A DNA stretch of 64,000 bases, taken from the NCBI GenBank assembly GCA_002723275.1, contig PBNZ01000027.1:62710-126709 (forward strand), written 5' to 3'. Under the pieces are notes generated by a model, which was not told the DNA's origin, searched no databases, and saw nothing but the letters and a program-made list of their open reading frames with translations. Shown one piece after another: positions 1 through 64,000 of this stretch (positions are counted from its first letter, which is position 1; the number at the start of each line of letters is the position of its first letter). A program made the translations under genes and the position numbers. The stretch comes from Planctomycetaceae bacterium (GTDB lineage: Bacteria; Planctomycetota; Planctomycetia; Pirellulales; Pirellulaceae).

Positions 1-864
1 GGCCTTGTCATTCAGGTCACAAACAAAAAGATTTTTGGCGACGTCAGCGTCAATATCTAAATCGACAGGGGTGATGCCAAGCTCCGCAGCCACGTCCCGT
101 ACATTCTGTAGGAATTCCGTTCCCTCGACGGTCTGACCCCGCAGATTGAACACACCGTAACCTTCAAAAGGCTCGATTGCGGCTTGCGCGAAACCAGCTC
201 CAACATCGTCCACGAAATGATAATGCTCTCGGCCCTCGTAGGGCATACGAAATGGCTGTCCAGCGGCGACGGCCTTGAGAGCTGTCGTCGGCGCAGCAGT
301 GAGTCCCTGATCACGCCCCGGTCCGTATGTCGTTGCAAGTCGCAAGCTGACGGTGGGAATCCCAGTCTCACGTTGAAAGGCCTGCGCCATGCCCTCTCCG
401 GCGACCTTCCAGTAACCATAGAGGTTCGGCGGCGACATGGCACTCGACGTATCAACGCCACTTGCGTCGTACATGCGGCGTGGTCCGTAGACCGCTGCAG
501 AGCTCGCAAACACCACTCTTTCTAAATCGTTAGGACTCTCGGCGGCTGCCTGCAGCACGGCCATCGTTCCGCCCACATTGACCTGCATTCCTCCCAGGGG
601 TGACGCATCACAGTCGGGAGTCTGGAATGCTGCCAGATGAATGATCTGCTTGGGCTGATGATCTCGCAGCACCCGTTTAATGACGTCGATGTCAGTCACT
701 TCGCCAGCGATCAAGGTAATTCGGTCATGCAACCGTTCATCGATCCGAGTCATATCACTTCGACGGCTGAGGCCGATAACTCGATCGACTCCGTTGTCGA
801 GTAAATACCGTATCGTGGCTGCGCCGATGCAGCCCGTTGGGCCAGTAACAAAAACTGCACTCAT
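1..864 (-). CDS. NAD-dependent epimerase/dehydratase, 3' end beyond the window
   Basis: Reading the minus strand from the ATG at 862-864 gives 288 uninterrupted codons running off the left edge, so the C-terminus is missing. The N-terminus is a Rossmann start, MSAVFVTGPTGCIGAA, with the TGxxGxxG-type glycine motif of extended short-chain dehydrogenases. Later come the core pieces expected of the family: a GEVTD-type segment, an IIHLAA segment, FASSAAVYG, and the catalytic-type tyrosine-lysine pair in YGYWK. The product should be a cytoplasmic nucleotide-sugar or sugar epimerase/reductase that binds NAD(P); the substrate cannot be read from the sequence. It is transcribed divergently from the sulfatase gene at 1005, with 140 bp between the starts. 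No strong Shine-Dalgarno is visible upstream of the ATG. The family assignment is secure and the specific reaction is open. Confidence 0.9.
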   Translation of the reverse strand, partial: MSAVFVTGPTGCIGAATIRYLLDNGVDRVIGLSRRSDMTRIDERLHDRITLIAGEVTDIDVIKRVLRDHQPKQIIHLAAFQTPDCDASPLGGMQVNVGGTMAVLQAAAESPNDLERVVFASSAAVYGPRRMYDASGVDTSSAMSPPNLYGYWKVAGEGMAQAFQRETGIPTVSLRLATTYGPGRDQGLTAAPTTALKAVAAGQPFRMPYEGREHYHFVDDVGAGFAQAAIEPFEGYGVFNLRGQTVEGTEFLQNVRDVAAELGITPVDLDIDADVAKNLFVCDLNDKA

Positions 865-1004
865 AATGGCCGCTTTTCAGAGGGTTTCGTGGATGTTTTT
901 GAGAAGGTCATCATATCAGCCGTAGGGTGACAGGGGTATCTTGTGAGCTGACGAGCGAGATGTTGTAAAATAACGGGTACCGCAGATTCTAATAGGCGAA
1001 ATCG

Positions 1005-2759
1005 ATGTTTGATATTCATAAACGGCGACGTTTTCGACGCGGCAGCTCTTTACTACGATATTGCGGCTGGTTGTTCGCAATCGCGATCATGCCATCTGGC
1101 GGACTGTGCGCCGTCGATGGGGATGCACGACCGAACATCATTCTCGTCGTCACTGACGATCAGGGGTACGGCGATTTAGGATTCCACGGAAACCCTGAGA
1201 TATCGACGCCCAATCTCGATACCTTCGCACACGAATCTCTTGTCATGACTCGTTTTTACGTTGAACCGATATGCTCACCAACCCGAGCTAGCCTACTGAC
1301 GGGACGTTATCACATGCGGACGGGTGTACTCGCTACGTCTCGAGGAGGAGCCCGCATTTTTGGCGATGAAGAGACCATTGCAGAGGTGCTAAGCGAGAAC
1401 GGATACCGCACGGCTATTTCTGGCAAGTGGCATCTCGGGGACAACGCGCCATCGCGACCTCAGGACCAAGGATTTCAGCACGTTCTTGTCCATCGTTCGG
1501 GTGGCGTTGGCCAGATTCCAGACGCTGATGCCACGTATGACCGACCTGTCCTGTGGCGTAATGGTCGACGCGAGGTCGCAGAAGGTTACTGCACCGACCT
1601 CTTCTTTGAGACGGCCATCGATTTCATTAGGGAAAATTCCAAGCATCCCTTCTTTCTTTACCTGCCCACAAACGTGCCGCATACACCGCTCTCGGTTGAC
1701 GAGAAGTATTGGAAACCCTTCGCCGATGCTGGTCTTCCTGAGAAGACCGCGAAGCTATACGGGATGATGAAGAATCTCGATAACAATTTCGGACAGTTGA
1801 TGAAGACACTCTCGGACAATGATCTAGTAGAAAACACTATTGTGATTTTCATGTCAGATAACGGCCCAACCTCAGGACGCTATAACTTCGGGTTACGTGG
1901 CTCGAAGGGGAGCGTTTACGAGGGTGGTATCCGCGTACCCTTCCTCGTACGTTGGCCGAGACGAATTACTGCGGGAAATAGCCTAGACCGTGTCGCTGCT
2001 CACATCGATCTGCTGCCGACGCTCGCCGACGCAGCGGGAGTAACTCTTTTCACCCGAAAAAGGATCGACGGCGTTAGTCTGTTGGGACTTTGGACGGGTG
2101 CCATCGAACCCAAGGTCTGGCCCGCGCGAAACGTTTATATTCAGACGGACAAACGTATCCTCCAGAATCGTTATCTGAATGCGGCCGTTATCAATCAACG
2201 GTACAAGTGGGTTTCGCATGCCGGAATCAGCAAGGTGGATCGCCTGGACGAAACCAAGGTCGAGCTTTACGATCTAACTAACGATCCGAGTGAATCGCAG
2301 AACATCGCGTCGGGTTCTCCGGAGATTTCACGGGAACTCGCCACTGGATACGAAATATGGTTCGATAAAATGCAGCGAGATCGTGAATTTGCGATCGGTC
2401 CGATTGATATCGGAGGCGAACTCGAGAACCCAACTTATCTTTGTCGTTATCAGGATGCGCAAAATCTGACGGGACAATCGCGAACCGATGGCTGGCAGGT
2501 GCACGTCCGGCGGACCGGTCGCTACCGCCTGACGCTTCAGTGGCCCGATCATGATGGCGGAGCAATGGTTGTAAACTGGCAAGGAAAACACGCGGCCTAT
2601 CCGCTGGGCAAGGATGAACGCAGCGCTGATCTAACCCTTGAAGCTGGTAGAGGTCTGCTTGAAGTGAACTTCCAAACGCCAGCAGGAAGGAAGATCCAAC
2701 AACCATGGAACGATAAAACAGAAAAGGGCGACGTTTGGGTCGAACGAATTACCAAGTAA
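1005..2759 (+). CDS. Secreted arylsulfatase-type sulfatase with C-terminal beta-rich extension
   Basis: The 584-residue product hydrolyses sulfate esters by family membership, probably on algal polysaccharides. A basic N-terminus and hydrophobic segment (about residues 18-36) form a signal peptide or anchor. The sulfatase core starts at RPNIILVVTDDQGYGD, with metal-binding Asp51 and Asp52. The motif CSPTRAS places the formylglycine-forming cysteine at residue 90, and GKWHLG follows. Near residue 280 SDNGP supplies further metal ligands. After about residue 480 there is a tail unlike the catalytic domain, with repeated beta-strand patterns (GRYRLTLQWP, ADLTLEAGRGLLEVNF), probably an accessory sandwich domain. 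An esterase gene starts 12 bp after the stop, so the two are likely cotranscribed. The maturation enzyme needed for Cys90 is not evident in this window. The natural substrate is unknown. Confidence 0.93.
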   Translation: MFDIHKRRRFRRGSSLLRYCGWLFAIAIMPSGGLCAVDGDARPNIILVVTDDQGYGDLGFHGNPEISTPNLDTFAHESLVMTRFYVEPICSPTRASLLTGRYHMRTGVLATSRGGARIFGDEETIAEVLSENGYRTAISGKWHLGDNAPSRPQDQGFQHVLVHRSGGVGQIPDADATYDRPVLWRNGRREVAEGYCTDLFFETAIDFIRENSKHPFFLYLPTNVPHTPLSVDEKYWKPFADAGLPEKTAKLYGMMKNLDNNFGQLMKTLSDNDLVENTIVIFMSDNGPTSGRYNFGLRGSKGSVYEGGIRVPFLVRWPRRITAGNSLDRVAAHIDLLPTLADAAGVTLFTRKRIDGVSLLGLWTGAIEPKVWPARNVYIQTDKRILQNRYLNAAVINQRYKWVSHAGISKVDRLDETKVELYDLTNDPSESQNIASGSPEISRELATGYEIWFDKMQRDREFAIGPIDIGGELENPTYLCRYQDAQNLTGQSRTDGWQVHVRRTGRYRLTLQWPDHDGGAMVVNWQGKHAAYPLGKDERSADLTLEAGRGLLEVNFQTPAGRKIQQPWNDKTEKGDVWVERITK

Positions 2760-2771
2760 AGAGACAAGAAT

Positions 2772-3674
2772 ATGTTGACATCACTGTTAATCACTATCTC
2801 CCTGTTGGTCGGTTTTGATCAAAATGCTCCGATCAAGACCGGACGATACACCGTCACGCAATCCTGGTCGCAAGAAAAGGATTACCGACGACCCTACTTC
2901 GTGCGAGTTCCGGAGGCATCTTCGAGCAAGCAGCTTCCGGTTGTGATTTTCCTTCATGGCAACGGCGGAAATGCGAATGATTCCATGAATCATTTTTCCC
3001 GCCGCTATCCACGAATTTCGTCCCAGTACATCATCGTGTGCCCGGATGGTTATCGTCGCAGTTGGAATATCGTTTCGGAACAGTCCCAGGCGGATGACCT
3101 GGCTTTCGTAGAAACGATCGTGTCGGAGATTGCAAAGCGTCACAACGTAGCAAGCAATCAATTCAGTATTGTGGGCGTGTCGAATGGGGCGGCACTAGCA
3201 AATCAGATTGCGATCGAGAGCGAGATGAAGCAAATCAGAAATCTAGTGACCAGTGTGAGTCAATTGAACGTTTACCAGCATGATGGAAAAAATTTCAAAG
3301 CAAGGGGCAGGGGAAATCAATACAAGAAGGTCGCGCGGCCAATCAAGGGAAGACGGTTGATGAATATCTCTGGAACTCGCGATCGACTGGTGCCCTACAC
3401 CGGAGGTGCTTCACCTGCGATTCCAGCCAAGGGTGGAAAATTAGCATTTGTCGATGCGGAAGAATCGACCTACCTGTGGGCCAAGCATTTTGGGTATACG
3501 GGGCAGCAACTACGTGAGCCGACGCGACACGACGGCGAGCTCGAGGTCTATCGCTACCTTGACGGGGATGTCGTTCATTACAAAGTTGTTGGTGGTGGGC
3601 ATGGGGCAACCGGAGCCATCAGCGAAGCCGTCCTCCTGGACTTCTTACAGGGCGGGGACGATTTTCGACGTTAA
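2772..3674 (+). CDS. Secreted alpha/beta-hydrolase esterase (PHB depolymerase/feruloyl esterase-like)
   Basis: This 300-residue protein is an alpha/beta hydrolase. A short hydrophobic N-terminus (residues 1-14) resembles a signal peptide. The oxyanion-hole type motif LHGNGG is at 61-66, the nucleophile elbow GVSNG at 135-139 has Ser137, and a C-terminal GGGHGATG gives the probable catalytic His277. An NISGTRDRLVPY segment looks like the acid strand, with Asp the likely third triad member. The layout fits the LpqC/polyhydroxybutyrate-depolymerase-like esterases that often remove acyl groups from plant or algal polymers. Its start is 12 bp downstream of the sulfatase stop, with GAGACAAGA as a plausible ribosome-binding region, which suggests one operon for removing sulfate and ester decorations. 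The substrate is inferred only from this pairing. Its 3' end faces the minus-strand gene ending at 3715. Confidence 0.85.
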   Translation: MLTSLLITISLLVGFDQNAPIKTGRYTVTQSWSQEKDYRRPYFVRVPEASSSKQLPVVIFLHGNGGNANDSMNHFSRRYPRISSQYIIVCPDGYRRSWNIVSEQSQADDLAFVETIVSEIAKRHNVASNQFSIVGVSNGAALANQIAIESEMKQIRNLVTSVSQLNVYQHDGKNFKARGRGNQYKKVARPIKGRRLMNISGTRDRLVPYTGGASPAIPAKGGKLAFVDAEESTYLWAKHFGYTGQQLREPTRHDGELEVYRYLDGDVVHYKVVGGGHGATGAISEAVLLDFLQGGDDFRR

Positions 3675-3714
3675 CCAAAACCGGTTCGTCTGACCTCCGT
3701 CGCGCTACTCGCGT

Positions 3715-6700
3715 CTAGGGATATTGCCCATCGGCATCTCGGTGAGCTTGGCTCTGTCGGTAGGATTCGAGCCGTTGCTGAAAGGCTTGTTGCGCTGCTG
3801 GATTTTGATTCTCGACCTGTTTAAGGGCTGCTCGCAGGCTTTTTTGAGCCGCTGAATAGTCTCCTGATTCAGCCTGGGCAGCGCCCAATAAGTCTAAGGT
3901 CAACGGATCCTTCGCGCCTCGGCCAGCATGAAGTCGAGTTGCCAGTTCTAAGGCCCGTGCCCCGTCACGAATCTCGTCATTCGGGCAGGTCGCAAGTAAC
4001 CAGGCTAGGGCAAGCGACGATGAAAAGTCTTGCGGATTCAGCGAAAGGGCGATTTCAAGTTCCGATTTTGCTACGCCAAACTGTTTTGTCGCCAACAATG
4101 AAGCGATATACGCAGATCGAAACCGTGGCTCCGAACTCGAATCAATTGCCTGGCGAAAATGAGGGATTGCCGCCTCAAAGCGGTTACTTGCACTCAGGAC
4201 AAGAGCAAGATTTTGGTGCGCTCCTTGCGATCGGTCATCGACCGCAAGGGCACGCTCAAAATACTCGATCGCCTGCTCAATCTTTTGCGCCCGAATCGCG
4301 AGCGTACCAAGGTTAATGAGAGCATCAAGATGATCTGGCTGAGCGTCCACCGCGTTGAGGAAATGCTGCTCAGCGTCCGCGAGATCTCCGGCAGCGGCCG
4401 AGGCAACGCCCAATGCAAAACAAGTGTTAGCTAGTCGCTGATTAATCGCTTGCCGTGCCTCGTCAGAGATGTCCTCCGTCCGTTGAGCTGCCATTGCTTG
4501 AACGTCGAGATTGAGAAAGCGGAGATAGTCTGTATCGAAACCTTCTTGGCCAAAGGCTCGGCCTAGGGCACCCAGTGCCAATCGCCGCGGTGCCGTAATC
4601 CATCTGCCTTCAAAGGGAGTTGCGAACTGACGCAACTCTTGTTTGCCATCTGCTCTCGCCTCAACGGCGGCGACGAGGGCAGCAGAATCAGCTGGACCGT
4701 AAATGATCGACAACAAGGATCCCTGCGGATCCACAAACAGGTTCATTGGTACAGAAAGCGGTGGCGGTTGATTGACCAGGAGGCTCTCCAATAAACGTAG
4801 TTTGTCAATCAGTTCGGGAGTTGCCATTCCCCATGGAATTGGTGAAGGCGACTGTTCGATTACCTGTCTTGCATCCGAGGCGTTTGTGGCATGATTTGGG
4901 TCAAGACCGTCGACGGAGAGTGCGAGGATCTGAATACCAGAATCCTTCAGTTGAGCTTGCCCGCTAGAGAGCTCCTTCAATTCATCCTGACAGCTGGAGC
5001 ACCAGCTCGCCCAGATCACGATCAGGTGATGCTTTGCCGGGAGATCGTTGACAGTGGTGGTTGCCCCAGAAACTGTGTTGTAGGAAAGGATTGGCAGTGG
5101 GATGGGACTCGCCAAGGTTAATTCACTTGTTTCCACGGGCGCATCCTGTGGTTGAAGCGATGTCTTAAGACGAATTGAACGCGATTGCTCTTCTCGGATC
5201 GAGTTCGAGCTGCCTTCCGTGAGCAGATAGCGATGATTAGCCGCAAGGCTCCCAAACTCTTCGGATTCGCCGTTTGGCCACCGGACCAACACCGAGTCGA
5301 CGGTTGATACGTCGCCCAAGCCAAAGTGCAAGACTTTGCTGGATTGAGAAAGATATGCGTCACCGGCCGTCAGTGTCTGTTGTTGTATAGGTCGACCTTC
5401 GTTTTTGATCGTGACCCGAGCGCCGATCGCGTCACGATTCGATTGGGTGCCTTGGAGGCGAAATGCAATGAATTGATTGCCAAGATCTGTCTGCGAGGTT
5501 TGATTCAGCATGAGGCGTAGACGAGGCCCGGTTCGGTTATGGAGCCAGACATCAAGATCTCCGTCGTGATCCCAGTCCGCAACGGCAAGAGCACGGCCAT
5601 CATCAGGAAAATCAAGACCCGTGACCGCTGATACATTTGCGAAGGAATTCAGGCCAGGCAAGTTCAGGTAGGCACAGTTTCGTTCGCGTCCGCTAAAAGA
5701 ATGTCCCTGACGTAATAAGCTTGCCGTATTGCGCCAAGCGTCCCGGTAGGGATCCGAATCGCCTGCTTCAGCATCCGGTGAACGCGACACCACGTGTCGC
5801 CATACAAAACTTCACAAGTCATCAATCTTGGCGTTGGTGAGATATCCGTTGCTTATCAAGAGGTCAGGCCACCCGCTATTCTGAATGTCGGCGAATCGGG
5901 ATGCCCATGCCCATCGGCCCATTGCAACGCCTGCTTGTAAGCTTACGTCCTCGAAATTGAACTTCTGGCCGGTCGATCGATTGCGGAACAGCGTATTTCC
6001 GCGAGCCATCCTTTGCAGATGTTGCGTTGTGGCTTCAGGAACTCCCTGCCGAAAACGATCCTGAAAGGTAATCCGATTACCAGCGGAAGAGAACATATTG
6101 CCAACGTAGAGGTCCATCCAGCCGTCACGATCATAGTCGCCCCAACTGACGGACATTCCAGAACCATGATCCACTACGTCCGCGAGCCTTGCGATGTCGA
6201 TGAAACTACCTTCGTCGTTCCGAAATAGATTGTTTGGCCCGAAATCATTAGCGACATACAGATCAAGGTCGCCATCGTTGTCGAAATCCTCCCATGACGC
6301 AGCCATTGTGAAACGTCGATTGTCGTCATCGAGCCCGACTTCCGCCGTCACGTCTTGGAATTCAAAATTACCGGTATTCTTCAGGAGACGATTGGGCGCG
6401 CCGTTTTTGGCATCGTGGTAGGGCAGAGGGAAGGGGAGTCCTCGTTCGGTTGGATTGCGACGTCGCGTGTCATAACCGCAGATATACAAATCCAGATAAC
6501 CGTCGCGGTCATAGTCTGCCGCGGTGATGGAAAAACTGTCCGTTCCCAGATCCAAAGAGCCGCGTCGGCTAAAACGACCACGGCCATCGTTTTCTGCTAT
6601 TTGCAATATCGGATCGGTGCCAACAACCAGATCCTGATCACCGTCGTTGTCCAGATCGATCAGCAGAGCGCCGACGGAATCGTCGAGATAATCAACACCC

Positions 6701-7638
6701 GAATTCGATGTCAAATCCTTCAAGGTTCCGTCTGAACGTTGAACGTAGAGCCGATTTGGCAGCCCTCCGGCGTCGCAGACATAAAGATCTTCCAACCCAT
6801 CCGAATTGACGTCGCCAATCGCCATTCCATGATGCCCGAATTGACTGATGAGTTCCTTGGGAATGCGAGGGAGCCAAGATGGAATCCCCGGCAGAACTTG
6901 ACGCGAATAAAATTCAACCTCGTGAAATGCAGATTCTGTCGCGTCAATAAATAAACGCCCCCCGGGTGCCTTGAGTGTCACCTCCTCAGCATCACGGACA
7001 ATAAGGGCAATGAGCCGTGGCGAATCCGACTGACTCGCTGAAATGTCCCACACGCAATCCCAGATTGCAGTTTGTTGGACACTTCGGTTCGCGCTGAAAT
7101 CCGACGCCTCGTAACGAATCGTCGTCTCAGCTTGGCCATCGTTTAACTGGATGCCAGTAATCTTCAACGCGATTTGACGCTCGCTATATTTCCCATCAGG
7201 AATCAGGTTCCCAAGCTCATTAAGAAGCTCAGAAGCTGAGTAGGTCTTGAGTGTTCCAGGACCGTTCTGGCGTCGTACATGAAGAATCGCATCCTCATAC
7301 GCCGACTGCATCGTACGCGCGTTAGGTAGTCGACTATCGACGCGTGCCGCGACAAAAGATAATTGCTTGTTGGCTGGCTTTGGACTTGAAAGGCCTGATT
7401 TAAGTTGATTGAGTAATTGCTGAATCCTTTCAGCCAATTCTTCACTCGACCAATTATCGCCACTGAAATCTTCTCCCCCGTCGATTCCCACATCAATGGC
7501 GGTTACGCGCCGTGATGGCAAGGTCGGGTCAGCAGTAGGATCCTCTGACTGACTTGCGACAAAGAGATACATACAGCCAATCAGGATCGCAATGATTACC
7601 AGCCATCGAATGGTTTTAGTCTGGTTTTTCAGACGCAT
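3715..7638 (-). CDS. FG-GAP/ASPIC-UnbV/thioredoxin-like/TPR protein with in-frame TGA; candidate selenoprotein
   Basis: Two adjacent open frames (7638-5812 and 5793-3715) lie in the same frame and are separated by a single TGA at 5812-5814. Read through, they form one protein of 1307 residues with position 609 encoded by TGA. Domain order: an N-terminal membrane anchor (about residues 11-29); FG-GAP/VCBS propeller blades with many D-x-D-x-D-G calcium-type loops; a further blade right after the TGA (DWDHDGDLDVWLHNRTG); an ASPIC/UnbV region; a thioredoxin-like domain containing WASWCSSC; and C-terminal TPR repeats. The TGA falls between DDL and SFVWRHVV, so a real stop would cut the propeller in half, and the would-be second start (GTG at 5793) has no Shine-Dalgarno. 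A hairpin with a GUG loop follows at the correct distance for a bacterial SECIS. Selenocysteine is the preferred reading; a recent nonsense mutation or base-calling error are the alternatives. The role is unknown, presumably extracytoplasmic. Confidence 0.75.
5784..5800 (-). promoter_or_regulatory. SECIS-like stem-loop after the TGA of the FG-GAP protein
   Basis: On the minus strand, GCGACAC and GTGTCGC form a perfect 7-bp stem closed by a GUG loop. Counting the U of the TGA (5814) as 1, the stem covers 15-31 and the loop 22-24, so a G-U pair of loop bases lies at 22-23. In the well-studied E. coli fdhF element the loop GU is at about 23-24. The match in distance and loop content supports SelB-dependent decoding. 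Codon choice rather than selection could produce such a palindrome by chance, so this is supportive rather than decisive. Confidence 0.55.
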
Positions 7639-7916
7639 AGCTCTTCGTCTGTAAACATGGGAATGGAAATATCACCCGTCAATCATAAACGCACGTTGAT
7701 GTGAGTAGGGTACTTCCCGTTCATTTTAGTTGTGGAATCCATCACGGGTGTCATCATCACGCGATCGAGTCCGTTTATTCTTCTTAATATCGCGAATAGA
7801 AAATGCTTGCTGGAAATAGGCGTTCTGGATAGACTCTCACGCAGATCAAAAACGCGACGATAGGATGTTTTAGTCGCATGTAGCTACCTATGACGAATCT
7901 GAAATGGAGGTGACTA

Positions 7917-9194
7917 ATGAAATGTTTTGGCCTCGCGGTTGTTGCAATGGCCATGGGTGTATTTACGGTTAATTCCGTTAACGCCCAGGATGAAGTTCTT
8001 TACACGATTGGCAAGACAGCAACTGCACCCGTGATTGATGGCTTGGGTACGGATTCCGTATGGGAATCAGCTCCAGCTCAAACAATCGATGATTTCTTCG
8101 AGCTCCCCGGCGATGATCCAACGGAAGGTGACGAGGATTTCCAGGTAAGCTGGAAGGCACTCTACGACGACACGAATCTCTACGTGTTCGTTGAGGTCGG
8201 TGACGATGAAATCGTTAACGAAGACAACTGCAACTGGCAGGACGACAGCATCGAGATTTATATCGACGCCCAAAACTTGGATGTTGAAGATTATCGTCCG
8301 GATGCAAATCCTGAGATCCCCGCCTATCAATTAACGGCAGTCGCCGGCGACAGCATTGACGCATTTTGTGGCGAAGCTCGAATTCCTGAAGACAGCACTT
8401 CGGTTTTCACCTGGGGTATCAATTCGTACGATGCTCCTGATCCTTTTGATACGGAAGAGGACTCGACTCAATATCCGCAGGGTGCTGACACAAGCGCTTC
8501 CGTATTGACCGATACCGGTGCTGTTCCGGCTTACACGTACACTCTCGAAGCTGCCTTCCCTTGGGAGGCGATCGAAGAGACGCCCGAAAACATCATCGCC
8601 AATGGCGAAATGGGCTTCGGCATTGCCGTCAATGATGACGACGATGGTGGCGGACGTGACAGTCAATGGATGTGGGGTACTGACAGCGGCGACCTTTGGC
8701 GCCGATCCGACGTCTTCCCCTCCGTTGCACTCGAAGAAGGCGGAGTTGCGACACCGGGTGATTTTGATGGCGACGGCGAATTGACCGCAGCTGATATCGA
8801 CGCTCTCTCCCAAGAAGTCGCAGCGGGCACCAATAACGTTTCCTTCGATGTAAACGGTGACAACCTGGTTAACCAGGCAGACCGCACCGTGTGGGTCGAA
8901 AATCTGAAGAACACTTGGTTTGGTGATTCAAACTTCGATGGCCAGTTCAACAGTACTGACTTCGTCACCGTTTTTGTGGCTGGTGAATATGAAGACGGCG
9001 CAGCTGGGAACTCTGGTTGGGCGACGGGCGACTGGAACGGCGACATGGATTTTGACAGTAGCGACTTTGTTGCTGCTTTCCAGGGCGCTGGCTTTGAGGC
9101 TGGACCGCGTGCTGCAGTTGCTGCAGTCCCCGAGCCTTCCAGCATTGTTTTGCTACTCGTCGGAATGTTGTTCTGCATTCGACGACGTCGCTAA
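7917..9194 (+). CDS. Secreted PEP-CTERM protein with CBM9-like and dockerin-like domains
   Basis: The 425-residue product has a clear signal peptide ending near the NAQ at 22-24 and a strong Shine-Dalgarno (GGAGGT) 8 bp before the ATG. Residues about 28-265 resemble a family 9 carbohydrate-binding/DOMON-like sandwich: the opening APVIDGLGTDSVWESA and the WKALYDDTNLYVFVEV strand pair are typical. From about 280 there are four acidic EF-hand-like loops (DFDGDGELTAADID, DVNGDNLVNQAD, DSNFDGQFNSTD, DWNGDMDFDSSD), the dockerin-type arrangement. The C-terminus VPEPSSIVLLLVGMLF followed by four arginine-rich residues is a PEP-CTERM sorting signal, which implies processing by an exosortase. The protein is very acidic, consistent with a marine, calcium-binding surface protein. 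No catalytic domain is seen. It stands alone and is followed by a hairpin terminator. Confidence 0.88.
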   Translation: MKCFGLAVVAMAMGVFTVNSVNAQDEVLYTIGKTATAPVIDGLGTDSVWESAPAQTIDDFFELPGDDPTEGDEDFQVSWKALYDDTNLYVFVEVGDDEIVNEDNCNWQDDSIEIYIDAQNLDVEDYRPDANPEIPAYQLTAVAGDSIDAFCGEARIPEDSTSVFTWGINSYDAPDPFDTEEDSTQYPQGADTSASVLTDTGAVPAYTYTLEAAFPWEAIEETPENIIANGEMGFGIAVNDDDDGGGRDSQWMWGTDSGDLWRRSDVFPSVALEEGGVATPGDFDGDGELTAADIDALSQEVAAGTNNVSFDVNGDNLVNQADRTVWVENLKNTWFGDSNFDGQFNSTDFVTVFVAGEYEDGAAGNSGWATGDWNGDMDFDSSDFVAAFQGAGFEAGPRAAVAAVPEPSSIVLLLVGMLFCIRRRR

Positions 9195-9246
9195 ACGATG
9201 ATGCAGCGTTGCCTTGATGGCAGGGTTGCATTGAGAGCAATCACGG

Positions 9247-9284
9247 AAAACGCACGCGTCCTAAACCGGCACGTGCGTTTTTTA
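9247..9284 (+). terminator. Intrinsic terminator after the PEP-CTERM gene
   Basis: AAAACGCACG at 9247-9256 pairs perfectly with CGTGCGTTTT at 9272-9281 around a 15-nt loop. The T run 9278-9283 overlaps the second arm. It lies about 50 bp beyond the stop of the plus-strand gene and 75 bp before the end of the minus-strand giant gene. Confidence 0.75.
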
Positions 9285-9357
9285 TTGCATTAATCGAGCC
9301 TCGACAAGATCTTCCATAGCATGCATGACTCTGTCGGCCAAGCATGCCAGCCAGCCT

Positions 9358-12300
9358 CTAGTGATCGTGCTCTGCGAATATCTTGTGTTTCTCGTTGCCG
9401 CCAGCGTAGATGTAGGCGATCAAGTCGAGAATCTCTTCACGAGACAGTTTATTGGCTAAACCCTGTGGCATCGTTGAGGTGGGGAGCTTAGTGCGATCTT
9501 CGATGGAACTTTTTTGCAGCACGGTGGGTTCCGGCTTCGCAATTGGATCGACAATCACGCTTACCGTATCCTTGTCCTCACTTACAATGAGTCCATTCAC
9601 CAGGAGACCGGAATCGAGTTCAAACGAATGGTTTTGATACTTTTCATCGATCTCGTTACTCGGCACAAGAATGGAACGTAGGATGTGATGGGGATGTTGC
9701 TTATCACCCTCGAGCTTCGCCAGATCCGGCCCAAACTCGTGCCCTTCGCCATTCATACGGTGACAGGAAACGCAACTGGCAGCCTTAAAGACATTCTTGC
9801 CCACTTCGAAATTGCGTTGATTCGACGTATCTTCGTCGTGATGATGATCATGCGCCGAGTGTGGTGCAATTGCCTTGACTGCTGCGGCCAAGTCATCGAA
9901 GACCCATTCCGTGTTACGCTCGTTGTACTTGAGTAATTCGTCTCTCAACTCCAACGGATTAGCAGCCAGATAGGCTTCAGGATCTGCTAGGTAAGCCTTC
10001 AGGTCAGCGACTACATACAACGCCCCGTACATACGTCTCCAGTGTCCCGGGTAGGTACACACATAGGGGTAAATACCCGGTTCCGTGGGAGCCTCAAAGC
10101 TAAGGGCCTGGCGGTCGCCGGGTTGTAGCAGTTCGCTACCGAGTAGCACGTTGTCTGATGCAGGAATGTAATGCCGTTTAATGGCATCAGGATCTCTTGC
10201 AGTCGATTCGGCGAGCAGGCCAACTTCTTCCAGGCTGCCCGGCGTCACGATCGCAAAGTTATGCGGCATGTTATCGGTATTGCTGAAGATAAATTCGACC
10301 GGCTTTCCAGCTTGGACTGCCAACCGCTCTTTATCGTAAATCATTCGGTGCGGCACGGTACCGATTCGAATAACCTGCACCGTCAAGTCAGCCAGTTGCG
10401 ACTGCAGCAATCGAGCTTCTTCGGGTGGCAGTTTGGCGGCCAGAGCATCGGTCAAACGCATTGCATCAAGTGCCGATTGACTCGTGCGCAGGCGGGCTGG
10501 AATCTCGCTCACGTGCTCCGCTAGTTTACGGGCAATGGAGCGAACACCATCAGCTGGCCATTCATCTTGCGGAACAGCGAGCATTGCCTTGACCACTGCA
10601 TTGTTGTGGCGACCCGATAGGATAAGATCGCCGAAGATTTTAAATTTGTCATCCGACATGCCAGGCAGGCTTGAAAGTGCTCGTACGGCAACATCCTGAA
10701 TCGTGTCCGAACCACTCACAAAAAGTCGATTTTCAGGAATGGCCTGTTTGCGAATGCCCGGTCCTGCCCACGACACTTGCAGACCGTCCTGGCCGCCATT
10801 GTCATAATAGGTGACGACAATCTTGTGCATGCCAGCTGTTAAATCGATTTGACCACCGACCTCTCGCATGCCATGTGCACCGTCGTTTTGAACGACTTGC
10901 TGGCCATCAATGTAGAGGCGAGAGCCGTCATCCGAGTTGGTGAAAAAGCTATATTTACCAGGCCGATCAACCTGCAGGCGGCCGGTAAATCGTAGAGCAA
11001 ATTCATCGCGGCGACCGAGCTGGGGAACATCAATGCGAATCCCCGAGGCAACGCCACGGTTCTTCGGCTTCAGTGCATCGAGTGTCTCGATGGCGACGTT
11101 TTTCGGAACCAACTCGAAATAATCGACCTGCACGCCAGGTTCTTCCAGCTGAGATTCCATGTTAGTGTCACTCGAGGAACCGATGGCCAGTGGACGAACG
11201 TGGCTATAAAGACGTTGTCGCAATTGATCGTCGACAATCGTATTCACGGCCATTAAGGCATGACGCAGATTGTTTTTGTCTTGCTTAGCAACCTGAAAAG
11301 CTCGCTGCCCGTCATTGTCGGCGATCATCCAAGCGGCGAAACCAGCCTGACGCGTCTCAGGAGATTTCCCCTGTGTTGCCAAAGCTCTGAGCTCAGTCAG
11401 GTTTCCAGCCAATTCGACTCGTGGAAGTTTGCCGAGTAGATTATTGAGTTCGACAAGACTTCCGGGATCATCGGCGCCGTCTTGTTCCTGGATCAAATTG
11501 AGCATCAAGTCGACTTTGGCGATTTCACGAATGCTTGCCAAACCCTCCACCGCTTCGTTTAAGCGATCCTCTGGAACCTGAGCTCGTTTGAGAATCGCCT
11601 GGAATACAGCTTCGCTGCGATCGAGCTTTAAAAGATCTTCAACAGACGCGTTTCGTAAAACGTAAATCTGGGCAGCCTTTGAAAGCGGCTTGCCTTCGCG
11701 AGTTGCGTCTTGAACCAGCTTGTCCACCTGGATTTGATTCCGTGCATACGCAAGAACCGTTTCGAGTTCTGGGTCCAGAGGAAGTCCAGCTACCTCGAAG
11801 ATAATTTCTGCAGCGTCGAGACCCTGGAACGAAACTGCCGCCTTGACGGCCTCCGCTCGGACGAGCCCTGACTCGTCGGTTGACGCTGCTGTTAACAGGG
11901 GCTGCCAATCGGTGACTCGATTGCCCCATTCTCCGAGAGTTCGGATCGCTGCTGCTCGAACACGACCATCTTCAGCGCCACGATACACTCGTTCGAGAAT
12001 CTCCATTTTCGGAACACGATGTTCCTGGAATACCCAAAGACATTCCAACATCGCTTGTGCCTGATCGGGTTGCGAGGGATCAAGATTCGCAGCCCAATCG
12101 GCAGTCGCTTTCACGACTTCATCCGTTGGCCGTCCGCTCAATTCGAGACGAGCACGATAACGGGTTCCGTTTTCCTTCGCAAAGAAGGCCTTAAGTACGG
12201 TTTCAATCGGCTGACCCTTGAGCTTTACCGGTTCCAACAACGGCCGACCGGGATACGTGATCCGATAGATTCGTCCGTGCGCGTCGTCGCGGTTGGGGTC

Positions 12301-14310
12301 GCGGATATTGTGTTGCATGTGGCCAATAAGTGCATTCGACCAATCCGAAACGTAAAGCGCTCCGTCACCACCGACTTCCAAATCCGTCGGTCGGAAATTC
12401 GGATCGGTTGAGACGACGATCGGTTGGACTTCGTGAGCCGTGATATCGGCCCCGTTATAACGCACTTCGTGCTGGAGAACGCCCAAAAAGCCGATCGTAT
12501 TACAGATCAAGAAGTTTCCATTGTTCTCTTCTGGAAAATGGCTACTGGAAAGTATTCCTGTCGCCGAAACGGGACGGACCCGTTTCTTAAACCACTGTTT
12601 ATTCCCAATGCCTTTACCAATATTCACATAGCTGCCAGTACCGCCGGTGCCATCGTTCACAAATTGGTAACCCCACTGGTCAATGACATCTCCGTGCGGG
12701 TTCGGTCCAATTGGGAAATGAAAACTGATTTCAAACGTGCGCGGATCAAAGCGATAGACACCTGATTGCGTCGAGCGGAAGGTCTTTGTTGGAGTTTCCA
12801 TATTCGTTACATGGAACACGCCTCGGGACCAATACAGAGCACCGTCCGTACCAATCACCATCGCGTTGGCAGTGTGGTGCGTGTCGGCACTCGAAAGCCC
12901 CTGTAGCATTCGCAATTTAAAGTCTGCGCGATCATCGCCATCCGTATCCTTGAGGAACCAAATTTCCGGTGGCGCGGCAACCAACATGCCACCTCCCCAA
13001 AACTCAAATCCAGTAATGCTGTTGAGATTGTCAGCAAATACAATGCAGCGATCCGCGACACCGTCTTTGTCGTCATCGGGCAAGCAGATAATCCTGTCTT
13101 CGCGAGCTTCCGTAGGCTTCCAGTGGGGATACGATGGCCAAACCGAAACAAAAAGTCGACCGTCGGTATCGACTGCCATTTGGACAGGATTAACAACCTC
13201 GGGAAACATCTCTTCCGACGCGTATAGATTGGCCTCCATTCCGTCAGCCAGCGTCATCTTTTCGATACCCTCTTCGGCGCTTAGATAGGGGAAACGCTCG
13301 CCTTCCAACGGGCCCGGCCGGTTGGTCTTCACTTTGAGCAGGGGTGGTAGGTTGTCATCCTTGACTTCAGAGTCCTTGCCTTTGGCAACCGCCCAAATGT
13401 GTTTGTCACGATTCGCAGTCTTCACGTCAAAGACTTGCATCTCGCGTTGCATTACATCGTAATTCGATTGTCCAAACCAGTTGAGACTCGATCGACCACC
13501 GTAGACGTTGTATCCATCCACAACTCGATATCGGCTGAACCAATGCAGATTTTTGTCGAGAATTGCGGTGCGTATTTTTTCCAGTTCTCCCTCATCCGAC
13601 ATCGGCGTCGCCTGGAACAGCGCATTGGTGATGATCCCAGCGAGTTCGCGATTACCTCGCTCCAAAAGATGAATACCATTCATCGTCATCGGTTCTGACG
13701 ACGCGGCATATAATGCCTGTGTTGGTTCAAACAGGTCGACGAACATGATACCCTTCTGCTCGCATATTTCCTGCATTGCGTCGCCATAGGCAGTCAGCTT
13801 CGCATTGTTTTCGGAGCCATCGGGAAGATGTGAGCTCTTCAAATCCTCGTGGGCGATCGGAGAAAAGAAGACAATCTTTGGAGCGTCTTCTCCATTGTAT
13901 TCTTGACCCAACATACCATCGATGACCTCAGCCAGGTTCTTGCGGAAACTCTCTAGCCCAGCCTCACCCCAAAGTGCTTCGTTGTAACCGAAAAAACAAA
14001 GTACAACATCCGACTCATTTTTGGTTAGCCATTGATCCGGGCTCCCAAAATTTTGCGACCGGGGACGATTTTTAAGTTCGTCGCCGGAAAAGCCAAGATT
14101 GCGAATCGTAAGATCATGGTTTGGGTGTAGGGCCTGCAGATAGGTTTCGAGCCAGCCATGATGCTGTAACCGATCGGCCAACGCGTTGCCAATGATGCTA
14201 ATGTGATCAGCTTGCTCGAATTGCAACGTGTCATCGGCAGATGCCGCGTAGGATGTGAAGAGGAGAAGGAGCAAAACCACGAGACAGTAACTGAAATTAA
14301 ATCGTTTCAT
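9358..14310 (-). CDS. Giant secreted protein: SGNH-like, PVC dehydrogenase propeller, HEAT, PA14, cupredoxin and cytochrome c
   Basis: The ATG at 14308-14310 is preferred over an upstream start because the signal peptide (MKRF followed by a long leucine run, ending near SYAASA) begins there. The product is 1650 residues. Approximate order: an SGNH-hydrolase-like domain (30-230) in which the catalytic GDS block reads GNAL; a membrane-bound dehydrogenase/PQQ-like propeller of the PVC type (360-690) with DGRLFVSVWPSYP and several Asp-rich loops; a HEAT-like helical section; a PA14 sandwich (about 1080-1190) with NSDDGSRLYIDG; a blue-copper domain with MPHNFAIV and CTYPGHWRRM, giving the His, Cys, His, Met ligand set; and a heme c domain with CVSCH and a distal STMPQGL methionine. 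The array suggests a periplasmic or surface oxidoreductase passing electrons from substrate through copper to heme. The substrate is unknown. No obvious operon partner is adjacent. Confidence 0.88.
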   Translation of the reverse strand: MKRFNFSYCLVVLLLLLFTSYAASADDTLQFEQADHISIIGNALADRLQHHGWLETYLQALHPNHDLTIRNLGFSGDELKNRPRSQNFGSPDQWLTKNESDVVLCFFGYNEALWGEAGLESFRKNLAEVIDGMLGQEYNGEDAPKIVFFSPIAHEDLKSSHLPDGSENNAKLTAYGDAMQEICEQKGIMFVDLFEPTQALYAASSEPMTMNGIHLLERGNRELAGIITNALFQATPMSDEGELEKIRTAILDKNLHWFSRYRVVDGYNVYGGRSSLNWFGQSNYDVMQREMQVFDVKTANRDKHIWAVAKGKDSEVKDDNLPPLLKVKTNRPGPLEGERFPYLSAEEGIEKMTLADGMEANLYASEEMFPEVVNPVQMAVDTDGRLFVSVWPSYPHWKPTEAREDRIICLPDDDKDGVADRCIVFADNLNSITGFEFWGGGMLVAAPPEIWFLKDTDGDDRADFKLRMLQGLSSADTHHTANAMVIGTDGALYWSRGVFHVTNMETPTKTFRSTQSGVYRFDPRTFEISFHFPIGPNPHGDVIDQWGYQFVNDGTGGTGSYVNIGKGIGNKQWFKKRVRPVSATGILSSSHFPEENNGNFLICNTIGFLGVLQHEVRYNGADITAHEVQPIVVSTDPNFRPTDLEVGGDGALYVSDWSNALIGHMQHNIRDPNRDDAHGRIYRITYPGRPLLEPVKLKGQPIETVLKAFFAKENGTRYRARLELSGRPTDEVVKATADWAANLDPSQPDQAQAMLECLWVFQEHRVPKMEILERVYRGAEDGRVRAAAIRTLGEWGNRVTDWQPLLTAASTDESGLVRAEAVKAAVSFQGLDAAEIIFEVAGLPLDPELETVLAYARNQIQVDKLVQDATREGKPLSKAAQIYVLRNASVEDLLKLDRSEAVFQAILKRAQVPEDRLNEAVEGLASIREIAKVDLMLNLIQEQDGADDPGSLVELNNLLGKLPRVELAGNLTELRALATQGKSPETRQAGFAAWMIADNDGQRAFQVAKQDKNNLRHALMAVNTIVDDQLRQRLYSHVRPLAIGSSSDTNMESQLEEPGVQVDYFELVPKNVAIETLDALKPKNRGVASGIRIDVPQLGRRDEFALRFTGRLQVDRPGKYSFFTNSDDGSRLYIDGQQVVQNDGAHGMREVGGQIDLTAGMHKIVVTYYDNGGQDGLQVSWAGPGIRKQAIPENRLFVSGSDTIQDVAVRALSSLPGMSDDKFKIFGDLILSGRHNNAVVKAMLAVPQDEWPADGVRSIARKLAEHVSEIPARLRTSQSALDAMRLTDALAAKLPPEEARLLQSQLADLTVQVIRIGTVPHRMIYDKERLAVQAGKPVEFIFSNTDNMPHNFAIVTPGSLEEVGLLAESTARDPDAIKRHYIPASDNVLLGSELLQPGDRQALSFEAPTEPGIYPYVCTYPGHWRRMYGALYVVADLKAYLADPEAYLAANPLELRDELLKYNERNTEWVFDDLAAAVKAIAPHSAHDHHHDEDTSNQRNFEVGKNVFKAASCVSCHRMNGEGHEFGPDLAKLEGDKQHPHHILRSILVPSNEIDEKYQNHSFELDSGLLVNGLIVSEDKDTVSVIVDPIAKPEPTVLQKSSIEDRTKLPTSTMPQGLANKLSREEILDLIAYIYAGGNEKHKIFAEHDH

Positions 14311-14991
14311 GATTCCATTTATAAAATTGATAGAGACAAATGAGGACACGTGCTGGAATAAAACAGTTTCCTTTGCATAGGGATAATCATATCCGGAAAA
14401 GTATCAAAAAGCCTGCATTTAGCGATTCGAAAGATGCAGAATTTTCGCCCAACATGAGAGATGAATAGGCCTTTGAAATCCGTATGAGGTGGATCGCTGC
14501 CGGTCGCCTGGGTGGAATAGGAAAGCAAGATGGAACCCGGGATCATCGAGCGAGATTTTTATTCGACCGTCGTTTTTGTACAGTTTTGAGCGATCGAGTC
14601 CAGGGCCCCAGTTTTTGTAAAAAATACGTCAAAATCTGAAACTACAATATTGGAGTTGAACTCCAGGTTCCCGTAAGTTTCTTCAGCTATCAATTGTGCT
14701 TTTGAATGCTCTTCTTAAGACCAGTCATAGATTCCATCTAAGCTTGGCGTTTTCTATTCGTCGTTGAGCAGCTGCGATTGATTGGATGAATCCGACAACA
14801 GTGCATTTGCCCGCAAGAACCGGAGATTCCAAATGGTGCTATCGCTGCTGATCCAAACAGAACGGGTCGCATATGAAAGAGCCGGTGACGATCTCTTCCG
14901 ACGATTGGCCCCAAGTGAAGCCGCTCTCTTATTTCTGAGCAAGACTCAGTTCGGGTAACAAGGCCGGCGAGCTATTGATACCTTGGCATTG
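14311..14991. other. Largely gene-free interval
   Basis: This 680-bp stretch separates the giant gene from the DUF4126 gene. Apart from one short open frame at 14782-14958, described separately, no supported gene, RNA or repeat was seen. The part nearest 14310 presumably holds the promoter of the giant minus-strand gene. Confidence 0.5.
14782..14958 (+). CDS. Possible small protein or gene remnant, 58 codons
   Basis: A TTG-initiated frame encodes a short charged peptide with an amphipathic helical middle (MVLSLLIQTERVAYERAG) and ends in TAA. A stop lies directly upstream in frame, and no Shine-Dalgarno is visible before the TTG. Composition is protein-like, which is why it is listed, but no family is recognised. 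It could be a fragment of a decayed gene or chance. Confidence 0.2.
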   Translation: MDESDNSAFARKNRRFQMVLSLLIQTERVAYERAGDDLFRRLAPSEAALLFLSKTQFG

Positions 14992-15570
14992 CTAATCCTC
15001 ATCTACCATCCTGAATCGACGAAACAGTCCGATGGCAAAGCGACTTAATCCTAAAATGACGATGATTGCCAAGCAGGCCGCCAGAATCGGTAACACCATT
15101 GAAAGGATGGATATCGCCAACGCCGAAAGCCATTCCACCGTCGCAATGAGCGGATTCGCGATGCCACCTGTCACCGCCGTTGAACTGAGCCGAAATCCAG
15201 TCAGACCTGTTTTTACCGTCCCAGCAGCACCACCGCCTGCAATCACTGCAAGCGTCCACTGCATCAGCGGCTCCATTTCAATGATGCACGCTGCTGTCAC
15301 CAGAATCCCTGCAATCGCAGCAGCGGGTGTTGCGACAGTGTCCAAGGCGTTGTCCACCCACGGCACGTAATAGGCGCCAATTTCCACGACGGTGGCGACA
15401 CCAAAGGTCATCAGTGCCGGCAACGTGCCTAACCAGCTAAAACCATCACTGACCGGTATCCACTCGTAATAGGCACCGAGCGACAGCATAAACATCGGCA
15501 CGAAGACGCGAAATCCGCAGGCAGCGGCCAGGCCGAGTCCTAAAGAGAATGCGAAGATCGTATCACTCAT
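14992..15570 (-). CDS. DUF4126 family membrane protein
   Basis: The ATG at 15568-15570 is chosen because GAGGGAG lies just upstream and the sequence MSDTIFAFSLGLGLAAACGFR is the typical start of the family. The 192-residue product is mostly hydrophobic, with five or six probable membrane segments and short loops. Recognisable family pieces are GFRVFVPMF near the start, the central DTVATPAAAIAG, and the glycine-rich AGGGAAGTVK. No enzymatic residues are apparent, and the function of DUF4126 proteins is not established. It lies alone on the minus strand, divergent from the next plus-strand gene run. Confidence 0.85.
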   Translation of the reverse strand: MSDTIFAFSLGLGLAAACGFRVFVPMFMLSLGAYYEWIPVSDGFSWLGTLPALMTFGVATVVEIGAYYVPWVDNALDTVATPAAAIAGILVTAACIIEMEPLMQWTLAVIAGGGAAGTVKTGLTGFRLSSTAVTGGIANPLIATVEWLSALAISILSMVLPILAACLAIIVILGLSRFAIGLFRRFRMVDED

Positions 15571-15823
15571 CTCAACTCCCTCAATCGCTCGAGTTCTTAG
15601 CGACCGGCATTCAATCTTCACGCGCGTCTGGCAGATCTTCGACTATGAATGGAGCCAGCGAGTTAGCGCTATCCATTGCTTCGTGCTACAATTTCGCCCA
15701 TTCGAATTATATGCGACGTCGCGAGAAGCAGGTTGGCTGAGTAGCATATCAGAACTCAGACTAGCACGTCTGCGCTGAGATTCCATCACCGGGCCTTACA
15801 AACACACCCAGAAAAGATCAGCG

Positions 15824-16485
15824 ATGAAAAAACCTTTCGTTCAGATTGCCCTGGATTACCCAAGCGTTGAGGAAGCTCTGACCGTCGCCGAAATCGGTGT
15901 CGCAGCAGGAGTCGACATCCTGGAGGCCGGAACGCCCCTGATCGTTGCAGAGGGTATCCGTGCAATTGGCGAGTTAGCTCGCGCCTTTCCCGACATGCCA
16001 GTACTTGCCGACTACAAGACGATGGATTCCGGATTCAAAAACGTGCAATTGACCAAAGCCCAGGGCGGTCATTACATGACCGTCTGTGCCAATGCACCGG
16101 ACGCGACCGTTCAATCCGCGATTCGCGAAGGAAAAACATCGGGAATTCAAGTCGTCGTTGATACGATCGGAGTCCCTCAACAAGCGGAACGGGCCAAAAC
16201 GTGTGCCGACTGGGCGTGGACTGGATCTATCTTCACTATGGAGCCGATCAACGTCGCTCTGACAGCACCCGCGACACCGTCATGTGGCTCCCCGAGGTGC
16301 TTCAGACCGTCAATATTCCGGTGGGAGTCGCCACCTTCGACATTGAAGACGCTGTCCGTGCAGCCGAATTAGGAGCAGACCTGGTTGCCATTGGGCACCC
16401 GCTGATCGGCGTGGATGACGATTCTCGCCGTCGACTCGCCGAATACGTGCAGGCGGTCAAGGAGGCCTATCGCCCACGAAACTAA
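15824..16485 (+). pseudogene. 3-hexulose-6-phosphate synthase / HUMPS-family gene with a one-base frameshift
   Basis: The frame starting at 15824 encodes the front of an OMP-decarboxylase-fold (HUMPS) protein: EAGTPLIVAEG near residue 35 and the catalytic-type DYKTMDSG with Asp63, Lys65 and Asp68. At about 16208-16210 the homology leaves this frame and continues in another as LGVDWIYLHYGADQR and GVATFDIEDAVRAAELGADLVAIG to the TAA at 16483-16485. Inserting a single base between GA and CTG near 16209 restores an uninterrupted product of about 220 residues, the normal length. The family interconverts hexulose-6-phosphate with ribulose-5-phosphate and formaldehyde, or decarboxylates 3-keto-gulonate-6-phosphate. 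A real mutation, a sequencing error or programmed frameshifting are all possible; no slippery heptamer is obvious at the site. It precedes DUF1080, FGE-fold and GntP genes, which fits sugar-acid metabolism. Confidence 0.8.
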
Positions 16486-16663
16486 TTGGGGGAGTCTTCG
16501 CTTCTCCCTGCTGCCGACTTAATCCCGATCGAAACTGCATCAAAAAAATGGGGGGATGCACGCAGATGATCCATCGACAAAACTATGCCAACGCAATTGC
16601 GATCCTGCAATGACCTCATTCATCAGTAATATCCCGAAAAATTGTGTTTTATTCGGAGTCAAT

Positions 16664-17725
16664 ATGAAAACCTGCCAACCACTTCTACTCACAATGTCGA
16701 TTCTTGCGTTTTTCGCCGTTGGCGTTCAGGCTGAAGAGACCTCCCCTTGGCGAGCTCATGACCTGAATCGACCGCTTCCCCCTTTGGTGACCCCCGCATC
16801 GAGTACGGCTCCTGGACGACCACCCTCCGATGCCATTGTGCTTTTTAACGGCAGTGATCTTTCGGAATGGGAATCGAAGGGCGATGGTCCCACAAAATGG
16901 CTATTGAAGGACAAAAACCTGATTCCAACTCCGGATGCTGGATACATCCGAACTCGCAAGGCATTTGGTGATGTGCAATTGCACCTTGAGTGGTCAGCTC
17001 CCAGTCCTCCCAAGGGGAACGGACAAGGCCGCGGGAATAGTGGCGTCTATCTCATGGGACTTTATGAGGTACAGATTCTCGACTCGTTTAAAAACAAGAC
17101 CTATGCGGATGGCCAATGCGCCTCCTTGTATGGACAAAATCCTCCGCTGGTGAATGCGTGTCTTCCTCCGGGTGAGTGGCAGGCTTACGACATCATTTTC
17201 CGTCGGCCTCGTTTTTCTGCGGATGGCCAATTGATTTCACCCGCCATCATGACGGTTTTTCAAAATGGAGTGTTGGTCCAAGACCATTTCAAGTTATGGG
17301 GACCGACAGAGTGGCTGAGCTATGAGGAATACGAAAATCATGCCGACAAGTTACCGCTCCGACTTCAGGATCATGGAAATCCCGTTCGGTTTCGAAACAT
17401 ATGGGTTCGTGAACTCGCGGAGACACCCGTCTATAGCGGTTTAGCAACGGTAGCGCCGAAGACAGATGTAGAGCCTGATACGCTTGAAAAGCTAACCGGC
17501 AATTTTATTGGCGAGGATGGGACCGAATACGAAGTGCGTCTCAACAATGGTCAATTACAACTGGGCATTCCCGAACGCTACTTCGATCTGGTACCCATCA
17601 CACAACACGAATTTAATTTCAAACACACGTTTGCCAAAGTCACCTTTGATATCGATGACAATGGCCAACCAAGCGGACTTGTTGTGAATGTCATGGGCGA
17701 AAAACGCCCCGCCAAGGCCAAGTAA
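16664..17725 (+). CDS. Secreted DUF1080 (3-keto-disaccharide hydrolase-type) protein
   Basis: The ATG at 16664 has GGAG about 8 bp upstream and begins a clear signal peptide (MKTCQPLLLTMSILAFFAVG), so it is preferred over earlier in-frame starts. The mature part carries the DUF1080 jelly roll: AIVLFNGSDLSEWES at about 66-80, then DVQLHLEWSAP, GNSGVYLMG, YEVQILDS, and the closing VRFRNIWVREL. Some family members hydrolyse 3-keto-glycosides, and the fold is related to concanavalin-like sandwiches. The last 80 residues form a small separate domain with the DNGQPSGLVVNVMGE pattern. It lies between the frameshifted HUMPS gene and an FGE-fold gene, all on the plus strand, and probably acts outside the cytoplasm on a sugar substrate. 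Confidence 0.87.
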   Translation: MKTCQPLLLTMSILAFFAVGVQAEETSPWRAHDLNRPLPPLVTPASSTAPGRPPSDAIVLFNGSDLSEWESKGDGPTKWLLKDKNLIPTPDAGYIRTRKAFGDVQLHLEWSAPSPPKGNGQGRGNSGVYLMGLYEVQILDSFKNKTYADGQCASLYGQNPPLVNACLPPGEWQAYDIIFRRPRFSADGQLISPAIMTVFQNGVLVQDHFKLWGPTEWLSYEEYENHADKLPLRLQDHGNPVRFRNIWVRELAETPVYSGLATVAPKTDVEPDTLEKLTGNFIGEDGTEYEVRLNNGQLQLGIPERYFDLVPITQHEFNFKHTFAKVTFDIDDNGQPSGLVVNVMGEKRPAKAK

Positions 17726-17754
17726 CTTTCAAAATCTGATTAAGGACGGGCGGC

Positions 17755-18543
17755 ATGATCTGGATACTGTGCATGTGCGGCGTTTTGGTGGAGCAACCGA
17801 CTCGAGCTCAAAAAGAGCTCTTGAAAACCTTCCGAGATGAATTCGTTCAGATTACGCCTGGGGAGGGAAAATACCCAGCAGCATTCACGCAAGGTCGAGA
17901 CGACGGGACGCAACCGAACGAGAAACCGGCCCGACAGGTCACCCTGAAGCATTCATTTTGGATCGCCAAATATGAAGTGCCTCAGAATCTTTGGGAAGCG
18001 GTTATGGGCAGCAACCCAAGTCGCTGGAAGGGGCCCCGCAATTCCGTGGAAATGCTCTCTTTCTCCGAGGCGGAACAATTCTGTCGAAAGGCCACTGAAA
18101 TGATGAGGGCGGCTGGCCTGATCGAAAAGGATCAAGTCATTCGTCTCCCCTCCGAATCGGAATGGGAGTATGTGGCTCGAGCGGGTACCACCACGCACTA
18201 TTCCTTCGGAAATGACCCAATGAAGTTAACCGATTTCGGCTGGTACACCGGCAACGCTGCCGGCAATGATCCACCGGTAGGTGCCAAACGGCCCAATGAC
18301 TGGGGACTCTATGACATTCACGGGTATCTTTGGGAATGGACAAGCGATCATGGTAACCCGTCGTACCAAGGAGCTCCAACCGACGGAACGGTTTGGGCCA
18401 CGGGAGACAAAGCAACTCGCGTGCTGCGAGGTGGGAGCTGGACTGATGCTGCCGAACAACTCACAAGCAGCTACCGTCAAATGGCGCCGGTTGATACCCG
18501 TGGTCCCAATGTGGGCTTAAGATGCGTTTTGGCAAAGGAGTGA
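17755..18543 (+). CDS. FGE/SUMF1-fold protein lacking the catalytic cysteines
   Basis: The 262-residue protein follows the formylglycine-generating-enzyme fold from about residue 27. KHSFWIAKYEVPQNLWEAVMG, RLPSESEWEYVARAGT, the GLYDIHGYLWEWTSD segment and RVLRGGSW are all family hallmarks. It ends in the usual GLRC-type strand. True formylglycine-generating enzymes carry two cysteines shortly after the RGGSW motif, in a YxCxxxYCxRYR-type stretch. Here that region reads TDAAEQLTSSYRQMAP, so sulfatase activation is not expected. Such cysteine-less homologues are common in planctomycetes and their role is mostly unknown. The N-terminus is a short hydrophobic leader, which suggests export. The ATG is 29 bp after the DUF1080 stop, so coexpression is likely. 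Confidence 0.85.
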   Translation: MIWILCMCGVLVEQPTRAQKELLKTFRDEFVQITPGEGKYPAAFTQGRDDGTQPNEKPARQVTLKHSFWIAKYEVPQNLWEAVMGSNPSRWKGPRNSVEMLSFSEAEQFCRKATEMMRAAGLIEKDQVIRLPSESEWEYVARAGTTTHYSFGNDPMKLTDFGWYTGNAAGNDPPVGAKRPNDWGLYDIHGYLWEWTSDHGNPSYQGAPTDGTVWATGDKATRVLRGGSWTDAAEQLTSSYRQMAPVDTRGPNVGLRCVLAKE

Positions 18544-18726
18544 ATGATCGCCATTAAGCAGGCTGGAACGAAGGAGCAGGTCAGGGGCTATGCTTTCGTT
18601 CGCTGCACGCGACAAGTAGAATCGACGATTCTCGGAAAGGAATTGCAAGACTGGTTGTTGGACCGATCCGGACAAGAACAACCGAAAAGGCGCACAACTT
18701 TTGAGCCCAAAAAGCTCTCTGAATGA
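18544..18726 (+). CDS. Possible small hypothetical protein (60 aa)
   Basis: An ATG directly follows the TGA of the FGE-fold gene in the same frame, and a GGAG overlaps the end of that gene, so translational coupling is possible. The peptide is basic and charged with no membrane segment or recognised motif. The next gene, a GntP permease, starts 18 bp after its stop. It may simply be a non-coding linker in the operon. Confidence 0.3.
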   Translation: MIAIKQAGTKEQVRGYAFVRCTRQVESTILGKELQDWLLDRSGQEQPKRRTTFEPKKLSE

Positions 18727-18744
18727 AAAAGGTGAGGATTCGAC

Positions 18745-20211
18745 ATGTATCCACTGTTCGTCATGACGATTGGTATTCTCTTAGTCATTTGGATGATCAT
18801 GTGGCTCAGAGTGCATGCCTTCATTGCGCTCATTACAGCGGCGATGGTCGTCAGCTTCCTTGCCGTGGAACCAATCTATGAGGGCATGACTCCGGAGACA
18901 TTGGCAGCGACTCCGCTCAATGAACTCCCCGAACCGGACGGCTATCAGATTGCCTCTGATTCGATTAGTCGTGTCGCGGTTGCTTTTGGTGAAGCCTGTG
19001 GAAACATCGGCATCGTGATTGCGCTGGCTGCGGTGATTGGAACGCTGATGATGGACAGCGGAGCCGCCGATCGAGTCGTCCGAGCGTTCATGAAATTGCT
19101 AGGTGAGAAACGCGCCCCCATCGCCTTACTCGGAAGCGGATATGTCCTTGCAGTACCCGTTTTCTTCGACACGGTCTTTTATTTGCTCGTGCCACTCGCG
19201 CGAGCCTTTTACCGACGCACCGGCGCGAACTATTTGAAGTGCATTCTGGCGATCACCGCTGGCGGTGCAATCACCCATACGCTCGTGCCACCAACTCCCG
19301 GCCCGCTAACCATGGCAGCAACCCTCGGTATCGATCTCGGGAAGATGATCCTTGTCGGTGCGATCGTTGCCCTCCCGGCAGCCATCGCTGGAATCATGAC
19401 TGCCTCGTTTCTCGACCGCCTTTTGAATATTCCGATGCGAGAAATTGAAGGCCATGAGGAACCGGATCCGTTAGATGAGGACCAGCTGCCTGGGCTGTTC
19501 GTCTCCGTATTGCCCGTGATTCTTCCCGTGATCATGATCGCTTGCCATACCGCCAGCGGCACGCTCGCTAATTCAGATGGGACCGCAATCGGTCAATTCG
19601 CCGCCGAGGCAAATCATTACACTTCAATTTTTGGCAACCCCAATTTTGCATTGCTGGTTTCGACAGGGATTGCCATCTGGGTATTCCTTAAGCAGCGCAG
19701 TCCAACCAAAGAGGCGTTGGCGCGATTGGTTGACATTTCCTTAATGAGGGGCGGTGAAATCATTCTCATTACGCCTGGCGGTGCATCGTTTGGCGCGATG
19801 CTGAAAGTTGCCGAAGTTGGTACTGCGATCAGCAATATTGCCGAGAGTTGGTTTGGTGGCGGACTCTCCGGAATCCTTATGCTATTTGTTGGCTTCGGCA
19901 TTGCCGTTGTCTTGAAAGTGGCTCAAGGTTCCAGCACAGCAGCAATGATTATCACATCGGCGATGCTCGCCCCCATCGTCCTCGACCCCGAATTCACTCT
20001 TTCATATGACACCGTTTATCTTGCAACAGCCATCGGTGCCGGGTCGCTCGTCGGCTCCTGGATGAACGATAGCGGATTCTGGATCTTCACCAAGATGGGT
20101 GGCTTGACCGAAGCTGAGGGACTCAAGACTTGGACACCCCTGCTTGCCGTCTTGGGGATCGTCAGCATGGTGGTGACGCTGATCCTCGCGATCATCATGC
20201 CCCTGACCTGA
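18745..20211 (+). CDS. GntP family permease (gluconate/sugar-acid:H+ symporter type)
   Basis: The 488-residue product is strongly hydrophobic, with about 12 membrane segments, and matches the GntP/citrate-type layout in length. Typical pieces are [20 protein letters not shown] in the first half, [18 protein letters not shown] with its conserved FFD, the [12 protein letters not shown] loop, and in the second half QGSSTAAMI and [14 protein letters not shown]. These loops line the transport path in this family. Members import gluconate or other sugar acids with protons. A good Shine-Dalgarno (AGGTGAGGA) precedes the ATG. Its position after the HUMPS and DUF1080 genes suggests uptake of a sugar acid handled by neighbouring enzymes, but the substrate is inferred. 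Confidence 0.92.
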
Positions 20212-20380
20212 CGTCCAGCGTTAACGTTAAATGAATGCCACTTTGGGCCTCCTTGGATGTAAAGAGATGATAACGGAATCTCTTTGTATTGAGTGATTTA
20301 CAGGGGCTTCGTTGTTATCCGCGACGCCTTGTGTACCATAGCCTCTTACTACCCTGCTGCCACCATCGATGGCCGACGCC

Positions 20381-20423
20381 ATCAAGGATTTGTCCTTGAT
20401 GGGTAACAGGGGATCGCGTCCCC
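20381..20423. repeat. Two adjacent perfect hairpins in front of the broken peptidase gene
   Basis: ATCAAGGA (20381-20388) pairs with TCCTTGAT (20393-20400) over a 4-nt loop. Just downstream GGGGA (20409-20413) pairs with TCCCC (20419-20423). They sit immediately ahead of the collapsed peptidase coding remnant. They may belong to a small repeat element or to a lost regulatory region. No second copy was noticed in the window. Confidence 0.4.
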
Positions 20424-20440
20424 GGTTGGAACAGACGGGC

Positions 20441-20996
20441 ATGGCCGACAAGTCACAACTCACTTTGTGTCGCATCTACGGTGGCGACGAATTCAAGACG
20501 TCAACGAAGAGTTTTCGCTGGCACACCGGTTCGGAATACACGGCTCTCGAGGACTCTAAGGTCGAAAAAGGTCAGGAGATTGTCGCGTATGACGCGGCCA
20601 CTGGTGAACGATCTGTGCTCGTCTCTGCTTCAGAGCTTATCCCTGACGGCTTGGACACACCGATCAAGGTCGAGGATTATTCGTTCAGCAAAAATTCTGC
20701 CCTCGCTCTGATCTACACGAACTCAAAACGTGTGTGGCGAAAAAACTCGCGTGGTGACTATTGAGGGAAATCTGTTGATCATTCATGGCACTGGGGATGA
20801 CAACTGCCATTACCAGACGTTCGAGATGCTGCTGGCCGAATTGATACGCCACGACAAGGACTTTTCCATGATGGCCTATCCCAATGGCACGCATGCCATT
20901 CGCGAGGGAAAAAATACGACAATGCACCTTCGCCGTCTAATGACCCAATATTTATTGGACCATCTGCATCCGGCCTCTAAAGGCAGCAAAAGGTAA
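20441..20996 (+). pseudogene. Dipeptidyl peptidase IV-like S9 gene with the middle deleted
   Basis: Two pieces of one family survive. The first frame (20441 to the TGA at 20762) is the N-terminus of a DPP IV propeller: QLTLCRIYGGDEF, then SKRVWRKNSRGDY, where a Trp normally follows. The second piece, in another frame up to the TAA at 20994, is the extreme C-terminus of the prolyl-oligopeptidase domain: GNLLIIHGTGDDNCHYQ and MMAYPNGTHAIREG, with the catalytic-type Asp and His. Intact members have about 700 residues, so roughly 500 codons including the nucleophile serine are absent. The junction is at about 20762-20767. The leader for export is also missing. This is a deletion remnant with no expected peptidase activity. 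Confidence 0.85.
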
Positions 20997-21002
20997 ATGC
21001 CG

Positions 21003-22064
21003 TTACCAGGCCTGAAGCCCGCTGGCGACAAGCACCGATCGTTGCACTGCGAGATCGTGATCATAGGAAAACGGGAACTCTCGTTTGCCCTGGATGGCAG
21101 CCCCCAACTCTTCCCAGGCACCATGGTACCTGCCTTTTGCGGGTTGCAACTCAACGGTGTGGTGTCCCTTGTCGAAACCACCCTTCGGCTTGGCTAATGT
21201 GAGTTCAAGATGCGGTGGCTCAAGTGGGCGTATCACAATCGTTCCCTGATCGCCACAGACGATGAATTGTCGTCTGCGATTACCCTGAACCTCAACCAAC
21301 GCACTGCGAATGGTTGCCGTCGCCTCGGGATACTCAAAGACCGCCAAAGCGTTGTCCAAGAGGCCATCGTCACGGGTTGCACGATTAAACGCCGTCACCT
21401 TTTGGGGTGGACCCATGATGTGTATCAACGGATCGATAATGTGACAGCCCAGTTCAAACATCGATCCACCCGGGTACTCCGTCAATTCTCGACGAGTACT
21501 GTCGTTGACGGTTTTGCTCATGACGGCGTCGATTTCGAACACATTTCCAAGCCAGCCTTGCTTAACCGCCTCAAAGAGAAAGCGGAATGCCGGGTTATAA
21601 CGGTACATGTATCCCATCTGGATTTTTAGGTCTTTTTCGCGGGCGGTTTTATGGAGTTGCACCAGATCCTGCAACAATTCGCCAGCCGGTTTGTCGAGGT
21701 GGATATGCTTGCCCGCATCAACGCAACGCTGAGCGGTGGGCAGTAGATCGCGCACTTCCGTTTCAACGGCCACAACCTGTAACCCAGGCGTGGACAAGAG
21801 TTCTTCTTCGGTGAGCCAAGGAAGACCGCGATACAACGCCGTTTGGCTCAACTGTCGCCGTCGATCGGCATCTGGCTCGACGACGCCAACGACATCGTAG
21901 AGGTCGGAAAGATCACGGCAAGTTTGCAGCTGCCCCGAAGCGTGGGCGTGTGTCGTCCCAATCTGACCCACCTTGATCTTGCCCGCTTGCGTACTCGCCT
22001 GAGCCGTCATGGCAACTGCCGTTGTGGCGAGTGAGCCCTTAATGAAGGTTCTGCGTTCGATCAT
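21003..22064 (-). CDS. Gfo/Idh/MocA family oxidoreductase, Tat-type leader
   Basis: The 353-residue product begins with a twin-arginine-like leader (ERRTFIKGSLATT), so it may be exported. The Rossmann start KVGQIGTTHAHASG at about 31-44 binds NAD(P). The middle contains HLDKPAGE, the EKP-like motif variant of the family in which Lys is catalytic. The C-terminal half has GGSMFELGCHIIDPLIHIMG, with the conserved histidine typical of sugar and inositol dehydrogenases. The substrate is not readable. It starts 9 bp downstream of the mannonate-dehydratase-like gene on the same strand, so the two probably form an operon for sugar-acid or inositol-like conversion. The 3' end lies 6 bp from the end of the peptidase remnant. 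Confidence 0.88.
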   Translation of the reverse strand: MIERRTFIKGSLATTAVAMTAQASTQAGKIKVGQIGTTHAHASGQLQTCRDLSDLYDVVGVVEPDADRRRQLSQTALYRGLPWLTEEELLSTPGLQVVAVETEVRDLLPTAQRCVDAGKHIHLDKPAGELLQDLVQLHKTAREKDLKIQMGYMYRYNPAFRFLFEAVKQGWLGNVFEIDAVMSKTVNDSTRRELTEYPGGSMFELGCHIIDPLIHIMGPPQKVTAFNRATRDDGLLDNALAVFEYPEATATIRSALVEVQGNRRRQFIVCGDQGTIVIRPLEPPHLELTLAKPKGGFDKGHHTVELQPAKGRYHGAWEELGAAIQGKREFPFSYDHDLAVQRSVLVASGLQAW

Positions 22065-22073
22065 GATTTCTCC

Positions 22074-23426
22074 CTAGGGACGTACGGCGGTACCGTCACG
22101 TCTACGTATTGGTTCCCAGTATCCCGGGTGGTCGGGCAACGGGTATTTCGCTGCCAACTTTTCGTCCATGTCCACCCCGAAGCCAGGGGCTTCATTAACA
22201 TACATGTAGCCATTTTTAATCGTTGGGCTGCCCGGAAAGACTTCCCTCATTGCATCGCTGAACTTAGGCCCTTCCTGAATACCAAAATTGTGGATGGCTA
22301 AATCCAGGTGTGCATTGCAGGCGTGCCCCACGGGTGAAACATCGCCTGGCCCGTGCCACGCCGTGCGAACGCCAAAGCATTCGGAAAGAGCAGCCAGTTT
22401 CCTGGCAGGGGTCAGACCACCGATCTGAGACAAATGCACTCGAATGAAATCAATCAAACGTTCGCTAATCAGATTCACCCATTCGTGTGGATTATTGAAG
22501 AGCTCGCCCATGGCAATCGGACACGCGGTTTGCTGACGCAACTGTTTGAAGTAGCCATTTTGCTCAGGAGCTAGTGGGTCCTCGATGAAAAAGGGGCGAT
22601 ACTTTTCAAGTTCTTTGACCAGGCCGATTGCTTCGATGGGTTCGATGCGTTCGTGAACATCATGCAGAAGCTGAACTTCGTCACCGACCGTTGCTCGCAT
22701 ATGCTTAAAGATCTTCGGCATCATTCTCAGATAGGGACCTGAGTCCATATGCTGGTCCTGCGGCTGCCCAAATCCGGCTCGTCGAAAATCTGGAGCTCCG
22801 GATAAATGCGGTGAGCCGTAGGCCCCAAGTTGCATGCGTACATGACGAAAGCCCTGTTCCATATGCTCTCGAACACTGTCTTCCAATTCCTTCATGTCGT
22901 CGCCGCCGGCATGAGCATAGCAGTCCACCGCAAAACGACACTTGCCACCTAGCAGCTGGTATACCGGCATTTGAGCCCGCTTACCTTTGATGTCCCAGAG
23001 AGCCATGTCGAGACCGCTCAGTGCGTTATTCAACACCGGCCCGTTGCGCCAATAGGAACTCGTATAGGCGTTTTGCCACATGTCCTCGATGTTGTCGACG
23101 TCGCGATTACGTGCAAAAGGATCAAGGTATTTGTTGACGGCCTCGACGACTGCTAACGGCCGCTGGTTAAAGGTCGCGCAACCCAAGCCATAGAGCCCTG
23201 GTTCCGTCGTTTCCACCTTGACCACGACCAGGCGAATATTCTGGGGAGCGGTTGTAATCGCTCGCACCTTGCGGATCCGAATTGGGGCCGAGCCTCGATT
23301 TGTCTTTTCAGAAACCTGTGCCAGCGACTGATTGTTGGCGGCTAAGAGACCAGCTCCTCCAAATGCCGCTGCGATTCCCTGCAAGGTTTGTCGCCGCGAT
23401 GCGTCGAAATTTGATGGTCGGCTCAA
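22074..23426 (-). CDS. Enolase-superfamily dehydratase, D-mannonate dehydratase-like
   Basis: The 450-residue protein has a Tat-like leader (SRRQTLQGIAAAFGG) followed by a mandelate racemase/enolase-superfamily domain. The capping part includes SYWRNGPVLNNALSGLDMALWDIKGK. The barrel shows HDVHERIEPIEA, IEDPLAPEQN and GELFNNP, which supply the metal-binding Asp, Glu and Glu. TAWHGPGDVSPVGH then matches the HGPSDLSPV-type segment of characterised D-mannonate dehydratases. The expected reaction is dehydration of a sugar acid to its 2-keto-3-deoxy form. An exported member is unusual but recurs in planctomycetes. It is upstream of the Gfo/Idh/MocA gene with a 9-bp gap. ManD-like sequences include low-activity members, so the substrate is uncertain. 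Confidence 0.88.
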   Translation of the reverse strand: MSRPSNFDASRRQTLQGIAAAFGGAGLLAANNQSLAQVSEKTNRGSAPIRIRKVRAITTAPQNIRLVVVKVETTEPGLYGLGCATFNQRPLAVVEAVNKYLDPFARNRDVDNIEDMWQNAYTSSYWRNGPVLNNALSGLDMALWDIKGKRAQMPVYQLLGGKCRFAVDCYAHAGGDDMKELEDSVREHMEQGFRHVRMQLGAYGSPHLSGAPDFRRAGFGQPQDQHMDSGPYLRMMPKIFKHMRATVGDEVQLLHDVHERIEPIEAIGLVKELEKYRPFFIEDPLAPEQNGYFKQLRQQTACPIAMGELFNNPHEWVNLISERLIDFIRVHLSQIGGLTPARKLAALSECFGVRTAWHGPGDVSPVGHACNAHLDLAIHNFGIQEGPKFSDAMREVFPGSPTIKNGYMYVNEAPGFGVDMDEKLAAKYPLPDHPGYWEPIRRRDGTAVRP

Positions 23427-23462
23427 GATGGGACTCCCCTTTGTTGGTTGATTTGATGGATG

Positions 23463-24797
23463 TCATTGGTTTGCAATGCGGTACATCGCCTTATCGGTTC
23501 GCAGATAGAGCGAATCGCCGACAGCTGCCCCCGTCGCCATGAACATGCCGTCGAGCTTATTCCGAGCCAGTACTTTGAACTCGCGCCCGGGCTGTAGCAC
23601 GGTGGTTTCTCCCTCTTTGCTGAAGAAAAAGAGCTGATTGTCGGCATAGATCGGGGATGCCCAGTGACTGCCTCCGATCCTTTTCTGCCAGACCTGCTTT
23701 CCTCCCTCCGCCTCAACGCACGTCACAACGCCACCGTCGTCGCTGATCAAATAAATCAAACCGTCCACCAGAATCGGTGACGGTACCTCGCCTACCTGCT
23801 TGGCGAACGTCCAACTGATTTCCGGTCGCATCGGATCCGAATGGTCAATGGCAAGCAGGCGAGATTTCATGAATCCCGTAGCGATGTACGACGTGCCGTT
23901 GTGGAATAAAGGCCGGGCGGAGTTCGAAAAGCCTAACTGGCCATAATTCAGTTTCCAAAGCTCTTCACCGGTATCCGGGTTGTAACCATAAACCCAATCA
24001 GCTCCCGGTGAAATCAATTGCATTTCGTCTCGAAGTGAAACGAGCAAGGGAGTGCAGTACGCCTTTCGCAGCTGAGGATTGCTGTGAAGCTCGCCTGTGC
24101 GTTCCTGCTTCCAGGCAACTTCGCCGGTGGTGGCATTAAGGGCTGCAATGTATTGAACATCACTGCCATCGCAATTAAAGATGATCAGGTTGTTGTGGAA
24201 AACAGGACTACTACCTGGACCATTTTCATGGTTCAAATGCAGTTCGGTGTTCACCCACAAGCGTTCACCGGTGGTCGCATCAACACAAGCGGTCCCGTGC
24301 GTTCCAAAGTGACAATACAAGCGATCTTCATGGAGTACTGGTGTGGGAGTTGCGTAACTATTCTGGACATGAATCGGATCCGGTTTTTCCTCCGTGATTA
24401 ACGGGATCTCGTAAAGGATCTCACCGGTTTGATCGTCGAGACAGATCGCTAAGAGTTCGAGCTCGTCAAGAATTAGCACGGGCTGCGAATTCGTAATGGA
24501 CTCCATTCGTCGTTTACGTTCCTCGGGAGACGATTCCTTCATTCGCGACGTGGTGATCCAGATTCGTCCTTCATCGATCACCGGCGAAGACCAGCCGCGT
24601 CCAGGGACGGGAGTCTTCCAGACGACATTCTCGGACTCGCTCCAACTGGTTGGAAGATTCTCTGCCGTTGCAAGTCCTTGTCCCCCCGGCCCACGCCACT
24701 CTGGCCATTCGGCAGCCATTATCTCGGTGCCGACCGTTAAACCAACCGTCAGAATCGTGAACGGAACAAAACAACACAGAAGATAGTTGCGAAGCAT
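23463..24797 (-). CDS. Exported PQQ-like beta-propeller protein (BamB-type repeats)
   Basis: The 444-residue product has a hydrophobic leader (LLCCFVPFTILTVGLTVG) and then WPEWRGPGGQGLA, the usual opening of planctomycete PQQ-like propellers. Blades repeat patterns such as DATTGERLWVN, NATTGEVAWKQE and NPDTGEELWKLN, each ending in a Trp docking strand. Characterised enzymes with this fold oxidise alcohols with PQQ, but no Cys-Cys or metal-ligand pair was identified here, so a non-enzymatic or scaffold role is as likely. It lies 36 bp upstream of the mannonate-dehydratase-like gene in the same direction and may be part of that operon. Confidence 0.85.
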   Translation of the reverse strand: MLRNYLLCCFVPFTILTVGLTVGTEIMAAEWPEWRGPGGQGLATAENLPTSWSESENVVWKTPVPGRGWSSPVIDEGRIWITTSRMKESSPEERKRRMESITNSQPVLILDELELLAICLDDQTGEILYEIPLITEEKPDPIHVQNSYATPTPVLHEDRLYCHFGTHGTACVDATTGERLWVNTELHLNHENGPGSSPVFHNNLIIFNCDGSDVQYIAALNATTGEVAWKQERTGELHSNPQLRKAYCTPLLVSLRDEMQLISPGADWVYGYNPDTGEELWKLNYGQLGFSNSARPLFHNGTSYIATGFMKSRLLAIDHSDPMRPEISWTFAKQVGEVPSPILVDGLIYLISDDGGVVTCVEAEGGKQVWQKRIGGSHWASPIYADNQLFFFSKEGETTVLQPGREFKVLARNKLDGMFMATGAAVGDSLYLRTDKAMYRIANQ

Positions 24798-25057
24798 TAT
24801 TCATAAACTCTCGTGAGGTCGATAATCGAGCAGGGCCGTAGCCGCAAGAACGACGCAATTATATCGCAAACAATTAGCGGCGACAGCTTTTCAGCGGAAT
24901 CCACTTCTCAAAGGAAAATGAAGCGACTAGCTGTGCGTTCATGAGTTTGGAGCGAGAGCTTTCACAACTCTATCACACCCCGAATTGGGTGGATTCTCAT
25001 GGGTTCCGAGAAGAATTTGAAAGAGGAAAAGACAGGGACTCTTGAAAAGCAGGCGAG

Positions 25058-26209
25058 TCATTCGCTGGATGGTTTTGCGGTAATCACACGTCCTCGCCAG
25101 GCCACCGCCCCCCGAAACCACCAGAGATACAGCGATGATACATAACAGCATGTCAGCGGCAAAATTGCCAAAGGAAAAAAGATCGCCTTGCGCCAGTGGA
25201 TTTGACAAAGCCGTGTGGCAAGCCCTGTCATCCCGAGTTGAGTGGCATAGGCCAATAGGCCAAGCACGCCAAGGGGCCATGAATGCTGCGATAATCCCCA
25301 CCCTAGACACAGGAGAGGTGCCCCGAAGAAGACGACCGGAAACAACACGGCGGGCAGGACCATTGCCTTGGACCTCACAGAACCCCGGATGTTTTTCCTC
25401 AGTCCCCAAAAGGCATCAACGTTATTTTTGAAGAGCCTTACGGTGAGCAATTCTGGCGCCAGTTGGAACCGTGTGCGGTAACCGTTCCTTTTCAAATATC
25501 TCGCGAACTCGACATCATCAAGCATTTCAGTCTTAACCCCGTCGTAGCCGCCAACGGCGTTAAACACCTCGCGTTTTAAAAGAATAAAGGCACCCGCTGC
25601 AACGGCGTGGGGGGAGCCGTCTTCATTGATCGACGGAGGCATAAATCTTACGGTGCCAATCACGAAACAATGCGGCAATAAGGCATTTTCCCAAAACGAC
25701 TCACACACCCAGAGTGGGCAAAGACTTATCAGGGCGGCCTTGGCCTGCTCTCGATTGCGATAGGCGGTAATTAAGCAGCGTGGTTTCATCTTGGAATCGG
25801 CGTCACAAAAAAGCAGATCGGGCGCCGAGCTTTGGTTAGCCCCTTGCTGCATCGCATTCACCTTGCCAAACCAGCCTGGTTGAAGCGGTGGATTATGGAG
25901 CACAGAAACACGAGAGTCCTCCGCGGCGAGCCGATCAGCGATCTTCGGCGTTGCGTCAGAGGACTGATCATTGACGATGAGAATCTTCAGCTCAACGTCT
26001 TCTTGTGCCAATAGTCCACGAATGGTGGATTCGAGGTCCGCCGCTTCATTGCGTGCAGGGACAACAACATCAATGCGAGGCTTCACCTCCGACGCATCAC
26101 CGGCGACAAGAAATCCGATGCTTCGAATCGTTCGCAGGTAGACGACACCAGAAACGATCGCAAACAACATCACGGCGACGCAACAGGAAATGATGACCCA
26201 AGAGAACAT
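25058..26209 (-). CDS. Membrane-bound family 2 glycosyltransferase
   Basis: The 383-residue protein has an N-terminal membrane segment (residues 4-24), a GT-A catalytic domain, and several C-terminal membrane segments from about 285. The catalytic domain shows IDVVVPARNEAADLESTI, LIVNDQSSDAT, the LFCDADSKM metal-binding DxD-type motif, and DDVEFARYLKRNGYR as the probable catalytic-base region, followed by FWGLRKNIRGS. The layout is like hopanoid-cluster HpnB-type and other inverting lipid glycosyltransferases. Acceptor and donor are unknown. Its start is 12 bp downstream of the OsmC gene stop on the same strand, which suggests co-transcription. Confidence 0.87.
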   Translation of the reverse strand: MFSWVIISCCVAVMLFAIVSGVVYLRTIRSIGFLVAGDASEVKPRIDVVVPARNEAADLESTIRGLLAQEDVELKILIVNDQSSDATPKIADRLAAEDSRVSVLHNPPLQPGWFGKVNAMQQGANQSSAPDLLFCDADSKMKPRCLITAYRNREQAKAALISLCPLWVCESFWENALLPHCFVIGTVRFMPPSINEDGSPHAVAAGAFILLKREVFNAVGGYDGVKTEMLDDVEFARYLKRNGYRTRFQLAPELLTVRLFKNNVDAFWGLRKNIRGSVRSKAMVLPAVLFPVVFFGAPLLCLGWGLSQHSWPLGVLGLLAYATQLGMTGLATRLCQIHWRKAIFFPLAILPLTCCYVSSLYLWWFRGAVAWRGRVITAKPSSE

Positions 26210-26221
26210 AGGCGAGTCGAG

Positions 26222-26695
26222 CTATTCCTCGATGAGCTCCAGCTCCCAACTAATCTCGATGCAATTCCGAACGGATTGGTATGCCGGGCAAAAATCGGCG
26301 TAACTCTCCAGGACTCGATTGACCGCTTCTTCGCTACCGCGTGGAGCCTTTAACTGGAAATTCACGCGAATGGCTGTGATTTGCAAGACGCCATTCACAT
26401 CCCCGATGTCTCCCTCAACTTTTGCAAACAAATTCTCGGCCGATGAAATCTGCCGCACATCCAGTGCGGAACCCAGGGTGCCGACCAGTCAGCCAGCGAC
26501 ACCGGCGATCATGTGGTCCAAGGTGGCCGGATATTCGGGACCGGGAATCTCCCGCCCATACTTCTGTTGATAGAATTCCTTGATGCCACCGTGAATTCCA
26601 AATGGGATCGTCCCATCAAACCCCTCTATCCTGGCTGTCCGATGAGGCCCTGCATGCTTGTGAATGGTCAGACGACTTGTGTGTGCGACGGTCAT
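26222..26695 (-). CDS. OsmC-family peroxidase with TGA at the peroxidatic cysteine; candidate selenoprotein
   Basis: One continuous frame from the ATG at 26693-26695 to TAG at 26222 is broken only by TGA at 26489-26491. Reading it as residue U69 gives a 157-residue OsmC/YhfA-like protein of normal length. The flanks are TLDHMIAGVAG before and LVGTLGSALDVR after. In OsmC-like proteins this position is the conserved reactive cysteine (AGC..GTL pattern). The second conserved cysteine is present as Cys136 in ADFCPAYQSV. Such enzymes reduce organic hydroperoxides using a Cys pair, and OsmC-like selenoproteins have been described from marine metagenomes. A perfect 6-bp hairpin follows 23-39 nt after the U. 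An upstream TTG (26725) is an alternative start. Selenocysteine is strongly favoured over a stop. Confidence 0.85.
26453..26469 (-). promoter_or_regulatory. SECIS-like stem-loop after the OsmC TGA
   Basis: CCGCAC and GTGCGG form a perfect 6-bp stem around a UGGAU loop, at positions 23-39 counted from the U of the TGA. The apical loop (29-33) lies inside the usual bacterial window of about 16-37 nt. A shorter alternative hairpin at 10-24 with a CUG loop is also possible, so the functional fold is not settled. Confidence 0.5.
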
Positions 26696-26955
26696 AATCG
26701 GTGACTCCGTATCGAACTGTGACAATGCAGTGAGAGCGTCTTTTTACCAGAATGAGGATGAGTGATGAAGGTTGCAGGTCATAAGTTCCCACGACTTCTT
26801 CCGCTTGAACTATTCCTGCCCGCTCGACGCTGATTACCCAATCCAGTAGTTTGTTTTCCTGAAGAACAGCTGCCTCGAAAAAACGCCCGCATCGGGATCT
26901 GCAGAAACAGCGTTGCGGAATAAAAACTGGTCACTCGCACCCCGGAAGGATGATC

Positions 26956-27963
26956 ATGAAAGCTCAAGTGCTCAATGCGATCAAGCAACCGCTCAACATG
27001 GAACATCACGACGACCTATCCCCGGACAATTCCGAGGTGGTGATTGAGATTGTCGCGGCAGCCTTGAATCGGCGCGATTACTGGATCACGCAGGGGATGT
27101 ATCCCGGAATTGGGACTCCTGTGACCTTAGGATCGGACGGTGCTGGTCGTGTCGTGAGCTGCGGTTCCGACGTTTCCGATTTGGCTGCGGGTGATGAAGT
27201 GATCATCAATCCTGGTTGGAGATGGGGTGACAATCCGATGGTCCAGGACGAAGCCTTTCGTATTCTCGGCATGCCCGACAACGGTACCTTCGCAACGCAG
27301 TTAGTCGCGCCGCGAGAACAGGTGTATCCGAAACCGCCCCACTTGAATTGGCATGAGGCCAGCGCGCTCCCGTTGGCAGGGGTTACTGCTTATCGTGCCG
27401 TGATCACCCAGGGTAAACTATCCCGCGGCGAACGCTGCCTCGTCACCGGGATCGGCGGCGGTGTCGCAACCTTTGCCGTCCAGTTTGCCGCAGCATTGGG
27501 AGCTGAGGTGACCGTGACCTCCTCGTCGGATGAAAAGATTGCCAACGCCGAGCGTTTTGGCGCCACAGCAGGCTTCAACTATACCCAGGACGGCTGGACG
27601 CAGCAGGCTCGTGACCGTATCGGGGAATTTGATTTGATTATCGATGGAGCCGGAGGAGCAGACTACAACCAATTAGTTGATCTCGCCGCTTTCGGTGGAA
27701 GGATCGTCAATTACGGTGCCACGGCTGGGCCACCTGCCAAGTTTGATCTTTTCAAGCTGTTCTGGAAACAACTCAAACTTACTGGATCGACCATGGGATC
27801 TCCGCAAGACTTCCAATCGATGCTCGATTTCGTCAATGAGCATCAGATTCGGCCTGTTGTGGATGGAGCCTACCCCCTGGAGGGCGTGAACGAAGCACTT
27901 GATCGAATGAAGAACAGCAAGCAACTCGGCAAAATTATTCTTGAGGTTTCGTCGATCGGCTAA
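26956..27963 (+). CDS. Zinc-independent MDR alcohol dehydrogenase/quinone oxidoreductase-like
   Basis: The second ATG (26956) is preferred: the Shine-Dalgarno GGAAGGA ends only one base before an ATG at 26950 but sits at normal spacing from 26956. The 335-residue product is a medium-chain dehydrogenase/reductase. The N-terminal catalytic part has LNRRDYWITQGMYPG, typical of quinone-oxidoreductase-like members, and VTLGSDGAGRVV in place of the zinc-binding GHE. The cofactor part has LVTGIGGGVATFAVQFA for NADP binding. The structural zinc cysteine cluster is absent. The expected reaction is NAD(P)H-dependent reduction of an enone or quinone. The following M41-like gene starts 37 bp after its stop. 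Confidence 0.88.
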   Translation: MKAQVLNAIKQPLNMEHHDDLSPDNSEVVIEIVAAALNRRDYWITQGMYPGIGTPVTLGSDGAGRVVSCGSDVSDLAAGDEVIINPGWRWGDNPMVQDEAFRILGMPDNGTFATQLVAPREQVYPKPPHLNWHEASALPLAGVTAYRAVITQGKLSRGERCLVTGIGGGVATFAVQFAAALGAEVTVTSSSDEKIANAERFGATAGFNYTQDGWTQQARDRIGEFDLIIDGAGGADYNQLVDLAAFGGRIVNYGATAGPPAKFDLFKLFWKQLKLTGSTMGSPQDFQSMLDFVNEHQIRPVVDGAYPLEGVNEALDRMKNSKQLGKIILEVSSIG

Positions 27964-28000
27964 AACAGCACGCAAACCGGCTCAATCGGGCGAGGAATCG

Positions 28001-28480
28001 GTGTCAGACATTGTTGCGTATCATGAAGCAGGGCATGCCTTTGCCGCATTTTATTTGGGGGCAATCGTGCACCGTGTGACCATCACTCCTGATCGTGACG
28101 ATGGCCCCGAGCGTTATGGTGATACAGAAATCCATTGGCCGCGGGATAAGTTTGACCCCGCGTCCTTCACGCAAAATGCGGTTTTCGTCGCGCTCGCTGG
28201 ACCTGTCGCCGAAATGCTCTATCGCGGCGAACCCTATCACCCAGGGTTTATTCCTGAATGGTCCAATGATTGGCGAGTTGCCTGGGACGCCGCTGAGGGC
28301 CAAATCAGCGAACCTAAGCAACGTCTCTCATTTCTCGAACGCCGGGTCGTCGAGATTTACCAGTTCCTCGACGAGACCCGGAACTGGGCTGCCGTGGCGG
28401 CTCTTGCCGACGAATTGCAAGCCCATGAAACCTTGGAACAGGAAGAGGTCGCCTCCGTCGTGTCGGTTTGGCTTCCCTAG
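28001..28480 (+). CDS. Stand-alone M41-like (FtsH peptidase-type) metalloprotease-like protein
   Basis: The protein is short and has the zinc motif HEAGH eight residues from the proposed start, in YHEAGHAFAAFYLGA, as in the peptidase half of FtsH. A later NAVFVALAGPVAEMLY segment resembles the M41 helix region carrying AGP-type sequence, and SNDWRVAWDAA may supply the third metal ligand (Asp). The AAA ATPase domain is absent. The GTG at 28001 is chosen because GAGGAA lies 5 bp before it; a TTG at 27941 would add 20 residues and overlap the preceding gene. Partners and substrate are unknown. It may act as a peptidase, or bind metal only. Confidence 0.75.
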   Translation: MSDIVAYHEAGHAFAAFYLGAIVHRVTITPDRDDGPERYGDTEIHWPRDKFDPASFTQNAVFVALAGPVAEMLYRGEPYHPGFIPEWSNDWRVAWDAAEGQISEPKQRLSFLERRVVEIYQFLDETRNWAAVAALADELQAHETLEQEEVASVVSVWLP

Positions 28481-28586
28481 CCTTTTGCCCAGCAGTCAAT
28501 TACCAGAACATTTGTTATCCTGAGCATGTCTTTTTCGGCAATTCAACGAGCCCTCAACTCTCATCGAATACCAGGAATGCTTAAAA

Positions 28587-29966
28587 ATGAGCGAACATCG
28601 CGATGCGGATGCCGTGCCCGAATTCTTCCAACCGGCTTACGGTGCCAGGCTCATGTCCGAACCAATTCCCAAGAACAGCATCAGCGATCCGTGCCTACCA
28701 CCTCAAGTGGTTTATGACTTGATTCGAGACGAATTGATCCTGGACGGAAGCTCGCGGTTGAATCTGGCCACCTTCGTGACGACGTTCATGGAGAAAGAGG
28801 CGAAGACCCTCATGGCCGAAACGTTCGACAAGAACATGATTGACAAGGATGAATATCCGCAAACAGCTCAAATCGAACAGCGTTGCGTGCGGATGATTTC
28901 AGAACTTTGGAATGGCCCCACAGAAGATCAGGCCACGGGGTGTTCCACCATCGGTTCGAGCGAAGCCGCCATGCTCGGCGGCATGGCGCTTAAATGGAAA
29001 TGGCGAGCACAGCAACGCGCTGCGGGCAAGCCAACGGATAAACCCAACATGGTCATGGGCATTAATGTTCAAGTCTGTTGGGAGAAGTTCTGCCGTTACT
29101 GGGACATTGAACCCCGTTTTGTGCCGATGGAAGGAAATCGTTTTTGCCTTTCGGCCGAAGAAGCTGTGAAGCGTGTCGATGAAAATACGATCGGCGTCGT
29201 TGGCATTATGGGCAGCACTTTTGACGGCCGTTATGAAGACATCAAGTCGATCAGCAACGCGCTTGATGAGTACGAAAAGTCGAGCGGACTCGATATCCCA
29301 ATTCATGTCGATGGCGCCAGCGGTGGATTCGTCGCTCCGTTCTTGCAGCCGGACATTGAATGGGACTTTCGGCTCCCCAGAGTCCACTCAATCAACGCTT
29401 CCGGTCACAAGTTCGGTCTCGTCTATCCAGGCGTCGGCTGGATTATCTGGAAGAATCGAGAGGCGTTGCCCGAGGATCTCGTATTTCATTGCAACTATCT
29501 CGGTGGCGACCTGCCGAACTTTGCCCTTAACTTCTCCCGCCCAGGCAATCAAGTCATTGCTCAGTACTACAACTTTTTGCGTTTAGGCCGCGAGGGATAT
29601 CGACGCATCCATCAGACCAGTCAGGAAGTAGCGCTTTACCTGTCAGGATCAATCAAGGAAATGGGACCCTTTGACCTGATCTCGGATGGAAGTGACATTC
29701 CTGTCTTCGCCTTTACGACGAACGATTCAGCAACCTTCAGCTCATTTGATATGTCTGACAAGCTGCGAGAACGAGGCTGGCTCGTGCCGGCCTATACGTT
29801 CCCCAAGAATCGCGAAGATATTGCGGCCATGCGTTGCGTTTGCAAGGAAGGATTCACCCATGACCTTGCCGAATCACTGGTCAAAGACATGAAGGATGCG
29901 ATTGAGTTCTTCAATTCGCGCCCCGATCACGTACAACGGAAATTCGGTTCGGCGTTTCATCACTAA
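28587..29966 (+). CDS. gadB: Glutamate decarboxylase
   Basis: The 459-residue product matches PLP-dependent glutamate decarboxylases of the GadA/GadB group in length and motif order. Residues 56-80 contain SRLNLATFVTTFMEKEA. GCSTIGSSEAAMLGG (118-132) binds the substrate and cofactor. HVDGASGGFVAPF at 240-252 carries the Asp that pairs with the PLP ring nitrogen, and INASGHKFGL places the Schiff-base lysine at Lys275. The C-terminus ends in His-His, resembling the histidine-ended tail that plugs the active site in E. coli GadB. The reaction is glutamate to GABA plus CO2, consuming a proton, and would support acid resistance or GABA metabolism. No glutamate/GABA antiporter is adjacent. Confidence 0.93.
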   Translation: MSEHRDADAVPEFFQPAYGARLMSEPIPKNSISDPCLPPQVVYDLIRDELILDGSSRLNLATFVTTFMEKEAKTLMAETFDKNMIDKDEYPQTAQIEQRCVRMISELWNGPTEDQATGCSTIGSSEAAMLGGMALKWKWRAQQRAAGKPTDKPNMVMGINVQVCWEKFCRYWDIEPRFVPMEGNRFCLSAEEAVKRVDENTIGVVGIMGSTFDGRYEDIKSISNALDEYEKSSGLDIPIHVDGASGGFVAPFLQPDIEWDFRLPRVHSINASGHKFGLVYPGVGWIIWKNREALPEDLVFHCNYLGGDLPNFALNFSRPGNQVIAQYYNFLRLGREGYRRIHQTSQEVALYLSGSIKEMGPFDLISDGSDIPVFAFTTNDSATFSSFDMSDKLRERGWLVPAYTFPKNREDIAAMRCVCKEGFTHDLAESLVKDMKDAIEFFNSRPDHVQRKFGSAFHH

Positions 29967-30186
29967 ACGAACATCTCAGGGAGTGTGTGCGACGAAAACG
30001 CGAGGCCTCTTCCGATTAAATTCACAGGCACGTATTCATAACGATTGAATTCGTGTTTGACAATAAAACCTACCGCATCGCCAATAAAGGTAGATAACGC
30101 AACATCTCGTAAAATCTCATGGTGAAAAACATTATTCCCCAATCGCCCATGCGGCTGAGGGGAACCCAAGTGACTGGAGTGAATTC

Positions 30187-31110
30187 ATGAAATTAGGTTT
30201 TGTAAGCGCGATTTTGCCCGAATGCAGCGTCGAAGAGGTCTTTCAGACAGCTCAGACGATCGGTTACGACTGCGTGGAGATCATGTGTTGGCCACACGGA
30301 AAAGCCGAAAGACGTTATGCAGGCGTCACCCATGTCGATGTAGACGCAGATGCGGGAGCCAATCGAGAACAACTCGCCAGGCTTGCTGAAGAGACGGGCG
30401 TTACGCCGAGCGGGCTTGGCTATTATCCGAATGCACTTGCTCCGGATGCAATAGAGGCTGAATTGGCTGCAAACCATATTCAAAAGGTCATTCAAGCGAC
30501 CGCTGACCTGGGCCTGACAAACTTCAACACCTTTATTGGTCGCGATTGGACGCGGTCCATGGACGAGAACCTTGCACGCTTTGTCGAAGTCTGGAAACCG
30601 ATCATCGCCTTGGCCGAAGAACGTGGCGTCAAGGTCGGCATCGAAAACTGCCCAATGCTGTTCACCGCGGACGAGTGGCCCGGGGGCAAGAACCTTGCAA
30701 TTAGCCCGTCTGTTTGGAACCGCATGTTCGAGGCGATTCCGAGCCCGAATTTTGGGCTCAATTACGACCCGTCCCACATGATCTGGCAACACATGGATTA
30801 TCTAGCGCCGATGCGAGATTTTGCGGACCGCCTGTTTCATGTGCATGCCAAAGATGTACGACTTGACAAGCATCGATTGGATCAGGTGGGCATCCTGGCT
30901 CATCCCAACGACTACCATGTGCCAAAACTGCCGGGCATGGGAGATGTGGACTGGGGTAAATTCTTCTCCACCTTAACCGATACCGGTTATAACGGCCCCG
31001 TTTGTGTCGAGGTTGAAGATCGAGCCTACGAAGGTTCTCTAGAAGCTCGAAAGGCATCGCTCGTACAAAGCCACACTTATCTTCGCAACTTTGTTCCAAA
31101 GAGCTCCTAG
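30187..31110 (+). CDS. Sugar phosphate isomerase/epimerase-type TIM-barrel protein
   Basis: The 307-residue product is a xylose-isomerase-like TIM barrel. The ATG follows GGAG at good spacing. Strand 1 reads [12 protein letters not shown], and then come [27 protein letters not shown] with a metal-binding glutamate, [11 protein letters not shown] with Asp and His, VHAKDVRLD, and [12 protein letters not shown] with the final glutamate. These are the metal ligands of the AP_endonuc_2/isomerase superfamily. Members convert ketoses or inositol derivatives. The next gene is an SDR on the same strand, so both may serve a sugar or polyol route. The exact substrate is unknown. Confidence 0.88.
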
Positions 31111-31276
31111 CCAAGAGCAAGCTCACTCGCAATTTCACCCATCCGTCCATCATCGCCAACAGAGACGCTACACCAAAAATTGTCATGACGCCCTTCCATA
31201 CACACGGAGGTGGCGGGTTGGAAATGAACAACTCCATGTCGGCGAAACCCCAAAAACCTTCTAGGCGGGAGAAACC

Positions 31277-32071
31277 ATGGCTGCCACTCCTGGTCGCCCA
31301 ACTGGCAACGTGCATTATGACAATGCTGATCGAGTCATCCTTGTCACAGGAGGCGTTACGGGAATCGGACGGGCCATTGTCGACCGATTCCATCAAACCG
31401 GTGCGACGGTCTTTTCTTTCGATGTGACCCCTAATGATCACGAGAACTCCGATCGCAAAACATTCCTGAAAGGCGATACGGCCTCATTTGATGTTTGCAA
31501 GGGTGCCCTAGAAACCATCCTCGATCTCCATTCTGGAATTGATGTCCTCGTTAATAATGCTGCCATACAACCTCCGAACTCCTATCGGTCCATCGATCAA
31601 TATGAAGAGCAACTTTGGCAGCGTATGGTGGATGTGAACCTGACCGGGTACGCAAACATGGCACGCGTGGTCTTGCCTGTCATGAAGCAACAGGAAAGCG
31701 GCGTGATCGTGAACCTCGCGAGTGGACAAGGCCATCGCACAGCTCGCGGTGTACCCGCCTATGGGCCGATCAAGGCAGCCAACATTATGCAAGCCCGTCA
31801 ATGGGCGGTTGAATATGCTCGGTCTGGTATTCGCGTCGCGTCAGTCTCTCCCGGAGCCATCGATACTCCTATGGTCAGAGCCTCACTCGCCGCGCAAGGC
31901 GGTGCCGATGAACTGGCAAATCGGCATCCCCAAGGAAGAATCGGCTCAGCGCATGAAGTCGCCAATGCTGTCATTTGGCTGTGCAGCGATGATGCTTCGT
32001 TCGTCACCGGCACCGATCTCGAAGTTGATGGAGGACTTGGCGCGTTTGGTGCGTTTGCCGATCCATTCTAG
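31277..32071 (+). CDS. Short-chain dehydrogenase/reductase
   Basis: The ATG follows GGGAG at normal distance. The 264-residue product shows the classical SDR set: TGGVTGIG at 24-31 for dinucleotide binding, NNAA at 93-96, the catalytic Ser149 in NLASGQG, Tyr162 and Lys166 in YGPIK, and PGAIDTPMV after them. The C-terminus ends in VTGTDLEVDGGLGAFG, the usual family close. It is therefore an NAD(P)-dependent oxidoreductase of a sugar, alcohol or similar substrate. It lies 166 bp after the isomerase-like gene on the same strand. Confidence 0.92.
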   Translation: MAATPGRPTGNVHYDNADRVILVTGGVTGIGRAIVDRFHQTGATVFSFDVTPNDHENSDRKTFLKGDTASFDVCKGALETILDLHSGIDVLVNNAAIQPPNSYRSIDQYEEQLWQRMVDVNLTGYANMARVVLPVMKQQESGVIVNLASGQGHRTARGVPAYGPIKAANIMQARQWAVEYARSGIRVASVSPGAIDTPMVRASLAAQGGADELANRHPQGRIGSAHEVANAVIWLCSDDASFVTGTDLEVDGGLGAFGAFADPF

Positions 32072-32450
32072 TTCTTTGCTCAATCCGTAGGTGCCTGAAG
32101 TCGGATCCAGCCAACCACATAATTATCAGAATTATGTTCGGCGCATTTACATCGATCTCTGTTTTCCTGCTGAGATTCCATGCGCAAAAATCTTTCGCCA
32201 TTTCTTGGCCAAAGAAGGCATGAAAGCTTAATCTCGAAAGAATCGCCGAAACGAATGCTTGAACAACCAAGAATCGCGCCTTCCTGGGAAGCTGGGTAAT
32301 GCCTGCCGGTTGTAACGGCTCGTCCGGTACGCCGATCGCGAATCCACACCTTTTTGACGCTGTCTCCCAAGTTCACTCGCGTGCGGTTTGTTAGCTTGGC
32401 GGAAACTGTGCTTGATCGTCTTTAACAACCTGCCATTCGAGGCCCCTTCC
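32072..32450. other. Intergenic stretch, no gene recognised
   Basis: About 380 bp between the SDR stop and the SHD1-domain start. A small AT-rich inverted repeat (ATAATT/AATTAT near 32120) is the only structure noticed. The promoter of the following gene presumably lies near the end. Confidence 0.4.
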
Positions 32451-33158
32451 ATGAACGACATCGTCACAAGACTTTGCCTTTGTGCGCTCGCCTGGAACGT
32501 AATGCTGCAGTTTTGCACGACCGTTTCGGCCGACGATCCTGCTTTGACGCCTCAGACGGCTCGGGTTGATGGATTAACGGTTTCCGAACAAATCGAGCAG
32601 TTGAAAATGGCGAGGGAAATTATTCAAAAGTGCGACAGAATTGTCGTGGCCATGAAAGAACAGCAATCGGATGGAGCAACGATTCCTCGTGAAAACTTGA
32701 GGCAGGTGATCGACGCTTATCGACCGATCATTGAGGAGCTACAACGCAAAGGTAAGAGCCTCAAGCTGGCGAACCTGGAGTCGGGAGCGGGTCGAATCCC
32801 GGAAGTCACGAATATCGTCGTACTCTCTCTTGGCTATCACGATGCCAACGGCTTTCAAACCATGTTGCGGCTGTATGAACAAGATCGCGAAAAGGCCGTC
32901 GAATCACTCGAGGAATGTGAGCAACGTGTCCCACGAAAGTGGACGAGTCGAACTGGAACGTCATCGGTGATTGCGGAAATGCTCAAGCTCGAATCGAAGG
33001 ACGTCACGATTCGGAGGCTCGACAATGGAAAGGTTCTTACTATCCCACGAGAAAAGCTTTCGCTCAACGATCGGCATTTCATGAATCGCTGGAAACGCGA
33101 GCCTGAAAAAGGCGAAAACCTCCTGCAAGAAATCGCCTTTGAGAAACGCATTGACTGA
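32451..33158 (+). CDS. Exported SHD1-domain protein
   Basis: The ATG at 32451 is chosen because the signal peptide (DIVTRLCLCALAWNVMLQF, ending near VSADD) starts there. The 235-residue product contains a helical middle part rich in charged residues and a C-terminal domain like SLA1 homology domain 1: RKWTSRTGTSSVIAEMLKLE, then DVTIRRLDNGKVLTIPREKLS and NDRHFMNRW. SHD1 domains recur at protein ends in planctomycetes and are thought to mediate binding, but their role in bacteria is not established. The gene is convergent with the DUF1501 gene, whose stop lies about 35 bp away. Confidence 0.7.
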   Translation: MNDIVTRLCLCALAWNVMLQFCTTVSADDPALTPQTARVDGLTVSEQIEQLKMAREIIQKCDRIVVAMKEQQSDGATIPRENLRQVIDAYRPIIEELQRKGKSLKLANLESGAGRIPEVTNIVVLSLGYHDANGFQTMLRLYEQDREKAVESLEECEQRVPRKWTSRTGTSSVIAEMLKLESKDVTIRRLDNGKVLTIPREKLSLNDRHFMNRWKREPEKGENLLQEIAFEKRID

Positions 33159-33175
33159 TCGAATGATCACTTGGT

Positions 33176-33195
33176 CTAACGGCAGCATCCGTTAG
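33176..33195. terminator. Short hairpin between convergent genes
   Basis: CTAACGG at 33176-33182 pairs with CCGTTAG at 33189-33195 around six bases. It overlaps the stop codon of the minus-strand DUF1501 gene and follows the plus-strand gene by 17 bp. There is no T-run, so termination is only a guess. Confidence 0.3.
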
Positions 33196-34616
33196 CTCAG
33201 GATGTCATGGAGCACATTTCCGTGGACGTCGGTTAAACGAACGTCACGGCCGGCATACCGGTAGGTCAGTCGTTCATGGTCAATGCCCATTTGGTGTAGC
33301 ACCGTCGCCCACAAGTCAAAAACCGTGCACGGATTCTCCGTCACGTGATAGCCATATTCATCAGTGGCACCATAGGTTGTTCCACCTTTCACCCCTCCTC
33401 CCGCCATCCAGATGCTAAATCCAAAGGGGTTGTGGTCACGCCCATTGCTACCCTGCGAAAACGGGGTACGACCGAATTCTCCCGCCCAGACAATGAGAGT
33501 CTCGTCGAGGAGTCCTCGGGACTTGAGATCGCGAATCAGGGCGGCAATGGGTTGATCGATCTGATAGGCCATTGCAGCGTGCCCGCGTTCCAGATCGCCA
33601 TGTTGATCCCAGGGATTCGCAGCTCCACCGGCTCCTATTCCCTCCGTTAGGCAACTCAATTCAACAAATCGCACCCCTCGCTCAACAAGCCGACGGGCTA
33701 GCAAGCATTGCCGAGCATAGGCCGCTTTTTGACCATCCTTTGAATCAACCCCGTACAGCTTTCGCGTGGCAGCGGACTCCTCAGAAATATCACAAACACC
33801 GGGAACCGAAGTTTGCATGCGGTAGGCAGTTTCGTAATTCCGTATCGCTGCCTCCACGTCTGCGTTACCGGTGCGATCCGAGAATCCCTTGTCCAACGTG
33901 CCTACGACATCGAGCAACTGTCGTTGTGAATTTTGAGGGATCCTAGGATCGATGTCACGAATGGCCGGTGTTTTATCCGCCTTCACGATCGATGCCTGGT
34001 GTTCAGCGGGTAGAAACCCACTACTAAACAGACCGATGCCCCCGTGAGGCGGCACAGCCCCTCCGCTTTGGAGCACAACAAAGCCAGGTAGATTTGCATT
34101 TTCAGTCCCCAACCCGTAACAGGTCCAAGCACCAGCACTAGGGTGCCCCATAAATGGAAACCCAGTGTGGATAAAATAGTTGCCCTGGGCATGTTCATTG
34201 ACTGGACTTGTCATCGATCGAACAACGGCAAGTTCGTCAGCGACGGTTGCGAGTTGCGGGAACATCGAACTAATCGGAATCCCGCTTTGCCCAGCTGGCT
34301 TGAAAGGGAACGGGCTGGGCATAATATTGCCGTTATTGTTGAACTGAGTGCGTTCAACCTTCATGGGCATCGGCTTCCCGGCTTCAGCCGCAAGGCGAGG
34401 CTTGGGATCAAATGAATCAATGTGAGACACTCCGCCAGACATGTAGCAAAAGATGACGTGTTTTGCTTTTGCTACGTGGTGCAATCCCATCGCTAGCTTG
34501 TTGGTCAGTCCAGCATAGGAACCGTCCGCCATTAACCCCGAGAGCGCCAGCATGCCGAAACCTGTTGAGGTTTGTTGCAAAACTTCTCGCCGTGAAAGGA
34601 GCGGTTGTCTCTTCAT
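33192..34616 (-). CDS. DUF1501 protein with Tat-type leader
   Basis: The ATG at 34614-34616 has AAGGGAACG upstream and begins [19 protein letters not shown], a twin-arginine-like export leader, so the earlier start at 34637 is rejected. The 474-residue product carries the alkaline-phosphatase-fold DUF1501 pattern: [50 protein letters not shown], and the conserved closing [31 protein letters not shown]. These supply Asp and His residues that could bind metal. In planctomycetes such genes almost always follow a DUF1549/DUF1553 cytochrome gene, as here with an intergenic space of 17 bp. The biochemical role of the pair is not known. Confidence 0.92.
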
Positions 34617-34633
34617 GGTCGTTCCCTTGAGTA

Positions 34634-37600
34634 TCAATCGAGGTAGATAAACTCTTTGAGATTAAAAATGGCGAGGGCGATTCCGCGCCACATATCGTGT
34701 TCCGAAGGTGGGTCACCGAGGTTTCCCGCCTGACCATCTGGGGCAGCTCGTTGCGTGCGAATTTCGTCCGCTTGCTTTTGCTGCGCCGCGAGATAATCTA
34801 CGAACGCTTGTATCTCTCCAGGGGTTGCCTGTCGGCCCAAAGCTCGTTCGAACATTGACTGAATGGCTTGAGCCGGTTGTTGCGCTGCGTTATCGGACAG
34901 GGCTTTATCGGCCCAATGATTGGCGATCCGAGTAACAACTTCTGAATTCATCATCGTCAACGCTTGGGCCGGAACGTTTGTGATATCACGTCGCCCCTTT
35001 GTCGCAAATGGAACGGGCGCGTCAAAGGTGCTCAGGAATTGATCGAGTGAGTTACGACGACAGGCGACATAGACACTGCGGCGATTTGAGTCTGAATTGG
35101 CGTTAACTGCAGGCCCAAACATCGCGAAATCAATCATACCGGCCGTACTCAATAACGAATCGCGGATCGACTCAGCATCCAGCCTGAGCACGTGTGCATG
35201 CGACAAGAAACGATTATCGGGATCGGTCTGCTCGGCAAGCTCGCTCGCGCCTGAACTGCGTCTCCAACCCTCAGCCGTCAGCATGAACGCCAGCATCTGC
35301 TTAATCGACCAACCATCGTTCATGAACTGATTCGCGAGGAAGTCAAGCAATTCTGGGTGAGACGGAATCTCCCCGAGTCGGCCGAAATTGTCAGGCGTTC
35401 GCACGAGTCCCTGGCCATATGCATAGTGCCAAAGTCGATTGACAATCACGCGCGCGGTGAGTGGATTCTTCGGATCGACAAGATTTGCGGCTAACTCAAT
35501 GCGCCCACTTTGAGCCGTTTCATAATTGGTCGCGTCGATCGCTGAAAGATAACGGCGCGGAATCGGTTTCAGCGCTTTCCGGTGATTTCCACGCTCATAC
35601 AAGGGTTGATCGAACGCATCCGCTTCGGCCAAACCTGGAACTCGCTGCGGCAATGGCACCTCGGCCTCGAGTTCCCGATAACGTTGAAAAAGATTTCGAA
35701 TCTCGTTCGGATATTCGCGTGGGAGCTGACCTGCCTGAATCAGACCGTCAAGAAACAATGCCTCCTCATCGGAAAGCTTCGCGGACCGCCAGTTGCTGAG
35801 TAAGACTTCCAACGTAGTCGACAAATATCGTTGAAGGTCTTCGACCGTCTGGGGCGAATCATCCGAGCCCAACAACGGCAATAGTTCCGCCAGCGTTTGG
35901 TTCGTCGGCGGGGCAGACCCAAACGGCCTCAGCACAGCCCTTCGGATCCCAAACCACGAACGGTCTGAATTCCGAACCTGTAAAGGCGCATCACGTGCGG
36001 TTGCGAGTTCGAGATGAATTTCATCGCCTTGCCAGTATTTGACATTGAAACGTTTCCAGTGCCATTGATCGTTATTGATTACCGAAATTGGATAGACCGT
36101 GCCATTACGCGGGTAGTTTTGAACCGCATAACGAACCGTGGATTTTCCATTCCCTTGAATCAACAGCCACACATCGCACTCCTCCTCCAGCATGATGCGG
36201 GGGGATGTGAACACGGCACTGTGCTTTGTCGACAGAGTGTTGGCATGGATTCCAGCTGGAAGAATTCGAATTTGTGGTTCGTCGCCCTCCATATCAACGA
36301 TCATCAGGTCGCCCGCAGGCAAAACGCCACCACTTGGGAGGCCATTACCGTAAGCAAACCAGCTATCGGAAGCCTCCCGGGTTGTGAGATCCCAATCTAT
36401 AAGGTTTTTCTTCTCATTTTCGAGAGCTGCATCTGATTCGGCGACAAGCCTTCCCTTCCAATCCGCCCAACTATCCCCCAATGATGCCTCTTCGCTCAGG
36501 CAGTCTTTGATGAGTTGCTGGAGAGGTCTGAGATCGTCACCTTCGGGCGGAACGATCAGGCTTGATGTGATCTGTTCAACTGAGTCGATCCAATATTCGG
36601 CTAATTGCTCACGAAGCTGTTGTTTCAATTCAGTCAGATCGCCCTTGTTGGTCTCTTTTTTTTCAGGCGTGTTGACGTCAATCAGAGCGGGCCGGCAGGA
36701 AGCCAACACGCCAAAGAGGGCGTAATAATCTGCCTGGCTGATGGCATCGAACTTATGGTCGTGACATCGCGCACAGGAGACCGTGAGCCCCTGAAATGCC
36801 TTGCTGAAAACGTTAATCATGTCGTCGGTAAATCGGACTTTTTCATCCAATGCATCCGTCGGCGCAAAGCCGTGAAATACCATGCGCCAATGAGCAGGGC
36901 CGATCGCCGACTCGTTCAGCTCAAGGTCTGCATTGATCCGAGGCTCTGTCAGCAAGTCTCCCGCCACGTGCTCTCGCAGGAGCTGGTCATAGGGAACGTC
37001 TGCATTGAGAGCACGAATCAAGTAATCGCGATAGCGATACGCATGAGGTATCGCAGGATCGCCTTCGGAACCGTGCGAATCGGCATAGCGCACCCAGTCC
37101 ATCCAGTGTCGTGCCCAACGTTCACCAAAGCGATCAGAGGCCAATAGTCTCTGCACCTGAAGTTCAAATGCATCGTCTCGTGAGTCCGCAATGAATTCGT
37201 GCATTTCAGCGGGTGTCGGAGGAAGCCCAGTCAGCACGTAACTGAGCCGCCGGAGCACGGTTCGACGATCGGCGGCAACAGCAGGCTCCAATCCTTCCTG
37301 AGAAAGTTTCTGATCCAAAAACCTGTCGATGGGGTGTTTCGCGTTGCCGGCGGGAGGAGAGACCTGCTGGGGCGGTTGAAGACTCCACCATTGTTTCCGT
37401 CGTTCAAACTTCGCGTCCCAGGATGTATTCTCTGCAAGCTCTGTTTCGGAAGGTGGCTGATCGCGCGGATCTGGCGCATTCATCTCGATCCACTTCCGAA
37501 AATCAGCAATTGTTGCGTCGGACAGACGAGGGCCGTCTGGAGGCATTTCGAGACCGTCGATTTCATGGCGGATCACCTTCAACAGCACACTTTGTTCGAC

Positions 37601-37855
37601 GTCGCCCGGAACGACAATGGTGCCTTGGGAACTTGCCGAACGGATTCCGTCGCGGCTATCCAATGCCACATCCGCTTCCGCCGTTTCAGTACTGTTGTGA
37701 CAGCTATAGCATTGTTCGACGAGTACCGGACGGATTCTTGTCTCAAAAAACTCTTGTTGATCCGTCGTGCGATTTTGCCCCAAAGCAATTTGACTCATCG
37801 ACAACAGCAGACCGATGATCAAATAAGCCTCGTTTCGATTCATCGAAGAATGCAT
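34634..37855 (-). CDS. DUF1549/DUF1553 protein with cytochrome c-type domain (PSD1 family)
   Basis: The 1073-residue product has a signal peptide and an early heme-type motif CYSCH at 49-53 with a downstream EMPPDG methionine region. The DUF1549 part contains [13 protein letters not shown] and [20 protein letters not shown]; it also has a second heme-like motif, [14 protein letters not shown]. The middle is a beta-rich ligand-binding-like section. The DUF1553 end has [29 protein letters not shown] and closes with an [11 protein letters not shown] pattern. Two CxxCH motifs imply covalent heme and an extracytoplasmic location. The DUF1501 gene follows on the same strand after 17 bp. The upstream gene, an HpcH aldolase, is 24 bp away, so a single transcript from the regulator at 41177 is plausible. 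Confidence 0.92.
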
Positions 37856-37879
37856 AATTCGCTTGATCTCCTCGTCCTA

Positions 37880-38677
37880 CTAATAACGGGAAACATCTTT
37901 TTCTTCATTGTCAGGATAAAGCTCTGAAATCACCGCGGTCGCACGGTTCCCCAACATTTGAAGATCGCTGCCCACGGCCAAAAACTGCATCCCTTCCGAG
38001 GCCCGTTGAAGCGCGGACGGAACACTCATGGCATGGATTCCCGTGGGTGTTCCTACTTCCTTACCAATTGTAATTACCTCTTGAATCATTGCTTCATGTT
38101 CTTCATCACTCGGAAAAGCACCATCGGAAGTCCGCATTTGAAATCGGAGATCGTTGGGCCCGATGAAAATCGCATCGCACCCCGGCAGGGAATAGATCTC
38201 TCGGGCGTTTTTGACCCCTTGAGGGCTTTCCGTCTGGAGCACGACCAAAATCTCATTATTCGCTGCCTGGTAGTATTCGCCAACTCCTGCGCCAAAATTC
38301 ATGGAATGCATGCCACCGCCTGCGCTGCGATTTCCCTCCGGCGGGTATTTCGCCGCTCGAATGGCGATCTCCGCCTGTTCGACGGTATCAACCATCGGCA
38401 CGACGATTCCCCAGGCTCCTGCATCCAAGGCTCTCTTAATGTAATGATGAGACCCCTCCGGGATCCGTGCGAGCGGGATGCAACCAGCATCCGCGACCGC
38501 TCCGAAAATCGACGTGGCCGTCGACCAGTCGATGGCCGAATGCTCCATATCGAGAGTCAGCCAGTCGAAACCAAGTCGCGCGAGTAGTCGGCTTGCGTGA
38601 AGATCTCCTAAGGACAGCCACGTCCCAAAGGTTGGCTTGCCCTCCTTTAATTTTTTCTTCGCGATATTGCTTCGCAT
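37880..38677 (-). CDS. HpcH/HpaI family class II aldolase
   Basis: The 265-residue product fits the HpcH/HpaI aldolase group, which cleaves 2-keto-3-deoxy or 4-hydroxy-2-oxo acids with a divalent metal. Typical pieces are [40 protein letters not shown], the [14 protein letters not shown] strand, LQTESPQGV with the metal-binding glutamate, and [11 protein letters not shown] with the metal-binding aspartate. The usual substrate-arginine is probably the R of ARIPE. It sits 14 bp downstream of the threonine-synthase-like gene and 24 bp upstream of the DUF1549/1553 gene on the same strand. The pairing suggests breakdown of a hydroxylated keto acid released by the upstream PLP enzyme, which is an inference. 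Confidence 0.9.
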
Positions 38678-38691
38678 GATCCATCCGTTGT

Positions 38692-39939
38692 TTACGATTC
38701 AGAAACACTAACCTGTTCAATGAAATCGAAGTCAATCTCTTGATTGAGGTCGATAAATGGCAATTTTGTCGTTGGAAGCTGCATGACTTCGAGGTACTTC
38801 TGCAGGGCGCCGGTGTTAAACACCACGACACGTTCGTTCGGTTGTATCCAACCTTTTTTGCGCAGAGACTTCAAGGCTCCGAGACACGCTCCGGTTTCCG
38901 GGCAGACCGAGATACCTTCAGCGGCAGATGCCTGATTCGTCCATGCTGGGATCTGGCCATCATCGACAGAAATCGCAATTCCACCGCTCTGACGCACGGC
39001 ATCCAAGATCATGAAATCACCCACCGCCACAGGAACTCGTAAGCCGCTCGCACAGGTATGAGCATTCTCATGAGGATCGGCAAAACGCTCCTCATTTCGG
39101 TAGGCACGAGCAATCGGTTCGCATCCTGCGGATTGAACGGAGACCATGCGAGGCATTTTATCGCTGCGCAGCCATCCTAGAGCGAGTAGCTCGTGAAACG
39201 CCTTCCACATCCCAATCAATCCGGTCCCACCGCCAGTTGGGTACAGAATTACATCAGGCAATTCCCATTGAAATTGTTCGGCCAACTCCAACCCCATCGT
39301 TTTTTTGCCTTCGATGCGATAGGGCTCTTTTAAAGTGGACAGATCGAACCAATCCATGGCGGACTTGCCCTCTCTCACAATGCGAGCACAATCGTTGATC
39401 AATCCGTTGACTAGATAAACGTGGGCTCCTAATGATCTCGCCTCATATTGGTTGATGACAGGAGTGTCTTCTGGCATGAACACAAAAGCTTCAATGCCGG
39501 CTCTGGCCGCGTAAGCAGCCGTTGCACCTCCGGCGTTGCCCGCCGTCGGAATAGCAACTCTCTGAATCCCAAAATGGCGAGCCATTGAAAGCGCCATTGA
39601 AAGCCCACGACTCTTGAAGCTACCCGTGGGCAGCTGAGACTCATCTTTAATCCAGAGGTTTTCGAGCCCGAATTGTGCTCCTAGTCGGGGGCAGGCAAGC
39701 AGGGGACTCATGCCTTCACCGAGGGTAACCTCCTCGCCCCAGGGTGCGGGCAACAGCTCGCGGTATCTCCACATGCTGTTGGTTCGACGAGCTACGTTTT
39801 CTTTTGTCAGTGCCGCTCCCACGGCCTCCAGGTCGTACCGGACCCATAATGGCCGACCTTCGTGGAGCGTCTGAATCTGTTCAGCTTCCAGATGAGTGCC
39901 GTCAATGGCACTCTCCAGGTGTGTTACAAAGCCCGCCAT
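38692..39939 (-). CDS. Threonine synthase-like PLP enzyme
   Basis: The 415-residue product is a fold-type II PLP enzyme. [15 protein letters not shown] begins the core, and [19 protein letters not shown] holds the Schiff-base lysine. [18 protein letters not shown] is the phosphate/substrate loop, and [15 protein letters not shown] binds the PLP phosphate. The ACTH-like C-terminus includes [11 protein letters not shown]. Threonine synthases make threonine from phosphohomoserine; related enzymes dehydrate hydroxyamino acids. Because it is followed by an aldolase and preceded by a sugar-type regulator, a catabolic dehydratase or lyase role is possible rather than threonine synthesis. The start lies 41 bp after the regulator's stop. 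Confidence 0.85.
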
Positions 39940-39980
39940 CTCGTCTCTTCCCGAATTCTGGCTTGTCTCAGTCTTGTTGA

Positions 39981-41177
39981 CTATTTCTGAACAAGACCCT
40001 GCTCTGTCGCAGCCTTTTGCGCTTGCTGCCGTTTCGACTTGCGATAGCTGCCAGGAGATATGCCCATCTTTTCCTTGAAGACCTTACTCATGTATTCGTG
40101 ATAACGAAAACCAGACATCTTCGCGATGGTTGACAATTTGTAATCGGTTTCATCGAGAAGACGTCGTACTTGATCGAGTTGAATTCGACGAAGTTCGGAC
40201 TGTGGACTACGTCGAAGCGCGTTGTGGAATCGCCTCTCTAGCGCACGACGTGAAAGAGCAACATGTTCGGCAACTTCCGGTACAGTAATACCGTCGCAAG
40301 CATGTTGTCGAATGTAGCGGCATGCCTCGGCCACCTTTTCGTCTTCAATGGCAATAATGTCGCTGGAATGGCGAGTCACAATTCCATTGGGTCGCACCGT
40401 CGTCAACGGCTTGGGTTGTGGCCCCCCGTTCATCAATTCGTTAAGTATCTCAGCCGCTGTGAACCCGATCTGTTCCGAGCGATGCTCCACACTGCTAAGC
40501 GGTGGATTCGACAAAGCACATAATTCGGCATCGTTATCAACGCCGACAACCGCAACCTCATCCGGAACACTCAAGCCTGCACGCCGACAAGCATCCAGGA
40601 CTCGAAAACCCATGACGTCGTAACATGCCATGATTCCAACCGGCTTCGGCAATCGATGCAACCATTCTGCCAGCCTGTTCTGGGAGGCCTCCCAGGTTGT
40701 TTCTTCTGTTTCATCGGGGACCTCGAAGGACGCGATCGTGGCACCTTCTTGTGGCCCAATCATCTGCTGAAAACAGTGTTCTCGCGACTTCGAAAAATTG
40801 CGATCCGTAAAACCCACATAACCAAAATTTCGGAACCCCCGTTGTGAAAGATGTTCAGCAATCTGATCTGAAATGATCTGGTCGTCGGATCGAATGAGCG
40901 GAATGCCGCCAATCATCTGTTCTCCGAGATTGACGATAGACGCACCGCTTGCCTTTGCTATGGCCATCGAACGATCGCTTGAATCACGAATTAGAATCCC
41001 GTCACCGCGCCAATTCTTAAGCCAAGGGGGCACTGGGTCACCAAGCGCTCGTTCATCCACGTAAACAGACCACGTGGGATGCAGCTTCAAATACTCAGCG
41101 ACACCACGAAGCAAACCTCGCCCATAAGCTGTTGAGGTCTCGATAAAAATTGCTACGTGCGGTCCCTTGCGTACCAT
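39981..41177 (-). CDS. XylR-type regulator: LacI-like sensor plus AraC DNA-binding domain
   Basis: The 398-residue product has a periplasmic-binding-protein-like sensor (about residues 6-280) starting HVAIFIETSTAYGRGLLRG, with IGGIPLIRSDDQ, FRNFGYVGFTDRNFSKSR, IMACYDVMGFRVLDACRRAG and VAVVGVDNDAELCA. The C-terminal 100 residues are two AraC helix-turn-helix units: VPEVAEHVALSRRALERRF and LSTIAKMSGFRYHEYMSKVF. This is the layout of xylose regulator XylR, which binds a sugar through the sensor. It heads a run of same-strand genes (threonine-synthase-like, aldolase, DUF1549/1553, DUF1501) and likely controls them, although no operator was identified. The sensor ligand is unknown. Confidence 0.9.
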   Translation of the reverse strand: MVRKGPHVAIFIETSTAYGRGLLRGVAEYLKLHPTWSVYVDERALGDPVPPWLKNWRGDGILIRDSSDRSMAIAKASGASIVNLGEQMIGGIPLIRSDDQIISDQIAEHLSQRGFRNFGYVGFTDRNFSKSREHCFQQMIGPQEGATIASFEVPDETEETTWEASQNRLAEWLHRLPKPVGIMACYDVMGFRVLDACRRAGLSVPDEVAVVGVDNDAELCALSNPPLSSVEHRSEQIGFTAAEILNELMNGGPQPKPLTTVRPNGIVTRHSSDIIAIEDEKVAEACRYIRQHACDGITVPEVAEHVALSRRALERRFHNALRRSPQSELRRIQLDQVRRLLDETDYKLSTIAKMSGFRYHEYMSKVFKEKMGISPGSYRKSKRQQAQKAATEQGLVQK

Positions 41178-41292
41178 CGGAATTCCCTCGGATTCTTTCG
41201 CGTCAACAAAGCTTCAGCGTGTTATAAGTTTGCGGCATTATTTCACATCAGAAATGCGAAAGCCACGATTAACCGATCAAAAACTTTTGATT

Positions 41293-41339
41293 AAAAAAGA
41301 ATAATAAACCGCCGCCAGCTGATTAATCTTAGGCGGCGG
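41293..41339 (-). terminator. Strong intrinsic terminator on the minus strand
   Basis: CCGCCGCC at 41309-41316 pairs with GGCGGCGG at 41332-41339. Read on the minus strand the stem is followed by TTTATTATTCTTTTTT. It lies 90 bp beyond the stop of the minus-strand frame at 41430, so it would end that gene and keep its transcript out of the XylR-type gene. Confidence 0.7.
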
Positions 41340-41429
41340 TGCTATTCGGCAGAGTGGTTAAATCACGGCAGAAATCGTCCGTTTTACCCTGTCATGCGCG
41401 AAGTTGTGAAAACTCGAGAAACACCAGAA

Positions 41430-41822
41430 TCAAGTTAATTTGCGCAGGGATCCTCGCGCAATCGCCGTAAATCCCTGTTTTGGGTGCACGCCTAGCTCTT
41501 TCGACGCAAATTGCTCATCATCGCCACACGCTGTGAAGACTTGTTGCGGTTCCGTCGAATCGTGGAAAACGAAACCTTGCTCATATTTCAAAGGTATTCT
41601 GCTTTCAAAGGACAACGGTTCGCGCAGGGTAACGTAAAGCGAAGAAACCGCACGTTCGAAGAAGATGATGTGCACATTACAATCAGCGTTCTTCATGTAT
41701 CGCCCATGAAGAAACGCTCGGGAAAGCAATGACGATGGCCAGGCATTTAGAGACAAATTTTTTTCATCATCGTGGTATTGCTCCCAGTCCCCCGTATTTA
41801 CGCTGAGACCGACTCGCCACAA
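41430..41822 (-). CDS. Hypothetical protein or remnant upstream of a terminator
   Basis: A frame of up to 130 codons begins at a TTG at 41822; a methionine at 41696 is a shorter alternative. The C-terminal half reads like real protein, with FERAVSSLYVTLREPLSFES and SKELGVHPKQGFTAIARGS. No family was recognised. The clear terminator 90 bp downstream on the same strand supports past or present expression. It neighbours a decayed gene on the plus strand, so it may be degraded itself. Confidence 0.4.
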   Translation of the reverse strand: MWRVGLSVNTGDWEQYHDDEKNLSLNAWPSSLLSRAFLHGRYMKNADCNVHIIFFERAVSSLYVTLREPLSFESRIPLKYEQGFVFHDSTEPQQVFTACGDDEQFASKELGVHPKQGFTAIARGSLRKLT

Positions 41823-41860
41823 ACCAGCCGACGAAAGGCATTATCGGAAATCCGTTAGGC

Positions 41861-42487
41861 TTGGACCCATCATAATATCTGCCGCGACCAACATCTTTCG
41901 GTGGTCGTGCAACATGGAATTGAAGAGCAGGGGGATGATCCCTTTGGTTTTAGGAGCCCTTCGACCGTGAACACGATCTACGGACGGTGGTGGCATCCCG
42001 CGGATGACAAGGCTGGAAAGAACCCCGTTGAAAACAGCCCTCTCGAATGGACGGGTGAATACGAGGACGGCCTGGGTAATCCAATCCGATACTCGCCTAC
42101 GCAAATCCCGAGGACCGCAAGGACGAACTCACGCGAGCCGATGGTTATGGCATCGTTTGATTTGACAAGTCGAAGCGAACGATCACTTTTGAGAGTTGGC
42201 CACGGTTTGCCGACGTACAAGATGGCGACGGCGCCCAGTTCCCCGGTTAGCCCATTGCGATTCGCATGGAGGACAATCACGGTCGCGAACCGATTAGGTA
42301 TCTATCTGAAATCGCCTTTGACGGTACGGATCGTCTTGTCTTTTAAGTGATCGACCAGTCGACTGGCGAGATCGTTTATACGTTCCGGCACACGGCACCA
42401 AAATTCCGGGCACCTGTGTACAAACAAGGCAGTTACACCGTCGAGTTTGGCAAAGATCGCACCAACGAAAACATGCACAAGGCTTGA
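41861..42487 (+). pseudogene. Decayed C-terminus of a PhoD-like alkaline phosphatase/metallophosphatase
   Basis: The remains read, in one frame, RDQHLSVVVQHGIEEQG, STVNTIYGRWWHPAD and KAGKNPVENSPLEWTGEY. After a frameshift near 42090 they continue as AYANPEDRKDELTRADGYG, FDKSKRTITFESWPRFADV and VIDQSTGEIVYTF. This matches the C-terminal part of planctomycete PhoD-like phosphatases. The second frame has a TGA at 42158, a TAG at 42248 where the family has Trp (FPGWPI), and a TAA at 42344. The final stop is at 42485. The N-terminal catalytic part is missing. Three different stops plus a frameshift show ordinary decay rather than recoding. Confidence 0.75.
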
Positions 42488-42864
42488 AACCCGCGCGATA
42501 ATCCTGACGCAATCGCCATAGAGCTCAATCTCCGCGCAAACATCCACCGGCCACGGTATCGCGCAAACACCAATACACGGTGCACCCAAGCCAATTAACA
42601 AGACTCAATTTCCTTGGCGTTCGCGGAAGACATCTTCCAATCCCTGATCTAGCGGTTTCACCCTCAAATCTACAAATGATGCCTGGCCGGCCTTAGGACT
42701 TGGAAAGCACCGCACGCTTTTCCTCCAACCATCAGCGGCATCGAACCAACAGCTACCAGGTCTCCCATGTGAAGTATCCGGTGTTGCATGGTTGTCGGTT
42801 GGCCGGGTTAGCCTAAAATAAACGCTCTGCTCTCTACTTTTTGTTCTTTATCTCAGGGAATCAA
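42488..42864. other. Interval between the decayed phosphatase and egtD
   Basis: About 380 bp with no gene recognised. The promoter for the ergothioneine genes presumably lies near its end; no clear hexamers are claimed. Confidence 0.4.
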
Positions 42865-43842
42865 ATGTCACATCTCGGGATCGCCGATGCGAATTCTGCC
42901 GATCAACCCACGGACTCCGACATTTTTTTAAATGATGTGCTCCATGGCCTACGGCACAGGCCGCGTCACCTTCCATGCAAGTATTTTTATGATGATCGCG
43001 GCTCAAAATTGTTCGATGCGATCTGCGAACTTGATGAATATTATTTGACTCGCACAGAGCTAGGGATCATGGAACGATACGCTCCGGAAATGGCTGAGGT
43101 AATCGGTCCCGGGGTCATGCTGGTGGAATACGGCAGCGGGAGCAGTATCAAATCCAGGCTATTGCTTAATTCATTGATCGAACCGACGGCCTACATCCCG
43201 GTCGACATTTCCGAAGAACATCTTAATCAGACAGCTTCCGGATTACGTTCCGCCTATCCTGACCTGGAAGTCTTACCGGTAGGTGCTGATTTTACGGAGC
43301 CCTTTGCACTTCCCGCACCCAGTTCTCCGTACAACCAAATTGCGGTCTACTTTCCGGGCTCAACCATTGGTAATTTCCAACCGGAATTCGCCGAAAAACT
43401 GCTTCGCCAGATTGCAGCCCTCTGTGGTCAAGGCGGCGGATTGCTAATTGGCATCGACTTGCAGAAGAAAATCCCAAGCCTTGAGGCAGCCTACAATGAT
43501 TCAGAAGGCGTCACAGCAGAATTCAATTTGAATCTTCTGCATCGGATCAATACAGAACTTGGAGCAGATTTTGACACAAATCAATTCAAGCATCTGGCCC
43601 ATTACGATGTCGAACATCATCGGATTGAAATCAGTCTGAGTAGTCAATGCGACCAAACGGTGACGGTCAATGGTGAGCAATTCCTCTTCGCGAAGAACGA
43701 AGAAATCTGCACAGAATATTCACATAAGTATACAATCGAGGGATTCGCCAACATCGCCCAAGAAGCGGGCTTTGAGTTAAGCAAGGCCTGGACGGATCCG
43801 GATGCGATGTTCGGTGTTTTGCATTTAAACGTTGTTCGCTAG
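42865..43842 (+). CDS. egtD: L-histidine N-alpha-methyltransferase EgtD
   Basis: The ATG at 42865 has CAGGGAA upstream; an earlier TTG at 42841 is rejected. The 325-residue product makes trimethylhistidine (hercynine) from histidine and three SAM, the first step of ergothioneine synthesis. Characteristic pieces are FLNDVLHGLRHRPRHLPCKYFYDDRGSK style start, YYLTRTE at about residue 60, the SAM-binding VEYGSGSSIKSRLLL, YIPVDISEEHL, and VYFPGSTIGNF near the middle. The closing part has FANIAQEAGFELSKAW. The egtB gene follows after 50 bp on the same strand. Ergothioneine is a thione antioxidant made in the cytoplasm. Confidence 0.93.
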   Translation: MSHLGIADANSADQPTDSDIFLNDVLHGLRHRPRHLPCKYFYDDRGSKLFDAICELDEYYLTRTELGIMERYAPEMAEVIGPGVMLVEYGSGSSIKSRLLLNSLIEPTAYIPVDISEEHLNQTASGLRSAYPDLEVLPVGADFTEPFALPAPSSPYNQIAVYFPGSTIGNFQPEFAEKLLRQIAALCGQGGGLLIGIDLQKKIPSLEAAYNDSEGVTAEFNLNLLHRINTELGADFDTNQFKHLAHYDVEHHRIEISLSSQCDQTVTVNGEQFLFAKNEEICTEYSHKYTIEGFANIAQEAGFELSKAWTDPDAMFGVLHLNVVR

Positions 43843-43892
43843 TTGATTGAACACGGCCCGGAAACTTAGTTTCAAAACTACGGGGGTGAAGG

Positions 43893-45182
43893 ATGTCCAC
43901 AGTTGTTCATTCCAAGGTTGATTCTTTTCTCAAACTGCTCGAGGACTATGCACGGATTCGCGCCTTAACCGAGTCATTATGTGAGACATTGTCGGCCGAG
44001 GATTGGGTGATTCAGTCCATGCCTGATGCCAGCCCGACGCGATGGCACCTCGCGCACACCACGTGGTTCTTTGAGCAGTTCTTGCTTCAATCACGAGCGG
44101 ATTACACCCCCTTTAACCCCAAGTTCTCCCTGCTATTTAATTCGTACTACAACTCCGTAGGTGACCAGTTTCCACGGAATCAACGTGGGTTATTGTCACG
44201 ACCTGGCCGTGACGAGGTCATGGCGTATCGCGCCTATGTCGACGGTTGCCTTCTGAATATCTCTCCGCAGGATCATGCTGACCTTGATCGCTTCTATCAG
44301 ATCCTTGAGATCGGCCTTCATCATGAGCAACAGCATCAGGAGCTGCTGCTCACGGACATCAAGCATGCTTTGTCCCTCAACCCACTCGATCCGGTATTCC
44401 GCGACGATGGTTGGCATGAAGACGCCGGACGCGAGTCCTTATCTTGGATACACATTGAACCTGGTGTCTATTCTATTGGACACGGCAACAGCCGCTTTGC
44501 TTACGACAACGAGGGTCCCGCGCACGACGTGATGCTCCATGGCTGCCATCTTGCTCCACGCCTGGTAACTTGCCAAGAATATCTGCAGTTCATGGAGGAC
44601 GGGGGATATCAACGGCCTGAATTATGGCTGTCGCTCGGTTGGCAGCAGGTCCAGGCCAACGGTTGGCAGGCGCCGCTGTATTGGGAAGAGGAGAATGAAA
44701 AGTGGTTTCACTTTACCCTATCCGGTCGAACCTCGATTGATCTCCTGCAGCCGGTTTGCCATATCAGTTATTTCGAGGCAGACGCCTTTGCACGTTGGGC
44801 GGGTCGCCGGTTACCGACCGAACAGGAGTGGGAAGTTGCGGCGCGCCCATACGCAGGAGGCGGCAATTTTGTCGATCACCTGACGGCCTCTGGAATCACG
44901 ATCCATCCCCAACGCCTTGGCTCCGATTCGGCGCAACCTTCCACACAATTCTTTGGTGACGTTTGGGAATGGACATCGAGTCCCTACGTTGCCTATCCGG
45001 GTTATGAACCGCTTGAAGGAGGCTTGGGAGAGTACAACGGCAAATTCATGTGCAACCAGTTTGTCTTGCGGGGTGGTTCATGCGCGACTTCATCCGACCA
45101 CATTCGCCCAACGTATCGCAACTTTTTCGGCCCCGATGCTCGTTGGCAATTCACCGGCATTCGACTTGCAAGTGACGAATAG
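43893..45182 (+). CDS. egtB: Ergothioneine biosynthesis iron-dependent sulfoxide synthase EgtB
   Basis: The 429-residue product has an N-terminal DinB-like domain and a C-terminal FGE-sulfatase domain, the EgtB layout. The iron-binding histidines are visible: His55 in HLAHTTWFFE, and His144 and His148 in HHEQQHQE. The C-terminal half shows the FGE-fold pieces VTCQEYLQFMEDGGYQRPELW, RRLPTEQEWEVAAR, FFGDVWEWTSSPY and VLRGGSCATSSDHIRPTYRNFF. It couples hercynine with a thiol donor and oxygen to a sulfoxide. Together with egtD this gives a two-gene core; a hydrolase (EgtC) and a lyase (EgtE) are not in the window, and some bacteria use a cysteine-dependent shortcut. SenA is the closest alternative, but its partner genes are absent. 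Confidence 0.92.
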   Translation: MSTVVHSKVDSFLKLLEDYARIRALTESLCETLSAEDWVIQSMPDASPTRWHLAHTTWFFEQFLLQSRADYTPFNPKFSLLFNSYYNSVGDQFPRNQRGLLSRPGRDEVMAYRAYVDGCLLNISPQDHADLDRFYQILEIGLHHEQQHQELLLTDIKHALSLNPLDPVFRDDGWHEDAGRESLSWIHIEPGVYSIGHGNSRFAYDNEGPAHDVMLHGCHLAPRLVTCQEYLQFMEDGGYQRPELWLSLGWQQVQANGWQAPLYWEEENEKWFHFTLSGRTSIDLLQPVCHISYFEADAFARWAGRRLPTEQEWEVAARPYAGGGNFVDHLTASGITIHPQRLGSDSAQPSTQFFGDVWEWTSSPYVAYPGYEPLEGGLGEYNGKFMCNQFVLRGGSCATSSDHIRPTYRNFFGPDARWQFTGIRLASDE

Positions 45183-45267
45183 CCCGTTGCTGCACAATCT
45201 TTCTCGCTGTTTTAGACAGAGCGTATTCCCATCACCGAGCAGCATGTCGTTGATGGCCGAACTCGAT

Positions 45268-46335
45268 TCATTTCTCTCGGTCGAGTCCCGGACACACAGC
45301 CACTCGCACCGCTGATTCCGCAGCATCAATCGCATCGTTAACACGATCAAGCGAGAACTTCTGCTCAACGAGCGATTCGAAGGGGAAAATGGTTGAAGCT
45401 GTCGCCAGGAAATCTACGGCCTCTCGCAGATCGTCGGCGCGATAATTGTGAACACCTTCAATTCGATTAAGTTTACGGACTAGTTGCTCCGCGGAAATCT
45501 GGACTGGACGGGCAGGGAAGACGCTACCAACAAGAATCAATATGCCGCCGACGTTGAGACGGCTGACGGAAGCCTCAATCGCATCGGGAATCCCCGACAT
45601 GTCAACAATGAGGTCCGCAACATCTTGATCGACCGCCGATAATTCACTGGCGGTCTGGGTTGCTCCAAATTCTTTCGCCCAGCTGCGACGTTCCTCTTGT
45701 GGGTCAACAACGATCACCTCTTTGGCACCATGATGCCTTGCATACGCGGTTGCTGTGATACCTAGCATCCCGGCACCCACAATGAGTACCGTTTGGTCAT
45801 GACAACTCTTTCCTGTTCGAAAGGCTGCCACAACGGTGGCAGTCGCGCAATTGGCTGGCGCTGCAACCGAAGTCGGTAGCTCGCTGGGTAAGGGCACGAT
45901 CGTTGCGCCCGCTGGAATGATTGCGTGTGACGCAAAACCACCCATCGGACGTTGATCGTTGATTTGGGTTTCGTGCCCAAATTTTTTCAGTTCACGACAT
46001 TTTTGAGTCACACCGGCTTCACAACGGTCGCAATTACCGCAACAAGCGATGATGGACCAGGTAACTCGATCGCTTATTTTGAGCTCCGGTTGGCCTTTCT
46101 GTAACTCCGGAGACATAGCTCGCAAGTAACCAATCGCCTCATGCCCCAAGACTGTGGGGCCGCCCACGGGCCGTCGTCCACGAATGGTATGGAGATCACT
46201 GGCGCAGATCGTACATTGCTCGATCTCAACAAGCGCTTCCCCCGCTTGCAACCGCGGCATCTCCTTTTGTTCCAGTGAAAGTGCATCTCCCGGCTTTGCA
46301 AACACGGCCGCCGTTGCTCTCAAACCATCCGTCAT
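45268..46335 (-). CDS. Zinc-binding MDR alcohol dehydrogenase, phosphonate-associated type
   Basis: The 355-residue product is a zinc-dependent medium-chain dehydrogenase. CTICASDLHTIRGRRP gives the catalytic-zinc cysteine, GHEA the His-Glu pair, and CCGNCDRCEAGVTQKC the four-cysteine structural zinc site. The cofactor motif is VLIVGAGMLGITATAYARHHGA. The pattern CTxCxSDLHTxxGRRP resembles dehydrogenases proposed to be linked to phosphonate catabolism. Its ATG overlaps the stop of the upstream transporter gene in the four bases ATGA, so the two are translationally coupled. The likely job is oxidation of a small alcohol handled with the transporter; no phosphonatase gene is nearby to confirm the link. 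Confidence 0.88.
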   Translation of the reverse strand: MTDGLRATAAVFAKPGDALSLEQKEMPRLQAGEALVEIEQCTICASDLHTIRGRRPVGGPTVLGHEAIGYLRAMSPELQKGQPELKISDRVTWSIIACCGNCDRCEAGVTQKCRELKKFGHETQINDQRPMGGFASHAIIPAGATIVPLPSELPTSVAAPANCATATVVAAFRTGKSCHDQTVLIVGAGMLGITATAYARHHGAKEVIVVDPQEERRSWAKEFGATQTASELSAVDQDVADLIVDMSGIPDAIEASVSRLNVGGILILVGSVFPARPVQISAEQLVRKLNRIEGVHNYRADDLREAVDFLATASTIFPFESLVEQKFSLDRVNDAIDAAESAVRVAVCPGLDREK

Positions 46336-47639
46336 GAATCACCTTTCATGGCAAGCGATGAAGGCTCCGAATCGGGAAGAAACCGGTAGTAGTAGACGGC
46401 GAGGCCAATCGAGATGGCAATGCAAGTCGCTGCGATGACATAGGAGGTGATAATAAAGAAACGAAGGAAGTCGATCTCGGGGGTCAACCAAGAGCGAAAA
46501 ATCATGATCGCGACATAACCAAGATATCCAAAGGCGTCAGCGAGATACATCAAGTAACCCAAGTTTGCCTTTTCACGAAATGCGGCGATTAGCCGTTCGA
46601 AAACAGTGGTGTGATAAGCGACGTATGGGACATAGGCACCAAAACCAACAAGCACCATGAACGAAAAGGCTGGCATCGCTCCCCTTCCATGAGCCATTAA
46701 GCAGCCGATCACGAGCAAAAAACCAGCTGCGACCAGAGCGAGAGACATAATAAAGGCCGCGCGGTTCGAGCGAATCTGGATCGCAGCGCCGTTGAGCACC
46801 ACCACGCCGAGCATGACCAACATTTCCGACTTGGCGAAAATCGATGGTTCATCGCCCTCTCCAAGCCCTTGCCAAATCTCAACTCCAAAGTCATCCCGTA
46901 TACTTCGCATGATTGTGATCAGGACAAACACAATCAACAGCCCGAACAAACCAACAAAATGTCGCCGAAAGAAATCCATCCGCTGATGGTGACTCATCGA
47001 GACACGCTCCGTCCGATGTTCGACGTCAGTTTTGGACGGGGGCGGTATTTGATTGAGCATCCACACAAAAAGCAGCAACGGTATGACAAATATGAGCCCC
47101 GTTAGGAAGGGCATCCAAAACTCGGAAATCCCATAGTCTTGTATCAGACTCCGACCAACGGATTTGACCACGCCGGAAGAAACGATGAAGCTTGCGCACA
47201 GTCCGGCCGAAAGGGCTTCCGTCATTCGGCGCCCTTCCAGATATCGCAGCACTAACCCGAACACCATCCCGAGCGGAAGTCCATTCAGAAAGAGCATCAC
47301 AAAATTGTAGGGAGCGGGTACAAGGCCAAACAATAATAGGAAGAGCTCGGCCATGCTGATCAGAACCAAGATGCTGATCGCACGCTTCGAAGGTGACACC
47401 TCTGAAACGTATTTGATTCCGATGAACTTCGATAAGGTGTAACCGATTACTTGAGAGGTGATCAGGACAGTCTTGAATCCGATTCCTGCAAGTTCCATCC
47501 CCTCAAAGGTGGCGGCAGAGAACGGCTTTCGGAAAGCATACATGCAAAAATAAGTGCCGAAGGCCGCGATAATGCAGTATGTCGAAAACCAAACAGGGCT
47601 GGCATATTCAAGCCGCTGTTTCAAACTCGATGTGCTCAT
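46332..47639 (-). CDS. DUF5690 family multi-pass membrane transporter-like protein
   Basis: The 435-residue product has about 12 hydrophobic segments like a major-facilitator protein. The start ASPVWFSTYCIIAAFGTYFCMYAFRKPF style segment and GLPLGMVFGLVLRYLEGRR match the DUF5690 group. A cytoplasmic loop with charged residues lies in the middle (about 200-230), and VGFGAYVPYVAYHTTVFERLIA is in the second half. DUF5690 proteins are uncharacterised; MFS-type transport is the likely role. The stop overlaps the start of the dehydrogenase gene, which implies one functional unit. The substrate is unknown. Confidence 0.8.
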   Translation of the reverse strand: MSTSSLKQRLEYASPVWFSTYCIIAAFGTYFCMYAFRKPFSAATFEGMELAGIGFKTVLITSQVIGYTLSKFIGIKYVSEVSPSKRAISILVLISMAELFLLLFGLVPAPYNFVMLFLNGLPLGMVFGLVLRYLEGRRMTEALSAGLCASFIVSSGVVKSVGRSLIQDYGISEFWMPFLTGLIFVIPLLLFVWMLNQIPPPSKTDVEHRTERVSMSHHQRMDFFRRHFVGLFGLLIVFVLITIMRSIRDDFGVEIWQGLGEGDEPSIFAKSEMLVMLGVVVLNGAAIQIRSNRAAFIMSLALVAAGFLLVIGCLMAHGRGAMPAFSFMVLVGFGAYVPYVAYHTTVFERLIAAFREKANLGYLMYLADAFGYLGYVAIMIFRSWLTPEIDFLRFFIITSYVIAATCIAISIGLAVYYYRFLPDSEPSSLAMKGDS

Positions 47640-49232
47640 ATTTTATTCCCTACTTCGAGAAGGCTGCGTAAACCTTAACCTCCAAATCAGTCGATCGAAA
47701 GCGTAGCGAACAGGGCGTTACTCAAGGTATCCAACACCTTCAGCGATCCGTGATTGACTTGTCGAGATGATGCAGGTCTATCAGGAGGGATATCCTCTTT
47801 ATATTTACTGCTGACTATGCATCCGGACACGCCCTCGCATTTTTTTATTCCTGAATGGCTATTTTATGACCATTACCGGGACGCTTGTAAGCGAATTCCA
47901 CTTTGCACACTTGACACCAAATGCGATATCGCTCGTACCGAAATCCTCTTCAAACGCAAATCACCCTAATTCAAAATGCATTCATGTATCCCTCACCAAC
48001 CGACGAAGACCGTGCATTCAGAGTGTTGGCAATTGAAAAGGGAAACGGATAATCTCCACGAGCGACTCACGAACTTTTTGCGACGAACTGTAGCGCGAGC
48101 AACTTTCACACCCATCTGTTTTCATTCGCTTAATCACGATTTACCGCATGCGTTGTTTTAAATGTCGAACGACCTAATGAATTTCCCTGAATTGGAGAAT
48201 TGAACCTTCACCAAAAAAGCTGTTGTGGGAAAGCTACGACCTTTTCGGTCGCGTTCGTCTTCGAAGTTTGGCTCTCGGCAAGAACTGCCATCCTCGCATT
48301 TACACACCCTCAAACACGTTTCATCAATGAGCAGCACAAAACTACTCGAACAGGCCACGTGCTTGTTGCAGCCGACAACCAACGTGATCAAGGCGGCACG
48401 CAGAGAAAATCTCGGTATCCGCTAGAGATAATCCCCGAAGAAAGAGCAAATTAGCCTTTAAAAGGATCATTAACACCTCGTTCTCTCCCACCAGCATTCT
48501 GCCATTTCCACCGAACACGAGGATTTTTTACCAGATTTTGTTGGATTTTTCCTCACTCCGAGGAAATAGAATGAGACCGTTCAGGCATGTTGACTAGGAA
48601 AGAATCAATATTGTAAAAACTAATAGATAAATGAACCATAAAGTTATACAGCGGGTGCCAGTAAACCCCGCTTAAAACAGACGCAAGGTTCTTGCGTTTG
48701 GGCTGCAGTTCATGATAGTTCGCGAGGTCTTGTGGACCTGTTTTTGGGGCAGGGGTATCCTCTGCAGATTGCTGAGAAATTCTGGATACTAGATAGCTGG
48801 CCATTGACAACTTTGATCGTTCGAAATACATATAACGTAGCCAAATCGAGACCAGATCGTTTTCGATTTCAGCCAGCCAGCAGACTCAATTTAGCTAGCC
48901 TCATTAGGGTTTTTCGCTGGTCCTCGCTCATCGATGTGACCAGGGTTTCTGTTTTAGTACCGCTTGAATTTTGCTTTAGCCATGGTCATTAATCGTTATG
49001 CCTGGTTCTGCGTAATCGCATTTAATTCTGCGTTTTCTTGGTGTGCGTTTCGCCCTGGCGGTCGGGTGTGCCTGGTTTTGAACGCTGCCCTTTCCGATAG
49101 GTCTTTCTGATTGCAACGCATGTGGCTGTAAATATGCAAGAATCAAGATATAACTGACAGACAACATCCAAAGGCAAATCCACGTTGTTTTGCCTTTCGT
49201 TCCATGAAACCTTTTTTCTACCAGGTGATAAT
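47640..49232. other. 1.6-kb interval without a confident gene
   Basis: Both strands were read. Short frames exist (for example 47817-47969 plus, 48553-48831 minus, 48225-48425 plus), but none shows a family motif, a convincing Shine-Dalgarno or good composition. The stretch is locally AT-richer than neighbouring genes. It may hold degraded genes or long untranslated leaders; no RNA gene was recognised. Confidence 0.4.
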
Positions 49233-49748
49233 ATGCCAGCTTTTTTAAGGAACATCCTTCTAATACCGGCAATCGCATTCCTCGTGTTGCCAACACTCCA
49301 AAGTCATGCCGACGAAAATGCAACAACACACGTCGACGAGGCGAAGTTAGACGGACTTAAATGTTTCATCATGGTGAAAAAGGACGTCAAAGGCAAAAAA
49401 ACACTCGAATACAAGGATGGGACGCTTTACCTCTGCTGTTCATCCTGTGTTAAACGAATTCAGAAAAAACCTGAAAAATACGAAGCCAATTCTAATCGCC
49501 AACTTGTTTACTTGGGCCAATATAAGCAAACACTCTGTCCACTGACTGGAAGTGAAATCACAAAAGATTCCCCCGAATTCAAAGTTGACGGCGGAGTTAC
49601 GGGAGTGGTTAATGTCCACGTAGCCAGCGAAGGCGAAGTTAAGAAATTAAGCGAGATGGATCTCGAAGCTCAGGTTGAGGCACTTTTTGGTCCAGAGGGT
49701 TTCGCCAAAGGCAAATTTGTTGTCGTGAAGGCAACACCTGAAAAATAA
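49233..49748 (+). CDS. Exported cysteine-rich protein with TRASH/YHS-like metal-binding motif
   Basis: The ATG at 49233 has AGGTGATA at good spacing and starts a signal peptide (LLIPAIAFLVLPTLQSHA). The mature protein of about 145 residues has a cysteine pattern: GLKCFIM, then GTLYLCCSSCVKRIQKKPEKY, and KQTLCPLTGSEI later. The C-x-x-C-type cluster after a short beta hairpin resembles TRASH/YHS domains that bind copper or other soft metals (CPVSGKPV... YFCCxxC pattern). No catalytic domain is seen. It stands alone, with long gaps on both sides. Metal sensing, storage or delivery are possibilities. Confidence 0.65.
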   Translation: MPAFLRNILLIPAIAFLVLPTLQSHADENATTHVDEAKLDGLKCFIMVKKDVKGKKTLEYKDGTLYLCCSSCVKRIQKKPEKYEANSNRQLVYLGQYKQTLCPLTGSEITKDSPEFKVDGGVTGVVNVHVASEGEVKKLSEMDLEAQVEALFGPEGFAKGKFVVVKATPEK

Positions 49749-50461
49749 TTCCGGATCCAAAACATAAACTATTACAGTTTCTGAAATGGATAAAGGTAAA
49801 TCGGAGCGAGATAAAAAATCAGGTCATGATCGATGGCATTTGCTTCTTTGAGTAACGATCACAGCTATCGTTGCTTCTGTCAACGCGACCAAGACAGCAA
49901 AAGTTTTCGGTTCACTGGCTAATCTCGCTTCGAAGTCGGAATTTGTAAAATTTGCACGAATTGAGACCGGATAATCGTTGCGAATTAGTCTCACTTCTTT
50001 CTTCAATGAGTTCTAACAAACTCGCAGTGCCGTAGCATAAAAAGTGTTTTAATTAAGCCACACTGCTCCGGCCATCATTCGTTGGAAAACCGGACCTTTA
50101 GATAATTGGCCTCAATCTATTTTCCGGCGAAACATAAGATCACAAGAGCCACGTGATCTTTGCTAGTTCCTCATGTCAAACGGTTGCCATTGCCTGCCGC
50201 CAAGCATTACGTTTGGTGACAGGGATCGGTGAGTTTTCGACGAGCGTCTCTAATTGGAACTAACTCGCATATTGAACCCCGAAATTGTGATTTAATTCAT
50301 AGTCTTCGGTAGAAAAGCTTGGCGAGTTCATGACGGTTCAGTACTTTTGGATCGAACGAATTAACAACGAGTGGGGGAATCTTGCGATACAATACTGGCA
50401 AAATACAAACCCAGTAACAGGACGCATGTCAGTTTTGACCTCGATCGAAAGATGCAACTAA
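49749..50461. other. Intergenic stretch, about 700 bp
   Basis: No supported gene. A 60-codon minus-strand frame (49824-50006) has no recognised motif. The end of the interval should contain the promoter of the sulfatase gene. Confidence 0.4.
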
Positions 50462-51940
50462 ATGACTCGATTAATTTCACCGTGGATTAGCTGTCTTCTG
50501 GGATTGTCATTGCCAAACAGCATCCCTGATTGTCTGGATGGAGCGGAACGGGAAAACCGACCTAACATCATTCTTGTAATGGCTGATGACCAGGGTTGGG
50601 GCGATATTGGTTATCACGGTGATCCGCTGTTAACGACACCCAATTTTGATCGAGGTGCCGCTGCGGGATTACAGTTCGAGCGATTTTATGCAGCGGCTCC
50701 AGTCTGCTCCCCAACTCGAGCGAGCGTACTCACCGGCCGGCATCCGAATCGAAGCGGGGTCTTCAAGTGGGGCTATTCGTTGCCAACCTCGGAGAAAACG
50801 ATTGCCGAGTATCTCCGGCAGTCCGGTTATGCAACTGGACATTTCGGAAAATGGCATCTCGGATCGGTTCGACGCAGTAGCCCCGTGCACCCCGGCCACC
50901 ATGGTTTCGATCAATGGGTTAGTGCTCCAAACTTTTTCGACAATGATCCAATCCTGAGTCATCAGGGAAAGGCAGAGCAACATACTGGGGAAAGTTCGAT
51001 GGTCACCGTCGATGCTGCCCTGAAATGGATCGAAGGGATCGCCGGATATGACCTTCCCTTCTTCGCTGTCGTTTGGTTTGGCTCGCCCCATGTTCCCCAT
51101 GAAGCGAACGACGATGATCGAGCTGCTTATGTGGATGCGCCCGAGGCCAAACAACATTTCCTCGGCGAGATTACCGGCATGGACCGAGCCTTTGGAAAAC
51201 TACGCCTCAAGCTGTCGGAGCTTGGAATCCGAGACAACACTCTTGTGTGGTACTGCAGTGATAATGGCGCTCTTCCTCGGGTCGGGAATACCGGTGGCTT
51301 CCGCGGACATAAAGCGAAAGTCTACGAAGGGGGCCTGCTCGTACCGTCCTTCATCGAATGGCCTGCCGGTATCGATTCACCGCTTAAAATAGCTTCCCGT
51401 TGTTCAACGTGCGACATAGCCCCCACCCTAATGGAGCTTGCAGGTATCACCCCTGATAAGGATCCTGTCGTGGATGGGGTGAGCCTTGTCGATCTCATTC
51501 ACCAGAAAAAGACTCAGCGGGAAAGTCCGATGGGCTTTTGGGATTTTACAATCGGCGGAATCAAGACGCCGTCCGCAGCCTGGATGGGAGAGTTGCTCGA
51601 GGAACAGGCCAGGGGAGGGGACCTGCCACCGCATGTCTCTAGCGTCAATGCCAATGGGCCTCGGAAGCCTCTTTTCACCGAAGAACGTTATCCCGGGCAT
51701 GCAGCATGGATCGACGAAGACTGGAAGCTCCATCGAATCGAAGCGAATGATGGTACCGTCTCCTGGGAATTATATGATCTTTCCGACGATCCCCACGAGA
51801 CACACAACGTCATCGACAATCAGACGGATCTCGCCCATGAAATGCGAGAAGACCTTCAGCGGTGGCTCGCATCGGTCGCGAACAGCTATGACGGAGATGC
51901 TGTCAAAAGCCCCGCGTCTGAGACGACTTCGCCTGAGTAG
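50462..51940 (+). CDS. Secreted arylsulfatase-type sulfatase
   Basis: The 492-residue product has an N-terminal leader and then the sulfatase core RPNIILVMADDQGWGDIGYHG. The maturation motif CSPTRAS puts the formylglycine-forming cysteine at residue 82. GKWHLG follows at about 130, DNGALPRVGNTGGFRGHKAKVYEGG supplies metal and sulfate contacts, and the closing region has WELYDLSDDPHETHNV, typical for this family. Length is standard, without the extra tail of the sulfatase at 1005. The substrate is unknown but algal sulfated glycans are likely in a marine planctomycete. It is convergent with the thioredoxin-like gene and stands alone. Confidence 0.93.
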   Translation: MTRLISPWISCLLGLSLPNSIPDCLDGAERENRPNIILVMADDQGWGDIGYHGDPLLTTPNFDRGAAAGLQFERFYAAAPVCSPTRASVLTGRHPNRSGVFKWGYSLPTSEKTIAEYLRQSGYATGHFGKWHLGSVRRSSPVHPGHHGFDQWVSAPNFFDNDPILSHQGKAEQHTGESSMVTVDAALKWIEGIAGYDLPFFAVVWFGSPHVPHEANDDDRAAYVDAPEAKQHFLGEITGMDRAFGKLRLKLSELGIRDNTLVWYCSDNGALPRVGNTGGFRGHKAKVYEGGLLVPSFIEWPAGIDSPLKIASRCSTCDIAPTLMELAGITPDKDPVVDGVSLVDLIHQKKTQRESPMGFWDFTIGGIKTPSAAWMGELLEEQARGGDLPPHVSSVNANGPRKPLFTEERYPGHAAWIDEDWKLHRIEANDGTVSWELYDLSDDPHETHNVIDNQTDLAHEMREDLQRWLASVANSYDGDAVKSPASETTSPE

Positions 51941-51974
51941 AGTTTTTGGAGGCCGTCTTTCGCAGGTGACGGAC

Positions 51975-52985
51975 CTATCTTCCCGTCACCTGTTGTAAGA
52001 GAGATTCGGCCTCGGTCGCGGCATCCGTTTCAGGATACGATTTGATAATCCGCTTCAAGGCGAAAATTCCTTGCTTTCTCGTCGCCGGCACACCGAGCTG
52101 CTTTTTCGCGTTGTCTAAACCGTTGTTCGCCAGGGTGACTCGACGTTCCGCCTTTTCTTTCTCTTGTTCGGAATTGATAACCGCCTGCAACTCAGGCTGC
52201 TTTTCCAACCAAGCACCTGCCTTTGTGAGCCGTTCGGGTAGATCATAACCTTGAAAGCGTCTTTGTATTTTGAGGTAAATTCGGTACGCACCAACCCGAT
52301 TGCGTTGTCGACCAAGTTGCCAAAAACGAGCCGCGTCTTGTTCGAGTGCCTTCATGACCGATTCCTCGAATTGGGATTGTGCGGCATCGGCTGGAATATC
52401 TCCAAACTCAAGACCTCGCCAACTCGATTCGAGCCCAACAGGAACGCGGTTGCGTGGAATCTTCCATTTCGCGTCTTTCAACACAGGTTCAATACTGCGG
52501 CCCACCTCTTGGACCGATCCTCTCGTCAATTTGCCCTCTGGCGTAAGCACTCGTGCTTGATAGATATTCTCGAGACTTATCGTATTGACCTGCGCTAACT
52601 GCTCAAATCCGCGATCGGTATCAACAATGACAGGCCACGTTATCTTGTTCTGCAAGACGTAACGTTCCAGATTGTTGCGATCGGTGCCCGAGTTAACCGC
52701 AATGAAGACGACCGGCTGATCCTTGTATTTCTGAGATATCTGAAGCAAACTGCTCCACATGGAGGTGCAACGTGGTCAGCTTTCTTCAAAGAATAAAAGG
52801 TAGGCAGCCTTGTTCTGGATTCCCAATTGAGAAATGGGCTGCGAATTGATCCAGCGCGCCGGTTCCGTGGGAAATGCAAAATCAGCGGCGTTCAATCGAT
52901 TCCCAATGGATTCGGTCGATAACGCGGAAAAGCCTAGTAGTCCAAACACAACCGCGAAAATCCGCTGGTAATCTGAACGCCACAT
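51975..52985 (-). CDS. Exported thioredoxin-like protein with TGA in the U-x-x-C motif; candidate selenoprotein
   Basis: From the ATG at 52983-52985 (AGAAGGG upstream, then a signal peptide SDYQRIFAVVFGLLGFSA) one frame runs to 51975, interrupted only by TGA at 52776-52778. Read as residue U70 it gives FFEES-U-PRC, so the C-x-x-C redox motif becomes U-x-x-C with Cys73. The strand before (AAYLLFFEES) and the following MWSSLLQISQ and DQPVVFIAVNSGT are the thioredoxin-fold betas and helix. The C-terminal half (about 170-336) is helical and charged, with a TPR-like look. The expected role is thiol-disulfide chemistry outside the cytoplasm. Sec at the attacking position is known in other redox proteins. 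A stop would leave a leader with one strand, and no alternative start with a Shine-Dalgarno follows. Confidence 0.85.
52753..52764 (-). promoter_or_regulatory. Small SECIS-like hairpin after the thioredoxin-like TGA
   Basis: CUCC and GGAG pair around an AUGU loop at positions 15-26 from the U of the TGA, so a G-U is at 21-22 in the loop. Further pairing of GCA (11-13) with UGC (32-34) could extend it through an internal loop. The stem is short, so this is the weakest of the three candidate elements. Confidence 0.4.
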
Positions 52986-53351
52986 GTGAAAGCCCTTCTT
53001 TTGCGAGAACTCATGAGTCCGAACAGCCGTTTCATCTTCATTAGACTTCAGACTTCCCTTTTCGTAAACGAAATAAATCGTAATCTGGGCGGATGTCCGC
53101 CATAAGTCATCCCATCGGGGATTTTGCATTCGGTACCACAAAAACAGTCATGAGAAGTAAACAAACCCATTCACCGTAACTGTTCCCAAGGCGTGCGCGG
53201 AAAACAATCTGAAACTCCAGGGCAAGCATCTGGATCAAATCACGAACTTCCCCAAGAACCTAATCATTAGATACGATAACTCAGTTCGATATCGATAACT
53301 GCGCGTTTGACCTTTGTAGATTCAATCGCGATTCCACTAGATGGATCATCC

Positions 53352-53636
53352 ATGAACCATCATCAGACCGGATTAACGCGGAAGCCACTAAACCCTAGAA
53401 AAATCATTCTGCAGTGCGACGATATCGTGTTTTTTCTTGTGGATGTTGGCTGCCTTCTCGTGACGATGTCTGGACAAACGACTGCTTTTTATTCGGCCTT
53501 GAACTCATCCACAGCGATACTACCTGCGGTATTGGCCAATCAGATCAGTGCATCGCTTACGGCTTCCTTTATCGCCGTGCCTTTTGGACTCATCGGCCTG
53601 GCCCTTGCCGTGATCGCCAACACGCGAGCCCGCTAG
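53352..53636 (+). CDS. Short MotA/TolQ/ExbB-like membrane protein
   Basis: A methionine at 53352 (also an upstream start at 53307) opens a 94-residue protein with two probable membrane segments: IVFFLVDVGCLLVTM and ASFIAVPFGLIGLALAVIA. The patterns LANQISASLTASFIAVPFGL and the preceding ALNSSTAIL resemble the last two helices of the proton channel family. The first helix and large cytoplasmic loop of full-length members are missing. It may be a short family variant seen in planctomycetes, or a remnant. No ExbD-type partner is adjacent. Only a weak Shine-Dalgarno is seen. Confidence 0.5.
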   Translation: MNHHQTGLTRKPLNPRKIILQCDDIVFFLVDVGCLLVTMSGQTTAFYSALNSSTAILPAVLANQISASLTASFIAVPFGLIGLALAVIANTRAR

Positions 53637-53731
53637 TAGCATCGAACCTCTATCCAGAAATAAAGGTTTCTCACGTCAAGCAACTCGCAAGCTGGGTGCA
53701 AAGAACAGCTGTTAATCTGATGGGAGTCGTC

Positions 53732-56700
53732 CTATTCCCTGATTACTTCAACGCCACTCAGAACTGCCGTTCCAGCGCGCGATGGCAAACGGAGCTCAAG
53801 TTCGTCTCCTAGTAAGACAGAGCGGAATTCACGAATCACGGTCGTCCGTGGTTGGCCTGCTTCTCGAACAATGTCAAATTTCTCTTCGACAAGCCTGCCA
53901 TTGATTAGGATATCGAAAACTCTTTCGCCTGCCTTCAGTTCATTGGGTTCGGCAAAAACAAGGCGAACCGTGTGCGGCGTTCCCGCCTTCGCGAGGGGAG
54001 CGACGTCGCTGTCGTCCTTCGTTTTGACAAACAGCCGAGGTGCTCCAGCCTTCGAGCCTTTGAAAGCCTGAGCAACACGCTTTCCATCGCCCCGAATGAC
54101 GAACGCCATTGCATTCCCTGGTTTCCAATCGTCACGTTGGATGATCTGTTGTACGAGATGAGCGACGCTTGGACTGCGTTCCGCCTCGCCGGCACGATCT
54201 ACCTTCGTCCAAGGTGGCGGCGACCAGCGAACCGAACCCATTGTGTTGCTCTCGGAAATCGATTTAGAGCCTTTGAATTTCTTAGCGTCACCACGGTTCA
54301 CGATAGCAATCGTCAGGTTCGTAGGCTCCGAGTTCGTCTCATCGCATGTGAATTGCAGATAAGCTTCCTCGATAATGGAATCCTTGGTGAGAGTGACATC
54401 CGAGAAACGGAGACCGATGACCTGATTGTCACCATCGTTGGTCAACTCGAGGTCACTGCTACCGGCCGAAATTTCACCATCGGGCTGCTCTTCGGCGTCA
54501 TCTTCCGTGGAATTAATACGGAACCCACGTCCTTCCTTGGCATTTTCGACGTGAATAGAGAGTGGTAATCGGATGACGTCGAAGCCCTGGACCCCGGAAG
54601 CGGCAACCCAGGGAAGAGATTCTCCGGAATACCGCAGAGTGTGGTCGCAGAAGAATTCAGACTCACCGTCAATATTCACTTGGATATCAGGCGAGTCGCC
54701 GCCGACGATCGGATAATCAATCCACAGCGTCCCGGATTCATCAATTCGATCACCAGGGGCGCCGAAATTAACACCAACACGGTGAATATCCTTGCCTGGT
54801 TTCGTCAAACGCGCCGTGTGGTTGACCGTCCACATATCCATTTCTGGCATGTGGACCAACCCAAGTGAGGTTTGGTTTTGGTAGGAGCAACTACAGGTCC
54901 GAGTGTAATCCGGTGCGTTGAGAATTCCGTTGGCGACAACCAAATTGGAAGTGCATCCAGATTTAAAACCTCCCAGATTTCCGGTTCCACTCATCGTATT
55001 CAGATCGTAGTACCCTGCGGCACCGGAACGGAACGTGAGGAAGTTTTCACTGGCAATGATGTTATTGCAACCGTAGGCTCGACAAACCTGCCAGACCTGC
55101 TCCTCCTGCGTGATTGGGTTGGTGATCATCCGAGTAGTACCATCGAGCAGGTTAAATGCCCCGGCCGATAACTGATACGAGTTGGCATTTGTCAGAATCG
55201 TATCGTTGTGCAGGATGCACGGTCCCGAATAGGCTCGCTTCAAGTCTCGCCAGCGCACGTCACCTGTGACGGCATCGTAGACAGCCATACCTTCTCCAAC
55301 CTCAGTGCTCATCCGGTCACTTGCTCGGGCCCCAGCGAGGAGCAGCACATTGTGTTGTTTCGAATAGCCGAGCCATGTTCCGAAGATATCACCGGTTTGC
55401 TCCCAAACCGGTGCCCCGCCCGCCGCATCAAAGCAGACAACTCGATAGGTGTCCGGCGGATTGAGACCTCGCCGCTTAAGCTTGTCCTCAACCGGACGCG
55501 GCAGTTTGTCGAGACAGTACACACGACCGTCTCCAGCAACAATCCCATTGTGAATAAAACTGTGATTCGAATCGACACGCCACAATTCTTTCCCGGTATG
55601 ACGATCAAAAGCAATCAGGGCGCGACTTGCCGATCGATCGTAACTCTTCGATCCAAATCCCTTACTGTTACCACCCAGTTTCGCATCTGCCTCGAAGGTC
55701 AGTTCATGCCGTTCTCGGTAGTTTGCAAATCCAATTCCCCCAAGCAGCAAGTCTCCATAAACGCCGATGAATCCCCATTCGGACTGATCGGGCATTTGGA
55801 TAAAGCGAATCGTTTCGCCCGTTTGAACATCAATGACGTGACAGCGATCTCCCTCTAATAAATAAACCGCATCCTCAGTCGCCACGTAGTTGGTACCACG
55901 TCCGTTAGCGCCAGGGATATGCACCTGGTTATAAGCCGGGTTTAAAGGAGTGTCTTTGTAGGTCTCATCGTAGTAAACGTCGTAGGTTCCCAGATCTTCG
56001 AATTCGCGTTTCCAAAGGACCTGGCCCGTATAGACGTCCCGACAATTGAGTGAGTTCATTCCTTGAATGAAGAGGCGCCCACCAATGACCTGTTCCGGAG
56101 GACCATGGCCGTGACGTGGCAGGACGTCCATGTTGGAACTGCCCCCAAACCAGAGGATCCCGAGCGGCAGTTTCACGCGACTATCGTCGGACTTTACCGA
56201 ATTCGCAATGTCGCCATACTGGTGAGTCCAGTTGCCAGAACCCGTTAACGCCCCCACTCGTTCCACTTGATCCCACCCCGCAAGTGCCTTAACTTCTGCT
56301 TTTTCGAGATCTGCTTCCCGCAACAAACTCAGTAAATTAGAGTCATCTGCGTTCCGTAGACAGATCAATTTGCCGCCATAGGGGCGCAACGAAACATAGG
56401 CTCGTCGAAGATCGTTGACGGTGGTTCCCTGATTCGGATCGTCAACAATGATCATCTTTGCCACGAAGGCTGGGCCCTGGAAACTACTCACGTCACCCGT
56501 ATGAAAGGTGATCTGTTTCCCCAACAGGCCTGCCCGATCATATTCTGCACGCAATCTTTCTAAGCGATCGGCGCCCTCGAAGACCACAATCACCTGTGCG
56601 TCCGTTGTCCGGACAAATTCACGCAATCTCAATTCATCCGTGAGGCCGAACCAGAGTACGAATCCGCGAGGCATGGATCCCGCTGAAACCAACTGCCTCG

Positions 56701-58042
56701 CAAAGTCCTCGTGCTTTGGTGTCGCGGATAATTCCACCGGCTGAGCCTGATGGAGCACGGGATTCGTCGCGCGTTCCCCGCTGTAGACGAGAATTTTTCC
56801 ACTCAGTGTTACCGCAATGAGACGTTCTGATGCTGCGAGCAAGCGGACGATGTCTTCATCGGCATCAATTTGCCAACTTACGCGAGGTTCTTTTCCGGAG
56901 AGAGATACACGAGTGATCTTCCCACCTCCAGCAGCGAACAGAGCATCGCCGGCCAGGATGAGATCCCCACTTCCATTAACGTCCTTCAACTTCCATTCTT
57001 CATCTTTGGAATCGCGTTCATAGGCAACAAGTTCAAACTTCGCGTCGCCCTTCTCCTCAACAGCAATAATGAGGTCATCGGTCAGAACCGGTTCATTCGT
57101 CTGGAACGAGGTTTTCTTTCCTGTTTTCAATTCAAAACCGCGGACTCCTCGCCGACGGGTATGGACGTAAAACTCGTCCTCGTGTCCCAGTACCAGGGCG
57201 CCGCCCGTTCCCTTACCTCCTTCATTCAAATAGTAGTAATCTAACTCGCCGGTGTTCCGATCAAATACTGCCGGAACACTACGGCCCCCCGGCACGATTA
57301 GTTTGTCACCAACGACGACAAAATTTCCCTGCGGTGCGACGCCTGCAAAGGAAGGCGCGCTGTGTGGCTGCTTAATGTAGGAGGCTGCCGTGCCATCATT
57401 CTCCCACTGCACCTCGCCCGTTTCTGCATCTAAGGCATAAATGAACGTCCCCATAAACGGCCAGATACTTGCAGCGAAGTAGACTGTGCCGTCCGCAATT
57501 ACCGGGGCTCCGCGCGCCGGCCACGCCGAGACAACTCGCTCGTTTCCAATCGCCTTTTGATTTGACGGACCTCCGCGGAACTTCCATTTCAGAGATCCGT
57601 TATCAGCTGTGACGCAATAAAGGCATCCATCGTCGCTCGTAAAATAGACGTACTCGCCATCCATCACAGCGGGAAAACGAACTGGCGCGTCCGTGTAAAA
57701 TCTCCAGATTTCATCGCCCGTCGCAATGTCGAATGCCATGACCTTATCGGAGTCATTAAATCCAACGACAAGACGCCCGTCCTTCACGACCGGTTCGAAG
57801 ATGCGATCGTAGGCCATTAAATCGTGGTTGAGCGGATCGTCCCAAACGGGTTTACGTGCCGCTTCAACCCGTGACCATGCAGGGTGGAGTCGCTCGGGCA
57901 GCTTCGCGGCACTCGCCGCAGTTCGCCCCGCGTCACTTCGCCACATGGGCCAATCACCGGCAATGCCTTGTACGGCCGTTGAGTGAATGCCAAGGATGAT
58001 GAAAGCGCCGATACAAATCCGTTGGACGAATTGATGAAGCAT
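53732..58042 (-). CDS. Giant exported PQQ-propeller protein with methyltransferase-like insert and malectin-like end
   Basis: The ATG at 58040-58042 begins the signal peptide (QRICIGAFIILGIHSTAVQ), so an earlier start at 58096 is rejected. The product has 1436 residues. The first part (about 30-440) is a PQQ-like propeller beginning GDWPMWRSDAGRTAAS, with blades such as DIATGDEIWRFYT and DAETGEVQWEND. About 450-590 looks like a Rossmann methyltransferase-like domain: GFVLWFGLTDELRLREF, AQVIVVFEGAD, QITFHTGDVSSF, RPYGGKLICL. The glycine-rich SAM loop is degenerate. A second propeller follows. The C-terminal part contains malectin-like segments (VNFGAPGDRID and VRLVFAEPNELKAGERVFDI). It is exported and of unknown function. 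Confidence 0.85.
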   Translation of the reverse strand: MLHQFVQRICIGAFIILGIHSTAVQGIAGDWPMWRSDAGRTAASAAKLPERLHPAWSRVEAARKPVWDDPLNHDLMAYDRIFEPVVKDGRLVVGFNDSDKVMAFDIATGDEIWRFYTDAPVRFPAVMDGEYVYFTSDDGCLYCVTADNGSLKWKFRGGPSNQKAIGNERVVSAWPARGAPVIADGTVYFAASIWPFMGTFIYALDAETGEVQWENDGTAASYIKQPHSAPSFAGVAPQGNFVVVGDKLIVPGGRSVPAVFDRNTGELDYYYLNEGGKGTGGALVLGHEDEFYVHTRRRGVRGFELKTGKKTSFQTNEPVLTDDLIIAVEEKGDAKFELVAYERDSKDEEWKLKDVNGSGDLILAGDALFAAGGGKITRVSLSGKEPRVSWQIDADEDIVRLLAASERLIAVTLSGKILVYSGERATNPVLHQAQPVELSATPKHEDFARQLVSAGSMPRGFVLWFGLTDELRLREFVRTTDAQVIVVFEGADRLERLRAEYDRAGLLGKQITFHTGDVSSFQGPAFVAKMIIVDDPNQGTTVNDLRRAYVSLRPYGGKLICLRNADDSNLLSLLREADLEKAEVKALAGWDQVERVGALTGSGNWTHQYGDIANSVKSDDSRVKLPLGILWFGGSSNMDVLPRHGHGPPEQVIGGRLFIQGMNSLNCRDVYTGQVLWKREFEDLGTYDVYYDETYKDTPLNPAYNQVHIPGANGRGTNYVATEDAVYLLEGDRCHVIDVQTGETIRFIQMPDQSEWGFIGVYGDLLLGGIGFANYRERHELTFEADAKLGGNSKGFGSKSYDRSASRALIAFDRHTGKELWRVDSNHSFIHNGIVAGDGRVYCLDKLPRPVEDKLKRRGLNPPDTYRVVCFDAAGGAPVWEQTGDIFGTWLGYSKQHNVLLLAGARASDRMSTEVGEGMAVYDAVTGDVRWRDLKRAYSGPCILHNDTILTNANSYQLSAGAFNLLDGTTRMITNPITQEEQVWQVCRAYGCNNIIASENFLTFRSGAAGYYDLNTMSGTGNLGGFKSGCTSNLVVANGILNAPDYTRTCSCSYQNQTSLGLVHMPEMDMWTVNHTARLTKPGKDIHRVGVNFGAPGDRIDESGTLWIDYPIVGGDSPDIQVNIDGESEFFCDHTLRYSGESLPWVAASGVQGFDVIRLPLSIHVENAKEGRGFRINSTEDDAEEQPDGEISAGSSDLELTNDGDNQVIGLRFSDVTLTKDSIIEEAYLQFTCDETNSEPTNLTIAIVNRGDAKKFKGSKSISESNTMGSVRWSPPPWTKVDRAGEAERSPSVAHLVQQIIQRDDWKPGNAMAFVIRGDGKRVAQAFKGSKAGAPRLFVKTKDDSDVAPLAKAGTPHTVRLVFAEPNELKAGERVFDILINGRLVEEKFDIVREAGQPRTTVIREFRSVLLGDELELRLPSRAGTAVLSGVEVIRE

Positions 58043-58438
58043 CACAGATAGTTTCCCTCGATTAAGGCCAGCATCTAATTCAGGGCAATTCGCCATGCCT
58101 GAGCCTCTAATTGTGGCTCCTGAACGACCCTTCCCGCCACCATTATTTTAATACTTCACGGGAACAGCGTCGACGTCTGACCCTCAAGGCCACCAGCAAT
58201 TCGCGTCATCCGCAAAGTCCAAAACGCTCTCTCAACCTAGGAAAAGTAATTTGACGTCGCGTTTTTATCCTGCTTCACGAAGCGGTTCGTTGCCCCGGAC
58301 ACAAAGAAGAGGTGAGACGATGGAGCATATAAGAAGATTGCTGAGGTGAAACTTGTCCCAACTTATTCCCTGCCTGCCAAGACAGATTGCCTGCCATGGT
58401 GTCAGGACTCGTGCTCCAGCAAGAGCATCATCCCAGGG
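58043..58438. other. Intergenic stretch, no gene
   Basis: About 400 bp upstream of the giant PQQ gene. Short plus-strand frames here are not supported by motifs. It presumably carries the promoter of the giant gene. Confidence 0.4.
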
Positions 58439-59020
58439 TTACATTTCATCCTCGTCGTAACCACGACCGTCGGACTGTTGATAGTACCGATTTCCGTGCG
58501 GACCAGGTCGAGCCAACTGCGCACGGGCTTGAATATCGTCGAGTACGATTCCCACACACCAATGGTCGGACATTGATGGAATGGGTGAAGCACTGCGGTC
58601 ACGAAAGACCCAAGTTTCATCGCCATTCTCATCTACGGTTTGGACTGCAACATAGAGGCTGATCTGTTCGAATGGCCTCGTTTCAGCTGACTTCGGATTC
58701 GAAGGACAGGTCAAAAAAGAGGGTCTCGGCTTATACATGGGAATTCCGCTGAGAACGATCTCATCGGGTTCCCTCGCGAGAATCGGAAGCAATTCAACCG
58801 GCCATGCCTCCGGCGATGGATTATGTCCTTGAAGTGCGCGGAAAGTCCTCAGAGCCGTATCAAGCCGTCGAAGATTCTCCTGACAGAAATGGGCTCGCGC
58901 CTTTTCTCGGGATGTGTAAACAGCAGGCAGGAGCAACGCTAAACCAATCGTGATGGCGAAAATCACCACCACGCATTCGATCGGTCCAAAACGTTCAGTT
59001 TTCGACGTGTCTTCCATCAT
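58439..59020 (-). CDS. DUF1559-type pseudopilin-like protein, degenerate prepilin motif
   Basis: The 193-residue product has the single N-terminal membrane helix of type IV pilin/DUF1559 proteins: IECVVVIFAITIGLALLLPAV, followed by REKARAHFCQENLRRLDTALRTF, the usual coiled segment. The conserved glutamate is present, but the residue before the mature start is Arg (RFGPIE) where prepilin peptidase needs Gly, so normal processing is doubtful. The remainder is a short globular part with two cysteines near the middle. DUF1559 proteins are abundant in planctomycetes; their role is unclear. It is preceded on the same strand by the next hypothetical gene. Confidence 0.75.
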   Translation of the reverse strand: MMEDTSKTERFGPIECVVVIFAITIGLALLLPAVYTSREKARAHFCQENLRRLDTALRTFRALQGHNPSPEAWPVELLPILAREPDEIVLSGIPMYKPRPSFLTCPSNPKSAETRPFEQISLYVAVQTVDENGDETWVFRDRSASPIPSMSDHWCVGIVLDDIQARAQLARPGPHGNRYYQQSDGRGYDEDEM

Positions 59021-59185
59021 TCAGCCATTTAAAAATTTTGATTGAACCAGATCAGCCCACGAAAACCTTTTCTGAACCCAATCGTATCCACTTCTGCCCT
59101 GCAGGAAAATATCTCTCCGGTAAAACGTGGAAAACCCGCAGTTCATCACCGAAACGCACCAACGCCCCCGTAGACTTTGCCTTTC

Positions 59186-59860
59186 CTACCAACGCCACCA
59201 GCCAGCACCACCGGGAATCACACCAAGGTTGCGGCGATAGGAGTTTTGCCGCTGTGCATAGGAGCTCTTGGCGGGCCCAGAACTACTAGGGCCAAAATAA
59301 CTTTGCACATTTCGGGAACCGTAATTGCTGCCACCTACGGGCGCCATCGCCGATTTTTGGGAGGCAACGAGTTCATTCCGAAGATTCATCGACAGTTGGC
59401 GATTCTTATCGGAAACTTGTTGCATCGCGATGAGTGATTGATGCTTGCGTTCCAACCGCCGCATGACTTCGATCAATTGACTGGGGGTCATTTTCGCAAC
59501 GTCAGCCTGAAATTCAGCGATTTCAGAATCACTATAAATCGCTTGAACTTTCAGATAGTCACGTAACCATGCACGGGTTGCCTTCCATTCCGGACTGTCG
59601 AGCATGGCTCGCAATTGCCGCGTCTGGTTGTACCATTTTTCAAAGGCGTCATCCGGCATCTCTTTGATCTCGCTGATCAGTTTCTGCAGATCAGCAGGCT
59701 TCAAAAGCAACTCATCTCCTGCATAGGCTTCCAGCCAGTTTAATGCGTCCTGTCGCTCCTGAGCGATCGTCGCCGCGTCGGCTGCCTTGTCCTGGGCCAG
59801 TGCTGGCGTCGAAACAAAGAGTAAACAAATGAAAGGAATCGACCATTTCGTTAAACACAT
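59186..59860 (-). CDS. Exported hypothetical helical protein with Gly/Ser/Tyr-rich tail
   Basis: The ATG at 59858-59860 has AGGTGTG upstream and starts a clean signal peptide (WSIPFICLLFVSTPALA). The mature part is helical and charged (DALNWLEAYAGDELLLKPADLQ and a long RRLERKHQSLIAMQQVSD helix). The last 50 residues are low-complexity, rich in Gly, Ser and Tyr, ending in GGAGWWRW. No family is recognised. It is 58 bp downstream of the YdjC-fold gene, so the two may share a transcript. Confidence 0.6.
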   Translation of the reverse strand: MCLTKWSIPFICLLFVSTPALAQDKAADAATIAQERQDALNWLEAYAGDELLLKPADLQKLISEIKEMPDDAFEKWYNQTRQLRAMLDSPEWKATRAWLRDYLKVQAIYSDSEIAEFQADVAKMTPSQLIEVMRRLERKHQSLIAMQQVSDKNRQLSMNLRNELVASQKSAMAPVGGSNYGSRNVQSYFGPSSSGPAKSSYAQRQNSYRRNLGVIPGGAGWWRW

Positions 59861-59918
59861 ATTCACACCTATGGAATCAACACCCTTGATTGTTCGGATG
59901 ATAAAAAGTCTTCGATTG

Positions 59919-60902
59919 TTATTTGCCAGGCTTGGCGGTGCGATTGTGTTTTGCACCGTGTTCAAACCGCTCCATCACTTCGCGCCAGTTCGTGAGTTTA
60001 ACGCCTTCTTTTTTCAGCAGTTGTTTTGTCTTTGGGTCGGCGAGTAATTTAGCATCCCACACCAACTGTTGCCATCGAGGCGTGATCTGCTTCAGGGTCT
60101 TGCTTGAGGTGGCGGGCGAAAACATGATTTGCGTCAGTCCCGGCTCGAGCTCAGCAATCGCCGCAGCAAGCTCCGCCTGCTTCGCCTCATACGTTTCTGT
60201 ATCTTTCAAGAAGACAATTTGGTCCAATTTAGGAAGCGGATACCGCTCCATCAGCATTTGCATGTCTTCGGAAAATCCAAAGCCTTCCCCATCAAAGCGT
60301 TCGATGTGATCGGGTGTCAATTCAACGACCACCGCCGGCACCCAGTACTTTTCAGCAAGATTCAAATACAGGTCGAGCAAATCGGGTCGCATGAAAAGCG
60401 TTCCCATACCCGTGATCAAGTGTGTTGGCTGAATACCGGCCATGCGAGCCCGTTCAATCTGCAAGACAAGTTCTCGTGCCACTTCGTCCCGGTCAACACG
60501 TACAGCTGCTTGATGCGGGCTGGGCCAAAGAAATCCATGAGGATCGACCAGCGTCGAACCGATCGCGTCACTCGTCAAGGGACGCCAACGATAGGGACCG
60601 TCTGGGCTATTTAAGGTAAGACACACGCCAATGTCGTGATCTTGGTTGTCACGATACCAATCCGCAAACCCTTCCACCCATGGGCAGGGAACCATCACGC
60701 TCGCAGAGGTTGCCTGGCCTTTGGAGAGAGCGAAGACCCCAGCCACGTTCGTTTCGTGAGCAGCTCCCATATGAGCCGCATAGAGGATAACCACCTTCGC
60801 GTCCGCCGAATATCCAAGTCGCTGGGCCCAAGTTTCAGCGCCACAGCGTTGTTGCTGCAATGGTGAGAAAAGCAGCAATAGGCTAAGTAGCCAATACCTC
60901 AT
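59919..60902 (-). CDS. ChbG/YdjC-like deacetylase fold with altered active site
   Basis: The ATG at 60900-60902 is preferred because GGAG lies about 9 bp upstream; an ATG at 60911 is too close to it. A signal peptide (YWLLSLLLLFSPLQ) follows. The 327-residue product has the YdjC/ChbG layout: a first strand at KVVILYAAHMGAAHETN, a DIGVCLTLNSPDGPYRWRPL region, and HLITGMGTLFMRPDLLDLYL. In functional members these read as xxHADDFG, GxHLTL and DxHMGTLF, which provide the metal-binding Asp and His residues. Here the Asp pair is Ala/His, the HLTL His is Cys and the HMGT His is Gly. A role as an inactive or binding-only relative is likely. It lies just upstream of the hypothetical gene at 59860. Confidence 0.75.
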   Translation of the reverse strand: MRYWLLSLLLLFSPLQQQRCGAETWAQRLGYSADAKVVILYAAHMGAAHETNVAGVFALSKGQATSASVMVPCPWVEGFADWYRDNQDHDIGVCLTLNSPDGPYRWRPLTSDAIGSTLVDPHGFLWPSPHQAAVRVDRDEVARELVLQIERARMAGIQPTHLITGMGTLFMRPDLLDLYLNLAEKYWVPAVVVELTPDHIERFDGEGFGFSEDMQMLMERYPLPKLDQIVFLKDTETYEAKQAELAAAIAELEPGLTQIMFSPATSSKTLKQITPRWQQLVWDAKLLADPKTKQLLKKEGVKLTNWREVMERFEHGAKHNRTAKPGK

Positions 60903-61006
60903 TTGTTTCATCTCCAATTCCAATCGTATGCGGCAAGACGCGTTGATCTCACGCACTTCAACGGCAGACGTTTCTTAAAGGGGTAACGTTGCTAATATTC
61001 TAGCTT

Positions 61007-61067
61007 CTGCATAACCGTTGAGAACGACATTGGCATTTTGCGAACGGCGGCTGTAGCGGTTATGCAG
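61007..61067. repeat. Inverted repeat with 11-bp arms, attC-like outline
   Basis: CTGCATAACCG (61007-61017) and CGGTTATGCAG (61057-61067) are perfect inverted arms separated by 39 bp. The ends GCATAAC and GTTATGC resemble the outer boxes of integron attC sites, and 61 bp is a usual attC size. The inner boxes are not convincing and no other copy was seen. Confidence 0.3.
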
Positions 61068-61358
61068 ACTGAGCCGGCCGGGGCGAACGCCAGCTTCCTC
61101 TACAACTCCGCCCTCAACGACTTCTCCCACTAAATTGCCCCGCCGAGGGTACAGATCCTCTATAATCCGGTCTCAAATAGCCGCGTTATTCCCAACCAGA
61201 CCGGTCGTCAGAAGCCAGCCTAAGTGAGACCGGAACGGATGGCGTGGGGACCACAAACATAAGCTGCCACTGGCTGTTCAACGACTAATCCCAATCCCCC
61301 ACAACAGGACTGTCGACGCGGTACGAGCCAATCAAAAATACCCTGAGAGATAATCATC

Positions 61359-62198
61359 ATGGCCACACGCAAATTTGATATTGCCCCGGATCAGAGTGAA
61401 ATCAATGCACTCGATCGTGATCTCCGTTTCTATCCAGCCCAGGTGGAAGATCCGGCGGTTTTGACGCAGGAACAAATCGCGCAGTTCAATCAGGATGGTT
61501 ATCTCAAGGGCCTATCCATCTTCGGCTCCGACGAAATTGATGGCATACGCTCCTATTTTGATGCGTTATTGGAACGGACTCTTGCCCAGGGTGGCGACAG
61601 CTACTCCATCAGTTCCGCACATCTGCGACTGCCGGAGGTATATGACCTGCTAACCGACCCTCGCATTGTCAATATCGTTGGCGATCTCTTAGGAGAGAAC
61701 CTGATTGGCTGGGGCTCGCACTTCTTTTGCAAATTGCCGCATGATGGCAAGACCGTGGCATGGCACCAAGACGCAAGTTACTGGCCTTTGAGCCCATCAA
61801 AGGCGGTTACGGTATGGCTCGCCATCGACGAAGCCGATCTTGAAAATGCCTGCATGAAATTTGTAGCGGGCTCACATCACGTCGGTCATCTGACCTATCG
61901 TCCCAGCGATTCCAGCGAACATAACGTGTTGAATCAATCGATCGACAATGCAGAAGACTATGGAACGATAGTGAACAACGAGTTGAGTGCCGGCCAAATC
62001 TCAATTCACAGCGATCTTCTATTACACGGTTCGGCGGCGAACGACTCCGACCGTCGTCGCTGTGGGCTGACGCTGAGATATTGTGCGGCGGATGTCCATG
62101 CCCACATGGGGTGGAATGAAAAGGGAGTTATCGTACGTGGTGTGGATTCCAACCAGCATTGGTCGAACCTACCCCGACCTCAAGCAATCGCCGAATAA
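61359..62198 (+). CDS. Phytanoyl-CoA dioxygenase (PhyH)-like non-heme iron oxygenase
   Basis: The 279-residue product fits the PhyH family of 2-oxoglutarate/iron oxygenases. FNQDGYLKGLSIFGSDEID opens the domain, WHQDASYW gives the first metal ligands (His and Asp), VWLAIDEADLENACMKFVAGSHH is the hallmark middle segment, and LLLHGSAANDSDRRRCGLTLRY holds the second histidine and the arginine for 2-oxoglutarate. These enzymes hydroxylate small molecules or lipids. The substrate cannot be read. It is a stand-alone gene, followed 27 bp later by a hypothetical membrane protein, with which it may be co-transcribed. Confidence 0.88.
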   Translation: MATRKFDIAPDQSEINALDRDLRFYPAQVEDPAVLTQEQIAQFNQDGYLKGLSIFGSDEIDGIRSYFDALLERTLAQGGDSYSISSAHLRLPEVYDLLTDPRIVNIVGDLLGENLIGWGSHFFCKLPHDGKTVAWHQDASYWPLSPSKAVTVWLAIDEADLENACMKFVAGSHHVGHLTYRPSDSSEHNVLNQSIDNAEDYGTIVNNELSAGQISIHSDLLLHGSAANDSDRRRCGLTLRYCAADVHAHMGWNEKGVIVRGVDSNQHWSNLPRPQAIAE

Positions 62199-62225
62199 AA
62201 TCGCGTCAAACAATACTCAAAACAG

Positions 62226-63527
62226 ATGGAAAACACATCAATGGGTCACATCGTCGCGTTCCTGGCAATATTTATTGTCCCTGGTGTTGTGATTGGGATT
62301 GTGATTCTATTCGCGATGGATCGGTCCAGGAAGATCAATCAAGCCTGGGAATCCGCTGCGAAAACCTTAGGACTTCAATACAGCCCATCGGCGATGCTCA
62401 AGAGTCGCAATATATCGGGCGATCTGCACGGATTTCACGTCTTGATCGACATCTACACGACTGGATCGGGAGACCATTCGCAAACCTACACTCGTTTTCG
62501 GGTTACCTACCCAACTCCACTGAGTCTTGGCCTCCGATTGACCCGCGAGGGTATGTTGACCTCCGTCGCAAAATTTTTTGGATCCCAAGACATTCAGGTC
62601 GGCGACTCAGCTTTTGACGACAGCCTTAACATCAAGGGTAATGACGAATCATCCACACGCGAATTCCTGAATCCATCGCGAAGGATGCGGATCCAACGTT
62701 TTCTCCGTAGTCATTCGGACGCCACCATCCAAGATGATTCGATCCACTGGAAACATCGAGGCACGATCTCGAACTCAGGATTACTCGTGAACAGTACCCG
62801 CGCTATGTTGCGTCTGGCATGGCACCTTACGGGAGATCGAGAATCCGACCATTTACTCAATGAGGCGATGCAATTGCAGAATGATGGACTCCCGGAAGAA
62901 GCCTTACGCGTGATTGAGGCAGTTGTCGTAAAACCAAAAACCTCCCAGGAAACGCCGCCCATCATCGCTGAGCCCGTCGAAGAAAAAATTATATGGGCGG
63001 AGTTGAAATACATGGAGGGTGAGACAGCGATTGCCCATCAGCAATTTGAAGAACTCAAAGACTTAGACCCAGACGATCCAGAAATTGAAGAATGGACCGA
63101 TCTCACTCGCGACGAAGTCGAATCCCCTCCAGCAGAACACTCCAAGCCCGCAACTGACTTCTCCATCAAGGGCTTCTGCGATGAACTCTTTGGGGAAAAC
63201 ACAACCAGTTTTGAGATCAACCGCACGTTTGAGGCTAGTTACGCAGGGCACGAGGTATGCTGGGCGGGAGAGCTTCAGAAGATCGAGCGCAATTATTCGA
63301 ATTTCCTTTTCAAAAACAGCACAGGCTACAAGGCGACCTTCAAGATTGACGAGCGGGCTTCGTCCTTCTATGGAAGCCACGCCGTGCTAGCCATCGTCCG
63401 TTTTTCAGATGATTTGGCCGAAAGCTTGAAGCAGCGACAAGGTGAATCGATCAAATTCCGCGGCAAATTGATCAAAGCGGACGGCCTAATGCGTAACGTT
63501 TATCTGGATCACGGCCAATTGTCATAG
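62226..63527 (+). CDS. Hypothetical membrane-anchored protein with TPR-like middle
   Basis: The 433-residue protein has one N-terminal membrane segment (VAFLAIFIVPGVVIGIVILFA) and a cytoplasmic or external soluble remainder. A first domain (about 30-215) is mixed alpha/beta with a YTRFRVTYP strand. A helical TPR-like part follows (AMQLQNDGLPEEALRVIE and TAIAHQQFEELKDLDPDD), then a C-terminal domain with AGHEVCWAGELQKIERNYSN that resembles an OB-like fold. No family is recognised. A start at 62241 (second ATG) is equally possible. It follows the dioxygenase-like gene by 27 bp. Confidence 0.65.
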   Translation: MENTSMGHIVAFLAIFIVPGVVIGIVILFAMDRSRKINQAWESAAKTLGLQYSPSAMLKSRNISGDLHGFHVLIDIYTTGSGDHSQTYTRFRVTYPTPLSLGLRLTREGMLTSVAKFFGSQDIQVGDSAFDDSLNIKGNDESSTREFLNPSRRMRIQRFLRSHSDATIQDDSIHWKHRGTISNSGLLVNSTRAMLRLAWHLTGDRESDHLLNEAMQLQNDGLPEEALRVIEAVVVKPKTSQETPPIIAEPVEEKIIWAELKYMEGETAIAHQQFEELKDLDPDDPEIEEWTDLTRDEVESPPAEHSKPATDFSIKGFCDELFGENTTSFEINRTFEASYAGHEVCWAGELQKIERNYSNFLFKNSTGYKATFKIDERASSFYGSHAVLAIVRFSDDLAESLKQRQGESIKFRGKLIKADGLMRNVYLDHGQLS

Positions 63528-63585
63528 TCGGTCAGGCTGGAAGGAGTCGTGCATGCGGTACAGCCATCACGTGCTATAGTTCCGC

Positions 63586-64000
63586 ATGCGATCGTCTTCA
63601 CTTAGGTCGAGAGTTTTCGGCATTGATACACGTGGCTTGGCCGCCTTTCGCATTGGCATGGCCCTGCTGCTGTTGACGGATCTGTGGCTACGCGCTACCG
63701 ATTTAGAAGCCCATTACACCGATCTAGGGATCCTGCCGCTCAATGTGCTTCAGCGGTTGACTGACGGCACGGGTTTTTGGACTTTCCATAGCCTTCACGG
63801 CTCTTCCACCTTCCAACTTTTCATGTTTTCATTGGCTGGCATTTTTGCGTTGGCCTATCTCTTCGGCTACTACACTCGCTTCGCCGCCATCGTTAGTTGG
63901 ATATTGTTGCTGTCGCTGCAATACCGAAATCCCTATGTGGTCAACGGTGGTGATGTACTGTTGCGAATGTTGCTCTTTTGGTCAATTTTCCTACCGCTTG
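63586..64000 (+). CDS. HTTM-domain (vitamin K-dependent carboxylase-like) membrane protein, cut by the window end
   Basis: From the ATG at 63586 there are 138 codons to the edge with no stop. The product begins FGIDTRGLAAFRIGMALLLL, then DLWLRATDLEAHYTDLGILP, and has hydrophobic helices such as MFSLAGIFALAYLFGYYT and FAAIVSWILLLSLQYRNPYV. This is the N-terminal pattern of HTTM/gamma-carboxylase-like membrane proteins. The C-terminal part is outside the window. The role in bacteria is unknown. Confidence 0.8.
   Translation, partial: MRSSSLRSRVFGIDTRGLAAFRIGMALLLLTDLWLRATDLEAHYTDLGILPLNVLQRLTDGTGFWTFHSLHGSSTFQLFMFSLAGIFALAYLFGYYTRFAAIVSWILLLSLQYRNPYVVNGGDVLLRMLLFWSIFLPL

Follow-up and report, generated by a model that had tools for sequence, protein, structure and literature searches.

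The question raised by this locus is whether a TGA codon, located exactly where members of the OsmC family carry their reactive cysteine, terminates a reading frame or is read as selenocysteine (Sec). The window analysed, a stretch of 64,000 nucleotides from a Planctomycetaceae bacterium, contains at positions 26695-26222 a frame which, as stated in the original prediction, is broken by the TGA at 26489-26491 alone; the gene was established to lie on the minus strand, a detail absent from that prediction. Translation with TGA read as U gave a single U, at residue 69, in the context GVAG-U-LVGTLGSAL, and confirmed these flanks as well as the Cys136 in FCPAYQ (Table 1). Ordinary ORF calling represents this gene as two 78-aa ORFs, at 26489-26725 and 26222-26458. 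We consider it highly probable that the gene specifies a selenoprotein of the OsmC/Ohr superfamily whose UGA is decoded by way of a downstream hairpin, SelB and Sec-tRNA, in keeping with what had been predicted, and the conservation of the TGA, the SECIS-like hairpin and the decoding genes described below all support this assignment. The reactive residue of the protein would very probably be selenocysteine, a rare amino acid; actual insertion of Sec at residue 69 is something that we infer from sequence.

Table 1. Features of the putative selenoprotein gene, in positions of the window.
Feature	Position	Strand	Details or basis
OsmC-superfamily selenoprotein gene (predicted)	26222..26695	minus	ATG start, 157 residues, TAG stop
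In-frame TGA (predicted Sec69) at reactive-Cys place of OsmC	26489..26491	minus	ortholog codon and alignment to 1qwi
Motif U-L-V-G-T, Sec69 to Thr73	26477..26491	minus	Gly at +3 and Thr/Ser at +4 in 47/47
SECIS-like hairpin CCGCAC-UGGAU-GUGCGG	26453..26469	minus	stem 19 nt and loop 25 nt past UGA
Cys136, presumed resolving residue, in CPAYQS	26288..26290	minus	conservation and alignment to Cys125

Membership of the OsmC family was upheld by a Pfam OsmC (PF02566) match that runs across the TGA (residues 56-151, 40.3 bits against a cut-off of 27.5), and the same Pfam family was found in 28/28 members of the branch to which the gene belongs, here called UxxGT/S after its motif. An AlphaFold model of the protein (mean pLDDT 95.9) has a predicted OsmC/Ohr fold, with OsmC and Ohr structures in the top rows of a fold comparison (best 2onf, Z 14.8, rmsd 2.1, 139 residues aligned), and sequence identity to the 50 OsmC/Ohr chains listed is 9 to 18%. 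Residues 58-80 of the predicted model form a long central helix spanning residue 69. In the alignment to E. coli OsmC (1qwi) residue 69, as counted along the printed alignment, corresponds to Cys59 and residue 136 to Cys125, which we take to be the redox pair of that enzyme; the TGA does, as had been proposed, replace one half of the OsmC cysteine pair. Cys136 is invariant in 28/28 members and Cys-Pro is present at this place in 47/47 full genes, while Arg19 is likewise invariant in the sequence alignment of the 28 members. As compared to OsmC/Ohr peroxidases (PF02566; 1qwi and 1nye, E. coli OsmC; 1zb9, X. fastidiosa Ohr) the protein shares the fold, here a predicted one, the two redox positions and a helix-borne reactive residue, but differs in its Sec in place of the reactive Cys, in its low identity (9 to 18% for the chains listed), and in having an acidic residue at -9 and Leu at -10 relative to Sec.

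In the mechanism that we favour, the hairpin immediately downstream brings in SelB with Sec-tRNA and so leads the ribosome to decode the UGA at 26489-26491 as selenocysteine. Sec69 would then occupy, within the long central helix, the position of the reactive Cys in OsmC, with Cys136 as the likely resolving residue. By analogy with OsmC and Ohr the selenolate would reduce an organic hydroperoxide or a small oxidant of similar kind, a selenenylsulfide would then form between Sec69 and Cys136, and this would in turn be reduced by a dithiol donor. Activity, substrate and reductant are proposed on the model of the OsmC/Ohr enzymes, a model under which a peroxidase is the likely reading; that Sec makes it a more reactive one, as put forward in the original prediction, would be a further supposition. 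Ohr is described, in the part of the source relied upon, as employing a Cys-Arg-Glu triad to reduce organic hydroperoxides (PMC5962072).

The alternative that best withstands the evidence is that the gene does encode a selenoprotein, but one that is not a hydroperoxide reductase and catalyses another reaction, for instance on persulfides, selenium compounds or other electrophiles; this we regard as possible, if somewhat doubtful. Consistent with this alternative are the low identity given above (9 to 18%, all 50 chains being solved structures) and a score of 14.1 bits on the Ohr model TIGR03561, for which the cut-off is 88.85; none of the NCBIfam peroxidase models came near its cut-off for this protein. 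Relative to Sec, 47/47 genes have Leu at -10 and Asp at -9, and by residue count -10 is presumably the place of the catalytic Glu in Ohr. The activity of the OsmC relative YhfA is, moreover, called unknown in the portion of PMC5962072 drawn upon here. Against this alternative stand the retention of both OsmC redox positions, the invariance of Arg19 (28/28, in sequence only), and the OsmC and Ohr structures that are the nearest folds of the predicted model.

The surroundings of the gene likewise provide no conserved neighbourhood that would indicate a pathway, a further point in favour of a non-peroxidase function. Comparison of 27 loci (the gene at 26695-26222, L021-L026 and L130-L149; ORFs of at least 90 aa, blastp at 1e-8, clusters of at least three loci) yielded, antisense frames and gene pieces aside, a widest cluster of 6/27 loci in which distance and orientation vary; frames antisense to the gene itself recur at 18 of the 27 loci. 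Two other neighbour clusters comprise three loci each, the related L024, L132 and L133. Assigning a function from neighbouring genes was rejected on the grounds that no shared pathway cluster was present in the 27 loci. A glycosyltransferase-like gene (25058-26209, minus strand) starts 12 nt past the stop of the selenoprotein gene, and the two may form one transcript; no shared cluster for this neighbour was found in relatives among the 27 loci. A divergent quinone oxidoreductase-like gene lies upstream, both gene names being our own reading. L024, L132 (G373) and L133 (G249) have genes in common on both flanks, a local synteny not seen elsewhere.

The preferred reading, that of an OsmC-type selenoprotein, presupposes a Sec decoding pathway, and the original prediction was open to refutation by the absence of a Sec tRNA or SelB. 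Both were found in the genome of the gene (an assembly of 6.8 Mb in 47 contigs, 96.6% complete with 3.56% contamination), together with SelA and SelD, giving the full set of SelA, SelB, SelC and SelD. The tRNA-Sec is located on contig C29 (71.3 bits with the Rfam model; identified by ARAGORN as tRNA-SeC with anticodon tca), the genes for SelB (386 bits) and SelA (578 bits) adjoin each other on the same contig, and SelD is on C44 (356 bits). This selD gene (L098, G000:C44:1006-1932, minus strand) has an in-frame TGA of its own, in SCAGUAGK, which we take to be the usual Sec place in SelD, and the SelD of this genome is therefore probably a selenoprotein too.

The tRNA-Sec model was matched at E 1e-7 in 265/397 genomes of the class, a figure to which tRNAs for serine and leucine contribute; these reach at most about 47 to 53 bits on the model. 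Among the carriers tested for decoding genes, a sample that includes 1 of the 36 carriers of the second phylum described below, SelA was over its cut-off in 12/13 other carriers (the exception being G398, a 3.5 Mb assembly), and tRNA-Sec was present in 9/13 carriers, own genome included, as confirmed by ARAGORN in G000, G397, G400, G401, G402 and G403 and from the Rfam score alone in G103, G249 and G323. No recognisable tRNA-Sec was found in the other four of these 13, G044, G373, G398 and G399, which weighs against the selenoprotein reading; there the best matches were Ser, Leu, Ser and Gly tRNAs, respectively; three of the four have SelA, and G398 is without SelA also. Gaps in draft assemblies are the simplest reason for these four cases, which may otherwise reflect an unusual tRNA-Sec.

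A 6-bp hairpin within the range of bacterial SECIS elements had been predicted downstream of the TGA, and it was found to be both present and conserved, 25 nt separating UGA and loop. A 2026 review gives as limits for such elements a loop of 3-9 nt and a stem of 4-16 bp (PMC13188914, figure legend), along with a G within the first two nucleotides of the loop, a UGA-to-loop distance of 16-37 nt and an energy of <= -7.5 (PMC13188914, same portion of the source). The hairpin of the gene at 26695-26222, with its 5-nt loop UGGAU, 6 bp, distance of 25 nt and -9.8 kcal/mol, lies within these limits, as do hairpins in 47/48 genes as compared to 843/4800 synonymous shuffles; L073 is the one gene of the 48 in which no hairpin within the limits was found, a point against the selenoprotein reading. 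Two distances were distinguished among 47 orthologs in the region 3-45 nt past the UGA, the loop being located either 25-26 nt (13 genes, including the present one) or 18-20 nt (the other 34 genes) past the UGA. L028 (SAR324) has its loop at the far position, though the tree places it, weakly, with the other group.

In the 13 genes with the same hairpin type standard pairing was observed in 78/78 cells, and two of the six stem pairs change on both sides, the main one being A-U in 7 genes and G-C in 6. The covariation score, like the percentage paired, was matched by 0/500 shuffles, and two cruder measures of the five used for covariation were ordinary (83/500 and 155/500 shuffles); control stems slid along the same 13 genes pair at 15 to 62%. 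At the hairpin of the gene itself 0/300 synonymous shuffles fold equally well. In this comparison as in the next, the fold windows were picked after the folds had been seen. Hairpins at their own place had a mean z against synonymous shuffles of -2.53 in the 13-gene group (13/13 under -1) and of -1.71 in the 34-gene group (29/34 under -1), and at the place of the other group they were no better than such shuffles (mean z 0.02 and -0.36). The signal of the 34-gene group is less clean, a Leu-Ala codon pair that recurs there making up part of the hairpin arms. A 45-nt fold of the gene's RNA was not better than dinucleotide shuffles (z 0.49, 142/200 as good), and the case for a SECIS element is consequently one of conservation and not of stability. 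An Rfam scan of positions 24000-29000 returned two chance-level matches only.

These observations bear on a further alternative, whereby the UGA is read as another residue, be it by a genome-wide recoding or by simple suppression, or each half is produced as a protein of its own. Sequence by itself cannot separate readthrough from Sec insertion, yet the UGA falls on the column of the catalytic residue and is followed by a SECIS element with paired changes, the Sec pathway is present in the genome, and the SelD encoded there has an in-frame TGA too; separate halves would, in addition, cut the central helix 58-80, which spans residue 69. We consider this alternative very improbable, and selenocysteine remains the preferred reading of the codon.

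Conservation of the TGA was followed through several sets of genomes. Codon 69 is TGA in 8/8 GTDB relatives with 39-69% identity to the protein, in a scan that was seeded with peptides of the Sec-containing query and so favours close kin. The searches of the class, of a second phylum (that of G401) and of additional genomes were independent of codon 69, the additional search having largely redrawn second-phylum genomes and thus adding little. The class sample (397 genomes) gave 9 matches, of which 6, own genome included, were strong with one TGA each, and 3 were weak (E 5e-4 to 1e-3) and without a stop. Profile matches were obtained in 43 of 395 genomes of the second phylum; 36 were strong, with the TGA in 36/36, and the other 7 genomes had weak matches only, namely G596 and the six genomes G424, G425, G580, G604, G627 and G783, in which the match was without a stop. 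The weak-match loci that were read are L092-L096, from five of these six genomes (G424 left out), and L097 is a second, weak match of G689. Within G596 the match (L091, G596:C20:12231-12362) is a gene fragment that lies near a contig end, contains a TAA and may be a decayed copy. A strong match was thus present in 49 genomes overall (47 with full genes, together with G429, and with G451, whose gene is cut by contig ends), and the TGA is kept in 49/49.

On either side of the TGA synonymous changes predominate in each of the pairs compared. For 12 genes near the one at 26695-26222 (66 pairs) the median pN/pS was 0.22 before and 0.43 after the TGA, for 16 other genes (120 pairs) it was 0.20 and 0.36, and past the TGA no pair reached 1 (maxima of 0.70 and 0.71 for the two sets); as judged from these ratios, purifying selection acts on both sides of the TGA in each of the pairs. 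An error of sequencing at the TGA, or a pseudogene in which an ordinary Cys-containing OsmC had recently acquired a nonsense mutation, could be entertained since the assembly is a draft (47 contigs, 3.56% contamination) and a fragmentary relative with TAA exists in G596, but this explanation is so improbable that it was rejected, as the same TGA is common to orthologs (49/49 carriers), a check that the original prediction withstood, and as pN/pS past the TGA stays below 1 throughout.

Profile or protein searches of roughly 800 genomes found no Cys ortholog of the UxxGT/S branch. Taken with the TGA in 49/49 carriers, the position of the Sec sequences on one side of a single branch of the tree, their occurrence in at least three phyla and the two SECIS distances, which differ by about 6 nt, this makes it fairly probable, for the genomes sampled in this analysis, that the branch is a Sec-only one. 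Such a branch would be an enzyme for which Cys does not suffice, and its chemistry may therefore differ from that of ordinary OsmC. According to the section of PMC1794560 cited here, most selenoprotein families occur mostly with Cys, whereas for a small number, GrdA among them, Cys homologs are scarce or absent. The present branch resembles GrdA in that Sec is apparently its established form, a Cys version not having been found; it differs in belonging to an unrelated protein family, and in that the wider OsmC family is mostly Cys, the branch being Sec-only in the sample. As no return to Cys was seen in a family that is mostly Cys, the branch offers a natural test of the abilities of Sec versus Cys.

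OsmC-like selenoproteins have been reported before, and the portions of the reports used here cover 3 sequences with a UXXT motif from the Sargasso Sea survey of 2005 (PMC1088965) and 5 sequences with UxxT from the GOS survey (PMC2398784); reviews of 2022 and 2026 list an OsmC-like selenoprotein once, as UxxT, in the parts consulted (PMC9312934, PMC13188914). NCBIfam has a model NF041052, OsmC_like_Se, OsmC-related (seleno)protein, and from motif and name we infer that it represents the published UxxT family. As far as those portions describe them, the published proteins and the present branch have in common the OsmC fold family, Sec in place of the reactive Cys, a bacterial SECIS and carriers that include marine and sediment bacteria. 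The published motif is UxxT, however, whereas here it is U-x-x-G-T/S, with Gly at +3 and Thr/Ser at +4 in 47/47. On NF041052 the protein at 26695-26222 scored 18.2 bits against a cut-off of 95, and membership of that family was rejected; 24/28 members of the UxxGT/S branch match the model weakly (best E 1e-6). By its sequence motif, and by the score of the present protein (18 bits versus 95), the branch is separate from the known OsmC-like selenoproteins, and no description of it was found in the open-access literature, supplements aside. Standard annotation splits selenoprotein genes in two, and a branch like this one is hence easily missed. With it, the selenoproteins of planctomycetes and of Desulfobacterota-type bacteria gain a family of wide distribution. 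One member of NF041052 over the cut-off was found in 377 genomes of the class, L100 (G281:C33:6925-7368, minus strand), a Cys form of that OsmC family with C-T-L-T.

A tree was built by a quick method from 48 Sec sequences and 18 with Cys (the latter being L092, L095, L096, L097 and 14 of the 30 loci L100 and L101-L129). The Sec rows make up one side of one branch, with an SH-aLRT of 93, under the 95 mark, in a tree of long branches. No relative was found on viral contigs or on plasmids, and within its own family the gene was present, in the class sample, in its own genome only. The GTDB relatives are labelled Planctomycetota, Pirellulaceae, Planctomycetaceae, Deltaproteobacteria, Desulfobacteraceae, Syntrophobacterales and SAR324, and the carriers belong to at least three phyla. 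On the tree the Deltaproteobacteria and Desulfobacteraceae genes fall among planctomycete genes, which suggests transfer between phyla.
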